Assembly: GCA_021811105.1 (NCBI GenBank)
Contig: JAJZPM010000024.1
Span: forward strand, 1 to 49,744
Origin: Nitrospirota bacterium
Lineage (GTDB): Bacteria > Nitrospirota > Thermodesulfovibrionia > Thermodesulfovibrionales > UBA6898
DNA length: 49,744 bases
Direction: 5' to 3'
The notes under the pieces are model-generated. The model saw only the letters and a list, made by a program, of their open reading frames with translations. It did not search any database and had not been told where the DNA came from. Shown here piece by piece: positions 1-49,744 of the stretch. The stretch's first letter is position 1. The number at the start of each line of letters is the position of its first letter. Both the position numbers and the translations under genes were made by a program.

Positions 1-142
1 GGGCTGTATTGGGTAACCAGTTGTCTTGAAAGTCTTTATATTACAGGGGGCTTTGTCTTTGGTCAGTTTATTATGAAGAGGTCCTTTTAATTTGAAAAGT
101 AAGGCCGGGATAAATAGCAATCCAACACCCTCCAACACTTAT
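1..142. other. Leader-distal flank of the CRISPR array
   Basis: This is the non-leader side of the type I-C array. I see no gene, no degenerate repeat and no clear hairpin here. The first repeat begins directly after it and is already a perfect copy. Confidence 0.5.
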
Positions 143-1034
<892 letters not shown>

Positions 1035-1220
1035 TGTTACATTACAACGCGATAAATCTAAACAATAAATCGACCGTTATTTGCGAACCGGCTCCTTTTC
1101 TTCTTAAGAATCCTTCAGTTGTCAAAGAGCAATGTGAAAAAATCCTTATACTTAAGGGCTATATCACATCTTGCGAACCCTTCGGGCAACTCGTGTGAGC
1201 TTGCGGTTCGCACCATGTTA
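1035..1220 (-). promoter_or_regulatory. CRISPR leader between cas2 and the array
   Basis: This 186-bp non-coding stretch separates the cas2 stop from the first leader-side repeat, where the array promoter and the integration signals of a I-C system are expected. It is AT-rich next to the array. It holds TTGCGAACC at 1081-1089 and at 1171-1179 (exactly 90 bp apart) and the inverted form GGTTCGCACC at 1205-1214. A TTGACA hexamer lies on the minus strand at 1125-1120, but I see no convincing -10 at the right distance. The leader assignment rests on position and repeat orientation. Confidence 0.75.
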
Positions 1221-1511
1221 TCAAACAATCAACGGTCCCTCCTGATCAAGCGCCGCCTTAGCTCCGACGTGCTCAACACGATGCTGCCAATTGGAACCAA
1301 GATAATAAAATCTCAGGCTGTCTTTTTCCGGGTCGATTTCCGAAATCAACCGTGCTTTCAGCTGAGCCCACTGTGCAGGATCGACAATGCATTCAAAGAC
1401 CGAAAACTGGACCCTTTGCCCGAAGTCCTTGCATGCCTTCGCAACCCTTCTCAAGCGGCGCTGCCCCGTGTCATCATTGGTAACAACATCATAACTTACG
1501 AGCACAAACAT
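1221..1511 (-). CDS. cas2: Cas2, CRISPR adaptation endonuclease-fold subunit
   Basis: Cas2 is the central dimer of the Cas1-Cas2 integrase that inserts new spacers next to the leader. The protein has 96 residues starting MFVLVSYDV. This beta strand carries the conserved Asp of the Cas2 ferredoxin fold, and RRLRRVAKACKDFGQRVQ and SVFECIV follow as in the type I-C family. I chose the ATG at 1511 because AGGTGAGG lies just upstream. A GTG four codons earlier would overlap this ribosome-binding site. It is the last gene of the cas operon, followed by the leader, and is separated from cas1 by a palindromic repeat. Confidence 0.96.
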   Translation of the reverse strand: MFVLVSYDVVTNDDTGQRRLRRVAKACKDFGQRVQFSVFECIVDPAQWAQLKARLISEIDPEKDSLRFYYLGSNWQHRVEHVGAKAALDQEGPLIV

Positions 1512-1532
1512 AATTAGCCTCACCTATAACTC

Positions 1533-1571
1533 CCCCTCGCCCCCTCTTAGATTAAAGAGGGGGTTGAGGGG
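1533..1571. repeat. Long palindromic repeat in the cas1-cas2 junction
   Basis: CCCCCTCTT at 1540-1548 pairs perfectly with AAGAGGGGG at 1555-1563. An outer arm CCCCTC (1533-1538) pairs with GAGGGG (1566-1571). There is no T-run, so it is not a clear terminator. The C-rich arms resemble those of the element at 26147-26223, suggesting a dispersed family. It occupies most of the short gap between the cas1 stop and the cas2 ribosome-binding site, so it will form a hairpin in the cas mRNA. Confidence 0.75.
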
Positions 1572-1585
1572 CGTTGGTCAAAGAA

Positions 1586-2617
1586 TCACTTCCATATAAA
1601 CGGCGGATAATCGTCGATATCACATCTGAGATAACGCGCCATCAAGAGCGCCTGCGCGTAAGGGAGAAGACCGATTGCCATCTTCTCTTTGAGGAAAGGG
1701 TGCTCTATCTCCTCCTGCTTGCGTTTCTGATACGCAACAAGGACCGTCCTTCTTGTATCATCATCCATCCATACCGCACCTGATTCTTTCTGCTTGAAAC
1801 CCTTTGCGTCAACCTGGCCCAGGTTGATCAAAGAAAGAGCAAGCCGGTCGGCAATAAACGGCCTGAATTCTTCCATGAGGTCAAGGGCAAGACCGTACCG
1901 TCCCGGACGGTCCCGGTGCAGGAAGCCGACTGCCGGATCAAGCCCGACCGATTCGAGCCCGGACCTGACATCATGCATCAGGAGAGTGTAAAGAAATGAC
2001 AACAGGCAATTGACATTGTCCAGCGGCGGTCTGCGGTTCCGTTCGTGGAACTTAAAATCATCTTTCTGTGAAGTCACCAGATGATCAAAGACATCGAAAT
2101 ACGCGTTGGCCGATTCCCCTTCTATCCCTCTGACGATATCCAAAGGGGCTTCAGACTGCAACCTTCTCAGCGTATTTGAAAGCTTCTGCGAGGTCCGGGA
2201 CATTGAGTCAACGTCAACCTTTTCTGGATGGTCCCGTAATGCCCGCTGGATCACCGTGCGGCAGTTTGCGACCTTGCCCGTTACGATAGCCCGCGCTATC
2301 GCCGCAGATGCATTCAGATCATCGGCGCGCCGGAACTGCTCACGCCTGAGAAGGACATTGCCGGATACAGGCCCCTGGACCTTTGCCAAGAAAGCGCCGT
2401 TTTCCGTAAGAAAACTGATTGCAACCTGGTTTTCGGCGCAGAAACCCATCAGGTAGGGGCTGCACGAGACCTGACCGAAGCAAACGATTCCGCCTAATGT
2501 GTGGACGGGCAGACGCAAAGCGACTTCTCCGTCGATCTTGACGACGACCGTTTCGCCTTCTTTTGAAAGATACGCACCCTGAGTTGTAACGAAGAGAGTG
2601 TTAAGAAGCTTTTTCAT
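1586..2617 (-). CDS. cas1: Cas1, CRISPR integrase (type I-C)
   Basis: Cas1 is the metal-dependent integrase that, with Cas2, inserts protospacers into the array. The 343-aa length is normal for Cas1c. The N-terminal beta domain begins MKKLLNTLFVTTQGAYL. The helical catalytic domain shows the family metal ligands: Glu in RGIEGESANAYF, His in VGFLHRDRPGRYG, and the acidic stretch LALDLMEEFRPFIADR. The start is supported by an AGAGGAT-like ribosome-binding site about 5 nt upstream. It lies between cas4 and cas2, and both junctions carry palindromic repeats. I see no damage in the frame. Confidence 0.98.
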   Translation of the reverse strand: MKKLLNTLFVTTQGAYLSKEGETVVVKIDGEVALRLPVHTLGGIVCFGQVSCSPYLMGFCAENQVAISFLTENGAFLAKVQGPVSGNVLLRREQFRRADDLNASAAIARAIVTGKVANCRTVIQRALRDHPEKVDVDSMSRTSQKLSNTLRRLQSEAPLDIVRGIEGESANAYFDVFDHLVTSQKDDFKFHERNRRPPLDNVNCLLSFLYTLLMHDVRSGLESVGLDPAVGFLHRDRPGRYGLALDLMEEFRPFIADRLALSLINLGQVDAKGFKQKESGAVWMDDDTRRTVLVAYQKRKQEEIEHPFLKEKMAIGLLPYAQALLMARYLRCDIDDYPPFIWK

Positions 2618-2634
2618 TTCTATCCTCTTTTGTC

Positions 2635-2688
2635 ACTCCGCAAGTCCGGAGTCCTTCTTTGGCTGTCATTCCGCACTTGATGCGGAAT
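2635..2688. repeat. Two tandem REP-like palindromes at the cas4 3' end
   Basis: The first hairpin is ACTCCG (2635-2640) with CGGAGT (2647-2652). The second is a perfect 8-bp stem, ATTCCGCA (2668-2675) with TGCGGAAT (2681-2688). Both have the GTCATTCC...GGAATCCAG style of REP elements, and the one at 41734-41753 is closely related. The second hairpin overlaps the last codons and the stop of cas4, so the C-terminal residues of Cas4 are encoded by the repeat. Confidence 0.8.
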
Positions 2689-3334
2689 CCAGTTCCTTTT
2701 CTATCGCCTTCATCAGATAATTACCGGCCTTTCTGTTTACCTTCGGCATACAAAGATCAAGCAAAGAACACTTTTTGCACTTCTTCGAATATTCGGCCTT
2801 CGGCGTCACACCGGCTTCTATAAGCTCATGCACCTTTCTGGCCGCATCTTCCGTCTCGCTCCGCAATTCTTCATCGAACACGACCTCTTCCCTGCGGCGC
2901 GTCCGGCCGTAAAAGAGCGCACCCTTTTTGATATCAACATTGAGCATCTCTTCAAGACAGATCGCCTGTGCGCAAAGCTGGACCTTGTCGCAATCATCCA
3001 TTTTGGGCTTTCCCCGCTTGTATTCAACGGGAAAAGGCACCCATGATCCGTCATCCATCCGGTGAAATTCGACTACATCGGCTTTGCCGATGAGTCCCAG
3101 CCTCAACGAGCGCATCGGAATGCTGTATTCGATGCGGACATTCCCGCGTGATTCAGATTTGTTGCTGTCGGCCTTGTCATGCATGATGCGTCCCTCGGCG
3201 GTGAAGAGGTTTTCCGTCCATAGTTGTTCGATGTGGATCAAGGCGCACTGCCGGGGGCAGTACACAAAGTGCTGCAGGGCCGAAAGGGGCACCAAATCAT
3301 CCTCGGAATAGGGCCTATAAGTCTTATTGGTCAT
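2666..3334 (-). CDS. cas4: Cas4, iron-sulfur exonuclease of CRISPR adaptation
   Basis: Cas4 trims prespacers and helps select PAM-adjacent fragments together with Cas1-Cas2. The 222-aa protein has one Fe-S cysteine in HFVYCPRQC near the N-terminus and the other three in CKKCSLLDLC near the C-terminus. Between them lies a RecB/PD-(D/E)XK nuclease core: LIGKADVVEF, then PVEYKRGKPK with the catalytic E-x-K. Both ends look altered by repeats. The first residues MTNKTYRPY are encoded by the repeat at 3307-3346 and the last few by a REP-like palindrome. The body, from SEDDLVPLSALQHF on, is normal. The upstream S23 gene ends only 7 nt before its start. Confidence 0.97.
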   Translation of the reverse strand: MTNKTYRPYSEDDLVPLSALQHFVYCPRQCALIHIEQLWTENLFTAEGRIMHDKADSNKSESRGNVRIEYSIPMRSLRLGLIGKADVVEFHRMDDGSWVPFPVEYKRGKPKMDDCDKVQLCAQAICLEEMLNVDIKKGALFYGRTRRREEVVFDEELRSETEDAARKVHELIEAGVTPKAEYSKKCKKCSLLDLCMPKVNRKAGNYLMKAIEKELDSASSAE

Positions 3335-3346
3335 ATAGGACCTATT
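3307..3346. repeat. Tyr-codon-rich dispersed repeat over the cas4 start
   Basis: This AT-rich repeat contains CCTATAAGTC and CATATAGGACCTATT. A related copy lies at 3514-3546 inside the S23 gene. Read on the minus strand it encodes Thr/Tyr-rich peptide, TYRPY in both copies. It covers the end of the S23 gene, the intergenic bases and the first codons of cas4, including its start codon. Confidence 0.65.
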
Positions 3347-3914
3347 CTTTCTTGTGGCGCGCTTGAACGCGCGACCTGTAAAGTCTTTCCGTAAACCCGC
3401 CCTCTTTCAAGAACTCTTTTTCCAAGGCCCGCAACTGCTGGTCGAGCAGGTAGTTTGTCTGGTGGATCAGGCAGATCATGGTGTTGGCAGCTTCTTCGGG
3501 CGAGCTACCTTCAATATAAGGCCTATAAGTCATATAAGACCTATTTTTTTCATAAGCAAGCGCTCTTACCTTTTGCGCTTGTTTATGTTCCTTTCCCCAA
3601 AGGGGCAACCCTTTCTGCCGCACAAAGTCCTGAAAATCCAAAAGCAATTCCTCAAGACTCGCCCGCGCCACTCCGACAAGCTTCAGTTCGGTCTTCTTGG
3701 AAGTGCCCGACGCCATGCTGCCTTCGGCGATGTTCTGCTTGCCGCTCCTGGCCGCCTGCACCATCTGGTCTTGAGTGCGGGACCGGCGGTCGATGAACCG
3801 GTCGCAAAATGCCACTGTGGCATCATAAACAATCTCCGCCATTTGGTAGGACTGCAGCTCCCGGTACCCGCCGTGAGGAGGGATGAGGGGCGGGAGGTTG
3901 TTGGGATTAGTCAT
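3342..3914 (-). CDS. S23-type four-helix-bundle protein between cas4 and cas7
   Basis: The 190-aa protein matches the small helical family first known from intervening sequences of 23S rRNA genes (TIGR02436-like). Typical motifs are YRELQSYQMAEIVYD, FIDRRSRTQDQMVQAARSG, KQNIAEGS and SRASLEELL-like VARASLEELLLDF. Members often occur alone, and the related Avd protein acts in diversity-generating retroelements. Its role here is unknown. I chose the ATG at 3914 because the second copy begins at the equivalent codon (4719). The segment NRSYMTYRPYIEG in the third helix region comes from the repeat at 3514-3546. It is co-oriented with the cas genes and may be cotranscribed with them, although a plus-strand toxin-antitoxin module lies upstream. 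Confidence 0.85.
   Translation of the reverse strand: MTNPNNLPPLIPPHGGYRELQSYQMAEIVYDATVAFCDRFIDRRSRTQDQMVQAARSGKQNIAEGSMASGTSKKTELKLVGVARASLEELLLDFQDFVRQKGLPLWGKEHKQAQKVRALAYEKNRSYMTYRPYIEGSSPEEAANTMICLIHQTNYLLDQQLRALEKEFLKEGGFTERLYRSRVQARHKKE
3514..3546. repeat. Second copy of the Tyr-codon-rich repeat, inside the S23 gene
   Basis: TATAAGGCCTATAAGTC is followed by CATATAAGACCTATT, closely matching the copy at 3307-3346. It is in frame within the S23 gene and encodes the stretch around RSYMTYRPY. The family tolerates such inserts in my recollection; the duplication itself is visible here. Confidence 0.65.
3712..3914. repeat. Direct repeat, left copy (5' end of the intact S23 gene)
   Basis: These 203 bp align without gaps to 4517-4719 with roughly 19 mismatches, about 90% identity. 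The two copies are in direct orientation and exactly bracket the 602-bp toxin-antitoxin segment 3915-4516. Confidence 0.9.
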
Positions 3915-3972
3915 GCAGGAGGCCCTCAACCGCTTCTCTTTCTTTCAGTCGTTCTTGACTGGCATTGCCTTG

Positions 3973-3997
3973 TATTGTACAATAGATTGTACAATAC
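3973..3997. promoter_or_regulatory. Paired TGTACA palindromes, YefM-YoeB operator
   Basis: TATTGTACAATA (3973-3984) is a perfect palindrome and ATTGTACAAT (3986-3995) is a second, with centres 12 bp apart. Adjacent palindromes with a TGTACA core are the known operator design of E. coli yefM-yoeB. The site sits 16-40 nt upstream of the antitoxin start. AAGGAG (4001-4006) is the ribosome-binding site. Confidence 0.85.
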
Positions 3998-4012
3998 TGA
4001 AAGGAGATATCC

Positions 4013-4264
4013 ATGGACACAATCACATACTCGGACGCCCGTGAACGTTTGGCGGCCACAATGAAAAAGGTGTGCGAAAACCACGAGCCGGTCATTATCA
4101 CCAGGCAAAAGGAAGAATCGGTGGTTATGCTTTCGCTTGAAGATTTCAGATCGCTTGAGGAAACCTCATACCTGCTGCGGGTGCCCAAGAATGCAAAGCG
4201 GCTTCTTGAATCCATTGCGGAACTCGAACGCGGCGGCGGCAAGGTCCGCAAACTGGCCGAGTGA
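4013..4264 (+). CDS. yefM: YefM-family antitoxin (Phd/YefM fold)
   Basis: The 83-aa antitoxin should bind and neutralise the YoeB toxin encoded next to it and repress their shared promoter. The N-terminal DNA-binding half has the family pattern [20 protein letters not shown] followed by [21 protein letters not shown]. The C-terminal half, ending [12 protein letters not shown], is the toxin-binding tail. The start is fixed by AAGGAG seven nt upstream and by the operator just before it. It is transcribed opposite to all surrounding cas genes. The pair is the only plus-strand content between the array and 10.8 kb. Confidence 0.93.
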
Positions 4265-4515
4265 AACTTATCTTTTCGGAACACGCCTGGGAGGACTACC
4301 TTTACTGGCAGAATACCGACAAACTGATGCTCAAACGCATCAACCGGCTTATCCATGAGATCATGCATGACCCTTTCACCGGTTCCGGCAAACCCGAACC
4401 CCTCAAACACGGACTTTCCGGCTACTGGTCGCGCCGCATCAACGACGAGCACCGGCTCGTCTACCGGCCCGCCGAAGACGCCGTTCTTATCGCGATGTTG
4501 AGGTATCATTATTGA
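4261..4515 (+). CDS. yoeB: YoeB-family toxin, ribosome-dependent mRNA interferase
   Basis: YoeB cleaves mRNA in the ribosomal A site. The 84-aa protein has the same length as E. coli YoeB, and the known catalytic residues fall at the same numbers: Glu46, Arg65, His83 and Tyr84, with the C-terminus RYHY. It starts at a GTG that overlaps the antitoxin stop by 4 nt, so translation is coupled. The frame is intact, so the toxin is probably functional. Its stop lies directly at the junction with the truncated S23 copy (4517 onward). Confidence 0.94.
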
Positions 4516-4719
4516 GGCCATGCTGCCTTCGGCGATGTTCTGCTTGCCGCTCCTGGCCGCCTGCACCATCTGGTCATGAGTGCGGGACCGCCTGTCGATA
4601 AACCGGTCACAAAATGCCACTGTGGCATCATACACAATCTCCGCCATTTGGTAAGATTGCAGCTCCCGGTATCCGCCGTGAGAGAGGATGAGGGAAGGTA
4701 GATCGTTGGGGTCAGTCAT
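4513..4719 (-). pseudogene. Truncated second copy of the S23 four-helix-bundle gene
   Basis: The first 68 or so codons of an S23-type gene, MTDPNDLPSLILSHGG through [11 protein letters not shown], match the N-terminus of the intact gene at 3914. At about 4516 homology ends abruptly and the frame runs on antisense through yoeB without resembling anything. It is the right-hand arm of the direct repeat around the toxin-antitoxin module. Its start codon lies just 8 nt after the cas7 stop, so it may still be translated as a fusion with meaningless sequence. Confidence 0.85.
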
Positions 4720-4727
4720 AAGTCACC

Positions 4728-5579
4728 CTACAATATCTTGTCTTCAGGCCACACCTGAATTTCAAGTCCAGCAGGTAGCTCGTTCCTATCTACAGTAATC
4801 TTATAATCTTCTATCCTTCTCGGCAAATCAGCTTTTTTCGCTACCTTTACTCGATTAAACAATCTACCTGACAAATCCCTACCTAAATGATGGTTGTGAT
4901 TGAATATAACCAATTTTCGTGGATTCATTTCACCCCTTGCAGCTGCCCGGTCATGCTCAAAGGCGTTGATAAGAGCTTTCCAAAGAAGTATCAAGTCATC
5001 TTCATTAAAGCCGGTTTTCTTAGCATCGACAGCTGAAACAAATCCGTGCATCCTATAGAGTGCATAGGGCACAGTTGATTTTCTGCCAAACGTTGAGGCA
5101 TATTCTCTGCTTTCCTGTTTCTTCGCATCTTCTTCTGTTGTCACAGCACAACGTGTTATAGAATGTTCGGCCTGATAGATACGATCCTCAGAACGAGCAA
5201 AGGTCAACTGCACAGGCCCCCTGACAGTGCCCGCGCCTTTATCGCCGGTCGATAAAACAGCGCCGAAGGTCCTAATATCAAAATATTGTTTGCATAAACT
5301 GGTTTGCCGCTGCTGGATATTCTCGCCGGAGGCGGCATCGATAATCTTATTTAAAATTTGCTCCTGTCTGATAAATATATCGAAGGGAGGTTTAAGTTCT
5401 TTCTCAAGCATTACATAATTCCTGACTTTCCTTTTGATGCAAACATCTGTTACAAGCCCATGTTGGTCTTCGGCGTCTGCTCTGGGCAGGTTCAGCTGGT
5501 CGGGATCGCCGTTGGGGTTGCCGTCTTTAACGTCAAAGAGAAATACAAAGTCATACCTGTTTTTGATTGCTTCAGTCAT
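4728..5579 (-). CDS. cas7: Cas7 (Csd2), backbone subunit of type I-C Cascade
   Basis: Cas7 forms the helical backbone that holds the crRNA spacer in the I-C surveillance complex. The 283-aa protein has the typical Csd2 opening YDFVFLFDVKDGNPNGDPDQ, then LVTDVCIKRKVRNYV, FDIRTFGAVL and the RAMP-like FNHNHHLGRDLSGRLF region. The start is supported by GGAGGG upstream. It follows cas8c by 11 nt and is the last interference gene before the S23/toxin-antitoxin island separates it from cas4. Confidence 0.97.
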   Translation of the reverse strand: MTEAIKNRYDFVFLFDVKDGNPNGDPDQLNLPRADAEDQHGLVTDVCIKRKVRNYVMLEKELKPPFDIFIRQEQILNKIIDAASGENIQQRQTSLCKQYFDIRTFGAVLSTGDKGAGTVRGPVQLTFARSEDRIYQAEHSITRCAVTTEEDAKKQESREYASTFGRKSTVPYALYRMHGFVSAVDAKKTGFNEDDLILLWKALINAFEHDRAAARGEMNPRKLVIFNHNHHLGRDLSGRLFNRVKVAKKADLPRRIEDYKITVDRNELPAGLEIQVWPEDKIL

Positions 5580-5590
5580 CTTATACCCTC

Positions 5591-7423
5591 CTATTTGGTT
5601 TTATTTGCGCCGCTGAACTGTAACTGTCTCTGATGGTAATATCCGATTGCAAACTGGCCCTGCTGTTCCAATGTAAAAGAAGCCGGGAAGCTGTTGATAT
5701 CTACGTCTTTACACAACTCCTGAAGCTCTTTGTCCAGAGTGACCGCAAGCCCCGGCTTGTCGCTTTTGAGCTTTGTGAAGTGTTTTGAATTGAGGTTGAA
5801 AAGCCGGCCGAATGCAGACGCCGGAGAAGTCATTGAATATGTAAAATACCTCTCTCTGATTCCGGCGTTCCTGTCTCCCAAAGCTGCATATTGAATGCTC
5901 TCAAGCTTTGCGAAGATTTGGCCGCAGACATAGGCCACAGGCCTTCTTCCCTCCATAATATTTTCCGTAACCATGAAATTGCCTCCTTTGTTATGTCGAT
6001 TCAAAATAAGTCTTATCAAAGCGGCTCTATCGGCTGTAACTCCGTCCAGTCGTGCGCGTTGAATCACCTTTGTCAGTAACCAAAGAGGCGGCAGGCTGTC
6101 TTTTAAAGCCGCATTCCATAAACATGCTGCCGCCCTCGCCAAAGACGTGTCATCTTTGTCATTTTTCCCATCGTTGTTTTTCCTCTGGCAGCTTCTTGCC
6201 AGGTCATAAAGTCGGGCATAGTGTGTCCGGATTGCTTTCAAATCAAAATCATATTCGGAGATGGCAATGTCCTGGAACCATTTCGCAATAGACTTCCTGA
6301 AATCAAACAGGCTTGTTTCAATCCAGTCCCGGACGACAATACGGGCTGCAGACCCCGAAAGGGTACAGGAATAAAACTGGTCGGGTTCGATATAGGTTTG
6401 CTTGCCGGAAGCAACCGAATCTATAAGCATAGCCACCTCTTCAGGCTTAGGTTCTTCAAGAAAGTCTATCTCTTCCACATTGGCATTCTTGCGCGTCCAA
6501 AAAATCATCGCTGTATCAACGCCATAACTTGCCGACCTTGTACGGGGCCAACGATGCTTATAAAGAATGTCGTCTTTATTTCTTTTGTTTTTAAACGGAA
6601 GCCCAGACAAAAGCATATTCAGGCCTTCAACATAGGTCTTTGCACAGTTTGTGCATATCATACTGTTTTCATTGCCTATCATGCAGTATGATTCAAAAGG
6701 GTTGTGGTCTCCATTATAGGAAATCAATTTTCGGCCACCCGCAGGTTCTTTATCACCCGGCACGCCTTTGATAGGAAAGTGAGTGAAATCTCCCACAGGG
6801 AATTGATCGCTTGCACAGACAGCACATTTCTTTTTTGTCGTTGACATGAATGTCTGTTGTTTAGATTCGTATGTCTCGATTAATTTTTGATAAACTGTTT
6901 CATTCTCATGCACATATTTATTTTCCCCTGAAATGCGGAATGCAATGTTTCCACCCCGATCCTTTTTCGAGAGTTTTGCAAATTCGCTCATTGCATGATT
7001 AACTGCTTCATGATTCTTGTAGAATGAATGCACAGGACTCACTTCATTTAACTCTGCCACTTCCTGCAGACGAGCTTTGAAAAGCTTGTTCTTCGCATCA
7101 GTATCCTCGATGAAAATATCATGAGCTTTATGTTCGCTCTTTTCTTTGACTTTCTTTTTAAAAGCAGCGCTTTCACAATCATACACGCCAAGAACATATC
7201 CACAATTATCGATTAGGAGCCGTGCGCCTTTGCCGCTGGTTCGTTGGAGCGCTTCCGCTGCAGTTTTCTTCTTCTCAATACTGTGCAAAGAAACAAAACT
7301 ACCATTCGGCATGATCGTTAGCACCAAAGATATGGTTTCATCTTTGAGAGCGTCATGGACCCATTCGTTATCAGCCTTGTCCGCCCGGAGTGTCTTTCCA
7401 AGTTCGCTTAACTCCTTGATCAT
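5591..7423 (-). CDS. cas8c: Cas8c (Csd1), large subunit of type I-C Cascade
   Basis: Cas8c recognises the PAM and recruits Cas3; in several I-C systems an internal start within this gene also supplies the small subunit. The 610-aa length suits the family. Recognisable stretches are MPNGSFVSLHSIEKKKTAAE, the cysteine pairs CAVC and ICTNC around residues 195-260, SASYGVDTAMIFWTRK, and the C-terminal HFTKLKSDKPGLAV region. The start overlaps the cas5 stop by 4 nt (ATGA), showing translational coupling. I did not find an obvious internal small-subunit start by eye, but did not exclude one. Confidence 0.96.
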   Translation of the reverse strand: MIKELSELGKTLRADKADNEWVHDALKDETISLVLTIMPNGSFVSLHSIEKKKTAAEALQRTSGKGARLLIDNCGYVLGVYDCESAAFKKKVKEKSEHKAHDIFIEDTDAKNKLFKARLQEVAELNEVSPVHSFYKNHEAVNHAMSEFAKLSKKDRGGNIAFRISGENKYVHENETVYQKLIETYESKQQTFMSTTKKKCAVCASDQFPVGDFTHFPIKGVPGDKEPAGGRKLISYNGDHNPFESYCMIGNENSMICTNCAKTYVEGLNMLLSGLPFKNKRNKDDILYKHRWPRTRSASYGVDTAMIFWTRKNANVEEIDFLEEPKPEEVAMLIDSVASGKQTYIEPDQFYSCTLSGSAARIVVRDWIETSLFDFRKSIAKWFQDIAISEYDFDLKAIRTHYARLYDLARSCQRKNNDGKNDKDDTSLARAAACLWNAALKDSLPPLWLLTKVIQRARLDGVTADRAALIRLILNRHNKGGNFMVTENIMEGRRPVAYVCGQIFAKLESIQYAALGDRNAGIRERYFTYSMTSPASAFGRLFNLNSKHFTKLKSDKPGLAVTLDKELQELCKDVDINSFPASFTLEQQGQFAIGYYHQRQLQFSGANKTK

Positions 7424-8163
7424 AATTCTGTCTCGCTTTCTTCCTGCTGATTGAACGCGTAAATTGCGGCGGATATCTCGCTGTCACCAGGTGGGCGAAA
7501 ATGGCTGGATTGCATCATGGTGTCGTTTTCCGGGATTTCGCAGTTCAATATGCCATTGCGTACAGCCACATCATGAAAGAACAACGGCTCAGGCTTGCCT
7601 TTTTCATCATAATAGATATCGAAGAGCATGTTTCCAACGGGCACGGTTTCCTTAATCGGCTTTTCCGTGCCATCTGGCTCCATAAACTCGGCTGAAAACT
7701 CGCGTGTGCCGAGATACGGCCTTCTCCAGCATTGGCCTTTCCTGACACGGCGGACAAAGATTCCGTCACGATCGGCGTCAATTCCCTTTCTGCCTATATA
7801 TTTCTCAGGTCTGTTTCTGTCCGACATCTGATTCTGATGGATGGACGCTTCGATGATATAGGCAACATCTTTCAGGACTACGCTGTTACGCTGAGCGCGC
7901 TTATCTTCCACAATAATTGGCGTTTTACCCTGCTTGGCATTGATTTCATTTCGCTTGATTGTTGCAAAACGGACAGGCTTCAGAACGATTATCCGTCTCA
8001 CATACCACTGAAATTCCGGCTTCCAAAGGATCGAATCCAATATCCCCCGCGCCGCAGACGGCGTCATGCACGGGTAGGACATGCGTTCAATTTTCAAGTC
8101 CGGCCTTGTAAAACATGCAAAATCTCCTTTCACTTTTACTCTCACAACTCGATCATCCGGCAT
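7420..8163 (-). CDS. cas5: Cas5c, pre-crRNA processing nuclease of type I-C
   Basis: Type I-C lacks cas6, and Cas5c cleaves the repeat hairpin to make crRNA and caps the 5' handle. The 247-aa protein has the Cas5 RAMP opening VRVKVKGDFACFTRPDLKIE, followed by YPCMTPSAARGILDSILWKP, the glycine/arginine segment conserved in Cas5d/c proteins, and later RRVRKGQCWRRPYLGTREF. It lies 11 nt after cas3 and overlaps cas8c by 4 nt. The type III Cas6 at 41.2 kb belongs to a different operon and is not expected to process this array. Confidence 0.96.
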   Translation of the reverse strand: MPDDRVVRVKVKGDFACFTRPDLKIERMSYPCMTPSAARGILDSILWKPEFQWYVRRIIVLKPVRFATIKRNEINAKQGKTPIIVEDKRAQRNSVVLKDVAYIIEASIHQNQMSDRNRPEKYIGRKGIDADRDGIFVRRVRKGQCWRRPYLGTREFSAEFMEPDGTEKPIKETVPVGNMLFDIYYDEKGKPEPLFFHDVAVRNGILNCEIPENDTMMQSSHFRPPGDSEISAAIYAFNQQEESETEL

Positions 8164-8174
8164 TGGCCCTCCTT

Positions 8175-10358
8175 CTATAAAACCAGTTTGTCCGCCTCAA
8201 TGGGTGCAATGGAAATGCCCGTATTATCGTCATAGTTTCCATACCAAACCCTGAACCCTTGGGGCATCAATTTGCACATCGAGGCATTCTGCAAAATAAA
8301 ATACTCATACACCTGGACCGTATACACCTGCATCCTGCGATAATCGGCCCTTGATAGGAATTCCTTGTATTCCAGCGAATGGAGCAGTTGTCTGCTATCT
8401 TCGTTATAATTGTAGATAAAAAGCCCTTCCGTTGCGTCTTTTATCAGATGATAGGCATCATTGACGGTCTCAAAATTGAACTCTTTGCGCGCATTATTGA
8501 TCCCCTGCTGTCTTGACTGATCTATGTAAAGATCAACAACATCGGCATAATATTTTTCGAATACATCATGCCGGTAAAGGCGGTTGATATCGTTCTTTAT
8601 CAGCTCTTCGGCAAATCCGGCGCAGGCTTCATAGGTTTTATCCGGCATTTTCGAGTTTTTCAATTTAAACAGGACTACATTGCCATAACCGTTCATGCCT
8701 CCCTCCCGATTGCACCGCCCGGCTGACTGGATTATCGCCTCAAGTGGGGCAACGGCACGAAAAACAACAGGAAAATCAAAATCAACTCCTGCCTCGATAA
8801 GCTGCGTAGAGGCAACAAGGATTTTCCTATTGGCCTTCAGATCTGCCCTGATCCTCTCTATCACTTCTTTTCGATGAGAAGGGCACATTGCGGTCGAAAG
8901 ATGATATTTCTCCTCCCAGTTCTCATAAGGCGTCATGGCGATATGGAATTCCAGCGCGGCTTTCTTTGTGTTGAATATTACAAGAGCGGAATCATCACAC
9001 CCCATCACTGCTTCAGACAGCCGTCCATTATCTATCGGCGCCAGATTATCCAATAAGTTGTATGTAACCCGCCTTGTTACGTCATAGATATTGCCTGGAT
9101 CTTCAATCAACGGCATAATGGAATCAATGCCGTCGAATCCAGGTCTTTTCTCATAGGCGGGCTGAGTGGCGGTGCAAAACAGAAATGAGGTCTTCATGAC
9201 TTCGTGGACATCTTTTAACATCTGGAGTGTAGGCAAGATGATTTCCTTAGGAATTGACTGGACCTCGTCAAAGATCACCACCGCTTCAGCAATATTATGG
9301 TTTTTGCGACATCTGGACGGCTTGTTGCTGAAAAGTGATTCAAAAAATTGTACCGTAGTTGTGACTATGGCAGGAAAGTCCCAATTTTCGCAGGCAAGCT
9401 GTTTTCGTTTCTGCTCAGCAGTAAGGTTTTCATTCGTGTCCTTGCTATTATCCCCTTCGTTGTAAGAAGAATGGTGTTCAAGGACCCATTCCTCGCCGAA
9501 GATTCGTTTCAGTTCCTGAGCGGTCTGGTCAATGATGCTGATATACGGCAAAACTATTATGATTCGCTTCAATCCGTTGTGTCTGGCATGATGCAAGGCC
9601 CACGCCATAGATGTCAGCGTCTTGCCCATGCCGGTCGGCAGCGCCAGCGAATAAAAACCTGACGGAAGCAAAGCTTTGTCGAGCGCATGTTTCCGGCCTT
9701 CGTTGCGTAACTGGTTGATGTCCCCATTTGTTGATTTACTCGAAAATTCCGCTTCCAGTCTAAAGACCATCTCATCAATCGGCAATACTCCTCCAGCTCT
9801 AAGCTCAGTTTTTTCAGGCTCAAAATGCTCCTCAGTAGAAAGCCAGTCGCTGTCGGTCAATGCGCTGAAAAGGTAGCGGATAAAAACTTCACGCTGAAAT
9901 TTCTTTTCTTCTCCTCCGAATATTGAAAAAGCGTCGTTGGAAAAATCAGACTCGTTAATCTTGAGGTCGCCGATAAAAGCTTGTCTTACCTTTTCAAACT
10001 CCAGAACCTCCAGTCGTTTAAAGCGCTCCGTGTCGCTCTTCCAGGCTGCAGCGTCCGGCAGCCCCTTATGATGTCCGTCAATGGCAAAAGATGCCTCAAG
10101 AGCTTTAAGAATTCTTGCGTAGCCTGCGCCCCATGAGGCATGAGGAACGCTCCCGCGACGCCCGCCGTTTATGAGATAGTCCTGAAAAGCGGGTTGATAT
10201 TTGCCGAGGTCGTGCAATAAGCTGGCAATTCTAAAAATTGGCTTGTATTCATCCAGACATGCAAATGTTTCCGCCAATTGCGCTGAATCGAGCAGATGTT
10301 TTGATAGGCTGTGCTTTTCATTCTTGCCATTTTCTGAGTGCGCATAATATTCAGTCAT
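8175..10358 (-). CDS. cas3: Cas3, HD nuclease-helicase (type I-C)
   Basis: Cas3 is recruited to the R-loop and degrades target DNA. The 727-aa protein has an N-terminal HD domain with His at residue 21 (SKHLLDSAQ), His49-Asp50 (IASLLHDLGK) and DGHHKGLPDA. The SF2 helicase follows with Walker A LPTGMGKTLTS near residue 243, the DEVQ box near 364, and motifs ASTQLIEAGVDFDFP and QSAGRCNREGG. It begins the cas operon. Its start codon directly follows the stop of a cas3 fossil, GAAGGGATG supplying the ribosome-binding site from inside that fossil. All key residues are present. Confidence 0.97.
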   Translation of the reverse strand: MTEYYAHSENGKNEKHSLSKHLLDSAQLAETFACLDEYKPIFRIASLLHDLGKYQPAFQDYLINGGRRGSVPHASWGAGYARILKALEASFAIDGHHKGLPDAAAWKSDTERFKRLEVLEFEKVRQAFIGDLKINESDFSNDAFSIFGGEEKKFQREVFIRYLFSALTDSDWLSTEEHFEPEKTELRAGGVLPIDEMVFRLEAEFSSKSTNGDINQLRNEGRKHALDKALLPSGFYSLALPTGMGKTLTSMAWALHHARHNGLKRIIIVLPYISIIDQTAQELKRIFGEEWVLEHHSSYNEGDNSKDTNENLTAEQKRKQLACENWDFPAIVTTTVQFFESLFSNKPSRCRKNHNIAEAVVIFDEVQSIPKEIILPTLQMLKDVHEVMKTSFLFCTATQPAYEKRPGFDGIDSIMPLIEDPGNIYDVTRRVTYNLLDNLAPIDNGRLSEAVMGCDDSALVIFNTKKAALEFHIAMTPYENWEEKYHLSTAMCPSHRKEVIERIRADLKANRKILVASTQLIEAGVDFDFPVVFRAVAPLEAIIQSAGRCNREGGMNGYGNVVLFKLKNSKMPDKTYEACAGFAEELIKNDINRLYRHDVFEKYYADVVDLYIDQSRQQGINNARKEFNFETVNDAYHLIKDATEGLFIYNYNEDSRQLLHSLEYKEFLSRADYRRMQVYTVQVYEYFILQNASMCKLMPQGFRVWYGNYDDNTGISIAPIEADKLVL

Positions 10359-10556
10359 TTACATCCCTTCGTGCCACAACCCCGCCAGAAATCCCCATTC
10401 CCCGCAGCCGAATTCAGAGGCAAACCGAGCAGCGAGTTCGACGGTGCCTTTCAGATGCTCCTCAAGCCGATGCCATTCTTCAGGCGGCTTCCCCTCAAGA
10501 CTGTGCGCGTAATAATCCACGGCTATCTGCGTTTGTGGAAAGATGCGCCATGACAT
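10359..10556 (-). pseudogene. Fossil N-terminus of a second cas3 gene
   Basis: The frame beginning MSWRIFPQTQIAV continues DYYAHSLEGKPPEEWHRL, then EEHLKGTVELAARFA and WGFLAGLWHEGM, then stops. This is the start of a Cas3 HD domain of a different subfamily from the working gene (YYAHSENGKNEKHS). It breaks off exactly within the expected LWHDLGK motif, after the bases for Trp-His and GA. The next base pairs are the stop and the ATG of the intact cas3. The best reading is a recombination scar where a I-C cassette replaced an older cas operon. The fossil may still be translated as a short upstream peptide and carries the downstream ribosome-binding site. Confidence 0.8.
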
Positions 10557-10784
10557 GATTTGAAACGAATCCCCGGAAATCCCATGGTTCGAATATACTG
10601 CTTTCGGGGGCTCTTTTTCAAGTCTCAAGAGTACGACGGGCCTTTGGGGTAATGTTTGCCCGGCCTGATAGAAAGGGCATCGGGTTGATATATGAAAAAA
10701 ATTTAACCTTAAATCTGTTGTAAGGGGGGTCGGCAATATCTTAACATTAGACAGTTTTATTCCATGAGAAAGAGGAGGATAGTG
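10557..10784. other. Divergent intergenic region, cas operon and lipoprotein gene
   Basis: This 228-bp gap should hold the cas-operon promoter (minus strand) and the lipoprotein promoter (plus strand). The part around 10685-10760 is AT-rich, but I cannot name convincing -35/-10 pairs. AGAGGAGG at 10771-10778 is the ribosome-binding site of the lipoprotein gene. Confidence 0.45.
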
Positions 10785-11210
10785 ATGAAGAACATAATAA
10801 CCTCAGTAATTTTGATGCTAAGTCTCTCTGCTCTCAGCTGCACTCCCTACCACGCCCAGGGCGCGGGAACGGGCGCGGCTGTCGGCGGCGTCGCCGGCGC
10901 GGTTCTCGACCACAGGAACCCCTGGAGGGGCGGAGTGATAGGGGCGCTGTTGGGTGCGGTCGCTGGCGCTACCATCGCAGATATCTCGGTGAAGGGTTCA
11001 CAGGAGGCCTACCAGAACAACCGCCCTGTCGAATATCAAACAAACGACGGCAGGGGGGTATACAGGGCTGAGCCCCAGAGCGATTATTACGAGGGGAACG
11101 GTCACACCCGCTGCAGGAAGATCAGAGAAAAGGTCTGGGAGGACGGTCGTCTCGTAAAAGATCATGTGAAAGAGGTTTGCAAAAGCGAGACTTACGGGCG
11201 GAGATATTAG
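10785..11210 (+). CDS. Glycine-zipper outer-membrane lipoprotein
   Basis: The 141-aa protein starts MKNIITSVILMLSLSALSC, a signal peptide ending in the lipobox LSALSC, so it should be lipid-anchored. A glycine-zipper helix pair follows, GTGAAVGGVAGAVLDHRNP and GGVIGALLGAVAGATIADIS, as in the 17-kDa-antigen/YMGG-like envelope proteins. The C-terminal third holds two cysteines (TRCRKI and KEVCKSE) flanking a VWEDGRLVKDHVKE stretch, which could form a disulfide. I chose this ATG because AGAGGAGG lies 6 nt upstream; the earlier ATG at 10764 lacks one. The function is probably envelope stability, not known in detail. Confidence 0.75.
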   Translation: MKNIITSVILMLSLSALSCTPYHAQGAGTGAAVGGVAGAVLDHRNPWRGGVIGALLGAVAGATIADISVKGSQEAYQNNRPVEYQTNDGRGVYRAEPQSDYYEGNGHTRCRKIREKVWEDGRLVKDHVKEVCKSETYGRRY

Positions 11211-11243
11211 GGATTGTCCCGAAAGGGGTGCCTGAGCTGAAGT

Positions 11244-14078
11244 CTAACCGGTCACCCATTGTGTCCCGCAAATATACTGGAAGTCGCACCTAGGACAACT
11301 GTTCTTTCTGTCCGAGGTGGCCGCAAACGGGACCGCTGAATCAACTATCTCTTCCAGGAGCCCAATAATTACTGTTCTCAATCTGTCGAATTGCGAAGTT
11401 TCATCGTCTGTATCGAACAAGGCAAGTTCAATCTCTTTGTTTATCAGGGACCGGCCAAGGAGCAAAAACATTCCTCTCAGGTCCTCTATTTTTATGCCGT
11501 GGCGCTTGGAATACAGTATTAGATAAAAAGGAAGCTGGAGGCTTCCGATCGCTTCGTCCCAGGAATCTCTGTCGTCGGCGTCAAGCTTGTCGAAGTTGAT
11601 CTTCAGATTCTTTGTATGGGAACCGCTTTTATAATCAACTATGTAGATCTTGCCATCCCTTTTTTCGACTACGTCCAGCCGACCCTTGAGCTTGTATGAG
11701 TTCAGAGCCGCTCCGATTGACTCTTCGACTCCTATGATCTTCACTGTCTTTTCTTTGATAAGAGGTATGCGGTACCTGCTGAGATAGTCTCTAAGATGTC
11801 CTTTGATCTGGGCCTTCACAAGGTATACGGCCCCGGTAGGGTTATCACCATATTCCCTGCCGAAAAGATCATCGATCAAATTGTCCATTTCCTGCAGGTC
11901 GATATCCGCTTCTTTTAAAACTCTGTTCAGCCTTTTTGAGAAATAGAATGAAAGGACGCGGTGCACGAATCTTCCGACATCGGCCCTTTCGATTTCCCCT
12001 GTGATCTCCTCCTTCTTCCCGAGATCAAGAACATAGCTGTAGTAGAACTGAAGCGGGCAACTGAGGTATGCGTCAAGGGCCGTGGCGCTGTATGTGAAAT
12101 CTTTCAGGAAGGTGACTACTCTGTCTGTCTTGGAAATGGCGGCTGGTGTATCGTTCCCGAGCTTGACCCTGTACTGGATAGCCTGCACATAGTCACTTGT
12201 CCTGGTAGATCTGTCCCTTTTCTGTCTTTCCCATAGCAGACTCTCTACGAAGCGCGATCTCTCCCTGGTATCATTTTCCACAAAGAAAATATGCACTTCT
12301 TTTGCGCCTCTTATGAGATTATCGAAATAGTAGGCCGACAGCTTGTCCCTGTCCAGATAGGTCGGCAGTTTCAGTATCTCCCGCGCCTTGAAAGGCAGAA
12401 GCGTATCTTCCTTAGAGGTGTCGGGGATGACGTCTTCGTTGGCATCGAGAATAAAGACAGTGTCAAACCTGATGTTTCTCGTTTCCAGGAAGCCAAGGAC
12501 CTGGACACCTTTGAGCGGAGTCCCGGGAAAAGGCACGTGGCCCGTCATAATGTATTTCCTGAAAAAAGTGAAATAGCTTGTCCTGTCCGTGAACGATATG
12601 TCCTTCATCAGGGATTTGGAGGCTGTGTCCAGCGCTTTAATAAAGGACTCTGAGAAAGGGTAGAAGAGCGGATGAAGTCGGGCGGTACTGTTATTGAAGA
12701 CGAATGTGAGAAGCCCGGTGCATTTTGCGGCGAAGTCCCCAATATCCCTGAAGGACATAAAGTTCTCAATTGTGTTGAGATGGACCATCCTTAAATGTTC
12801 CCTGACTTCCGCAGCGGTCATGCCTTTTTCTTCCTGGCGAAGCTTGTCACTGATGGAGCTGAGTATCTTTTCGTTGTCTTCTATCTCAGACAGGGTTGCA
12901 AACATTTTCGTGCGGGATTTTTGGAGCATCTCCTCAATGGTGTGGAACATGATCCTCGTGATCTCGGCGTTTCCCTTACAGTAAATATTCTTCACGTACG
13001 GGTGCAGCACGAACTTCATGTAATCAGGGACGTAGATCCGGTCATCTTCCGCGGAGGCAATCAATTCCATAAGATTATTGAGAAAGCCGAAGACCGGCGT
13101 CCTGTGCAAGGGATATCCGAGAGAGATGTTGAAGTCGTCTTTGTCTATGCACGTCATCCCCTGCCGGAGAAGTGGAAAAAGCGTCTCTGAAGACGGAAGA
13201 ACTATTGCGGTTTTTTCGTTGAGCAGTCCCTCCTTCCCGGATTTCTCTTCAAGAATGCTCCCAAGGGAGAAGACCTGGCCATGGGCATCGGGGCTGCTGT
13301 AAAAATGGATTTCCGGTTCGGGTTGAGCCGATCCGGCGCTCCCGGTTTCTATTCTCAGCTCCGACAGTCGCTCGCCCAGGCCCGGGCCATCCTGGAATAT
13401 GAAGATTACTTTTTCGGACGGCAGCAGCTTCCCGAAGATGTCCTTCTCGCTTCTGGTCAGCGCACAGAACCCAGCGAATATCACCTTTTCAAACCTGTCG
13501 ATGCTGCATTCGAGGACCTTCTCAGCTGCCATGCGGTATCTCATGGACCTTGTAGCCATGCCCAGTTGGGAAATCTTCTCATAAAACGTCTTGTAGAAGA
13601 AATGGAGCGACTGAAGCCTTGCCAGTGCATGCCTGGGTATCACTTCATCAGTAAAGGGCTGGATTTCCTTTACCATCGCAGGAGGGACCCCTTCAATATA
13701 GAGTTCCTCGATGTCCGTAAAAAGCTTTATGCCAAGAGAAAAGAAACTGTCGAGGGTGAGGAAACTTTCTCCGCCCAGGGGTTCAAGGGCGCTCCTGTGG
13801 ATCTCATAGAGGATGGCAACGGCATCGACTGTCTCCACATTCCTCACAGGGTTTACGGCTTCCGTGACGTAAACCACGAATTCGTCCATGGACAGGATCA
13901 AGGGAGGTATGAAGCTGCCTTTTCCCCTTTGCGCCAACTCCCTTCGAAGGAAATGAGCCGGCCTTCTGCCCGGAAACACGACAAGGTTTTGAGAGTAGTC
14001 TTTCCCGGGAGGACCTATAAGGTTTGCCGTCCTCTCGATGAGGTTTTCCTGGGCGCCTATGATCAGCGTGTTCCTCAT
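11244..14078 (-). CDS. addB: AddB-like subunit of the AddAB helicase-nuclease
   Basis: AddAB resects double-strand breaks to start recombination and degrades foreign linear DNA; in other bacteria RecBCD/AddAB products also feed CRISPR adaptation. The 944-aa protein has an inactivated helicase-like N-terminus (NLVVFPGRRPAHFLRRELA; no Walker A visible) and a C-terminal RecB-type nuclease with LKGRLDVVEKRDGKIYIVDYK. The four Fe-S cysteines typical of AddB are present: one in YLSCPLQFYYSY and three in CPRCDFQYIC. It overlaps addA by 4 nt. It shows little similarity by eye to RecC. Confidence 0.9.
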   Translation of the reverse strand: MRNTLIIGAQENLIERTANLIGPPGKDYSQNLVVFPGRRPAHFLRRELAQRGKGSFIPPLILSMDEFVVYVTEAVNPVRNVETVDAVAILYEIHRSALEPLGGESFLTLDSFFSLGIKLFTDIEELYIEGVPPAMVKEIQPFTDEVIPRHALARLQSLHFFYKTFYEKISQLGMATRSMRYRMAAEKVLECSIDRFEKVIFAGFCALTRSEKDIFGKLLPSEKVIFIFQDGPGLGERLSELRIETGSAGSAQPEPEIHFYSSPDAHGQVFSLGSILEEKSGKEGLLNEKTAIVLPSSETLFPLLRQGMTCIDKDDFNISLGYPLHRTPVFGFLNNLMELIASAEDDRIYVPDYMKFVLHPYVKNIYCKGNAEITRIMFHTIEEMLQKSRTKMFATLSEIEDNEKILSSISDKLRQEEKGMTAAEVREHLRMVHLNTIENFMSFRDIGDFAAKCTGLLTFVFNNSTARLHPLFYPFSESFIKALDTASKSLMKDISFTDRTSYFTFFRKYIMTGHVPFPGTPLKGVQVLGFLETRNIRFDTVFILDANEDVIPDTSKEDTLLPFKAREILKLPTYLDRDKLSAYYFDNLIRGAKEVHIFFVENDTRERSRFVESLLWERQKRDRSTRTSDYVQAIQYRVKLGNDTPAAISKTDRVVTFLKDFTYSATALDAYLSCPLQFYYSYVLDLGKKEEITGEIERADVGRFVHRVLSFYFSKRLNRVLKEADIDLQEMDNLIDDLFGREYGDNPTGAVYLVKAQIKGHLRDYLSRYRIPLIKEKTVKIIGVEESIGAALNSYKLKGRLDVVEKRDGKIYIVDYKSGSHTKNLKINFDKLDADDRDSWDEAIGSLQLPFYLILYSKRHGIKIEDLRGMFLLLGRSLINKEIELALFDTDDETSQFDRLRTVIIGLLEEIVDSAVPFAATSDRKNSCPRCDFQYICGTQWVTG

Positions 14079-17000
14079 AATGTCCTGATCTCTCCGAGGT
14101 CTATATAAACGATCCTGCCTTCCAATTGTCTGCCGGGATAGATGTCCTTCGCGATTTTCATATATTTTTTCATCTGAGCCCGGTGTTTCTCCTCAGCCCA
14201 ACCCTCTCCCCCGGTCTTGAAATCCAGGACCGTGACCCTGTCCGGGTCGATCACGACTCTGTCCATCCTGAAGAGATGTCCCTCCTCATCCGAGAATTCC
14301 TGTTCCCTTTTCACCTCTCTCCCAGGGCGGGGTTCGAAGTAGGTCGCTATTTCCCTGTGTCCGAAGAGGCGAAGAAGCAGCTCTTTCACTCCTTCCGCCG
14401 CTGATTCCGAAGCTGTTTCGGCAGTGACTCTTCTGATGATCTTTTCAAACGAGCTTTCCATGTCATCGTGCATATATTCGATGTGGTAAAGGACCCTGTG
14501 GATAAATTCTCCCCTTGCTCTCTCTTCGATGCTGATCATCTCATCCGTTCTGACCGCCGCTTCTATCTGTTTAGGGTGATGTCTTACACTGAAGACCTCA
14601 GAAGATCTTGCGGCAGGAATGTCGCATCTCACAGGTTTCACCGTGGCTGCGAAGTCGCTTGCGGGAAGGAGATCGAAGGGAAAAGTCCCGCTTTTGCCCT
14701 TTACCCCGATTACGTAAAGCTCTTCCTTTGCCCGCGTGAATCCGACGTACAGGCTATTCAGCCTGTTCACATTTTCCTTTGTCGCTTCCTCTTCATAAAG
14801 CCTCTCGAAAGTGGGATCGCTGACCATGGTCTTCCTGTTGATCTTGAGCAGCCGCACCCCATTTTCTTCCTCTTCTACAATATAGTCAAACCCCCTGTTT
14901 CTGCCTTCATAGAGAACGACAATAACAGCGGGAAATCCGAGACCCTTTGCCTTATGGACCGTCATCACTTTGACGGCGTCCAGCGCCTTGGGGACGTCCA
15001 TATTCCACTCGGACTCGCCGCTGTCGCTGTCGCCTGCGAAGTCTAGAAAGTCCCTGATGCTGTTGTATCCAGCCCCCTCGAACTCCTTGACCGCTTCGAG
15101 TATCTTCACAAGAGCCGCCTCCTCGTCCGCCAGTGTCTCAAAGACACTGAATACGGCGTACGCCTCTGTCACAAGGTCGTAGATCGGAAAATACCCCGAG
15201 GCCTTAAAAAGGCCGGCAAAGTATTGCTCCCATAAAAGAGGGAACTCCTTCTGGAACGACTTGTAAAGCGGAGGGCACTGTCGATATTCAAAGAGAAACT
15301 CCCCGAGTCTCTCCGGAGTAATCTCAGGACGGTCAACGCGCAGCAACGCGCCGAATATCTCTCCGTTTACGAAGGTAGAAAAAGAGAGGTCATCCATGGG
15401 CGAATCGAGGAAATTGAGCAGCGCCACGATCTCGCCCGTTATCTTTCTCCGCCGTATGTCGAGGTTGCTGTAGGAAATGAAGTCGATGTTCTTCTCATTC
15501 AGCCAAAGGGTGGTCTTTACGACGTCTTCATTCCTCCGGGTAAGTATCGCTATGTCGCCATAGTTGAACCCCCGCGATTTAAGGTCTGCGACGAGGTCCT
15601 GTATGACGCGGCGCTCAGGAATGGCTTCGTCGTCCCTTTCCTGAAGCACCACTTCGCAGTATCCCTGAGAGCTGCCGTCTCTGGCGCATTGTACGTAGTC
15701 CGTCAGCCCGCTTCTGGTCCCTGCCTCCATGTATTTATCATTTCCAGCAACGATCTCCTTGAATACCTTCTCATTGAAGTCAAGGACCTTCTTGAGGCTT
15801 CTGTAATTTGTCTTAAGTTCTTTTACGTCATGACGGGCGGAAGGGAAGGGGTTGTTGCGTTCGGACTCTCTCATGATCGTGTAATCGGCGTTGCGGAAAC
15901 CGTAGATCGCCTGTTTGGTGTCGCCCACGACGAAGAGGCTTCCGCCCTGAGAGACGGCATTCTCGAAAAGGGGGTAAAGGTTGTGCCATTGAATTAGGGA
16001 AGTGTCCTGGAATTCGTCGATCAGGAAGTGGTAGATCGTCTCTCCAAGCCTGAAATAGATGTCGGGAACGATTTCCTCGCTAAGGTATCGGGCGAGGTTC
16101 CTGCTTATGTCTTCGATGAATACCTTTCCCTGACGTCTCTTGACGGATTCTACGATTTCTCTGAATGCTTCATATACCTTGAGATACGGCATCGAACGGG
16201 CGCGGACGAGGAGGGCAATGTATCTGTTGATAAGACTGGTGGCGTTCTCCCACTGTCGTGCAATCTGATCGAATGAGGTCTGAATGGCTGACCGGCCTTT
16301 CCCCGGCTTATTTACAGGCGGGTTCTTAAGCCCCTTTCCGATCAGGTCCGCGAACCTTCCCTCGTTCACGAGTTCCAGAACAGTATCGAAAGAAGAGTTT
16401 GCCCGTTTTGCGAGTCCTGACTTAAGGACGACCTTTTCAAGGTCCCCGACGGCAGTTCTTATTTCATTCTTTATATCATCAAAAGCCCCTGAGTAGTCCT
16501 CTATCACAGGGTTCTTGCCGGTCGCCGAGAGCTTTCCGTAGAGGTTTTTCACCTCTTCGAGGAGTGCCGATGAGGGGTTCCACATATATGCCTCCTGGCC
16601 CTGTTTCCCTTCCTGGATCGCTGAGACTATACCGAGAAGGAGTTCCGCCTCTTTTGTGCCCTCCCGGACGCCCCTGAGGAACAAATCAAAAGAGTATTCC
16701 ATGAGCGCGTCATTGCTCATAAGGATATCGAACTCTGTGTTGAACCCGAAGTCGATAGCGGAGGTTTTGAAGATGGATGTCATGAAGCTATCTATAGTCC
16801 TCACCTCGAAATCAGCGTAATTCCATAGTATCTCCTCCACCATCTGCCCGGCCCGCTCGGTAAGTTTCTCCCGGTCTATGGAGACCGCCTCAAGCATCTG
16901 CCCGGTCATTTCCGGGTCGCCGAAATGAAGCAATTTCAGCCAGTGCAGGATCCTCCCCTTCATCTCCTTGGAGGCATTGTTTGAGAACGTTATGGCAAGA

Positions 17001-17158
17001 ATATTCCGCAGTCTGTTCTTTGATATTTTTTCGGAGAGGATGAACTGAACGAACCTCTTCGTGAGCATGTGGGTCTTGCCTGAGCCCGCGGACGCCTTCA
17101 GCACGGTAAAATGAGGGAATTTAAGCTCAGAATCTTTATCTATGATAGGGCTTTCCAT
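14075..17158 (-). CDS. addA: AddA-like UvrD-family helicase-nuclease subunit
   Basis: AddA is the 3'-5' translocating motor and one nuclease of AddAB. The 1027-aa protein has Walker A LKASAGSGKTHMLTKRF (residues 15-31), motif II/III LIDEFQDTSLIQW and FVVGDTKQAIYGFRNAD, motif V VKVMTVHKAKGLGFPAV, motif VI NSLYVGFTRAKEELYV, and a C-terminal nuclease FRMDRVVIDPDRVTVLDFKT with the D-x-K pair. All catalytic elements look intact. It precedes addB in a two-gene operon. There is no clear ribosome-binding site before this ATG. A TTGAAA-18-TACTAT pair (17168-17197, minus strand) lies so close that the transcript could be nearly leaderless, a weak inference. Confidence 0.92.
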   Translation of the reverse strand: MESPIIDKDSELKFPHFTVLKASAGSGKTHMLTKRFVQFILSEKISKNRLRNILAITFSNNASKEMKGRILHWLKLLHFGDPEMTGQMLEAVSIDREKLTERAGQMVEEILWNYADFEVRTIDSFMTSIFKTSAIDFGFNTEFDILMSNDALMEYSFDLFLRGVREGTKEAELLLGIVSAIQEGKQGQEAYMWNPSSALLEEVKNLYGKLSATGKNPVIEDYSGAFDDIKNEIRTAVGDLEKVVLKSGLAKRANSSFDTVLELVNEGRFADLIGKGLKNPPVNKPGKGRSAIQTSFDQIARQWENATSLINRYIALLVRARSMPYLKVYEAFREIVESVKRRQGKVFIEDISRNLARYLSEEIVPDIYFRLGETIYHFLIDEFQDTSLIQWHNLYPLFENAVSQGGSLFVVGDTKQAIYGFRNADYTIMRESERNNPFPSARHDVKELKTNYRSLKKVLDFNEKVFKEIVAGNDKYMEAGTRSGLTDYVQCARDGSSQGYCEVVLQERDDEAIPERRVIQDLVADLKSRGFNYGDIAILTRRNEDVVKTTLWLNEKNIDFISYSNLDIRRRKITGEIVALLNFLDSPMDDLSFSTFVNGEIFGALLRVDRPEITPERLGEFLFEYRQCPPLYKSFQKEFPLLWEQYFAGLFKASGYFPIYDLVTEAYAVFSVFETLADEEAALVKILEAVKEFEGAGYNSIRDFLDFAGDSDSGESEWNMDVPKALDAVKVMTVHKAKGLGFPAVIVVLYEGRNRGFDYIVEEEENGVRLLKINRKTMVSDPTFERLYEEEATKENVNRLNSLYVGFTRAKEELYVIGVKGKSGTFPFDLLPASDFAATVKPVRCDIPAARSSEVFSVRHHPKQIEAAVRTDEMISIEERARGEFIHRVLYHIEYMHDDMESSFEKIIRRVTAETASESAAEGVKELLLRLFGHREIATYFEPRPGREVKREQEFSDEEGHLFRMDRVVIDPDRVTVLDFKTGGEGWAEEKHRAQMKKYMKIAKDIYPGRQLEGRIVYIDLGEIRTL

Positions 17159-17288
17159 GCTGTCTCAATAGTACGCTTAAGAGATTTCATTTTTCAACTC
17201 GCCGCATAAAATAGCTCTTTTTCAGCGGATACACCTTCTTTTTTGTTCGGGTGAATATGCGGCTGCAAAGTAAGTTTCAGACCCTTGG

Positions 17289-17316
17289 TTGAAAAAAATG
17301 GTCAAAGTGATATGAT
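17289..17316 (+). promoter_or_regulatory. Putative sigma70-type promoter of cfa
   Basis: TTGAAA (17289-17294) and TATGAT (17311-17316) are 16 bp apart, followed by about 54 nt to the cfa start. No operator is evident. Confidence 0.45.
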
Positions 17317-17370
17317 GAAAAAAAGAATGAGGCGGGACTACCCGAACTAAGAACCAAGACGAGGGCGGCA

Positions 17371-18492
17371 ATGGTGAAAGAGGTCGTGAAAGAGGTCGTG
17401 GAGGAGATTCTGGCGCCGGCCGGCATCGCCATTAACGGCAACCGGCCCTGGGACATTCAGATCAAAAACGAGAATTTCTACCGCAGGATCTTGAAGGACG
17501 GAAGCCTTGGACTTGGCGAGGCTTATATGGAGGGATGGTGGGAATGCGAAAATCTGGACGACTTTTTCTGCAAGATCCTGCCCTGTCATCCGGAAGAGAA
17601 GATCAAAAAAAACCTTAAGTTGCTCTTTCAGGTGTTCCGCGCTGCCGTGTTGGACGTTGCTGCCAGGCCGCGGGCCTTTCAGATCGGCGAGCGACACTAT
17701 GACAAGGGCAATGAACTTTTCAGGCATATGCTCGACAGGAGGATGGTGTATAGCTGCGCCTACTGGCAGGACCTAGACAATCTTGATGATGCCCAGGAGG
17801 CCAAGCTCGACCTTATCTGCAGGAAGCTCCGGCTGCGGCCTGGCGAACGAATCCTTGATATCGGCTGCGGATGGGGCAGCCTCGTGAAATACGCCGCCGA
17901 GAAATACGGGGTCACGGCAGTGGGGATTACCGTCTCGAAAGAGCAGGCCGGGCTGGCGCGGGAGATGTGCGTGGGCCTCCCGGTAGAGATCAGACTGCAG
18001 GATTACAGGGATGTGGACGAGACGTTTGATCACATCGTCTCGGTAGGCATGTTCGAACACGTGGGACAAAAGAACTACCGGACGTACATGGAGACCGTGC
18101 ACAGATGTTTGGGGGATGAGGGCCTTTTCCTGCTCCACACCATAGGCAACATAAAGACCCAGTTGACAATCGATCCGTGGTTCGACAAGTATATCTTTCC
18201 CAATTCACTCATCCCTTCAATGAAGCAGGTCGCCTCTTCGGTCGAAGGCCTCTTTATTATCGAGGACTGGCACAACTTCGGCTTTTTTTATGATGCGACG
18301 CTGAAGGCCTGGTTTGACAATTTTAACAGGAACTGGGAGAGACTGAAATTGTCTTATGATGAGCGGTTCTACCGCATGTGGAAATATTATCTGTTGAGTT
18401 CAGCAGGCGCCTTCCGCGCGCGTGACCTCCAGGTATGGCAGCTAGCGCTGTCGAAGAAAGGCGTTTCAGCCGGCTACTGCTCGGTACGATAG
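17371..18492 (+). CDS. cfa: Cyclopropane-fatty-acyl-phospholipid synthase
   Basis: The enzyme transfers a methylene group from S-adenosylmethionine to double bonds of membrane phospholipid acyl chains. The 373-aa protein has an N-terminal lipid-binding part, with GLGEAYMEGWWECENLDDFF as in E. coli Cfa. The Rossmann methyltransferase follows with ILDIGCGWGSLVKYAAEKYG (motif I). Next come VGITVSKEQ, VSVGMFEHVGQKNY and the terminal region ending WKYYLLSSAGAFRARDLQVW. It stands alone on the plus strand, convergent with prc and only 15 nt apart. Cfa typically protects membranes in stationary phase or acid stress. Confidence 0.95.
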   Translation: MVKEVVKEVVEEILAPAGIAINGNRPWDIQIKNENFYRRILKDGSLGLGEAYMEGWWECENLDDFFCKILPCHPEEKIKKNLKLLFQVFRAAVLDVAARPRAFQIGERHYDKGNELFRHMLDRRMVYSCAYWQDLDNLDDAQEAKLDLICRKLRLRPGERILDIGCGWGSLVKYAAEKYGVTAVGITVSKEQAGLAREMCVGLPVEIRLQDYRDVDETFDHIVSVGMFEHVGQKNYRTYMETVHRCLGDEGLFLLHTIGNIKTQLTIDPWFDKYIFPNSLIPSMKQVASSVEGLFIIEDWHNFGFFYDATLKAWFDNFNRNWERLKLSYDERFYRMWKYYLLSSAGAFRARDLQVWQLALSKKGVSAGYCSVR

Positions 18493-18507
18493 CGTATCTC
18501 TGATGCC

Positions 18508-20652
18508 TCAATTCGAGGCGGAAGTTTTCACGGGGGAGCGCATGTCATCCAGGACGGAAACCGACTCCCGCACGTAAGGGTCTTCGCCGACCTCCTTGAT
18601 CCATGCCTGTCTCCTCCCCTCCTCCGATAGGTGAGACGTGTCTTGCTTCTTCCCTTTACGGATTCCTCCGTGGGGATTTCCCGAGTCCCTTTTTTGCGTA
18701 ACTTCCTTCAACTCTTCTTCGTCCTTCCGTGCCTCTTCTATATTCAGAGGCTGAAGCGTTTTTTTCTGCATCTCGATCAGCTCCTCATTTTCCTTCGTGA
18801 TATCGGCGAACTCCTTATTGGCACGGACTCTTTTTTCGCTTCGTGCCCTGAGTTCCCGGATGTCCGGTCGGGAATTCGTCCACTTCGAATAAGCGGCAGG
18901 ATTGATCGTGTCCCAGGGGAGGGCGAAATCCAGGTACTGTTCTCCGGTCTTCAGGCCTTGAAACTGGTCGGGCAGAACTATGTCCGGTTTTACCCCCCGG
19001 TACTGCGTGGACGCGCCGCTAATTCTATAAAACTTCTGCGTAGTGATTTTCAGCGCCCCGAGGGCGTCCTTTATGCCCATGTCGTGCGAGCGAAGGAAAT
19101 CGTTGAGGTCGATAATCGTCTGGACAGTTCCCTTGCCGTGAGTATCACCGCCTATGACAATCGCACGTCCGTAGTCCTGGAGCGCGCCTGCGAGGATCTC
19201 CGAAGCCGAGGCGCTGAACTTGTTGACGAGGACCACCATCGGTCCTGAGTAACGAATGTCAGGATCTTCGTCGGCAAGGACCGAGATCTTTCCATCGCTT
19301 GCCTTCACCTGAACTACCGGACCCGTCTTTATGAACAGTCCTGCGGTTTTGATCGCATCGGTAAGCGCCCCTCCACCGTCATTCCTCAGGTCAAGGATCA
19401 GGCCTCTGATCCCTGCGGCCTTCAGCTTATTGAGTTCTTTTTTTACGTCATCTGTGCAATTGCGGCCGGCACTGCTTCCGGTGTGATCGAAGTCCCTGTA
19501 AAATGCGGGGATTTTGATGTAGCCGACAACCGCGCCACCGGCTCCGTCTTTCAGGACAGCGCTTTTTACAAAGTTATCCTCAAGCTTTATGACATCCCGT
19601 ACAATGGGAACGACCATCCGGCTGCCGCTCGGTTTTTTTATCGTTAGCCTGACCTCGGTGCCTTTCTTCCCCCTGATCAGCTTTACGGCGCCCTGGACGC
19701 CCATATAGGTAATGTCTACGGGTTCCTTATCTTTCTCTGCCACTTTCAGGATAATGTCTTCCGGCTGGAGCTGCCCCTGCCTGAATGCCGGGCTGCCCGG
19801 AACGATCTCGACTACTTTAATATAGCCGTCCTCTTCCCGGAGTGTGGCCCCGATACCCTCGAGGGTCCCCCGCATGCTGATATCGAAGTCCTCCTTGCTC
19901 GAAGGCGGCATATATTCCGTATGCGGATCGTAGGCCCTGGTGAGCGAGTTAAAGTAGCGCTCATATTCTTCCCTTTCGCTCCTTTCCCGAAGTTCGGAAA
20001 AGAAGGTCTCATAACTCCGTAAGACCTTTTCCCTCGCCGTTTTTTCGAATGGCGCCGTAGGCATGCCGTCCTTGCCGTCCTGTGGCTTCTTGGCTTCGTC
20101 CTCCATGTTAAGCAACTGATGGAGCACCTGCAGTTCGAGGATTTTTCTCCAGCGCTCCCTCAGCGCGCCTTCGGTCTCGCAGTAGTCGAGCTTCTCAGGG
20201 TCCGTTTCGACGTATTCATGCCCCGCGAAGTTGAAGTCTTTGGAGAGCAGTTGTCTGACCATTTCCTTGACGGCTGCAGCTCTCTTTAAAAGGATTGCGG
20301 TGGCGAGGTCGGCGAGTTCGTAGTTTCCGGATTTGATTTCATCATCGATCGAGTTCGTATAGACCGCCAGTTTCTTAACGTCTTCCTTCAGAAAAAAGCG
20401 TTTCTGGCTGTCCAATTGCTTCATATAAAGGGTGAAGGCGTTTTTCGAGAGTTCGTCGTCGATTTTCTTGTGGCTGAAATGGAGGTTGCCCAGGTCGTAG
20501 CTCAGGAGATACCCGAGCACCTTGGCCCGCTGGTACGCAGGCGTGTTGCGGCTCTCAAGCGCATATGAGGCGGGAAGGTTGATGAAGAGCAGGCAGAGGA
20601 CTAGCGCAGCAACGGAGCGGGCACTCCGCAAAAAAGCGCCGGCTGTCATCAT
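18508..20652 (-). CDS. prc: Tail-specific (C-terminal processing) protease Prc, family S41
   Basis: Prc is a periplasmic Ser-Lys protease that degrades proteins from the C-terminus and trims envelope proteins. The 714-aa protein begins with a signal peptide (ARSVAALVLCLLFINLPASY). It has an N-terminal helical Prc domain and a PDZ domain near residues 225-310 (VVEIVPGSPAFRQGQLQPED). The S41 core follows: GLILDLRNDGGGALTDAIKT, then NKFSASASEILAGAL with the nucleophile Ser, and GGDTHGKGTVQT with the general-base Lys. The C-terminal extension is lysine- and glutamate-rich. It is a single gene divergent from the TetR/efflux cluster. Confidence 0.95.
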   Translation of the reverse strand: MMTAGAFLRSARSVAALVLCLLFINLPASYALESRNTPAYQRAKVLGYLLSYDLGNLHFSHKKIDDELSKNAFTLYMKQLDSQKRFFLKEDVKKLAVYTNSIDDEIKSGNYELADLATAILLKRAAAVKEMVRQLLSKDFNFAGHEYVETDPEKLDYCETEGALRERWRKILELQVLHQLLNMEDEAKKPQDGKDGMPTAPFEKTAREKVLRSYETFFSELRERSEREEYERYFNSLTRAYDPHTEYMPPSSKEDFDISMRGTLEGIGATLREEDGYIKVVEIVPGSPAFRQGQLQPEDIILKVAEKDKEPVDITYMGVQGAVKLIRGKKGTEVRLTIKKPSGSRMVVPIVRDVIKLEDNFVKSAVLKDGAGGAVVGYIKIPAFYRDFDHTGSSAGRNCTDDVKKELNKLKAAGIRGLILDLRNDGGGALTDAIKTAGLFIKTGPVVQVKASDGKISVLADEDPDIRYSGPMVVLVNKFSASASEILAGALQDYGRAIVIGGDTHGKGTVQTIIDLNDFLRSHDMGIKDALGALKITTQKFYRISGASTQYRGVKPDIVLPDQFQGLKTGEQYLDFALPWDTINPAAYSKWTNSRPDIRELRARSEKRVRANKEFADITKENEELIEMQKKTLQPLNIEEARKDEEELKEVTQKRDSGNPHGGIRKGKKQDTSHLSEEGRRQAWIKEVGEDPYVRESVSVLDDMRSPVKTSASN

Positions 20653-20874
20653 CTTTGCACCGAAGGGTCCGGGGCGGTGGATTGAGCGAACATATTTAAC
20701 GGCTGCACCTCATCGATTTTTTATATTACCCGTTTCGTCAGTATTACCGCAAGTTGCGCGGTCCCCGCAAGAAATTGTCCGCACACGGGCCGTTGAAGCC
20801 GCCTATAGTGTCGTCCCCAAGAAGAGTGAGTCAGCCGGCCGCGGCCTGCGCCGACAGCCGGCCACAAGATTCAT

Positions 20875-20926
20875 TTGACATCCTGAAGGTTATTCGCCTA
20901 TAGTAAAAATGTAAGTAAGCGCTAAC
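20875..20926 (+). promoter_or_regulatory. Promoter and candidate operator of the TetR/efflux cluster
   Basis: TTGACA (20875-20880) and TATAGT (20899-20904) are 18 bp apart, a strong sigma70-like pair. At the expected transcription start lies GTAAGCGCTAAC (20915-20926), a near-palindrome with GT.AGCGCT.AC symmetry. TetR-type repressors usually bind such inverted repeats over their own promoter, so autoregulation is likely. The tetR ATG is at 20942. Confidence 0.62.
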
Positions 20927-20941
20927 ATTAATGAGATAAGC

Positions 20942-21565
20942 ATGCGTGACACAAGGGATAAGATATTGGACGCAAGCCTCGCCCTTTTTTCAATAAAGGG
21001 CTTTCTCGGTGCGACGACGAAAGAGATCGCAAAGAAGGCAGGCGTAGCGGAGCTGACGCTCTTCAGGCATTTCTCCTCAAAGGAACGGCTTTTCGAGGAA
21101 ATGATTGCAAGTCACTCCTTTCTGCCCGCCCTGAAGGGGCTCTTGCCGGAGCTGAAAGACCTCTCTTACAGGGATGCCCTGGTGCAGATCGCCGGCGGCT
21201 TCTTGAACAGGTTATCCGAAAGAAGGGACCTGATCAAGATCATGCATTCCGAGATACATTTGTACCCGGCAAAGGTGAAAGAGATCCAGCAGAATCTTGT
21301 CGGAGAAATCGTAAAAACCCTCGCTTCGTATTTCAGGGGAATGCAAGAAGGAGGGTTGTTAAAGGAGTTCGACCCCGAACTAGGCGCCCGCGCCTTTCTC
21401 GGCATGTTTTTTCAGTATTTTACCAACCAGGAATTCGTGGTAGAAAAGAAGCAGAAGTTCGAAAACAGGGATGCTGTGATCCGGGAGTACGTGAATATAT
21501 TTGTTTTCGGAACTGAGGCGGGAAAATCAAATAATGGGTCCGGCAGCACAGACGGGGTCCGCTGA
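20942..21565 (+). CDS. TetR-family transcriptional regulator
   Basis: The 207-aa protein has the classic N-terminal TetR helix-turn-helix: RDKILDASLALFSIKGFLGA, then TKEIAKKAGVAELTLFRHF and SSKERLFEEMI. The C-terminal ligand-binding domain is divergent (GGFLNRLSERRDLIKIMHSE) and resembles the AcrR/TetR_C types linked to efflux. It is the first gene of a co-directional cluster encoding an ABC exporter, a TolC-like protein and an EmrAB pump, so it probably represses them until a toxic compound binds. The promoter region carries a near-palindrome suited to it. Confidence 0.9.
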   Translation: MRDTRDKILDASLALFSIKGFLGATTKEIAKKAGVAELTLFRHFSSKERLFEEMIASHSFLPALKGLLPELKDLSYRDALVQIAGGFLNRLSERRDLIKIMHSEIHLYPAKVKEIQQNLVGEIVKTLASYFRGMQEGGLLKEFDPELGARAFLGMFFQYFTNQEFVVEKKQKFENRDAVIREYVNIFVFGTEAGKSNNGSGSTDGVR

Positions 21566-21646
21566 TGTCCGTTAGAGTAGAAGAGGCTGCCGCATTGCCA
21601 TGTGGGAGTCAGCAACGATGATGAGGAAAGGGGCAGGGCGACTGCA

Positions 21647-22807
21647 ATGAAGAAGATATTGATCGGGATTGCGATAGCGGCGATAATGGGGGGCGCAGCG
21701 TATTTTGCGCTGCGTAGCAAAGGCGACGTTCCTCAGTTCAGGACTGATAAAGTGACACGAGGGGACATCGTATCGTCCGTGACGGCGACTGGAACGGTCA
21801 ACGCAGTCACGACGGTATTGGTGGGGACCCAGGTATCGGGCACGATAAAGGCAATCTACGCCGACTATAATTCCCGGGTCAAAAAAGGGCAACTCATTGC
21901 GCAAATCGACCCCGCGTTGTTCGAAGCCCAGGTGGACCAGGCAAAGGCCAATCTTCTCGCAGCAAAGTCGAACCTGACGAAGGCGGAGGTAGCGGTTACC
22001 GACACCCGGCGAACTTTGGAGCGCAACCGGGAGCTTTTAGCCAAGAATCTTATTGCCAGGTCGGACCTCGATACAGCCGGGACGAATTACGACAGTGCCG
22101 TTGCCCAGGTAAATGCGAACAAGGCACAGGTGGAGCAGGCGGCTGCGGCGCTGAGGATCGCCGAAACGAACCTCAGGTATACACGCATCCTCTCCCCGGT
22201 GGACGGTATCGTGGTATCGAGAAACGTGGATGTAGGGCAGACTGTCGCGGCGAGTTTCCAGACCCCCACGCTCTTCAATATCGCACAGGACCTTACCAAG
22301 ATGCAGATAGACAGCAGCGTGGCGGAGGCCGACATAGGGAATATACGGGTGGGGCAGCCTGTCGAATTCACTGTTGACGCGTATCCGGACAGCCCGTTTA
22401 AAGGCAGCGTTTCGGAGGTCAGGAACGCTCCCATTACAGTCCAAAACGTGGTTACTTATGACGTGGTAGTCAATGTGGCCAATCCGGAACTCAAACTTAA
22501 GCCCGGCATGACTGCGAATGTTTCCATCATTATTTCGAAGAGGGAAAACATTCTGAGGGTGCCCAATGCGGCCCTCCGGTTCAGATTTACCGATAAGCGC
22601 GCGAAGACGGAAACGAGGGGAAAAGGGGTCGGTGTCTGGGTCGTCGACGGCGAAAAACCAACTCGGATCGGCGTGACTACCGGCATCAGCGACGGGAATA
22701 ATACGGAACTGCTCTCTGACAATCTGAAGGAAGGGCAGGAGCTTATCGTGGAGTCCCTGGCAAAGCCCAAGAACCAGGCGCAGTCCGGGCCGCGCATACA
22801 TTTGTAA
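21647..22807 (+). CDS. MacA-like periplasmic adaptor (HlyD/RND-type membrane fusion protein)
   Basis: The 386-aa adaptor links an inner-membrane ABC exporter to an outer-membrane channel. It has an N-terminal anchor or signal (KKILIGIAIAAIMGGAAYFA) and a biotinyl-lipoyl half-motif (ATGTVNAVTTVLVGTQVSGT). A coiled-coil hairpin follows (VDQAKANLLAAKSNLTKAE through AALRIAETNLRYTRILSPV), then the beta-barrel domain (VGQPVEFTVDAYPDSPFKG). The ATG at 21647 fits better than one 15 codons earlier, which would add a charged non-signal leader. It is followed by its ABC ATPase after one base. Confidence 0.9.
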   Translation: MKKILIGIAIAAIMGGAAYFALRSKGDVPQFRTDKVTRGDIVSSVTATGTVNAVTTVLVGTQVSGTIKAIYADYNSRVKKGQLIAQIDPALFEAQVDQAKANLLAAKSNLTKAEVAVTDTRRTLERNRELLAKNLIARSDLDTAGTNYDSAVAQVNANKAQVEQAAAALRIAETNLRYTRILSPVDGIVVSRNVDVGQTVAASFQTPTLFNIAQDLTKMQIDSSVAEADIGNIRVGQPVEFTVDAYPDSPFKGSVSEVRNAPITVQNVVTYDVVVNVANPELKLKPGMTANVSIIISKRENILRVPNAALRFRFTDKRAKTETRGKGVGVWVVDGEKPTRIGVTTGISDGNNTELLSDNLKEGQELIVESLAKPKNQAQSGPRIHL

Positions 22808-22808
22808 T

Positions 22809-23501
22809 ATGGCCCTTATTGAAACGCAGAACATAAACAAGATCTACAGTCTCGGCGATGTAGAAGTAAACGCCCTGAAGAATGTCTCTCTTAGTATAGA
22901 AAAGGGAGAATTCATCGCGATCATGGGACCTTCGGGGTCAGGGAAGTCGACATTTATGAACGTCCTTGGTTGTCTCGACAAACCCACGAGCGGTATATAT
23001 CTCCTGGAAGGAATCGACGTTGCGCGTATGAACAGGGATGAACTCGCGGCAATACGGAACAAGAAGTTGGGCTTTGTCTTTCAGGGGTTTAACCTTTTGT
23101 CGAGGACTTCGGCTATGGAAAACGTTGAGCTGCCGATGCTCTATGACGGACTTCCGGCAGGGGAGAGGAAAGAAAAGGTCATGGCGGCCCTGGCAGTAGT
23201 GGGACTTGCAGGCCGGGAAGACCACCACCCGAACCAGCTTTCAGGCGGCCAGCAGCAGAGGGTGGCCATTGCACGTGCCCTTGTAAACAACGCCCCGATA
23301 ATCCTTGCTGATGAACCTACAGGGAACCTCGACACAAAGACCAGCATAGAGATCATGGAACTCTTTGTGAGATTGAACGGGGAGTCCCATATCACTATCA
23401 TACTTGTGACCCATGAGAAGGACATAGCGGAGTTTAGCAGGAGGCGGATATTCTTCAGAGACGGCGTAGTCGTCAGCGACGAACTGTCCGGCAAGACATG
23501 A
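22809..23501 (+). CDS. ABC transporter ATPase, MacB/LolD type
   Basis: This 230-aa ATPase drives a MacB-type exporter. The Walker A is IMGPSGSGKSTFMNVLGCL, the Q-loop is VFQGFNLLSRTSAMENVELP, the signature is LSGGQQQRVAIARALVN, the Walker B is IILADEPTGNLDT, and the H-loop is ILVTHEKDIAEF. E. coli MacB has ATPase and permease in one chain; here they are separate genes. The stop overlaps the permease start by 4 nt (ATGA), so the two subunits are translationally coupled. Confidence 0.95.
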   Translation: MALIETQNINKIYSLGDVEVNALKNVSLSIEKGEFIAIMGPSGSGKSTFMNVLGCLDKPTSGIYLLEGIDVARMNRDELAAIRNKKLGFVFQGFNLLSRTSAMENVELPMLYDGLPAGERKEKVMAALAVVGLAGREDHHPNQLSGGQQQRVAIARALVNNAPIILADEPTGNLDTKTSIEIMELFVRLNGESHITIILVTHEKDIAEFSRRRIFFRDGVVVSDELSGKT

Positions 23502-24727
23502 TCAATATCCCTGCGACCATAAGAATATCGCTAAGGGCGCTGCGCGTGAATAAGATGCGTTCGGCCCTTACTATGCTCGGTATTATCATCGGTGTCAGCG
23601 CTGTTATCACTATGCTTGCAGTCGGCACGGGGGCGAGACAGAGGATAGGCGAACAGATGGCGAGCATCGGGTCGAACCTTCTGATGGTACTTCCCGGTTC
23701 GACTACATCGGGAGGCGTGAGGATGGGCGCCGGAACTCAGCCCACCCTGTCTACGGGAGACGCCGAGGCGATACAGAAAGAGTGTCTCTCGGTAATGTAT
23801 GTGGCGCCGGTCCTCAGCGGGGTGGCCCAGGTGATCTACGGAAACCAGAACTGGTCGACCGGTATTACCGGGACTACTACGAATATGCTGCAGGTGAGAG
23901 ATTGGCCTCTGTCTGCAGGAAGACCCTTCACGGATGAGGAAATGCGGAGCGCGTCGAAAGTCTGTCTGCTCGGGCAGACCGTAGTGGACAACCTCTTCGG
24001 CGGCATCAATCCCATTGGGCAGATAATCCGCATCAAGAATGTGCCTTTTACTGTGGTCGGGGTACTCGACGCCAAGGGCCAGGACCCGGGAGGGCATGAT
24101 CAGGACGATACCGTCTATGTCCCGGTAACCACGGCCCAGAAAAAACTCTTCGGCACTGCATTCCCCGGCATGGTCAGGATCATCATGGTGAAGGCGAAAA
24201 GCGCCGACGACCTTGCTTCGGCGGAAAAGGAGATTACCGAACTGCTTCGGCAGAGGCATCATATCGGGCAGAAGCAGGATGACGATTTTACCGTCCGCAA
24301 CCTCACCCAGATGATGCAGGCAGCGGAACAGTCCACAAAGGTGATGACCCTATTGCTTGGGGCGATCGCCTCCGTGTCCCTCCTCGTAGGCGGCATCGGC
24401 ATCATGAATATCATGCTCGTTTCGGTCACTGAACGGACAAGGGAGATCGGAATCCGGATGGCGATCGGCGCAAAGACGTGGGACATCAGGCTCCAGTTTA
24501 TTGTCGAGGCCCTCACCCTTTCGATGATAGGCGGCGTGGTGGGGATTATCATAGGGATTTCGAGCTCAGAGGTGGTGTCGATGCTTTTCGGATGGCCGAC
24601 TGTCATATCTCCCGTATCTATTTTCCTTTCCTTCGGTTTTTCAGGTTTTGTGGGTATATTCTTCGGGTTCTATCCTGCATACAAGGCATCGCTTCTTGAC
24701 CCCATAGAGGCGTTGAGGTATGAATAG
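23498..24727 (+). CDS. MacB-type ABC permease (FtsX family)
   Basis: This 409-aa inner-membrane protein has the MacB layout. A first helix contains SALTMLGIIIGVSAVITML. A large periplasmic MacB_PCD domain follows (RIGEQMASIGSNLLMVLPG through the DDTVYVPVTTAQKKLFG region). Three C-terminal helices sit around ERTREIGIRMAIGAKTWDI and PAYKASLLDPIEALRYE, the signature ending of the family. It forms the tripartite exporter with the preceding ATPase and adaptor and probably the TolC-like protein downstream. The substrate is unknown; peptides, macrolides or lipids are typical. Confidence 0.94.
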   Translation: MINIPATIRISLRALRVNKMRSALTMLGIIIGVSAVITMLAVGTGARQRIGEQMASIGSNLLMVLPGSTTSGGVRMGAGTQPTLSTGDAEAIQKECLSVMYVAPVLSGVAQVIYGNQNWSTGITGTTTNMLQVRDWPLSAGRPFTDEEMRSASKVCLLGQTVVDNLFGGINPIGQIIRIKNVPFTVVGVLDAKGQDPGGHDQDDTVYVPVTTAQKKLFGTAFPGMVRIIMVKAKSADDLASAEKEITELLRQRHHIGQKQDDDFTVRNLTQMMQAAEQSTKVMTLLLGAIASVSLLVGGIGIMNIMLVSVTERTREIGIRMAIGAKTWDIRLQFIVEALTLSMIGGVVGIIIGISSSEVVSMLFGWPTVISPVSIFLSFGFSGFVGIFFGFYPAYKASLLDPIEALRYE

Positions 24728-24779
24728 AAGAGATAGGATAAACATGGTATGATAAAAAGCTTCTATATCGCCGAGGTGT

Positions 24780-26117
24780 ATGCTCAGGGAGAAGGAAATG
24801 GGTAACAGAATAGGACAGATAGTGCTTTCCTGTATTGCAATTCTCCTTTCTTTGCAGGTGCGAACGGCATCCGGGGAGTTGTTGACGCTCTCCGAGGGGC
24901 TCAGGCTCGCCACCGAAAACAGCAGGCTCGTAAAAATATCGCGTGGCGACGAAAGGATTTCGGAGACCGATACGCGTATCGAGAGAGCGCGGCTTTTCCC
25001 GACGGTGAATGCGTCCGCGAGCGGCACGATGCTTGCTCATCAGCCCGCGGCGATATTCGGGACTCAAACTATTCCAATGTCTCAAAAGGATTTTTATGCA
25101 TACAATCTGACTATCCAGCAAACGCTGTACGATTTCAGGGAAAACGCGTCCCTCTACGAGTCGAGCAAGGCACGGCTAGAGGCAGCGAGACTTGATACGG
25201 CGAGGGTGAAGAACCTTGCGGCAATCGACTTCGCGCTGATCTATTTCGATCTTCTCCAGTCGGAAAAGATGGTGACCGTCGGCGAAAAGGAGGTCGAGAG
25301 ACTCGAATCCCACCTGCGCGACGCAAAAAACCTTTACGAGGAAGGAGTGATCACGCGAAATGACCTCTTGCAGGCGGAGGTGAGGCTCTCGGATTCGCGG
25401 CAAAGGCTTCTTACCGCAAAGACGAATCGTCAGATCAACGCATCCCGTCTGAACAGTGCGCTGGTGAGGCCGCTGATGGAGAAGGCGGAGGTAGTGGACG
25501 TTAAGGAGGCACCCCCGGAATCCGAAGTCACTATCTCGGACATCGCGAAGGCCTGGGAAGAGGCCGAAAAGGAGAGACCCGAAATACGGATTGTCGATGC
25601 GACCCTGAAGTCCCTCGACCTCGACGAGGAGGCAAAGAAGGCGGAATTTTATCCGAAAATAGTTGCGGTCGGCTCGTATGATTATACCAAGAACCAGTAC
25701 CAGACCCCTCAGGGGAACTGGGAAATGACCCTCGGCCTCGGGATAAACCTCTTCAGTGGCTGGAAGACCACCGCCGAGGTGGCGAAGATCAGATATCAGA
25801 GAGAGAAACTGCTTGAACAGAGAAAGAAACTCGTTGACGATGTGAGACTCGAAGTCGAAAAATATCTTCTCGATGCGAGGACAGCAAGGGACAGGGTCGC
25901 CGTGACAAAGGATGCCGTGCGACAGGCCGAGGAAAATCTCAGGATAAACAGGGTGAGATATACGGAGGGTGTCGGTACCGCGACTGAGGTCCTCGACGCG
26001 GTCACGCTGCTGAGCGTTGCCGAGACAAACCACTATCAATCCGTATATGATTTGGCGAAGTCCGAGATCGCGGTATTGTATGCGGTCGGCAAAGATCTTT
26101 CGGAGGTCTACAGATAA
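24780..26117 (+). CDS. TolC-like outer-membrane efflux protein
   Basis: The 445-aa protein forms the trimeric outer-membrane exit duct for the adjacent pumps. It has a signal peptide (GQIVLSCIAILLSLQVRTASG) and two OEP repeats, each of coiled helices plus beta strands. The first runs over LTLSEGLRLATENSRLVKIS and QQTLYDFRENASLYESSKA. The second covers EAEKERPEIRIVDATLKSL and FSGWKTTAEVAKIRYQ. The start may instead be the ATG at 24798 (MGNRIGQIV), which has AGGGAG upstream; both leave the signal peptide intact. Its position between the ABC genes and emrAB suggests it serves both. Confidence 0.92.
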   Translation: MLREKEMGNRIGQIVLSCIAILLSLQVRTASGELLTLSEGLRLATENSRLVKISRGDERISETDTRIERARLFPTVNASASGTMLAHQPAAIFGTQTIPMSQKDFYAYNLTIQQTLYDFRENASLYESSKARLEAARLDTARVKNLAAIDFALIYFDLLQSEKMVTVGEKEVERLESHLRDAKNLYEEGVITRNDLLQAEVRLSDSRQRLLTAKTNRQINASRLNSALVRPLMEKAEVVDVKEAPPESEVTISDIAKAWEEAEKERPEIRIVDATLKSLDLDEEAKKAEFYPKIVAVGSYDYTKNQYQTPQGNWEMTLGLGINLFSGWKTTAEVAKIRYQREKLLEQRKKLVDDVRLEVEKYLLDARTARDRVAVTKDAVRQAEENLRINRVRYTEGVGTATEVLDAVTLLSVAETNHYQSVYDLAKSEIAVLYAVGKDLSEVYR

Positions 26118-26146
26118 CGCACTGCTTTGATCTCCCGGGAAATCAT

Positions 26147-26223
26147 AACTTCCCTATCCCCCTCTTACCATGAGAGAGGGTATTTGTTCCTCCCCTTAAG
26201 ATAAGGGGAGGGTAGGAGGGGTT
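26147..26223. repeat. Composite palindromic repeat upstream of emrA
   Basis: Two hairpins stand in tandem: CCCTCT/AGAGGG (26160-26165 with 26175-26180), and the perfect 10-bp stem CCTCCCCTTA/TAAGGGGAGG (26189-26198 with 26202-26211). The outer ends are also roughly complementary. C-rich arms resemble the element at 1533-1571, pointing to one dispersed, non-coding family. It may act as a terminator or mRNA stabiliser between tolC and emrA, but no T-run follows. Confidence 0.65.
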
Positions 26224-26249
26224 ATGAAGCGCTGGTTAATAATTTCAAT

Positions 26250-26267
26250 ATATATAAATGTATATAT
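26250..26267. promoter_or_regulatory. AT-rich inverted repeat before emrA
   Basis: ATATATA (26250-26256) and TATATAT (26261-26267) form a perfect inverted repeat with a 4-bp spacer in an otherwise moderately GC-rich region, 44 bp before the emrA start. It could be a promoter element or an operator. Low-complexity AT sequence can give this by chance. Confidence 0.3.
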
Positions 26268-26310
26268 GATATGAGACCCTTAATTAGGAAAAAATTATGG
26301 CGAGGAGAAA

Positions 26311-27444
26311 ATGGACGAAATAAAACAATCTGAGGGGAATCAGCCCGCGGAGGGCCAGTCCGCAAGCATTAATCAGACGAGTCGCAAAAAGAAGGCGATG
26401 ATCGTATTTGCAGTGCTCGCGGTGGTCGGTGCGTTATCGGTATTTTTTTATATTAGGTACAAGAGCACCCATATCTCGACGGACGACGCATTCATTGACG
26501 GGCATATCCATACCATCGCCCCCAAGATCAGCGGGACCGTAAAGAGCGTTTATGTGGATTCAAACCAGTATGTAAAAGTGGGGGACATACTCGTTGAGAT
26601 AGCCCCTGTCGATTATGAAGTAAAGGAAAATGAGGCGGCTTCGGCGGTTAACGCCGAAAAGGCAAAGCTTGCAGAGCGGGAGGCGGGGATTGACGCGTCG
26701 AGGAAAATGCTGGCGGAACTTACGGCGAGAATGGGGGCGGCGAAGGCAAACCTGCAACTTCAGGAGGCCAATTTAAGACAGGCGGAAACGGACATACGAC
26801 GGGCGGAGTCGTTGTTCAAGAAAGAGGCGATCTCAAAAGAAAAATACGACCGGACGCGGACGGAATATGATGTCTCCACCGCCCAGGTGAAGGCCTCAAA
26901 AGAGCTCCTCAAACAGGCTGAGGTGGCCCTCGAAACACAGAGGGCGGTTGTAAAGCAGGCCGAGGCGGCAAAGGTGACCCAGGCGTCGTTGGTGAAACAA
27001 GGGGAGGCCGTGCTGGATTCCGCCAGACTGAATTTCGGTTATACAAAGATTTATGCGCCGACGGACGGTTATGTTACGAAGAAGTCGGTCGAGGTCGGAA
27101 ACCAAATACAGCCCGGCCAGCCGCTTATGGCGGTGGTACCTCTGAATGATATCTACGTAACGGCCAACTATAAGGAGACCCAGCTCCAAAAGGTCAGGGC
27201 GGGCCAGAGGGTCGACATCACGGTTGATACCTATCCCGGCAAGGTCTTTAAGGGTAAGGTGGACAGTATCATGGCGGGTACGGGATCGGTGTTTTCGCTC
27301 TTCCCGCCGGAAAACGCTACCGGGAATTTTGTCAAGGTCGTCCAGAGGATCCCGGTCAAGATCGTCTTCGATCAGGACACCGACCCTCAGCATGTGCTGC
27401 GGATGGGGATGTCGGTCGAGCCGACGGTGGTTATCGGGGATTAG
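26311..27444 (+). CDS. emrA: EmrA-like membrane fusion protein
   Basis: This 377-aa adaptor partners an MFS drug exporter. It has a short charged cytoplasmic N-terminus, one transmembrane helix (KAMIVFAVLAVVGALSVFFY), the lipoyl half HISTDDAFIDGHIHTIAPKI, a long alanine-rich coiled coil (roughly residues 105-240), the second lipoyl half YTKIYAPTDGYVTKKSVEVG, and a barrel domain ending LRMGMSVEPTVVIGD. GAGGAGA precedes the ATG. The next gene is emrB, so the two form a classic EmrAB pair using a TolC-type duct. Confidence 0.93.
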   Translation: MDEIKQSEGNQPAEGQSASINQTSRKKKAMIVFAVLAVVGALSVFFYIRYKSTHISTDDAFIDGHIHTIAPKISGTVKSVYVDSNQYVKVGDILVEIAPVDYEVKENEAASAVNAEKAKLAEREAGIDASRKMLAELTARMGAAKANLQLQEANLRQAETDIRRAESLFKKEAISKEKYDRTRTEYDVSTAQVKASKELLKQAEVALETQRAVVKQAEAAKVTQASLVKQGEAVLDSARLNFGYTKIYAPTDGYVTKKSVEVGNQIQPGQPLMAVVPLNDIYVTANYKETQLQKVRAGQRVDITVDTYPGKVFKGKVDSIMAGTGSVFSLFPPENATGNFVKVVQRIPVKIVFDQDTDPQHVLRMGMSVEPTVVIGD

Positions 27445-27510
27445 ACGTTACTGTGGTGTCCTATTCCTCCGTGACGGACCGGATAGCAGCATGACCGGCG
27501 CACTTGTCCG

Positions 27511-29058
27511 GTGAGCAACGGGAAGATAAATAAGTGGCTTATCGCCCTCACGGTCATGCTCCCCACGCTGATCGAGATCATCGACACGTCCGTGGTGAAC
27601 GTGTCGCTGGACCATATCAGGGGCAGCCTTTCAGCGGGAATAGACGAGGCCACATGGACGATTACCTCATATCTTGTCTCGAACGCGATTATTATTCCTA
27701 TGACCGGCTGGCTCGGCAGGTTATTCGGCAGAAAAAGATATCTTATTTTTTCGATATCCCTCTTTACGCTCAGCTCTTTTTTCTGCGGGATGTCTTGGAA
27801 CCTGCAGAGCCTCATCGTTTTTAGGATACTGCAGGGAATCGGGGGAGGGGCGATGCAGCCTATCTCTCAGGCCATTCTCCTGGAGACTTTTCCGAGAAAA
27901 CAGCACGGCATGGCGATGGCACTGTTCGGCGTCGGCATCATGTTCGGACCTATCATCGGGCCCCTACTGGGCGGCTGGATCACCGACAACTGGTCATGGC
28001 ACTGGATATTTTTCATCAACATCCCGATCGGCGTGGTATCGATACTCATGGCGCTATTTTTCATAGAGGACCCCCATTACATGCAGCGGATGAAGATGAA
28101 GATCGATTACTGGGGCCTTGCTTTTCTCACCGTCGGTCTCGGATGCCTCCAGATAGTCCTGGACAAGGGACAGCGGGAAGACTGGTTTGCTTCGGGGTTC
28201 ATCACGGTATTGGCGCTCGTTGCCGGAATATCCATTCTCCTCTTCCTGATCGTGGAGCATTTTTTCGCCGAGCATCCCATCATGAACCTGAAGACATTCA
28301 AAAACCTCTCCTTCAGCACGGGAAATATCGTAATGTTCTTCGCCTTCTTCAACCTCTTCGGAAGTATCGTGCTGCTGCCGATCTATCTGCAGACCCTCAT
28401 GGGGTATAACGCGACCCTTGCGGGAATGGTACTTGGACCGGGGGGAGTGGCTACGCTGATTGCGATGCCGGTCGCCGGCAGGCTCGTTACCAAGACCAAC
28501 CCGAAGTTCCTGCTCGGATTAGGCATTATCGTTTCCGCCTATGCTACGCACCTGATGGCGCAGTTCAACCTCCTTGCAGATTTTCCGACTATCATCTGGC
28601 CCAGGCTGGTACTTGGCATAGGCATGGGTTTTCTGTTCATCCCCCTTACCACGATGACAATGTCGAGTGTGAGAAAAGAGGACATGGGCAACGCCTCGGC
28701 GATCTACAATCTGCTCAGAAACCTCGGGGGAAGCTTCGGCGTTGCCTTTGTGACGACGATAATAGCCAGAAGGGCACAGGTACATCAGACGTACCTCGCC
28801 TCCCAGCTGAGCCAGTTCGACAGGGTGCTTCAGATTGCGCTCCACCAGTCAACGCAGGCGATGCAGCAAGCCGGCTTTGCACCTTCCGTTTCAGGCGGCG
28901 CCGGGGCGGGAGCGATTTACAGTCAGTTGATACGGCAGGCGTCTATGATGTCATTTAACGACGCCTTCGCGCTGCTCAGCGTTTTTATGGCCTGCATTGT
29001 ACCCCTTGTCCTCCTCATGAAAAAAGGGAAAGGGGAGGCCAGGGCGGAGATGCATTAG
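27511..29058 (+). CDS. emrB: EmrB-like MFS multidrug exporter (DHA2, 14 helices)
   Basis: This 515-aa inner-membrane transporter exports drugs by proton antiport with EmrA. It carries the DHA2 motifs LPTLIEIIDTSVVNVSLDHI (helix 1, motif D1), GWLGRLFGRKRYLIFSISLF (motif A), RILQGIGGGAMQPISQAILL (motif B) and GPIIGPLLGGWITDNWSWHW (motif C). About 14 hydrophobic segments are visible. It starts at GTG, 67 nt after emrA, with no strong ribosome-binding site. A sigma70 promoter and terminator for the next gene follow directly. Confidence 0.94.
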   Translation: MSNGKINKWLIALTVMLPTLIEIIDTSVVNVSLDHIRGSLSAGIDEATWTITSYLVSNAIIIPMTGWLGRLFGRKRYLIFSISLFTLSSFFCGMSWNLQSLIVFRILQGIGGGAMQPISQAILLETFPRKQHGMAMALFGVGIMFGPIIGPLLGGWITDNWSWHWIFFINIPIGVVSILMALFFIEDPHYMQRMKMKIDYWGLAFLTVGLGCLQIVLDKGQREDWFASGFITVLALVAGISILLFLIVEHFFAEHPIMNLKTFKNLSFSTGNIVMFFAFFNLFGSIVLLPIYLQTLMGYNATLAGMVLGPGGVATLIAMPVAGRLVTKTNPKFLLGLGIIVSAYATHLMAQFNLLADFPTIIWPRLVLGIGMGFLFIPLTTMTMSSVRKEDMGNASAIYNLLRNLGGSFGVAFVTTIIARRAQVHQTYLASQLSQFDRVLQIALHQSTQAMQQAGFAPSVSGGAGAGAIYSQLIRQASMMSFNDAFALLSVFMACIVPLVLLMKKGKGEARAEMH

Positions 29059-29083
29059 CGGTAAATGTCCCTGAAAATTTCTT

Positions 29084-29112
29084 TTGACATTTTCGTTATG
29101 AACAGGTATCAT
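29084..29112 (+). promoter_or_regulatory. Strong sigma70-like promoter upstream of the cold-shock gene
   Basis: TTGACA (29084-29089) and TATCAT (29107-29112) are separated by exactly 17 bp. Transcription would start near 29119. The cold-shock gene starts at 29242, giving a leader of about 120 nt, and an intrinsic terminator lies inside that leader. Confidence 0.65.
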
Positions 29113-29149
29113 TATTTTTGAAGTTTTAGGAGTTTTTGTTTCTGACGAG

Positions 29150-29181
29150 GCCACAAAGACTTTTAGCTTTGTGGCTTTTTT
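29150..29181 (+). terminator. Intrinsic terminator inside the cold-shock leader
   Basis: GCCACAAAG (29150-29158) pairs perfectly with CTTTGTGGC (29167-29175), with an 8-nt loop, followed by six T. It lies between a strong promoter and the cold-shock gene. It may end the emrB transcript, or act as an attenuator, or release a short RNA of about 60 nt. Confidence 0.8.
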
Positions 29182-29241
29182 CGTTGACGCGGTGCAGTCA
29201 CATCCCGAGACTTTAGTTTATTACGTAAGGAGGTAACCGAG

Positions 29242-29442
29242 ATGGCAAACGGAACCGTGAAATGGTTCAACGAGTCGAAGGGGTTTGGCTTCATCACGAC
29301 TGAAGACAGCGGCGATGTATTTGTCCACTACTCCGCCATCCAGAGCAACGGCTTCAAGTCGCTTGCCGAGGGTGACGCAGTAAGCTTCGACATCGAAAAG
29401 GGGCCGAAGGGTCCCAAGGCGGTCAATGTAGTCAAGCTGTAA
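29242..29442 (+). CDS. Cold-shock protein (CspA family)
   Basis: This 66-aa single-domain protein binds single-stranded nucleic acid and acts as an RNA chaperone. It has RNP1 KGFGFITTE and RNP2 DVFVHYSAI in the standard five-strand OB fold, beginning [26 protein letters not shown] at 29227-29234 is a near-perfect ribosome-binding site. The gene is monocistronic, with a terminator 19 nt after the stop. The long leader holding a terminator hairpin suggests regulation by RNA structure, as is known in other cold-shock genes. Confidence 0.97.
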
Positions 29443-29460
29443 TTGACCGGATAAAACAAA

Positions 29461-29491
29461 AAATCCCCCTTCCCGAGGGGGATTTTTTTTT
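29461..29491 (+). terminator. Intrinsic terminator after the cold-shock gene
   Basis: AAATCCCCCT and AGGGGGATTT form a stem with a 5-nt loop, followed by a T-run of nine. It ends the cold-shock transcript. Confidence 0.9.
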
Positions 29492-29514
29492 GCCGGAAGG
29501 GGTAGGGAAGCCCG

Positions 29515-29541
29515 TTGACTTTTTCCCTTCGTTTATACAAT
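29515..29541 (+). promoter_or_regulatory. Possible htpG promoter
   Basis: TTGACT (29515-29520) and TACAAT (29536-29541) are 15 bp apart, shorter than ideal; TATAAA at 29541-29546 is an alternative with 20 bp. No CIRCE element or clear sigma32 site was seen. Confidence 0.35.
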
Positions 29542-29611
29542 ATAAAAATTGTGCATGAGTGTTATTCACGCTCTCCCGAAGCAATCACGACAAGACGATA
29601 CGAGGTGACGC

Positions 29612-31519
29612 ATGACTGTGCTGAAGTATGATTTCAAGGCCGAGGTAAAAGAACTCCTCAATGTTATGATCCATTCCCTCTACTCTCACAAAGAGATATT
29701 CCTGAGGGAACTCATATCCAACGCCTCCGATGCCATAGACAAGTCGAGGTACGAGTCCCTCACCGATAGCCGTATTATCGACGCTGCCGGCCCGTGGAAG
29801 ATCAAGATTGCCGCTGACAAAGAGGCGGGGACGCTGACCGTTTCGGACAATGGTATAGGAATGACTACTGAAGAGATTGTCAAGGCCCTCGGCATGATCG
29901 CACACTCAGGTACGACTGAGTTCATGAACGCGCTCCGAGAAAAGGATGTGATGGACAGGCCTGAGCTGATCGGCCAGTTCGGCGTAGGTTTTTATTCCGC
30001 ATTCATGGTGGCTGAAAAGGTGACTGTCCGTACGAAAAAAGCGGGCGGCGGGTCAAAGGCCGTAGTATGGGAATCGACCGCGGACGGCTCTTTTACGGTG
30101 GAAGAATCCGAAAAGGATACGGTGGGCACTGACATAGTCTTGCATATAAAAGATGAGGAAAAGAAGTATCTCGACGAATGGGAACTGAGATCGATCATAA
30201 AAAAATACTCGGATTATATCGAATATCCGATCGTCATGGAAGTAGAGCGCGAGCGGAAGGACGAAAAAGAGGGACAGGCAAAGGTCCGGGAAGAGGAGAC
30301 CATAAACTCAGGGAAGGCCATCTGGCTGAAGGACAAGTCCGCGGTGCCGGAAAGCGACTACCACGAGTTCTACCGGCACGTCTCTCATGACTACGGGGAT
30401 CCCGCAGAGGTGATCCATTACCGTGCCGAGGGCACCTCTGAATTTGTCGCCTTGCTTTTCATCCCGGCCAAGTCGCCCCTTGGGATACTCAACAGAGATT
30501 TCAAGATCGGGCCTGCGCTTTACGTCAAGAGGGTGCAGATCATGGACCACTGCGAGCAGTTGATTCCCGAGTACCTCAGGTTTATCAAGGGAGTTGTAGA
30601 TTCGTCCGACCTGCCTCTTAACGTGTCGAGAGAAATGCTGCAGAACAACCGGCAGATAGAAATTATCAGGAAGAACATCGTCAGGAAGGTGCTCGACACA
30701 CTGGCGGACATGAAAAAGAACGAGTTTGAGAAATACGTCGCATTTTACAAGGAGTTCGGCAGGGTCCTGAAAGAGGGCATCCACTACGACTTTTCGAGGA
30801 GGGAACAGATCGCCGACCTCCTCCTCTTCCCGTCGACGAAGACCGGCCCCGGTGCATTTACGACATTTCAGGATTATCTGGGCGGGATGCCGGCAGGCCA
30901 GGAAGACATCTACTACCTTGCGGCGACGACTTATGAGGAGGCGCTGAGATCTCCGTATATAGAGGCATTCAGGGACAAAGGATATGAGGTGCTTATCATG
31001 CTCGACGAAATCGATGATATTATCATGGGCGGGCTCTTCGAGTATAAAGGGAAGAAAGTGAAGTCTGTCACGAAAGGCGACGTGAGCCTCGATAAGACCG
31101 GCGACTCAGACAAAGAAGAAGCAAGAGAAAAGTTCGAGGGGCTCCTGAGGCTTATCAGGGAAGAACTGGGCGACAGGGTGAAAGAGGTGAGACTTTCGGG
31201 AAGGCTGAAAGATTCGGCCTGCTGTCTTGTGGGGGAAGAGGGGGGGCTCGATCCCAAGATGGAGAAGATCCTCCAGGCGATGGGCCAGGAGGTGCCCCGG
31301 ACGCAGAGGATACTGGAAATTAACCCTGCGCATCCGCTGATTGAGGCGATGAGGTCCATCGCCGAAAGAGACCGCGGACTCCCGATCCTGAAGGAATACA
31401 TCGAACTTCTTTATGGTGAGGCTGTTTTGCTGGAGGGATCGAAGCCGGAAGACCCGTCGCGCCTTGTACAGGCAGTGACGAAGCTTATGGTCGAAAACGC
31501 CGGACATCTGTCAAAGTAG
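29612..31519 (+). CDS. htpG: HtpG, bacterial Hsp90 chaperone
   Basis: This ATP-dependent chaperone folds and remodels client proteins in the cytoplasm. The 635-aa length is normal. The GHKL ATPase domain shows LRELISNASDAIDKSRYESL, SDNGIGMTTEEIVKALGMIA, and GQFGVGFYSAFMVAEKVTV. The middle domain has GILNRDFKIGPALYVKRVQI and DLPLNVSREMLQNN with the catalytic-loop Arg. The C-terminal dimerisation domain ends at residue 635. GAGGTG lies upstream of the ATG. HtpG has been shown to support some CRISPR systems (stabilising Cas3 in E. coli), but nothing here ties it specifically to the loci. Confidence 0.97.
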   Translation: MTVLKYDFKAEVKELLNVMIHSLYSHKEIFLRELISNASDAIDKSRYESLTDSRIIDAAGPWKIKIAADKEAGTLTVSDNGIGMTTEEIVKALGMIAHSGTTEFMNALREKDVMDRPELIGQFGVGFYSAFMVAEKVTVRTKKAGGGSKAVVWESTADGSFTVEESEKDTVGTDIVLHIKDEEKKYLDEWELRSIIKKYSDYIEYPIVMEVERERKDEKEGQAKVREEETINSGKAIWLKDKSAVPESDYHEFYRHVSHDYGDPAEVIHYRAEGTSEFVALLFIPAKSPLGILNRDFKIGPALYVKRVQIMDHCEQLIPEYLRFIKGVVDSSDLPLNVSREMLQNNRQIEIIRKNIVRKVLDTLADMKKNEFEKYVAFYKEFGRVLKEGIHYDFSRREQIADLLLFPSTKTGPGAFTTFQDYLGGMPAGQEDIYYLAATTYEEALRSPYIEAFRDKGYEVLIMLDEIDDIIMGGLFEYKGKKVKSVTKGDVSLDKTGDSDKEEAREKFEGLLRLIREELGDRVKEVRLSGRLKDSACCLVGEEGGLDPKMEKILQAMGQEVPRTQRILEINPAHPLIEAMRSIAERDRGLPILKEYIELLYGEAVLLEGSKPEDPSRLVQAVTKLMVENAGHLSK

Positions 31520-31574
31520 GGCTCATTTTTTCGGAGTTCCCTGCTGAGGACAAAGGTGGATGAACCGCGGGGAC

Positions 31575-32246
31575 TTACCCGCCCAGGATACTCCGGACTT
31601 TATCGATCAGTACCTTCGGTGAAGTAGATGACTTCACGAGATACTCTTTCACCCCAAGCGATAGCGTCTTGTCGGCCTCGTTGGCCACAAACCTTGTGGT
31701 AAGCATGATGGCGGGGACATCCTTCAGATCATCCCGGGTCTGCATGAACTGAAGGATCTTGAAGGCGTTGATACCCTCTATTTTATTATCGATGACGACG
31801 AAATCCGGTCTTGTCTGCTGAAGTATCTTGAATGCGTCGTTGCCGTTGCGCGTTTCGACTACCCTGAAGCCTTCCTGCTGGAAAGTGTAATTGTAGATCG
31901 CCCGGGACTGGTCATTGCCGTCCACGATAAGGACCGTCGGTAGGTCCTGGGAGAGTTGCCCGTTGAGGTGAAGCGCTTCTTTTATGGCAATCTTGTCCTG
32001 CGGCGGCAGGTTGATAAACTTCACGCCGAAGCCGAACCCCTCATCGAGGTGGCGCACCGACGCCTTCACCTTGACCGGCCTGCCGTCGATCTCGAAGTCG
32101 ACATTCACCACACTGCTCGCGGCGAACTTGGCTTCCGTCTGGATATACATCCCCTCTTCGTTGAGATCGAAGCAGATCGCATCCATGTTCCCGTTAATCT
32201 TGACAGGCTTTTGTAGAAGGACCCGCTGTTTCTGTCTGCCGTGCAT
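31575..32246 (-). CDS. PilZ-receiver fusion protein
   Basis: The 223-aa protein starts with a PilZ-like domain (residues 1-100: RQKQRVLLQKPVKI, then CFDLNEEGMYIQTE and FGFGVKFINLPPQ). The c-di-GMP RxxxR motif is poorly matched, so ligand binding is uncertain. A CheY-like receiver follows (residues 104-222) with the acidic pocket at IVDGNDQ, the phospho-Asp in FVVIDNKIEG, Thr in MLTTRF and Lys in YLVKSS. It has no DNA-binding output, so it probably acts by protein contact, for example in motility or surface behaviour. It stands alone and converges with htpG. Confidence 0.85.
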   Translation of the reverse strand: MHGRQKQRVLLQKPVKINGNMDAICFDLNEEGMYIQTEAKFAASSVVNVDFEIDGRPVKVKASVRHLDEGFGFGVKFINLPPQDKIAIKEALHLNGQLSQDLPTVLIVDGNDQSRAIYNYTFQQEGFRVVETRNGNDAFKILQQTRPDFVVIDNKIEGINAFKILQFMQTRDDLKDVPAIMLTTRFVANEADKTLSLGVKEYLVKSSTSPKVLIDKVRSILGG

Positions 32247-32313
32247 GATATATAGTAAGGATATGGGATTATTTTTTCAATGCTAATCCGCTGCCCCGTT
32301 CCCGAACAATAAA

Positions 32314-32898
32314 TCAGAGGATAAAGACGCCAAAATCCTTCAGCGCCTCTGCGACGGCGGCCAGAGGCAGGCCGATCACATTGAAATAATCGCCTTCTAT
32401 GCTTCGTATCAGGAGCGAGCCGAGCCCCTGGATCGCATAGCCGCCGGCTTTATCGAGGGGCTCTTTGGACCTCACGTAAGCAAGAATTTCCCGGGAGCTC
32501 AATTTCCGGAAGTATACCCTGGTTTCGACAGATCTCGATGTCATCTTCCCGGTCGCAGTGTCGAGTATCGTAAAGCCGGTGATTACCGAGTGTGTCCTGC
32601 CGTTGAGAATCCGGAGCATCCGTACGGCTTCTTTGGCGGTATGGGGCTTCCCAAGGAACTCTTCCCGGTATACGATGAACGTGTCGGCTGCAATAATGAG
32701 GGCATTTGCATATTTTCGGGCCACTGCCACCGCTTTCCCGCGCGATAGCCGGCGGGCAAGGGCCCTTGGAGGCAAGTGCGATGTCATTTTTTCCTCGTAA
32801 TTGCCCGCATCCACTTGAAAACTGAGCCCGGTTAAAGCCAGGAGTTCTCTCCTCCTGGGAGACAAAGAGGCGAGCACGATTTTCCTTCCGTCAAACAT
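32314..32898 (-). CDS. maf: Maf-family nucleotide pyrophosphatase
   Basis: Maf proteins hydrolyse non-canonical or m7G/dTTP/UTP nucleotides and limit their incorporation. The 194-aa protein has the signature IVLASLSPRRRELLALTGL and the catalytic IIAADTFIVYREEFLGKP, then GRTHSVITGFTI and the terminal KAGGYAIQGLGSLLIRSIEG with FNVIGLPL. The ATG at 32898 (MFDGRK) gives the standard family start; it overlaps the upstream flavoprotein stop by 8 nt, so translation may be coupled. Confidence 0.94.
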   Translation of the reverse strand: MFDGRKIVLASLSPRRRELLALTGLSFQVDAGNYEEKMTSHLPPRALARRLSRGKAVAVARKYANALIIAADTFIVYREEFLGKPHTAKEAVRMLRILNGRTHSVITGFTILDTATGKMTSRSVETRVYFRKLSSREILAYVRSKEPLDKAGGYAIQGLGSLLIRSIEGDYFNVIGLPLAAVAEALKDFGVFIL

Positions 32899-34057
32899 AC
32901 TGTCCCGCTGCATATCCCGACGCCCACGCCCAGTGAAGATTGTAGCCGCCAAGCTGCCCGGTGACGTCGATCAACTCGCCCACAAAGTAAAGGTCCGGGA
33001 CCTTCATCGATTCCATTGTCTTCGAAGAGAGTTCCCTGGTATCCACGCCCCCCCGCGTCACCTCCGCTTTTTCATATCCCGCGGTTCCCGAAGGCCTCAG
33101 TCTCCAGCCGTGAAGCAGATTCGCCAACTCTCTCAGCTCTTTTTGCGAATAATCATGGAGGGGTCCTGAGAGGGCATAACGATCGCAAAAGGCCCTGCTG
33201 AATCTTCTCGGGAGGTGCCTTGACAAAAGCGTGTGCATCTCCGTCTTGCTCCGCATCTCCAGCTTAAAAAGTTCGAATATGTCGGTGTCGGGCAGCAGGT
33301 CGACGACGACCTCATCCCCTTTGTCCCAATATGAGGATATTTGAAGGATCGCCGGCCCGCTCAGTCCCTGGTGGGTAAAGAGGATTTCTCCGCGGAAACA
33401 CGACCTGTTGCACCGCAGGGACGCTACCAGGGAGGCCCCGCTTAGCCCTTTAAAAAATGCCGCATCTTCGGCAGGGAAAATAAACGGCACGAGGGCCGGG
33501 TTCAGAGGGGTCACCCTCAAACCGAATTGACTCGCGGTCCGATAGCCGAAGCCGGTAGCTCCCAGTGACCGAAAAGAGAGGCCGCCGGTGGCGATGACAA
33601 GCGATTCTGCCTTCAGCTCACCCCGCTCCGTCGTTATCAGAAAGTGGTCTTTCTTCGCTATCTTGAGGATACGGGAATTCAGGCGCAGTTCAGCTCCCGA
33701 AACCGCGCATTCGCGCTCGAGCATTTCCACAATCAGCCGCGAACTCTTTATGCAGAAAAGCCGGCCTTGTTCCTTTTCATGGTAGGCGATGCCGTGTTTC
33801 CGCAGGAGAGCAGTGAAATCGCCGGGGGTGAAGCGGGCGAGCGCCGATTTGCAGAAGTGGGGGTTTTCAGAAAGATAATCGGACGGCCCGACTCGAAGGT
33901 TGGTGAAATTACAGCGGCCGCCCCCGGAGGCGAGTATCTTCGCGCCGACCCTGGCGGCATGATCGAGAACAACGACGGACCGTCCCCTCTTGCCCGCCTC
34001 AATCGCACACATGAGGCCCGATGCCCCTGCGCCTATGATAGTAACATCCGTTGTCAT
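32891..34057 (-). CDS. BaiN/YhiN (HI0933)-family FAD flavoprotein
   Basis: The 388-aa protein has an N-terminal FAD-binding Rossmann motif VTIIGAGASGLMCAIEAGKR, the family-defining stretch ARVGAKILASGGGRCNFTN, a middle domain with FTHQGLSGPAILQISSY, and the C-terminal WAWASGYAAGQYV where FAD contacts are completed. Members include bile-acid reductase BaiN, but most have no known substrate, so a reductase role is only inferred. I chose MTTDVTII (ATG at 34057) since the Rossmann strand begins there. It is co-transcribed with maf. Confidence 0.88.
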   Translation of the reverse strand: MTTDVTIIGAGASGLMCAIEAGKRGRSVVVLDHAARVGAKILASGGGRCNFTNLRVGPSDYLSENPHFCKSALARFTPGDFTALLRKHGIAYHEKEQGRLFCIKSSRLIVEMLERECAVSGAELRLNSRILKIAKKDHFLITTERGELKAESLVIATGGLSFRSLGATGFGYRTASQFGLRVTPLNPALVPFIFPAEDAAFFKGLSGASLVASLRCNRSCFRGEILFTHQGLSGPAILQISSYWDKGDEVVVDLLPDTDIFELFKLEMRSKTEMHTLLSRHLPRRFSRAFCDRYALSGPLHDYSQKELRELANLLHGWRLRPSGTAGYEKAEVTRGGVDTRELSSKTMESMKVPDLYFVGELIDVTGQLGGYNLHWAWASGYAAGQYV

Positions 34058-34142
34058 CCCTGGTAAGTATTGTACACCAGGGCACCGGCCGCGGTCCCTT
34101 TTTCGGGAAAACAATAGTGGGGAAATTGTTAGAATAGAGAAA

Positions 34143-35132
34143 GTGAGTTTTTTCGGCTCTTATATAGGCATGTACATGGTACAGTCGGTTACCCATTCTG
34201 TGCTGACGCTGTTCATTGTCGAGATGTCGCTGCGCATATGGCAGGTGGGTGAGGCACGTGAAAGGTTTAGGTACAGACTTCTGGTGCTCATTCTCCCCTT
34301 TGTCATGTTCCCGGTCTTCCAGCTGGTGAATCCGGATAGGGGCTCATTCTATTTCGTGGAGGACACGGCGCTGTTCAGCAGCCTCAGATGGGTCAATGTG
34401 GAGGTCTTCGGGGTCAGGCCTCTTTTCTACCTCTTTTTTCTCGTGACCGGGGCGGTCTCAATCGTAGTGCTGCTGCAGGAAGTGGTTCCTATCATGCGTG
34501 ACTGGCTGAGCAAGCCGCAGCAACAGGAAGGTGAAGGGACTCCTGCGGGGCCGGCAATCGACGGGATGGTCGGCGAGATAAGTGCCGTCCTGAGAATAAA
34601 GAAGCCTTCGGTCTTTGTTATCGACGACGCGAATCCTGTTATCTATACAACGGGGACGAAAGAGCACTCGATCATTATGTCCGAACCCCTGCTGTCGGTC
34701 TTCAGCGACAGGGAACTCAGAGGTGCGCTTGCTCATGAGGCGGCCCATATCGTGAGGAGGAGCAACATCACGACGTTGCTCGTTTTTCTCGTCAGGATAT
34801 GTATGTTCTACAACCCGATCAGCCTTCTTGAGTTCAGGAAACTCGTGCATGACGATGAGCAGATTTGCGACGACATTACCGTATCGGTGACGCGTGACTC
34901 CGAAGCCCTCGCCTCGGCGTTGAGGGTGTTTTCCCTTGATGTCCCGCATAGCGAGACGTTCAGGTTGTCGTTTGTAAAGGAGGCAATCGAGAGCTCCAGC
35001 CACAACCTGCTCCTGAATGAACGGATTGAGCGGCTTGAGAATCATGGCTTAATCGAGTATCATCCATATGGATGGGTAAGGTATGCAGCCAGCCTGGCCG
35101 CAATAGTGGGAGTAAGCTATTTTGTCGTCTAA
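34143..35132 (+). CDS. M56-type membrane metallopeptidase (BlaR1-like)
   Basis: The 329-aa protein has three or four transmembrane helices in the first 130 residues. A cytoplasmic zinc-peptidase region follows with GALAHEAAHIVRRSN (HEXXH type) and a later Glu in HDDEQICDDI, the spacing used by M56/M48 enzymes. BlaR1 relatives cleave repressors after sensing a signal, but no penicillin-binding sensor domain or BlaI-like repressor is present here. GTG at 34143 is the likely start (KVSFFGSYIGMYM); an upstream extension has no membrane or protein character. The exported protein 15 nt downstream is probably a functional partner. Confidence 0.75.
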   Translation: MSFFGSYIGMYMVQSVTHSVLTLFIVEMSLRIWQVGEARERFRYRLLVLILPFVMFPVFQLVNPDRGSFYFVEDTALFSSLRWVNVEVFGVRPLFYLFFLVTGAVSIVVLLQEVVPIMRDWLSKPQQQEGEGTPAGPAIDGMVGEISAVLRIKKPSVFVIDDANPVIYTTGTKEHSIIMSEPLLSVFSDRELRGALAHEAAHIVRRSNITTLLVFLVRICMFYNPISLLEFRKLVHDDEQICDDITVSVTRDSEALASALRVFSLDVPHSETFRLSFVKEAIESSSHNLLLNERIERLENHGLIEYHPYGWVRYAASLAAIVGVSYFVV

Positions 35133-35147
35133 AAGACAGGGGAAAGA

Positions 35148-35714
35148 ATGCTGATAAGAAAATATCTCCTCTTCGGTGCGATCATGTCCGTTGCGGTAAT
35201 CATGCTCGCTCTTCTGAACTGGTTCCCCTCCGCGGTCCAGAAAGAAGGGATACGAAAATACAAGAGCATCGAGGACGTGGAGAGCCAGCTGAAGATAAAA
35301 AAAATATTTCTTCCCGCGTATTTCCCTCAGTACCTTGTCTGGCCGCCCGCCGAGATTTACGCCCAAAGGAAGCCTTATAAGATGGTCCTGATGCACTTTA
35401 CCAATTATGAGAGGAAAGAAATCGTCCTTTCGATCAGGCAGGTGGACCCTTCGGACCCTGCCCCGCTGGTGTCGAGAATAGAGCCGGTAACGATCAAACA
35501 GAGGGACAACGTACTCATCAAAGGCAGAAAGGGGCTGCTTTCGATCGCGCTTTGCCCCGGCGGAGAACCTTGCAATTCCGTTACGTGGCGGGAAGAGGGC
35601 TATGACGTCGAAATTATCGCCAAGGATTCGGTGAAGGAACTGCTTAAGATCGCGGATAGCATGATGGAGGGTCGGCCGTTTTCCCGAGATAGGGTATTTA
35701 ATCCGGGAAAATAG
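35148..35714 (+). CDS. Membrane-anchored protein of unknown function
   Basis: The 188-aa protein has one N-terminal membrane segment (LLFGAIMSVAVIMLALLNWF) and a periplasmic domain. The pattern KKIFLPAYFPQYLVWPP, then IEPVTIKQRDNVLIKGRKG, SVTWREEGYDVEIIAKDSVK and ELLKIADSM faintly resembles DUF4367-type domains, which occur next to membrane regulators. This is a weak match from memory. It lies 15 nt after the M56 peptidase and could be its substrate or regulator. Confidence 0.65.
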   Translation: MLIRKYLLFGAIMSVAVIMLALLNWFPSAVQKEGIRKYKSIEDVESQLKIKKIFLPAYFPQYLVWPPAEIYAQRKPYKMVLMHFTNYERKEIVLSIRQVDPSDPAPLVSRIEPVTIKQRDNVLIKGRKGLLSIALCPGGEPCNSVTWREEGYDVEIIAKDSVKELLKIADSMMEGRPFSRDRVFNPGK

Positions 35715-35819
35715 GAACTATTCCCGATTGTTTCCCGGGGTTCCGTCTGTTATCCTTAATTCAGGAAACAGAAACAACGGGTGACGGAAACAACAGTGCC
35801 CGGGAAAGGAGAGTGTGAG

Positions 35820-36194
35820 ATGCTGGCAATAAAGAAAACAGGCGGCGAAACCGTAGGCATGGGGGATTACTGGAATTTTACAAACGGCGAAAGGGTCCTT
35901 TTCAGCGCAAAGGGCGTTCTTCCGGGAAGGGCGGACGAGACTTACCACATAGTCCCCCCGGCTGCTGTCCTTGTGGCAGGGCCGGTACTCGGCCTCGTGT
36001 ATGCGGTCTTCCTCCCTTTCATCGGAATCGCGATGCTCCTTTCTTTGGCAGCCCGGAAACTCTTCGGGGGGCTTTTACAGAGCACTTACAGGGGTGCTGC
36101 CTTCAGCTGGAAGCCGAGTGAGGCCTATCTGGCCGGCAAGAAGGGAAGGTCCAGGAGGACTATCTCTAAAAAGGAAGAGGAGAAGAAGGAATGA
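35820..36194 (+). CDS. Small membrane protein of unknown function
   Basis: The 124-aa protein begins MLAIKKTGGETVGMGDYWNF and has one long or two short hydrophobic segments (VPPAAVLVAGPVLGLVYAVF and IGIAMLLSLAARKLFGGLL) and a lysine/glutamate-rich cytoplasmic tail. AGGAGAG upstream supports the ATG at 35820. It precedes the multihaem cytochrome by 64 nt and could be an accessory subunit. I recognise no family. Confidence 0.65.
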   Translation: MLAIKKTGGETVGMGDYWNFTNGERVLFSAKGVLPGRADETYHIVPPAAVLVAGPVLGLVYAVFLPFIGIAMLLSLAARKLFGGLLQSTYRGAAFSWKPSEAYLAGKKGRSRRTISKKEEEKKE

Positions 36195-36258
36195 ACCCGC
36201 TGAAGGGATTGTTATCGGGAAGGATGGCGGTCCCTGGCATCGGGTGTCTGGAGGCGAA

Positions 36259-37647
36259 ATGCTGAACCGCATTGTGTTGCACATCACTCTGATCCTGTCG
36301 TTTTTCTTCGCAGCACAAAGTATAAGTATCGCGTCCTATCCGCCCGGAGAGGAGGGCGCTCTCTGTCTCGGCTGTCATAATAACAAGGAGATGTCCCTCA
36401 CCTTCAAAAACGGCGAGAAGCTGTCGCTTTTCGTTGATGATCGTTCGCTCATGACATCGGCCCACAAAAATGTGAGCTGCTCCGGGTGCCACAAAGGTTT
36501 TTCCCTGGGCGACCACTCGAAGCGTCAGTTCAAGAACAGGAGAAGTCTGACGGTCTGGGCCTCGGATGCATGCAGGCAATGCCATACCTTCAAAAAGGGC
36601 ATCCATCTCCGGATGCTCGGGGCCCTCAGGGAGGTCGTCTGCGTGGACTGCCACGGGTCACATGCGATACAACCGGTGAAGGATTCCGGCGACGCCTGTT
36701 TCGGATGTCACAAGTACGGACTGGCTATCCCGTTCAAAGACGGCAGCAGGCACTCGCTTGAGATCGACGAAGATGCCCTCAAGTCTTCCGTCCACAGTAA
36801 ACTGCGATGCGCAGACTGTCACTTCGGCTTTTCTTCTAAAGAGCACCCCGATCGTGACTTCAAGGACAAGAGGAACTTTACGATTATCACGTCGGAGACC
36901 TGCAGGAGATGTCATTTCGACAAGTACACGAAGACGCTCGAAAGCATGCACTTCAACGTGCTCCTGAAGGGGAACCTCAAGGCACCAGTCTGTGTGGATT
37001 GCCACGGCGCCCATGGGATCAAGACGGGACGGACCGAGAAGATCGAGAGCGCGAGGAGATGCAAGTCCTGCCATGAGGATATTTACCAGACCTATGCCAT
37101 GAGCGTTCACGGCAAGTCCCTCATTTCGATGCACAACCAGGACGTACCGGTATGTTCGGACTGCCACAGGGCGCACGATATCTCAGACCCGAGGATGGCT
37201 GATTTCCGCAATAACATCCCACAGATGTGCAGCAACTGCCACGCCAACGAAGAGTTGATGAAGAAGTACGGGCTCTCTACGGCGGTCCTGCAGTCCTACC
37301 TCGAGGACTTCCACGGGGTTACCGTCTCTTACTACAAGAAGCAGAAAAATGCTATCAGGCACATCGCCGTATGTACCGACTGCCATGGTATTCACGATAT
37401 CACAAGGACGAAGGGTCCGGATGCCTCCATCGTAAAAGCAAATCTCGTCAGGCGGTGCAGGAAATGCCACCCCGGGGCTTCCGACAACTTTCCGGACACG
37501 TGGATATCCCACTACGAACCGAACTTCAAGAGGGCCCCGCTTGTCTACACTATCAACCTCATATACTCCATCTTTATCCCGTTTATGATAGTGGGACTCG
37601 TCCTGCAGATAATCCTGCACATTTGGCGCTACGCCGTCAACAGATGA
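36259..37647 (+). CDS. Tridecahaem c-type cytochrome with C-terminal membrane anchor
   Basis: The 462-aa protein has a signal peptide (VLHITLILSFFFAAQSISIA) and 13 CXXCH haem-binding motifs, in order CLGCH, CSGCH, CRQCH, CVDCH, CFGCH, CADCH, CRRCH, CVDCH, CKSCH, CSDCH, CSNCH, CTDCH and CRKCH. A transmembrane helix (YTINLIYSIFIPFMIVGLVL) closes the protein, so the haem chain is fixed to the outer face of the membrane. Several haems are followed by HG.H or RAH ligand candidates. With the cytochrome b next to it, 13 nt downstream, it likely moves electrons between the quinone pool and the periplasm. The terminal acceptor is unknown. Confidence 0.9.
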   Translation: MLNRIVLHITLILSFFFAAQSISIASYPPGEEGALCLGCHNNKEMSLTFKNGEKLSLFVDDRSLMTSAHKNVSCSGCHKGFSLGDHSKRQFKNRRSLTVWASDACRQCHTFKKGIHLRMLGALREVVCVDCHGSHAIQPVKDSGDACFGCHKYGLAIPFKDGSRHSLEIDEDALKSSVHSKLRCADCHFGFSSKEHPDRDFKDKRNFTIITSETCRRCHFDKYTKTLESMHFNVLLKGNLKAPVCVDCHGAHGIKTGRTEKIESARRCKSCHEDIYQTYAMSVHGKSLISMHNQDVPVCSDCHRAHDISDPRMADFRNNIPQMCSNCHANEELMKKYGLSTAVLQSYLEDFHGVTVSYYKKQKNAIRHIAVCTDCHGIHDITRTKGPDASIVKANLVRRCRKCHPGASDNFPDTWISHYEPNFKRAPLVYTINLIYSIFIPFMIVGLVLQIILHIWRYAVNR

Positions 37648-37660
37648 AAGGAGGCCTTAA

Positions 37661-38428
37661 ATGATCGAAATAGAAAAGAAAAACGGGGAGTTCATCAGAA
37701 GATTTCATCCCCTGCGCATTATCGAGCACCAGGCAAACGCCATTACTTTCATCGTGCTGGTCGTGACCGGTATCTCTCAGAAGTTCCATAATTCCTCTTG
37801 GGCCGAGTGGATCATCATGAACCTCGGAGGGATTGACAACGCAAGGGTCATCCACAGGACCACCGGACTTTTCTTTACCGTCCTCACCCTCCAGCACATG
37901 CTGACCGGCTCCTACGGGGTAATCGTGAAGAAATGGATGCCGTCGATGGTGATCAACCTGAAGGACTTCACCGACGCGATCGACAATCTGAAATACTACT
38001 TCGGGATTACTGACAGACCTGCGAGGTGCGACCGCTACGATTACAAGCAGAAATTCGAATACTGGGGGGTGGTCATAGGTGGAATACTGATGATTCTTAC
38101 CGGACTGACCCTCTGGTTTCCGACGAAGGTCTTCCACCTCATTCCGTTCCTTCCCGGACAGATAATTCCCGCTGCAAAGGCCGCCCATACGAACGAGGCG
38201 ATGCTCGCCCTGCTGGTGATAGTGATATGGCATATCTACAATTCGGTCTTCAGTCCCGATGTGTTCCCGCTCGACACCGCAATTTTTACGGGAAAGATTT
38301 CGAAGGAGCGCATGATCCATGAGCACCCCCTCGAGTACGAACGGCTGACCGGCGAGAAGCTTGGCGATGCCCACAGCGAAGAGGTTAAGGCAGAACCCGG
38401 TCCGGAAGAAATATCGAGTGCGCCCTAA
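37661..38428 (+). CDS. Membrane cytochrome b (formate-dehydrogenase-gamma/b561-like)
   Basis: The 255-aa protein has four hydrophobic helices with candidate haem b His ligands: IIEHQANAITFIVLVVTGIS, ARVIHRTTGLFFTVLTLQHM, FEYWGVVIGGILMILTGLTL, and AHTNEAMLALLVIVIWHIYN. This is the di-haem cytochrome b pattern of menaquinone-linked enzymes. AAAGGAGG precedes the ATG. Together with the 13-haem cytochrome it forms a quinone-periplasm electron transfer module. The acidic tail after residue 225 is of unknown use. Confidence 0.85.
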   Translation: MIEIEKKNGEFIRRFHPLRIIEHQANAITFIVLVVTGISQKFHNSSWAEWIIMNLGGIDNARVIHRTTGLFFTVLTLQHMLTGSYGVIVKKWMPSMVINLKDFTDAIDNLKYYFGITDRPARCDRYDYKQKFEYWGVVIGGILMILTGLTLWFPTKVFHLIPFLPGQIIPAAKAAHTNEAMLALLVIVIWHIYNSVFSPDVFPLDTAIFTGKISKERMIHEHPLEYERLTGEKLGDAHSEEVKAEPGPEEISSAP

Positions 38429-38504
38429 ATCCGTGCGTATCTCTCTTCCCTGCGGGGGGAAGTTGTCAATCCCGGGACCCCGCTGATATAATAACGTAGG
38501 GGCG

Positions 38505-40367
38505 ATGCAGAAGAAGATTATCATCTCGACGTTACTGAGCGTAATCATCATACTCCTGAGCCTCGGGATTATCAGCACCTTAAGCATCAATGAAAGTATC
38601 CGGCATTCACTCACCGAAAGGACGCAGCTTGCCGGCATTCTGGCCAGCTACACCGACTACCGGCTCCAGAACAACCTCACGAGGCTCTATGACATTTCTC
38701 TTTCCGGCGCCATCGATCTGAACGACAACGACTGGGAACCCGAGGACAACGCCCTGAAAACCGCTTACCAGTATTCGATCTTCACCGACGGTATCTTCCT
38801 TCTCGACCCCAAAGGAAACATTGTCCATTCCTATCCTCCCGGCCTGATGAAGCGGAACCTTATGGGCATTCCGTATGTGAAAACAACTATCGAGGAGAAA
38901 AAGGCGGTAATCTCCAATATCTACACCGAGGAGGGTACCAACAGGAAGGTGATTTACGTCCTCGTGCCTCTCAAGGACAAGGAAGGCAGGACGATCGGCG
39001 CCGTGGGCGGTGAGATCAACCCCACCAATTATGTCCTGACGAACCTTATACGGGCGATCCCGACCCGGGGCGACACGATTATCGAACTCGTGGACAGTTT
39101 CGGTGTGGTCATCGCCTCGAACAACCCGGTGAGGATATTTGCCTGCAGCGACCGCAACCGCATACTCGGCAATCTGATCGCAACTAAACAACAGTCGGTG
39201 ATGAAATGCCACCGCTGCCATGAAGGAGAACAGGGAACGGTCGGTGCTGAGCGCGAAAAGACCATCGACATGCTGGCGTTCGCGCCTCTGTCGGAGGCGC
39301 CCTGGGGGATCACGGTAAGGGAAGGGGAGGATAGGGTATTCGCCCCTTCTTCACGACTGAAGAAGAAGTTCCTGATACTCGGCCTCATATCGATAGGCAG
39401 CGCTCTGATTTTTGCTGTCGGAATCAGCAAGAGCATCGTAAACCCTATCAAGTCCCTGACGATAGCATCAAAAAAGATCGCGGACGGCAACCTGAGGGGG
39501 CCTGTCAGGGTGTTGTCGAGGGACGAGATAGGCGCCCTCGGCATGAGCTTCGAGGCGATGCGGCAGAGGCTTTCGGACTCCCTCGACAAAATCCACCGAC
39601 ACAACACCGAACTCGAGGAGAGAGTCCTTGATCGGACAAAGGAACTTCAGCAGTCAAGAAAAAGGCTTTCGAAACTGCTTCACGAGGTGATCCGCGCCCA
39701 GGAGGAAGAAAGGAAAAGGATCGCCCGAGAACTGCATGACGAAACAAGCCAGTCGATCGCCGCGCTCGGAATGTCCATAGAAATTGCCGGGATCGCCCTT
39801 AAGGAGAATGCGCTGACGCCGGAAAAGATTTACGAGCTCAGGGCGAAGGTCTCCCAACTGATCGAAGGCATCAACAGGCTGATACAGGACCTCCGGCCCC
39901 CGGTGCTCGACGATCTGGGCCTGGAGTCGGCGGTCCGGTGGCTTCTGGAACGGCACCTTGCGGTCAAAGGGGTAACGTATCAATTATACTCCTCGGACGA
40001 GTTCCAGAAACTTCTCGACAACAGCGAGACGGTCCTGGATGATAAGACGATATTCAGGCTCTTCAGGATAATACAGGAGACAATTATCAACGTCTCAAAG
40101 CACGCCAATGCGAAGAACGTGAGGGTGTCACTGGGCTACGACGGATCTGCCGTAAAGGTGGATATCACGGATGACGGGGTGGGTTTTGATGTGCAGACGG
40201 TGTTCCGGGAAGCGGACATGGGCACGAGCGCGGGCTACGGACTGGTGGGACTCAAAGAGAGGGTGGCACTCCTCGAAGGGACAGTGGATATTATTTCACA
40301 TCCTGGTAAGGGGACCGGGATAACCATTATAATACCGCTGAGTTCCCTGGAGGTACAGGATGTCTAA
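38505..40367 (+). CDS. Sensor histidine kinase with a periplasmic haem-c motif
   Basis: The 620-aa kinase has an N-terminal membrane helix (IIISTLLSVIIILLSLGIIS), a Cache-like periplasmic sensor domain to about residue 285, a second helix (KFLILGLISIGSALIFAVGI), HAMP, then HisKA_3 (RIARELHDETSQSIAALGMS, phospho-His) and a NarX/LiaS-type ATPase ending TGITIIIP. Residues 235-239 are CHRCH, a CXXCH haem-attachment motif, on the periplasmic side. It thus probably binds haem c and senses redox state or a small ligand such as NO. It overlaps its response regulator by 8 nt and follows the cytochrome genes by 76 nt, suggesting it regulates them. Confidence 0.88.
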   Translation: MQKKIIISTLLSVIIILLSLGIISTLSINESIRHSLTERTQLAGILASYTDYRLQNNLTRLYDISLSGAIDLNDNDWEPEDNALKTAYQYSIFTDGIFLLDPKGNIVHSYPPGLMKRNLMGIPYVKTTIEEKKAVISNIYTEEGTNRKVIYVLVPLKDKEGRTIGAVGGEINPTNYVLTNLIRAIPTRGDTIIELVDSFGVVIASNNPVRIFACSDRNRILGNLIATKQQSVMKCHRCHEGEQGTVGAEREKTIDMLAFAPLSEAPWGITVREGEDRVFAPSSRLKKKFLILGLISIGSALIFAVGISKSIVNPIKSLTIASKKIADGNLRGPVRVLSRDEIGALGMSFEAMRQRLSDSLDKIHRHNTELEERVLDRTKELQQSRKRLSKLLHEVIRAQEEERKRIARELHDETSQSIAALGMSIEIAGIALKENALTPEKIYELRAKVSQLIEGINRLIQDLRPPVLDDLGLESAVRWLLERHLAVKGVTYQLYSSDEFQKLLDNSETVLDDKTIFRLFRIIQETIINVSKHANAKNVRVSLGYDGSAVKVDITDDGVGFDVQTVFREADMGTSAGYGLVGLKERVALLEGTVDIISHPGKGTGITIIIPLSSLEVQDV

Positions 40368-41013
40368 AATCAGAGTCGTGATAGTCGACGACCATTCCCT
40401 GGTCAGAGAGGGTATCAGCGCCCTGCTCAAGTTTTATGAGGACGTCGAGGTGATCGGTGAGGCTGCAGACGGCAGGGAGGCCATCGCTATCGCTACGAAG
40501 CTCAACCCCGACGTAATCCTGATGGATATTGCGATGCCCGGCCTTGGAGGGCTCGAGGCTACAATCGAGATCAAGAAGAGGAGCCCCGATATCAAGATCC
40601 TTGTCCTGAGCCAGTATGACGACAGGGAATATGTGAGCAGGTTCCTCAAGGCGAATGTATCGGGATACATACTGAAGCGGGCGGTAGGAGGAGAGCTTAT
40701 CACCGCCATCAGGGCCGTGGCGAAAGGGGAGTCGTATCTCCATTCATCAATCGCCGCGAAGGTAATCGACGGCTATATCGGAAAGGCAGTCGAGGTTGCG
40801 GACCCCTACGAGTCCCTGACCGACCGTGAAAAACAGGTGCTTAAGCTCATCGCCGAAGGAAATACGCATAAAGAGATGGCTACCATCCTCGGTATAAGTG
40901 TAAAGACCGCCATTGCCCATCACACGAACATATGCGACAAACTCGCCCTCCGGTCTAAAGCCGAACTGATAAAGTTCGCAATACAAAAAGGGATCATAAG
41001 ACTCGAGACATAA
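40360..41013 (+). CDS. NarL/FixJ-family response regulator
   Basis: The 217-aa regulator has a receiver domain with the acidic pair in VVIVDDHSLVREG, the phospho-Asp in PDVILMDIAMPGLGG, Ser in LVLSQYDD and Lys in YILKRAVGG. A C-terminal LuxR-type helix-turn-helix follows: LTDREKQVLKLIAEGNTHKE, then MATILGISVKTAIAHH. The start codon overlaps the kinase stop, so it is its cognate partner. Its targets are presumably the cytochrome operon upstream. Confidence 0.94.
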   Translation: MSKIRVVIVDDHSLVREGISALLKFYEDVEVIGEAADGREAIAIATKLNPDVILMDIAMPGLGGLEATIEIKKRSPDIKILVLSQYDDREYVSRFLKANVSGYILKRAVGGELITAIRAVAKGESYLHSSIAAKVIDGYIGKAVEVADPYESLTDREKQVLKLIAEGNTHKEMATILGISVKTAIAHHTNICDKLALRSKAELIKFAIQKGIIRLET

Positions 41014-41128
41014 CCTTCCGTCGTTGTCGCGATTTTTACCTGGCGCCTATTTATTTCATTCGGGAAGAAACGATTTTTTCAGATCGTCGCATATCAGTAA
41101 CACCGATTGCCGTACAGTCGCAACGTTT

Positions 41129-41157
41129 TTGACTGCATGGCTGAAAGATAGTATCAT
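41129..41157 (+). promoter_or_regulatory. Sigma70-like promoter of the type III CRISPR operon
   Basis: TTGACT (41129-41134) and TATCAT (41152-41157) lie exactly 17 bp apart. Transcription would start near 41164, about 78 nt before cas6. It stands alone in the gap after the response regulator, and the genes beyond are mostly closely spaced to 49.6 kb. Confidence 0.65.
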
Positions 41158-41241
41158 ACACAGGGATTTGAAAGAACATCTGGACAGTAAATCGGCGTTG
41201 CTGTTATAGTAGCGACGAAGCATGCAAAGTTTGGAGGAGAT

Positions 41242-42264
41242 GTGCGGATCGGGTATCAGACATTTATCTTTTCCCTTCAAGCAAGAGACATTATTGTTTT
41301 GCCTTCTTACAAAGGGTCCACCCTTCGCGGCGGATTTGGAAATGCCTTTAGAAAAGTGGTCTGCGCCCTCCGAAAAGCAGACTGCACTGAATGTATTCTC
41401 AAAGAAAAATGTGTCTACTCGTATGTTTTTGAGACCCCGCCACATGCCGGCACGAAAATCATGACCAAATATGATCATGCGCCGCACCCTTTTATCATCG
41501 AACCGCCTCTGGACTGCAGGCAGGCATTCAAGCGGGGGGATGAGATCACCTTTGGACTCACGTTGGTCGGTCGAGCGATCGATTATCTCCCCTACTTTAT
41601 CTATGCCTTTGACGAACTGGGAAAGCTCGGCATAGGGAAAGGCAGGGGAAAATATGAGTTGAAATATGTAGGGGCGCGTTGCGATGCGCCCGGAGCCGGC
41701 AGGGCCGCCCAGCCGCTCGCCGCCCGTTCTGTCATTCCCGCGAAGGCGGGAATCCAGGAGGTAATTGATTGTGAAACCATCTATGATTCCGGGACAAAGA
41801 CGGTCACATCTTCTTCACCGAACAGCATTGAGCTTGGCTTTGATACATCCACGCCACCGGCAACCACCCTTAAACAGCTGTCGATGACTTTTCTGACACC
41901 GACGAGGATTAACTATAGAGGTAGTTTGACCCTTGACCTGGAATTTCATATTCTCATCCGAAATCTCCTGAGGAGGATTTCGCTCCTCTCCTATTTCCAC
42001 TGCGGCGAGGACCCCGCTGACGTAGATTTCAAGGGGCTCATCCACCTTGCTGAAGGGGTGGAGGTGAAGGAACGGAACCTCCAATGGTACGACTGGGAAC
42101 GATACTCGGCAAGACAGGACACGAGGATGAAGATGGGAGGGTTTACGGGGAGCGTCACCTTTTCAGGGAATATTGGGCCTTTTTTGTCTCTCTTGAAGGC
42201 TGGCGAGGTCCTGCATGTCGGCAAAGGAACAAGCTTCGGATTGGGTAAATATATACTTGCATGA
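41242..42264 (+). CDS. cas6: Cas6, pre-crRNA processing RAMP nuclease (type III-associated)
   Basis: Cas6 cleaves repeats to make crRNA for the Csm complex. The 340-aa protein fits the Cas6 family with a small cysteine cluster (CTECILKEKC) and the phrase STLRGGFGNAFRKVVC near the N-terminus. It has FGLTLVGRAIDYLPYFIYAF in the middle and the C-terminal LSMTFLTPTRINYRG, MKMGGFTGSVTFSGN and glycine-rich GKGTSFGLGKYIL. It starts at GTG just after GGAGGAG. Roughly residues 143-172 are encoded by two palindromic repeats, including the telltale SVIPAKAGIQ, yet the frame stays open. I cannot name the catalytic residues. No type III array is in the window. Confidence 0.88.
   Translation: MRIGYQTFIFSLQARDIIVLPSYKGSTLRGGFGNAFRKVVCALRKADCTECILKEKCVYSYVFETPPHAGTKIMTKYDHAPHPFIIEPPLDCRQAFKRGDEITFGLTLVGRAIDYLPYFIYAFDELGKLGIGKGRGKYELKYVGARCDAPGAGRAAQPLAARSVIPAKAGIQEVIDCETIYDSGTKTVTSSSPNSIELGFDTSTPPATTLKQLSMTFLTPTRINYRGSLTLDLEFHILIRNLLRRISLLSYFHCGEDPADVDFKGLIHLAEGVEVKERNLQWYDWERYSARQDTRMKMGGFTGSVTFSGNIGPFLSLLKAGEVLHVGKGTSFGLGKYILA
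41669..41757. repeat. REP-like palindromes inside cas6
   Basis: GGGCGC/GCGCCC (41672-41677 with 41686-41691) and the perfect stem ATTCCCGC/GCGGGAAT (41734-41741 with 41746-41753, loop GAAG) lie inside cas6 in frame. The second matches the TCATTCC...GGAATCCAG pattern of the element at 2664-2692. It encodes SVIPAKAGIQ, a peptide commonly produced by such elements in many genomes. Confidence 0.8.
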
Positions 42265-42325
42265 AAATATTTCCGCAATATTGTTTATATCGCTTTCGGT
42301 TGCGGCCCCGGAGTAGAATGGGCAG

Positions 42326-43459
42326 ATGAGACACTCGGCATTCAGAGAGATATGTATCTTCATATCAGGCGCGACGCCCCAGGTGATTACCGAAACGCTC
42401 TGCGCCCTGGGGGCCGGAAGCCCGCCTGTTTTGCCGCAGGAGGTCTATATCATCACCACCGAAAAAGGCAGAAAAATTGCCGAGGATACTCTGCTTGTGC
42501 AGGGTATCCTGAGAAACTTGGAAGAGGAGTATCAGCTGGGACCTATCCCTCTTAACGGAAGGTCCTTTCTTGTCCCCCGGGATGCCGAAGACAGACCGCT
42601 GTCCGACATCAGAAATGACGCGGACAATGCTCGCATGGGTGAATTGATTACCTCTTTGATACAGGAAAAGACGGACGATCCTGCCTGCCGTCTGCATTGT
42701 TCACTTGCCGGCGGGAGAAAGACGATGAGCTTTTATCTCGGGGCCGCGATGCAGATGTTCGCCAGGCCGTGGGACAGACTTTACCACGTGCTTGTCACCC
42801 CTGAATTCGAGTCGAGCCCTGAATTCTTTTTCAAACCCCGGAAAGCGCGGGTCCTTTCCTGCGGAGGCAAAAGGCTTGATACAAGACATGCCGAGATCAC
42901 GCTTACCGAGCTGCCGTTTATCCGGCTCAGGGACAAGCTCTCCCTGGAAGACGTGCGCTTCAGGGACCTGGTTGCGGAGGGACAGAAACAGATCGACATT
43001 GCAGTGACGCTGCCTGAACTGCGTGTGGACCTTTCCGGAAGGACCGTGAAGATCGGGGACAAGGCGATAAAACTGCAGCCGTTGCAGCTTATGCTTTATG
43101 TCGCCTATCTCAGACACAAGCTCAACCGCTGCAGGTATCCGGCGAGGCCCTATTGCCAAGGCTGTACTAAATGCTTTCCCTCGCTGCTTGAGCTTGCAGG
43201 CAAAACGGCCCTTGAGGAGATGGCAAAAGACTACCATATGATCGCGCCGGCAAAGGTCGGGGACCTGCTCCATAATAACAGCAGCGGGCTTCCCGTCGAG
43301 ACGATCCGGCAGGGTATCAGCAAGATAAAGAGAACGATAGGCGCTGCGTTAGACGACGAAGCGCTGACCGCTATTTATGCGATAACGACATCCGAGAGAA
43401 AATACGCAGACAGCAGGCACGGCATTCGGGCAGAGAAGGGGAGGATAAGGATTGGGTAA
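42326..43459 (+). CDS. CARF protein of the NE0113/TIGR02584 type
   Basis: The 377-aa protein matches a CRISPR-associated CARF family, expected to bind cyclic oligoadenylates from Cas10. The two CARF nucleotide-binding segments are FISGATPQVITETLCAL near residue 13 and CSLAGGRKTMSFYLGAAMQM near residue 125. They are followed by the family marker LPFIRLRDKL and a helical C-terminus with a winged-helix-like region (SKIKRTIGAALDDEA). A cysteine group CRYPARPYCQGCTKC could bind zinc. There is no HEPN (RxxxxH) motif or nuclease domain I can recognise, so it may be a regulator or a ring nuclease. It lies between cas6 and cas10. Confidence 0.85.
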   Translation: MRHSAFREICIFISGATPQVITETLCALGAGSPPVLPQEVYIITTEKGRKIAEDTLLVQGILRNLEEEYQLGPIPLNGRSFLVPRDAEDRPLSDIRNDADNARMGELITSLIQEKTDDPACRLHCSLAGGRKTMSFYLGAAMQMFARPWDRLYHVLVTPEFESSPEFFFKPRKARVLSCGGKRLDTRHAEITLTELPFIRLRDKLSLEDVRFRDLVAEGQKQIDIAVTLPELRVDLSGRTVKIGDKAIKLQPLQLMLYVAYLRHKLNRCRYPARPYCQGCTKCFPSLLELAGKTALEEMAKDYHMIAPAKVGDLLHNNSSGLPVETIRQGISKIKRTIGAALDDEALTAIYAITTSERKYADSRHGIRAEKGRIRIG

Positions 43460-43577
43460 CCAGGTTTGCGATGGCTTACCGAGCGCAGAACAGAATTCTG
43501 GGTATGCAAATTTCAGAAGGGGTTCATTATTACTGCAACAACCCTAATACTGTACATCAAAAGGAGCGTGAATTACA

Positions 43578-45995
43578 GTGCTACCTAAAGTGTTTAATCA
43601 ACGAGAATACCAAACGGTGATCCTTGGGGCGTTGCTGCATGACATAGGGAAGATGCTGCAAAGGGGAAGTTTTGGGTCGCTCGATACAAGTGGAAAACAT
43701 CCTATAGTCTCATCAGTATTTGTAAGTGCATTCAGGGATTTCTTCTCGCGATTTGCAGATTTTGATTTATTGCTGACACTTGTACAAAGACATCATGAAG
43801 ATAAAAGGCTTGGTGATGATCTGATATGCCAAAATGCCCCCGAAAATAGTAAGTCTTTAAGCTATCTTGTAAGCCGCGCTGATAATTATTCATCGTCCGA
43901 AAGAGGAAAGCAGGCTGAAACGTATCAGGATTACAAATTAACTCCCATGGTATCTGTCTTTAGCAGAATTGATCTCGCCAAAGGGATGCCTGGCATGATG
44001 AGATACAAACTAAACCATCTTATGCCTGAAAATACATTCCCTGAAAAGTTCGATACATACGACGAGGGTGAATTTAACGCTCATCTTCAGGGCTTTGGCG
44101 AAGAATTCAATACGCTGGTTAGTGGCATGAAAAGTGCGGACTTCGACGCTCTGTTTTCGAATGTTCTCACAATATTGCTACGCTATTCATGGTGCATTCC
44201 GAGTAATACACAAGAGGAATATCCTGATGTGTCCCTTTTCGACCATCTCAGAACAACTGCTGCCATTGCTGCCTGCCTTTATCAGTATCATTCCCCCAAT
44301 TTTCTGGAGAACAAAATCAAAGAAGATAAAACTGAGAAGTTCGTCCTGTTGGTCGGTGATCTTTCGGGCATTCAGAATTATCTGTTCAATATTACGCATA
44401 TCGGCGCAGGCGGTACCGCAAAGAGGCTGAGGGCAAGGTCGTTTCAGCTCAATATGCTCTCAGAAATCGTAAGCCACAAAATCTTGCATGCCTTTAATCT
44501 GCCTCTTGCCAATATTCTGATGACATCCGGTGGAAAATTTTATGTTCTCTTGCCTAATAAGGTTGATACTGGAGATAAGATTGAAGATATTAAGACGGAG
44601 ATCGACGCATGGTTTCATGAGAAGCTTCAGGCCGAAATTAATGTCAACATAGCGACCAGGCCGCTTTCCGGGAAAAATTTTTCACATTACAACCTAATAA
44701 TGAAAAGTTTAAATCAGCGGCTTCAACGAATAAAGAAACAGCCTTTTAAGAGTATTCTGATAAAGAATGACGCATGGCAAGAACATAACACCACGCTCAA
44801 TGTTGACTATGGCGCAGAGGAACGGCTTTGCAAAGCGTGCGCCAAATTACCTGGAAAAGAAAGAGAAGACGGGAAACACATATGCGATAGATGTCAAGCG
44901 GACAAAGACATCGGACAAATTTTGCCGAAGGCAACAATTCTTGCTTTCTATAAGGACAACGGCGGGAGATTCAAGGACTATTTCGGTTATTCCATTGATT
45001 TGCTGGACGATGCCAAGGACGTAAGAAATGGTTGCTATCTTATGATGAGTATGGATGAGCCTTTTTCTCACGAGAGATTCCCGGTGGCCCACCGCTTCAT
45101 TGCAAACTATACAGCGCGTTTTGTCAGCCATGATGAATGTGCGCCATGCAAGAACGGCGATTGCACGGAAAGAGGGAATGTATGGGCTGGGCAGCCTAAG
45201 TCTTTTGAGTGTATTGCGCATGAAAGCACGGGGCGTCCGATGCTTGGATATCTGAAGGCCGATGTGGACAACCTAGGCGCTGTTTTTGCTTTCGGGTTGA
45301 AAGATAACGGCACAGTTTCCAGAATCGCTACCTTAAGCCGCATGCTTGATGTGTTTTTTTCAGGCTATATGCAGAAGCTCATTGAAAATAACTATCCGGA
45401 GTTGTACACGGTCTATTCCGGAGGTGACGATTTGCTTGTTATCGGGCCGTGGGATTCGACAATAAGATTTGCGGATGAATTAAACTCCGAGTTCGGAAGA
45501 TTTACCTGCAATAACAAGAATCTTACTATTTCGGCAGGCATAGGGTTTGTGAAGCATCATCACCCCGTCTTCAGGGCGGTTGAGATGGCGGATAATGCGC
45601 TCGATATTTCTAAGGATGGCGGGAAAAACCGCCTGACTGTATTTGGGCAGACTGTTGAATGGGACAAGGTGTCGAAAATAATCGCCGAATCAGAAAGATT
45701 GGCCGGTTGGCTTAAGAACAGAAATATCTCTACCGGGTTTGCGAGGAACCTATTATTTTATTCGCAGATGAATACTGAATTTATGAAAACGGGCAAGACT
45801 GAACACCTGCGCTTCCTGCCACTGATGACTTATGATATCGCCAGAAATCTTCCACCTGTAGAATCGCAGGACCTTCAAAAGAGAGAAATCAGGGCTTGGG
45901 CAGAAAGTCTTAAGTCGGACAGCTTACATATGCAGCATCTTGGGATTATCGCAAACTATGCGTTATCGGCAAACAGAGGAGGGAAGGATGAGTGA
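43578..45995 (+). CDS. cas10: Cas10 (Csm1), HD nuclease and cyclic oligoadenylate synthase
   Basis: Cas10 is the large subunit of the type III complex. On target RNA binding it degrades ssDNA (HD) and makes cyclic oligoadenylates (Palm). The 805-aa protein has the HD motif GALLHDIGKML at residues 17-27, the first Palm (LVGDLSGIQNYLFNI), a zinc motif (CKACAKLPGKEREDGKHICD, then RC) and the second Palm with YSGGDDLLVIG, GGDD at 615-618. Both activities should be intact. It starts at GTG with AAGGAG 11 nt upstream and overlaps csm2 by 8 nt. The chain matches Csm1 (III-A) better than Cmr2. Confidence 0.96.
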   Translation: MLPKVFNQREYQTVILGALLHDIGKMLQRGSFGSLDTSGKHPIVSSVFVSAFRDFFSRFADFDLLLTLVQRHHEDKRLGDDLICQNAPENSKSLSYLVSRADNYSSSERGKQAETYQDYKLTPMVSVFSRIDLAKGMPGMMRYKLNHLMPENTFPEKFDTYDEGEFNAHLQGFGEEFNTLVSGMKSADFDALFSNVLTILLRYSWCIPSNTQEEYPDVSLFDHLRTTAAIAACLYQYHSPNFLENKIKEDKTEKFVLLVGDLSGIQNYLFNITHIGAGGTAKRLRARSFQLNMLSEIVSHKILHAFNLPLANILMTSGGKFYVLLPNKVDTGDKIEDIKTEIDAWFHEKLQAEINVNIATRPLSGKNFSHYNLIMKSLNQRLQRIKKQPFKSILIKNDAWQEHNTTLNVDYGAEERLCKACAKLPGKEREDGKHICDRCQADKDIGQILPKATILAFYKDNGGRFKDYFGYSIDLLDDAKDVRNGCYLMMSMDEPFSHERFPVAHRFIANYTARFVSHDECAPCKNGDCTERGNVWAGQPKSFECIAHESTGRPMLGYLKADVDNLGAVFAFGLKDNGTVSRIATLSRMLDVFFSGYMQKLIENNYPELYTVYSGGDDLLVIGPWDSTIRFADELNSEFGRFTCNNKNLTISAGIGFVKHHHPVFRAVEMADNALDISKDGGKNRLTVFGQTVEWDKVSKIIAESERLAGWLKNRNISTGFARNLLFYSQMNTEFMKTGKTEHLRFLPLMTYDIARNLPPVESQDLQKREIRAWAESLKSDSLHMQHLGIIANYALSANRGGKDE

Positions 45996-46551
45996 TTGGA
46001 AGGATCAACTGAAAGGCTCCGAATTATATAAAGCAGGAGGTGGAGGGATGAAGAAATGTAAATGCGGGAATCCTATAAAAGATCCTAGGCACGACACCTG
46101 TTATAGCTGCTTTCAAAAAAGACGGGGGGGCTCTGCAGGAGGCGAACGGCTAATCCTCAAATTGCCTGCTGACTATTTGAATAAAGGGTACTTTGATGAC
46201 AGAGGTTATTTGAGAGCCGGGATTTTTAAAGAGGAGGCCAAGGCCGTTGCTAATGTGTTAGCTTCACTAAAGATGACTGCCACATCCTTGAGAGCTTTCT
46301 ATAACAAGTTGAAGGCTATAGAAAACAGGTATAAGTCGGCAAACAACAATTTTGAACTTGTAAAACCAAATTTATATGCATTTGAGAGAGATGTCGCCTA
46401 TCAGGTCAGTAGAGGGGTTGTTTCAGAAGCATTTCGTGAATTCATTAATAAGAATTCTGCGCTCGCAATAAAAGGACCAAAAGAATTCAAGGGCTTTGTG
46501 GAGCATTTTCTCAGCGTGTTGGCGTATTTCAAAGACTACTCAACAAAATAA
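45988..46551 (+). CDS. csm2: Csm2 with an N-terminal zinc ribbon
   Basis: Csm2 is the small helical subunit of the Csm filament. The helical body, KEEAKAVANVLASLKMTATS through FRAFYNKL-like SLRAFYNKLKAIENRYKSA to the C-terminus, has the Csm2 pattern. The first 60 residues are unusual: CKCG at 24-27 and CYSC at 38-41 form a C-x-C/C-x2-C zinc ribbon. The 187 residues exceed the usual 120-160. The ATG at 45988 overlaps the cas10 stop, so translation is coupled. Confidence 0.85.
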   Translation: MSDWKDQLKGSELYKAGGGGMKKCKCGNPIKDPRHDTCYSCFQKRRGGSAGGERLILKLPADYLNKGYFDDRGYLRAGIFKEEAKAVANVLASLKMTATSLRAFYNKLKAIENRYKSANNNFELVKPNLYAFERDVAYQVSRGVVSEAFREFINKNSALAIKGPKEFKGFVEHFLSVLAYFKDYSTK

Positions 46552-46564
46552 GGAGGATTAGATC

Positions 46565-47215
46565 ATGAAGCTTAGTAAATTCATGTCAGTAAAAGGAATT
46601 ATTCATTGTGAGACTGGCTTGCGAATTGGGGGCACAAAAGAAGGCATCATCGAGCCTGGAGGTTCAGAAAACACTATTATCAGACATCCCGTAACTGGAT
46701 TGCCTTATTTACCCGGTTCCTCCATTAAGGGGAAGATGCGTTCTCTTTTGGAGGCTGACCCATCCAGCGGCTCCAGAATAGAAGGCGATGGCAAACCATG
46801 TAAGTGCGGAACTTGCCTTGTCTGTAGGATTTTTGGTTCGCATGGAATGTCAAATAAGGAAATTACTCGCATACTTGTCAGAGACTGTCCAATAACAGAA
46901 GAATCAGAGGGCGTTCTGAGATCAGCCCAAGAAGAAAAAGGAATGAACTTTGCTGAGGTGAAGAGTGAAAATATTATTAATCGCAACACTGGAATAGCGG
47001 CCAACCAAGGACTTAGAACGCAGGAAAGGGTGCCCGCCGGCACAGATTTTAAAATGCACATCACTCTTAAATTATTCGAGGGTGACGATGCTGCTCAAAT
47101 ACTAGATTTTATTAAGAAAGGCTTGAGTCTTATTCAAAAAGACTATTTAGGTAGTTCTGGCAGTAGAGGCTATGGCAAAATTATAATCAATGACCTAAAC
47201 ATAACAGAAGATTAA
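46565..47215 (+). CDS. csm3: Csm3, backbone subunit (Glu replaces the slicing Asp)
   Basis: Csm3 forms the crRNA-binding filament and normally cuts target RNA every 6 nt. The 216-aa protein has the typical HCETGLRIGGTKEG, LPYLPGSSIKGKMRSLLEAD, CKCGTCLVCRIFG (metal site), AEVKSENIINRNTGIA and DYLGSSGSRGYGKI. Aligned to S. thermophilus Csm3, the catalytic Asp33 falls on Glu35 (codon GAA, in GGSENTIIRHP). Target-RNA slicing may be weak or absent. The start has AAGGAGG upstream. Confidence 0.95.
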   Translation: MKLSKFMSVKGIIHCETGLRIGGTKEGIIEPGGSENTIIRHPVTGLPYLPGSSIKGKMRSLLEADPSSGSRIEGDGKPCKCGTCLVCRIFGSHGMSNKEITRILVRDCPITEESEGVLRSAQEEKGMNFAEVKSENIINRNTGIAANQGLRTQERVPAGTDFKMHITLKLFEGDDAAQILDFIKKGLSLIQKDYLGSSGSRGYGKIIINDLNITED

Positions 47216-47221
47216 CAAACG

Positions 47222-48142
47222 ATGAGAACCTACCGGTTAAGAATAATGCCTCACAGCTCGTTCCTTACGCCCTGGCAGGCTGATACCATTTTTGGGCATC
47301 TGTGTTGGCTTATGGCATGGCGCGAAGGTGAAGGTGCCCTTGCCAACTTTCTTCAGGAATATAAAGATGGTAATCCATCTTTTGTTTTGTCCGACGGAAT
47401 GCCCGGTGATTTCTTGCCTGCGCCTGCACATATGTCCCTAATGGCGTCAATAACTGAGTCATACGCCGATTATCAAAGTGCTAAGAAACTAAAAAAAGTT
47501 GCATGGTTGAAGCCTGATGAATTTGAAGCGGTACGTGAGGGGGCAATGACGATACAGCCTAAAGCGAGGATAAATCCTTTCAAGGCTTTCTCTACCATGC
47601 ACAGCTCGATAAACAGGCTTACCGGAACCACGGGAGATGAAGGCTCTCTGTTTGAGCTTCCGGAATATGCCCTTGTAGCTAATGAAGAAACGATCTCCAT
47701 ATACCTTAAGATAAGGGGCGGAGAAGAGGAGAGGACGTTCTCGCTTTTTAAAGATCTTTCCAGGATGGGGTACGGCAAGAAGAAGTCCATCGGCAAGGGG
47801 AGTTTTGAAATAGTTGGTGAATTTGAGCCCTTTGAAAAGTTTGATCATATTGATGGTGGCAACGGATTCATTTCACTATCGAATTTTGTCCCGTCGAAGG
47901 ATGACCCCACAAGCGGATTTTATATGACAATCGTCAAATACGGCAAACTCGGCGGTGAATACGCCTTCAGCGAAAAGCCCTTTAAAAAACCACTTATAAT
48001 GTTATCAGCTGGCTCGGCATTTTATGTAACCGGCGCTGTCAAACCGTTCTATGGCCGCATCGTGGAGGGCATAGCTCCTGCAAAGCCTGCAGTTGTTCAG
48101 TATGGTTACGCTTTTGCGGTTCCTGTGAGGCTGGCGATATAA
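47222..48142 (+). CDS. csm4: Csm4, crRNA 5'-handle binding RAMP subunit
   Basis: Csm4 caps the Csm filament, holding the crRNA handle and contacting Cas10. The 306-aa protein shows the RAMP pattern: LRIMPHSSFLTPWQADTIFG, ARINPFKAFSTMHSSINRLT, LSRMGYGKKKSIGKGSFEIV (Gly-rich loop) and VVQYGYAFAVPVRL at the end. The ATG has no strong ribosome-binding site, so it probably relies on coupling to csm3 (6 nt upstream). A csm5 gene is expected next but is absent. Confidence 0.93.
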   Translation: MRTYRLRIMPHSSFLTPWQADTIFGHLCWLMAWREGEGALANFLQEYKDGNPSFVLSDGMPGDFLPAPAHMSLMASITESYADYQSAKKLKKVAWLKPDEFEAVREGAMTIQPKARINPFKAFSTMHSSINRLTGTTGDEGSLFELPEYALVANEETISIYLKIRGGEEERTFSLFKDLSRMGYGKKKSIGKGSFEIVGEFEPFEKFDHIDGGNGFISLSNFVPSKDDPTSGFYMTIVKYGKLGGEYAFSEKPFKKPLIMLSAGSAFYVTGAVKPFYGRIVEGIAPAKPAVVQYGYAFAVPVRLAI

Positions 48143-48145
48143 CCT

Positions 48146-48688
48146 ATGGACTTTAAGATCGTTTTTTCGAAACTCCTGACGGCATTTGAGGAGCAGGATG
48201 TCCGCTATGCCCTGATGGGAGGGTTTGCCATGGGGCTGTGGGGCGTGGCCCGCTCGACCGTTGACCTCGATTTTCTTGTGCGCCGCGAAGACATGCCGAA
48301 GGTCGACAAGATAATGGCGGGCATGGGATATGAATTGCGCCATCATTCTGAAAATGTCTCGCAATACGTTTCCCCTTTAAGGGTCATGGGCGAGGTGGAT
48401 TTCCTGCACGCCTTTCGCGAGGCGAGCGTTGAGATGCTTAAGAGGGCCGCCGACAAGAAGATCTTCAACGGGTCTCTGACGGTCAGGACTTTAAGGCCTG
48501 AAGACCTGATCGGACTGAAGCTGCAGGCGATTAAGAACAATCCTCAACGAGAAGGGAATGACATGGCCGACATAAGGACTTTGATTCAGTCACAAAAGAC
48601 CGGTCTTGACTGGGAATTGGTCCGGGGATATTGCGAGATTCTGAAAATGCAAGATGTGTTCGAAGAGCTGCGGGGGGACGCCGAATAA
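48146..48688 (+). CDS. Nucleotidyltransferase embedded in the type III operon
   Basis: The 180-aa protein has the DNA polymerase-beta-type nucleotidyltransferase core: Gly25-Gly26, Asp40 and Asp42 in GGFAMGLWGVARSTVDLDFL, and the third acid Asp85 in MGEVDFLHAF. All metal ligands are present. Similar domains occur in AbiEii/MNT toxin-antitoxin systems, where they modify tRNA or proteins, and in stand-alone proteins of unknown role. It starts 3 nt after csm4 and overlaps the next gene by 1 nt, so it is made with the Csm proteins. It occupies the csm5 position but bears no resemblance to Csm5. Confidence 0.85.
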   Translation: MDFKIVFSKLLTAFEEQDVRYALMGGFAMGLWGVARSTVDLDFLVRREDMPKVDKIMAGMGYELRHHSENVSQYVSPLRVMGEVDFLHAFREASVEMLKRAADKKIFNGSLTVRTLRPEDLIGLKLQAIKNNPQREGNDMADIRTLIQSQKTGLDWELVRGYCEILKMQDVFEELRGDAE

Positions 48689-48912
48689 TGGGCCTATCGC
48701 CGGAGGCTGCAAAAGAACTTCTTATGCTTGCGGGCTCCCGAGCCTTGCAAAAAGACATGGAAACGATCTCCTCTCAGCGCCATAACCCCTTCATCAAGGG
48801 CGGCGAAGCGGATGCCGATGCCTACATCGAGTTCGTCGCGGCGTTCAATGAGTTTATCAACCACGAGCCGAAGCCGTTCAGAAAAATGATAGACAGGGAG
48901 ATGAAGCTGTGA
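48688..48912 (+). CDS. 74-aa partner of the nucleotidyltransferase
   Basis: A small protein MGLSPEAAKELLMLAGSRAL through EFVAAFNEFINHEP and FRKMIDREMKL. The ATG at 48688 overlaps the nucleotidyltransferase stop (TAATG), typical of a two-gene module. Sequences of this shape recur next to such nucleotidyltransferases in anaerobes in my recollection. It is probably an accessory or antitoxin-like partner. It is acidic and helical, with no recognisable DNA-binding motif. Confidence 0.8.
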   Translation: MGLSPEAAKELLMLAGSRALQKDMETISSQRHNPFIKGGEADADAYIEFVAAFNEFINHEPKPFRKMIDREMKL

Positions 48913-49661
48913 GCCATATACATGTCTGTCTGGTGTCGGACCAGCCGATACCGAATCTTACGACCGTTTTGCAGTTTCGACCGGGCACGGTAATACTACT
49001 GGTGACGGAGGAAAAGATCCATGAGGCTAAAAGGCTTAAAAAAATAATTGCCAAGCATGGAATCACTGTGAAATCGGAGCGGATCGCCGCCTATGATCTC
49101 AACAGCGTCATTGCGATGTGTGACGGGATCATCAGGCAGTGCGCGGCATGCGATGTGTCACTGAATATTACAGGCGGCACAAAAATAGGGACGATGGGTG
49201 CTTTTCAGGCGTTCTATTCTGCAGGCAAACCCATCTTTTATGTGAATACAAAAGACAATGAAATACTTCAGCTATCGCCCGATGAGAAAAAATTCAAAAT
49301 AGCCACTACCGTTTCTGTAAAAGACTATCTTTTGGCACATGGTTTTAAAGTGCAGGGGTATGTAAAAGACGACACTCCTGTCTTCAAAAAGAAAAAAATT
49401 ACCGACTACATGATTAACATCGCCGTGCACAACGCCCGGCTAATAGGAGAAATAAACTATAGCATACCTGCAATAACGCCACACACAACATATCCGTTGT
49501 CTGTGGCGTTCAAAAGCACCCCTGAGATCGGAAAGCTGTGCGGAATGCTCTGTGAAGCCGGCTTGGCTAAAACGGATGGCGCGTCGACTTTGCTTATACC
49601 CGATGAGGCAACAGCTAACTATTTAGAGTCTGTGTATAAAGTCCGATTTTTTCGGCATTGA
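48909..49661 (+). CDS. Card1/Can2-like CARF protein lacking the nuclease domain
   Basis: The 250-aa protein starts at GTG, overlapping the preceding stop by 4 nt. Its CARF half matches the Card1/Can2 (DUF1887) family: SHIHVCLVSDQPIPNLTTV, VILLVTEEKIHEAKRLKK, and the ligand loop VSLNITGGTKIGTMGAFQAF near residue 85, followed by IFYVNTKDNEILQLSPD and VSVKDYLLAHGF. It thus should bind cyclic tetra-adenylate. A middle region follows to YLESVYKVRFFRH, where full-length relatives continue into a PD-(D/E)XK nuclease of about 120 residues. Here the frame stops, and neither of the other two plus-strand frames to the window end encodes the expected motif. Confidence 0.85.
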   Translation: MSHIHVCLVSDQPIPNLTTVLQFRPGTVILLVTEEKIHEAKRLKKIIAKHGITVKSERIAAYDLNSVIAMCDGIIRQCAACDVSLNITGGTKIGTMGAFQAFYSAGKPIFYVNTKDNEILQLSPDEKKFKIATTVSVKDYLLAHGFKVQGYVKDDTPVFKKKKITDYMINIAVHNARLIGEINYSIPAITPHTTYPLSVAFKSTPEIGKLCGMLCEAGLAKTDGASTLLIPDEATANYLESVYKVRFFRH

Positions 49662-49744
49662 TTTCAGAAAACCGGCCCACTCGCCCAATATTTTGTAAAT
49701 TTTTGCCACTGCCTTCTGTGGATGCCTTTTCCACGCAAAGTTTT
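49623..49744 (-). CDS. Possible 3' end of a minus-strand gene entering from the right
   Basis: An open frame on the minus strand reads NFAWKRHPQKAVAKIYKILG, then EWAGFLKSMPKKSDFIHRL and stop, and continues off the window. The composition looks protein-like but 40 codons can be open by chance. If real, it converges on and overlaps the CARF gene by 39 nt. I recognise no family. Confidence 0.25.
   Translation of the reverse strand, partial: NFAWKRHPQKAVAKIYKILGEWAGFLKSMPKKSDFIHRL

Follow-up and report, generated by a model that had tools for sequence, protein, structure and literature searches.

Why does the beginning of one cas3 gene stand directly in front of a complete and different cas3 at this locus, and where did the two come together? 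In the window (the whole 49,744-nucleotide stretch of Nitrospirota DNA analyzed here), a minus-strand open reading frame runs from 10556 to 10359 and translates as MSWRIFPQTQIAVDYYAHSLEGKPPEEWHRLEEHLKGTVELAARFASEFGCGEWGFLAGLWHEGM*, with its codons in 10362–10556 and a TAA stop at 10361–10359. The ATG at 10358 of a 727-aa Cas3 adjoins this stop without a gap. A preliminary description had read the frame as the first ~60 codons of a different Cas3, ending in the HD motif, with the working cas3 beginning immediately behind it, and its sequence and coordinates agree with ours. The frame is a Cas3 remnant. It matches the PADLOC Cas3c model (E = 8e-9), and its best matches in relatives reach E = 1e-30 (first search, 101 relatives); its match to NCBIfam cas3_HD is sub-threshold (E = 5e-4) because the frame is truncated. 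Only the first ~40–53 positions of Cas3 models are covered, which falls short of the HD nuclease and helicase domains required of a Cas3. The stub stops at the HD motif, and DNA similarity to the intact gene of the congener G002 is lost at 10369, codon 63. The remnant had also been credited with keeping the ribosome-binding site, which we do not find: no Shine-Dalgarno is visible upstream of either of its possible starts (ATG 10556 and GTG 10520, the latter where the G002 gene has its ATG), and the clear one, AAGGGA 5 nt before ATG 10358, belongs to the working cas3 and spans the joint.

Table 1. Features of the type I-C locus in the window (window coordinates)
Feature	Position	Strand	Evidence and remarks
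CRISPR array, I-C	1..1038	-	Repeat GTCGCGCCCCGCGTGGGCGCGTGGATTGAAAC; 14 repeats; reaches contig edge
cas2, right arm	1221..1523	-	TIGR01573, 73.1 bits (cut-off 24.5)
cas1c, right arm	1586..2617	-	TIGR03640 above cut-off; 84–91% identical (aa) to Cas1 of loci whose effector modules differ
cas4, right arm	2666..3334	-	TIGR00372 above cut-off; 78% aa identity to G002
Four-helix-bundle (23S rRNA IVP-like) gene, first part of right arm	3342..4719	-	With 206-bp 5′ copy and YefM-YoeB cassette
cas7c (Csd2), last gene of exchanged module	4728..5579	-	NCBIfam TIGR02589 above cut-off
cas8c (Csd1), exchanged module	5591..7423	-	NCBIfam TIGR01863 above cut-off
cas5c, exchanged module	7420..8163	-	NCBIfam TIGR01876 above cut-off
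Working cas3 (lineage B), 727 aa	8175..10358	-	NCBIfam cas3_core and cas3_HD above cut-off; 68–69% to Cas3 of G420, G121 and G199
cas3 stub	10359..10556	-	First ~60 codons of a lineage-A type I-C cas3; 77% aa identity to N terminus of G002 Cas3; groups with G002 on tree
Stub/module joint	10365..10373	-	Stub CACGA, new module AGGGATGTAA-ATG; also in L027, L148, L150

Identities and phylogeny place the stub and the working cas3 in distinct Cas3 lineages. Finding the closest Cas3 to each part, a check proposed with the preliminary description, separates them: the stub shares 77% identity with the N-terminal part of the full-length G002 Cas3, its partner on the tree (support 80/85), while the working Cas3 is 68–69% identical to proteins of other families (G420, G121, and G199) and about 35% identical to genes of the stub lineage. 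Tandem duplication of a single cas3 start, the outcome named there as fatal to replacement, could account for the YYAHS that begins both parts. However, the two share 48% identity over 33 aa only, their nearest relatives differ, and they are not each other's closest relatives, which excludes duplication.

The DNA behind the stub is a complete effector module set between arms of another origin. Window 4728–10358 holds cas3, cas5c, cas8c, and cas7c adjacent and in that order, as in a type I-C effector module; matches to the Cas5d, Csd1, Csd2, cas3_core, and cas3_HD models all exceed their curated cut-offs, and no cas6 occurs among the operon ORFs. A complete type I-C gene set, together with the adaptation genes cas4-cas1-cas2, lies downstream of the stub. 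Compared with G002, the window is 79% identical in DNA from cas1 to the four-helix-bundle gene (1586–4694) and 78% identical over the stub (10369–10525), with essentially no DNA similarity across 4694–10369 apart from one 100-bp helicase patch; Cas1 is 88% and Cas8 24% identical. Since both arms resemble G002 and the DNA between them does not, the effector module has been exchanged. As read from these alignments, the exchanged unit is cas3-cas5-cas8-cas7; it begins shortly ahead of the new cas3 and ends near the cas7 stop. Its right edge falls at ~4694–4741, similarity to G002 resuming at 4694 and that to other B modules starting at 4741. Among loci carrying A, B, and C modules, Cas1 is 84–91% identical, so adaptation genes are conserved beside unlike effectors, as in exchange in situ. 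Within the right arm, the first 206 bp of the four-helix-bundle gene are doubled (3709–3914 and 4514–4719, 90% identical), and a YefM-YoeB toxin-antitoxin cassette sits on the other strand between the copies (3915–4513). This layout of gene start, inserted genes, and complete gene is that of the cas3 stubs in L032 and L105, and DNA like the cassette occurs in 15/121 genomes of the order.

The replacement did not take place in this genome. The junction had been interpreted as the trace of one cas operon replacing another; it is indeed a replacement joint, given the distinct lineages and an effector block foreign to its flanks, but one formed elsewhere. The joint GGCAYGRAGGGATRTAAATGACTGAATATTATGCGCA is present in the window and in G080 (L027), is kept in G121 (L148), where the stub has lost its earlier part, and is present in G420 (L150) with an internally deleted stub; these genomes belong to three other families. 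Looking for the older operon at this place in related genomes had been proposed as a check. The congeners G001 and G004, whose flanking AddB and lipoprotein genes are 85–95% identical to those of the window, have no cas locus there, and similarity ends at window 10607 and 10692. Because the same joint occurs in other families and the site is empty in congeners, the exchange was not made here, and the most economical view is that the locus entered this genome as a whole, with its joint ready-made. Exchange at one chromosomal place is seen for G028 and G147, which have 97% identical leaders with different modules behind them, and not for the window's site.

Truncated cas3 starts recur across the phylum and break at a single spot. 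We searched 176 genomes of the order and 395 of the phylum, most of them draft MAGs, with a profile of the stub (A1) and found truncated starts repeatedly. Among 61 loci scanned, 35 truncated starts were measurable, a number that includes a few near-copy loci and L107, which looks like a premature stop and not a joint. All 35 break 18–58 nt past the TGG of WGYLAGLWHDLGKYS, at the codons for AGLWHDLGKYS (ends spread over ~40 bp), and intact genes in a leave-one-out control mostly continue far beyond this point. The DNA behind the stubs comprises I-C variants B, C (with a Cas8c of the MSWIxKLYETY type), and D (cas5-cas8-cas7-cas3), Bro-N genes, toxin-antitoxin or Fic genes, or nothing recognizable, and solo stubs without a module are found in L034, L035, L079, and L098. 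In all, ~20 joint classes, called by eye from aligned flanks, lie at this one spot. Stubs and intact genes are intermixed on a tree built from 47 columns, with 14 state changes, at least eight of them forced by well-supported branches, and stub/intact sister pairs occur within the same genus or family. Orphan 3′ halves are absent from the 176 genomes of the order, where the part of the gene past the HD motif gives strong matches only to full-length genes. The recurrent edge suggests a repeatedly used crossover point for swapping the effector half of the CRISPR system; we found no paper on cas3 stubs in the open-access literature.

Several other sources of this pattern were considered and rejected. 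Ascertainment bias from a query made of first codons only does not explain it, as longer truncations are detectable; mid-length frames are mostly contig edges, and truncations at other points are rare, with two real cases (G350 and G333). A B-lineage stub in G147 (L144) is cut at codon ~15. Misassembly of MAGs was rejected, since stubs lie inside long contigs in many independent assemblies, four of them for joint B1. The core site is not a dispersed recombination sequence, since it is found only in cas3 or its remnants (an apparent exception, G173:C96, reads as an internally deleted stub). A role as a conserved small protein was likewise rejected, since in many stubs the frame is interrupted by stop codons, insertions, frameshifts, or deletions.

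We lean toward the view that the stub serves as a left homology arm when effectors are exchanged, being an older lineage-A 5′ end behind which whole modules swap. The left arm would be the stub (~150–180 bp), and the right arm would be the four-helix-bundle gene, cas4-cas1-cas2, and the array, which stay fixed. A founding joint would set the first gene of an incoming module, with little beyond its ribosome-binding site, beside the G-rich AGLWHDLGKYS codons. Later, module and joint would move between genomes through homologous recombination in both arms, such that a double crossover, in the stub and on the cas4-cas1 side, swaps the effector module cleanly; the finished locus would then have entered this genome at a site empty in its relatives. 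Recombination in two arms would cause stubs to match the host lineage and joints and modules to cross families. Single joints do occur with different stubs (B1 in G000 and G080, C1 in L028 and L037, D1 in L031 and L085, the last pair with 87% identical Cas5), and joints and modules common to loci with stubs of different host lineages are what crossovers inside the stub would give. We infer that recombination in the stub carries modules and that the stub has no function as a protein. Our searches found no strain pair catching an exchange in the act and no native donor flanks of the modules. Counting against this interpretation, solo stubs carry no module, and stub frames end at the next start more often than chance predicts, hinting at selection on translation. 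Moreover, ~20 joint classes at one spot exceed what simply inheriting a few joints would produce, and something else must therefore favor the spot. As a separate observation, L031 and L101 have stubs and joints 99% identical in DNA, yet their Cas5 proteins are only 60% identical, which may reflect another module swap or a wrong choice of ORF.

Base composition offers one candidate cause of the constant edge at the HD codons. The G4Hunter window at these codons is the gene maximum in 12/14 intact lineage-A genes, and in 8 of the same 14 no window of the 9-kb locus scores higher, whereas the segment is unremarkable in 13/14 Cas3 genes from outside this set. All G3+ quadruplex motifs of the 14 intact genes lie at the HD segment, although 7/14 genes have none; a quadruplex fold is predicted at the break site in 4/14 genes, compared with a motif in 7/14. 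Codon choice is locally conserved at the segment (z = 2.8), but not uniquely so within the gene. We infer that the G-rich segment favors joint formation. One possibility, which we regard as tentative, is that in this one I-C Cas3 lineage the DNA encoding the catalytic HD motif acts as a recombination hotspot in its own right, its G-rich, codon-conserved core repeatedly founding joints, so that the gene would carry its own exchange point and make the effector variant switchable in Nitrospirota. A breakage hotspot could also act without arm-mediated exchange, the G-rich HD codons (four G runs in ~45 nt) folding or stalling replication, breaking, and rejoining to any DNA, with each stub an independent accident. 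We consider this unlikely as the whole explanation: the lineage-A G4Hunter peak, the confinement of motifs to the HD segment, and break ends imprecise over 18–58 nt all fit, but half of the intact genes lack a full motif, some stubs score low (L083, L085, and L102), amino acids account for part of the G-richness (shuffle means 0.6–1.1), and survival of 5′ halves only is left unexplained. Such breakage can be combined with left-arm exchange as the source of founding joints.

Three further explanations were weighed against exchange behind a left arm. Selection on translation would keep the promoter-proximal codons as start context for the incoming gene, with GGGGAAG as a Shine-Dalgarno and with translational coupling. 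The stub stop lies near the next start in 14/20 joint classes (8 expected, P = 0.001), and in B2, B2b, and B3 the joint precedes the new ATG by only 5–7 nt, so that GGGGAAG in the HD codons may act there as a ribosome-binding site. Most joints, however, have their own Shine-Dalgarno, solo stubs share the same end without a coupled gene, and many stubs are interrupted by insertions, stops, or deletions, making this an improbable sole cause. Selection on translation, a breakage hotspot, and a few inherited founding joints may each play a part. Insertion of a mobile element at the HD codons by site-specific integration is very unlikely. It would agree with one narrow site and varied DNA to its right, but an integrase or transposon splitting cas3 would give an exact boundary and both halves, and we instead find ends varying by tens of bases and no orphan 3′ halves; outside Nitrospirota, where the search covered plasmids and viral contigs, the viral contigs gave no match to the stub and contained no such element, no truncated copies occur among the 30 plasmid records listed, and the idea is largely refuted. 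Self-targeting, in which a crRNA or crRNA-like molecule guides the host I-C system to the HD codons and Cas3 then destroys the operon from that point, has even less to recommend it. TTC, the I-C PAM, flanks the site on both strands, but neither a matching spacer (250 spacers and the genomes searched) nor a degenerate-repeat guide near the loci was found, and we reject it.

Parts of this arrangement echo known systems. Capsule loci, for example, switch cassettes that lie between conserved flanking genes and also combine a variable middle with two homologous arms, but here the left arm is a broken piece of the replaced gene. Homology-facilitated illegitimate recombination pairs one homologous side with one non-homologous joint, as do these loci. 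Guanine-quadruplex-promoted recombination, as at Neisseria pilE, likewise places a G-rich tract beside the recombination site, although here the motif is incomplete in half of the genes and is predicted from sequence. Exchange of effector modules in situ beside fixed "attractor" adaptation genes has been reviewed (PMC6452270), and the passages of that review drawn on here list the attractors as cas6 plus the adaptation genes, without cas3. Relative to that account, the adaptation genes and array similarly stay while effector modules of the same subtype are shuffled; the difference is a visible second, left anchor, a truncated cas3 with its edge at one spot in many genomes. The new part is thus the stub arm, effector exchange beside fixed adaptation genes being already known. 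Trees and gene order have revealed effector swapping, but crossover points are rarely seen; an anchor that leaves a readable scar makes exchange events countable, datable, and assignable to donors across the phylum. If the HD codons are truly recombinogenic, an immune nuclease has a catalytic motif that is at once the site at which the immune system is rebuilt.

The stub loci hold additional insertions and variants. A short repeat with ends GGGGACTGTCCC and GGGACTGTCCCC is inserted within the stubs of L029, L032, L042, L088, and L115, in some cases keeping the frame. Bro-N domain genes recur directly after cas3 stubs or in cas operons (L105:9375–10208, L084, L097, L080, and L036), and in L029 and L032 cas4 is separated from cas1 by RhuM-family genes. 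In L110 (1395–3076), a Fic-family gene is flanked by two cas3 stubs that agree in their first ~20 residues. Variant D (L033:5992–11744; also L029, L031, and L043) encodes a Cas8 without a Pfam or NCBIfam match that only the PADLOC Cas8c model recognizes.
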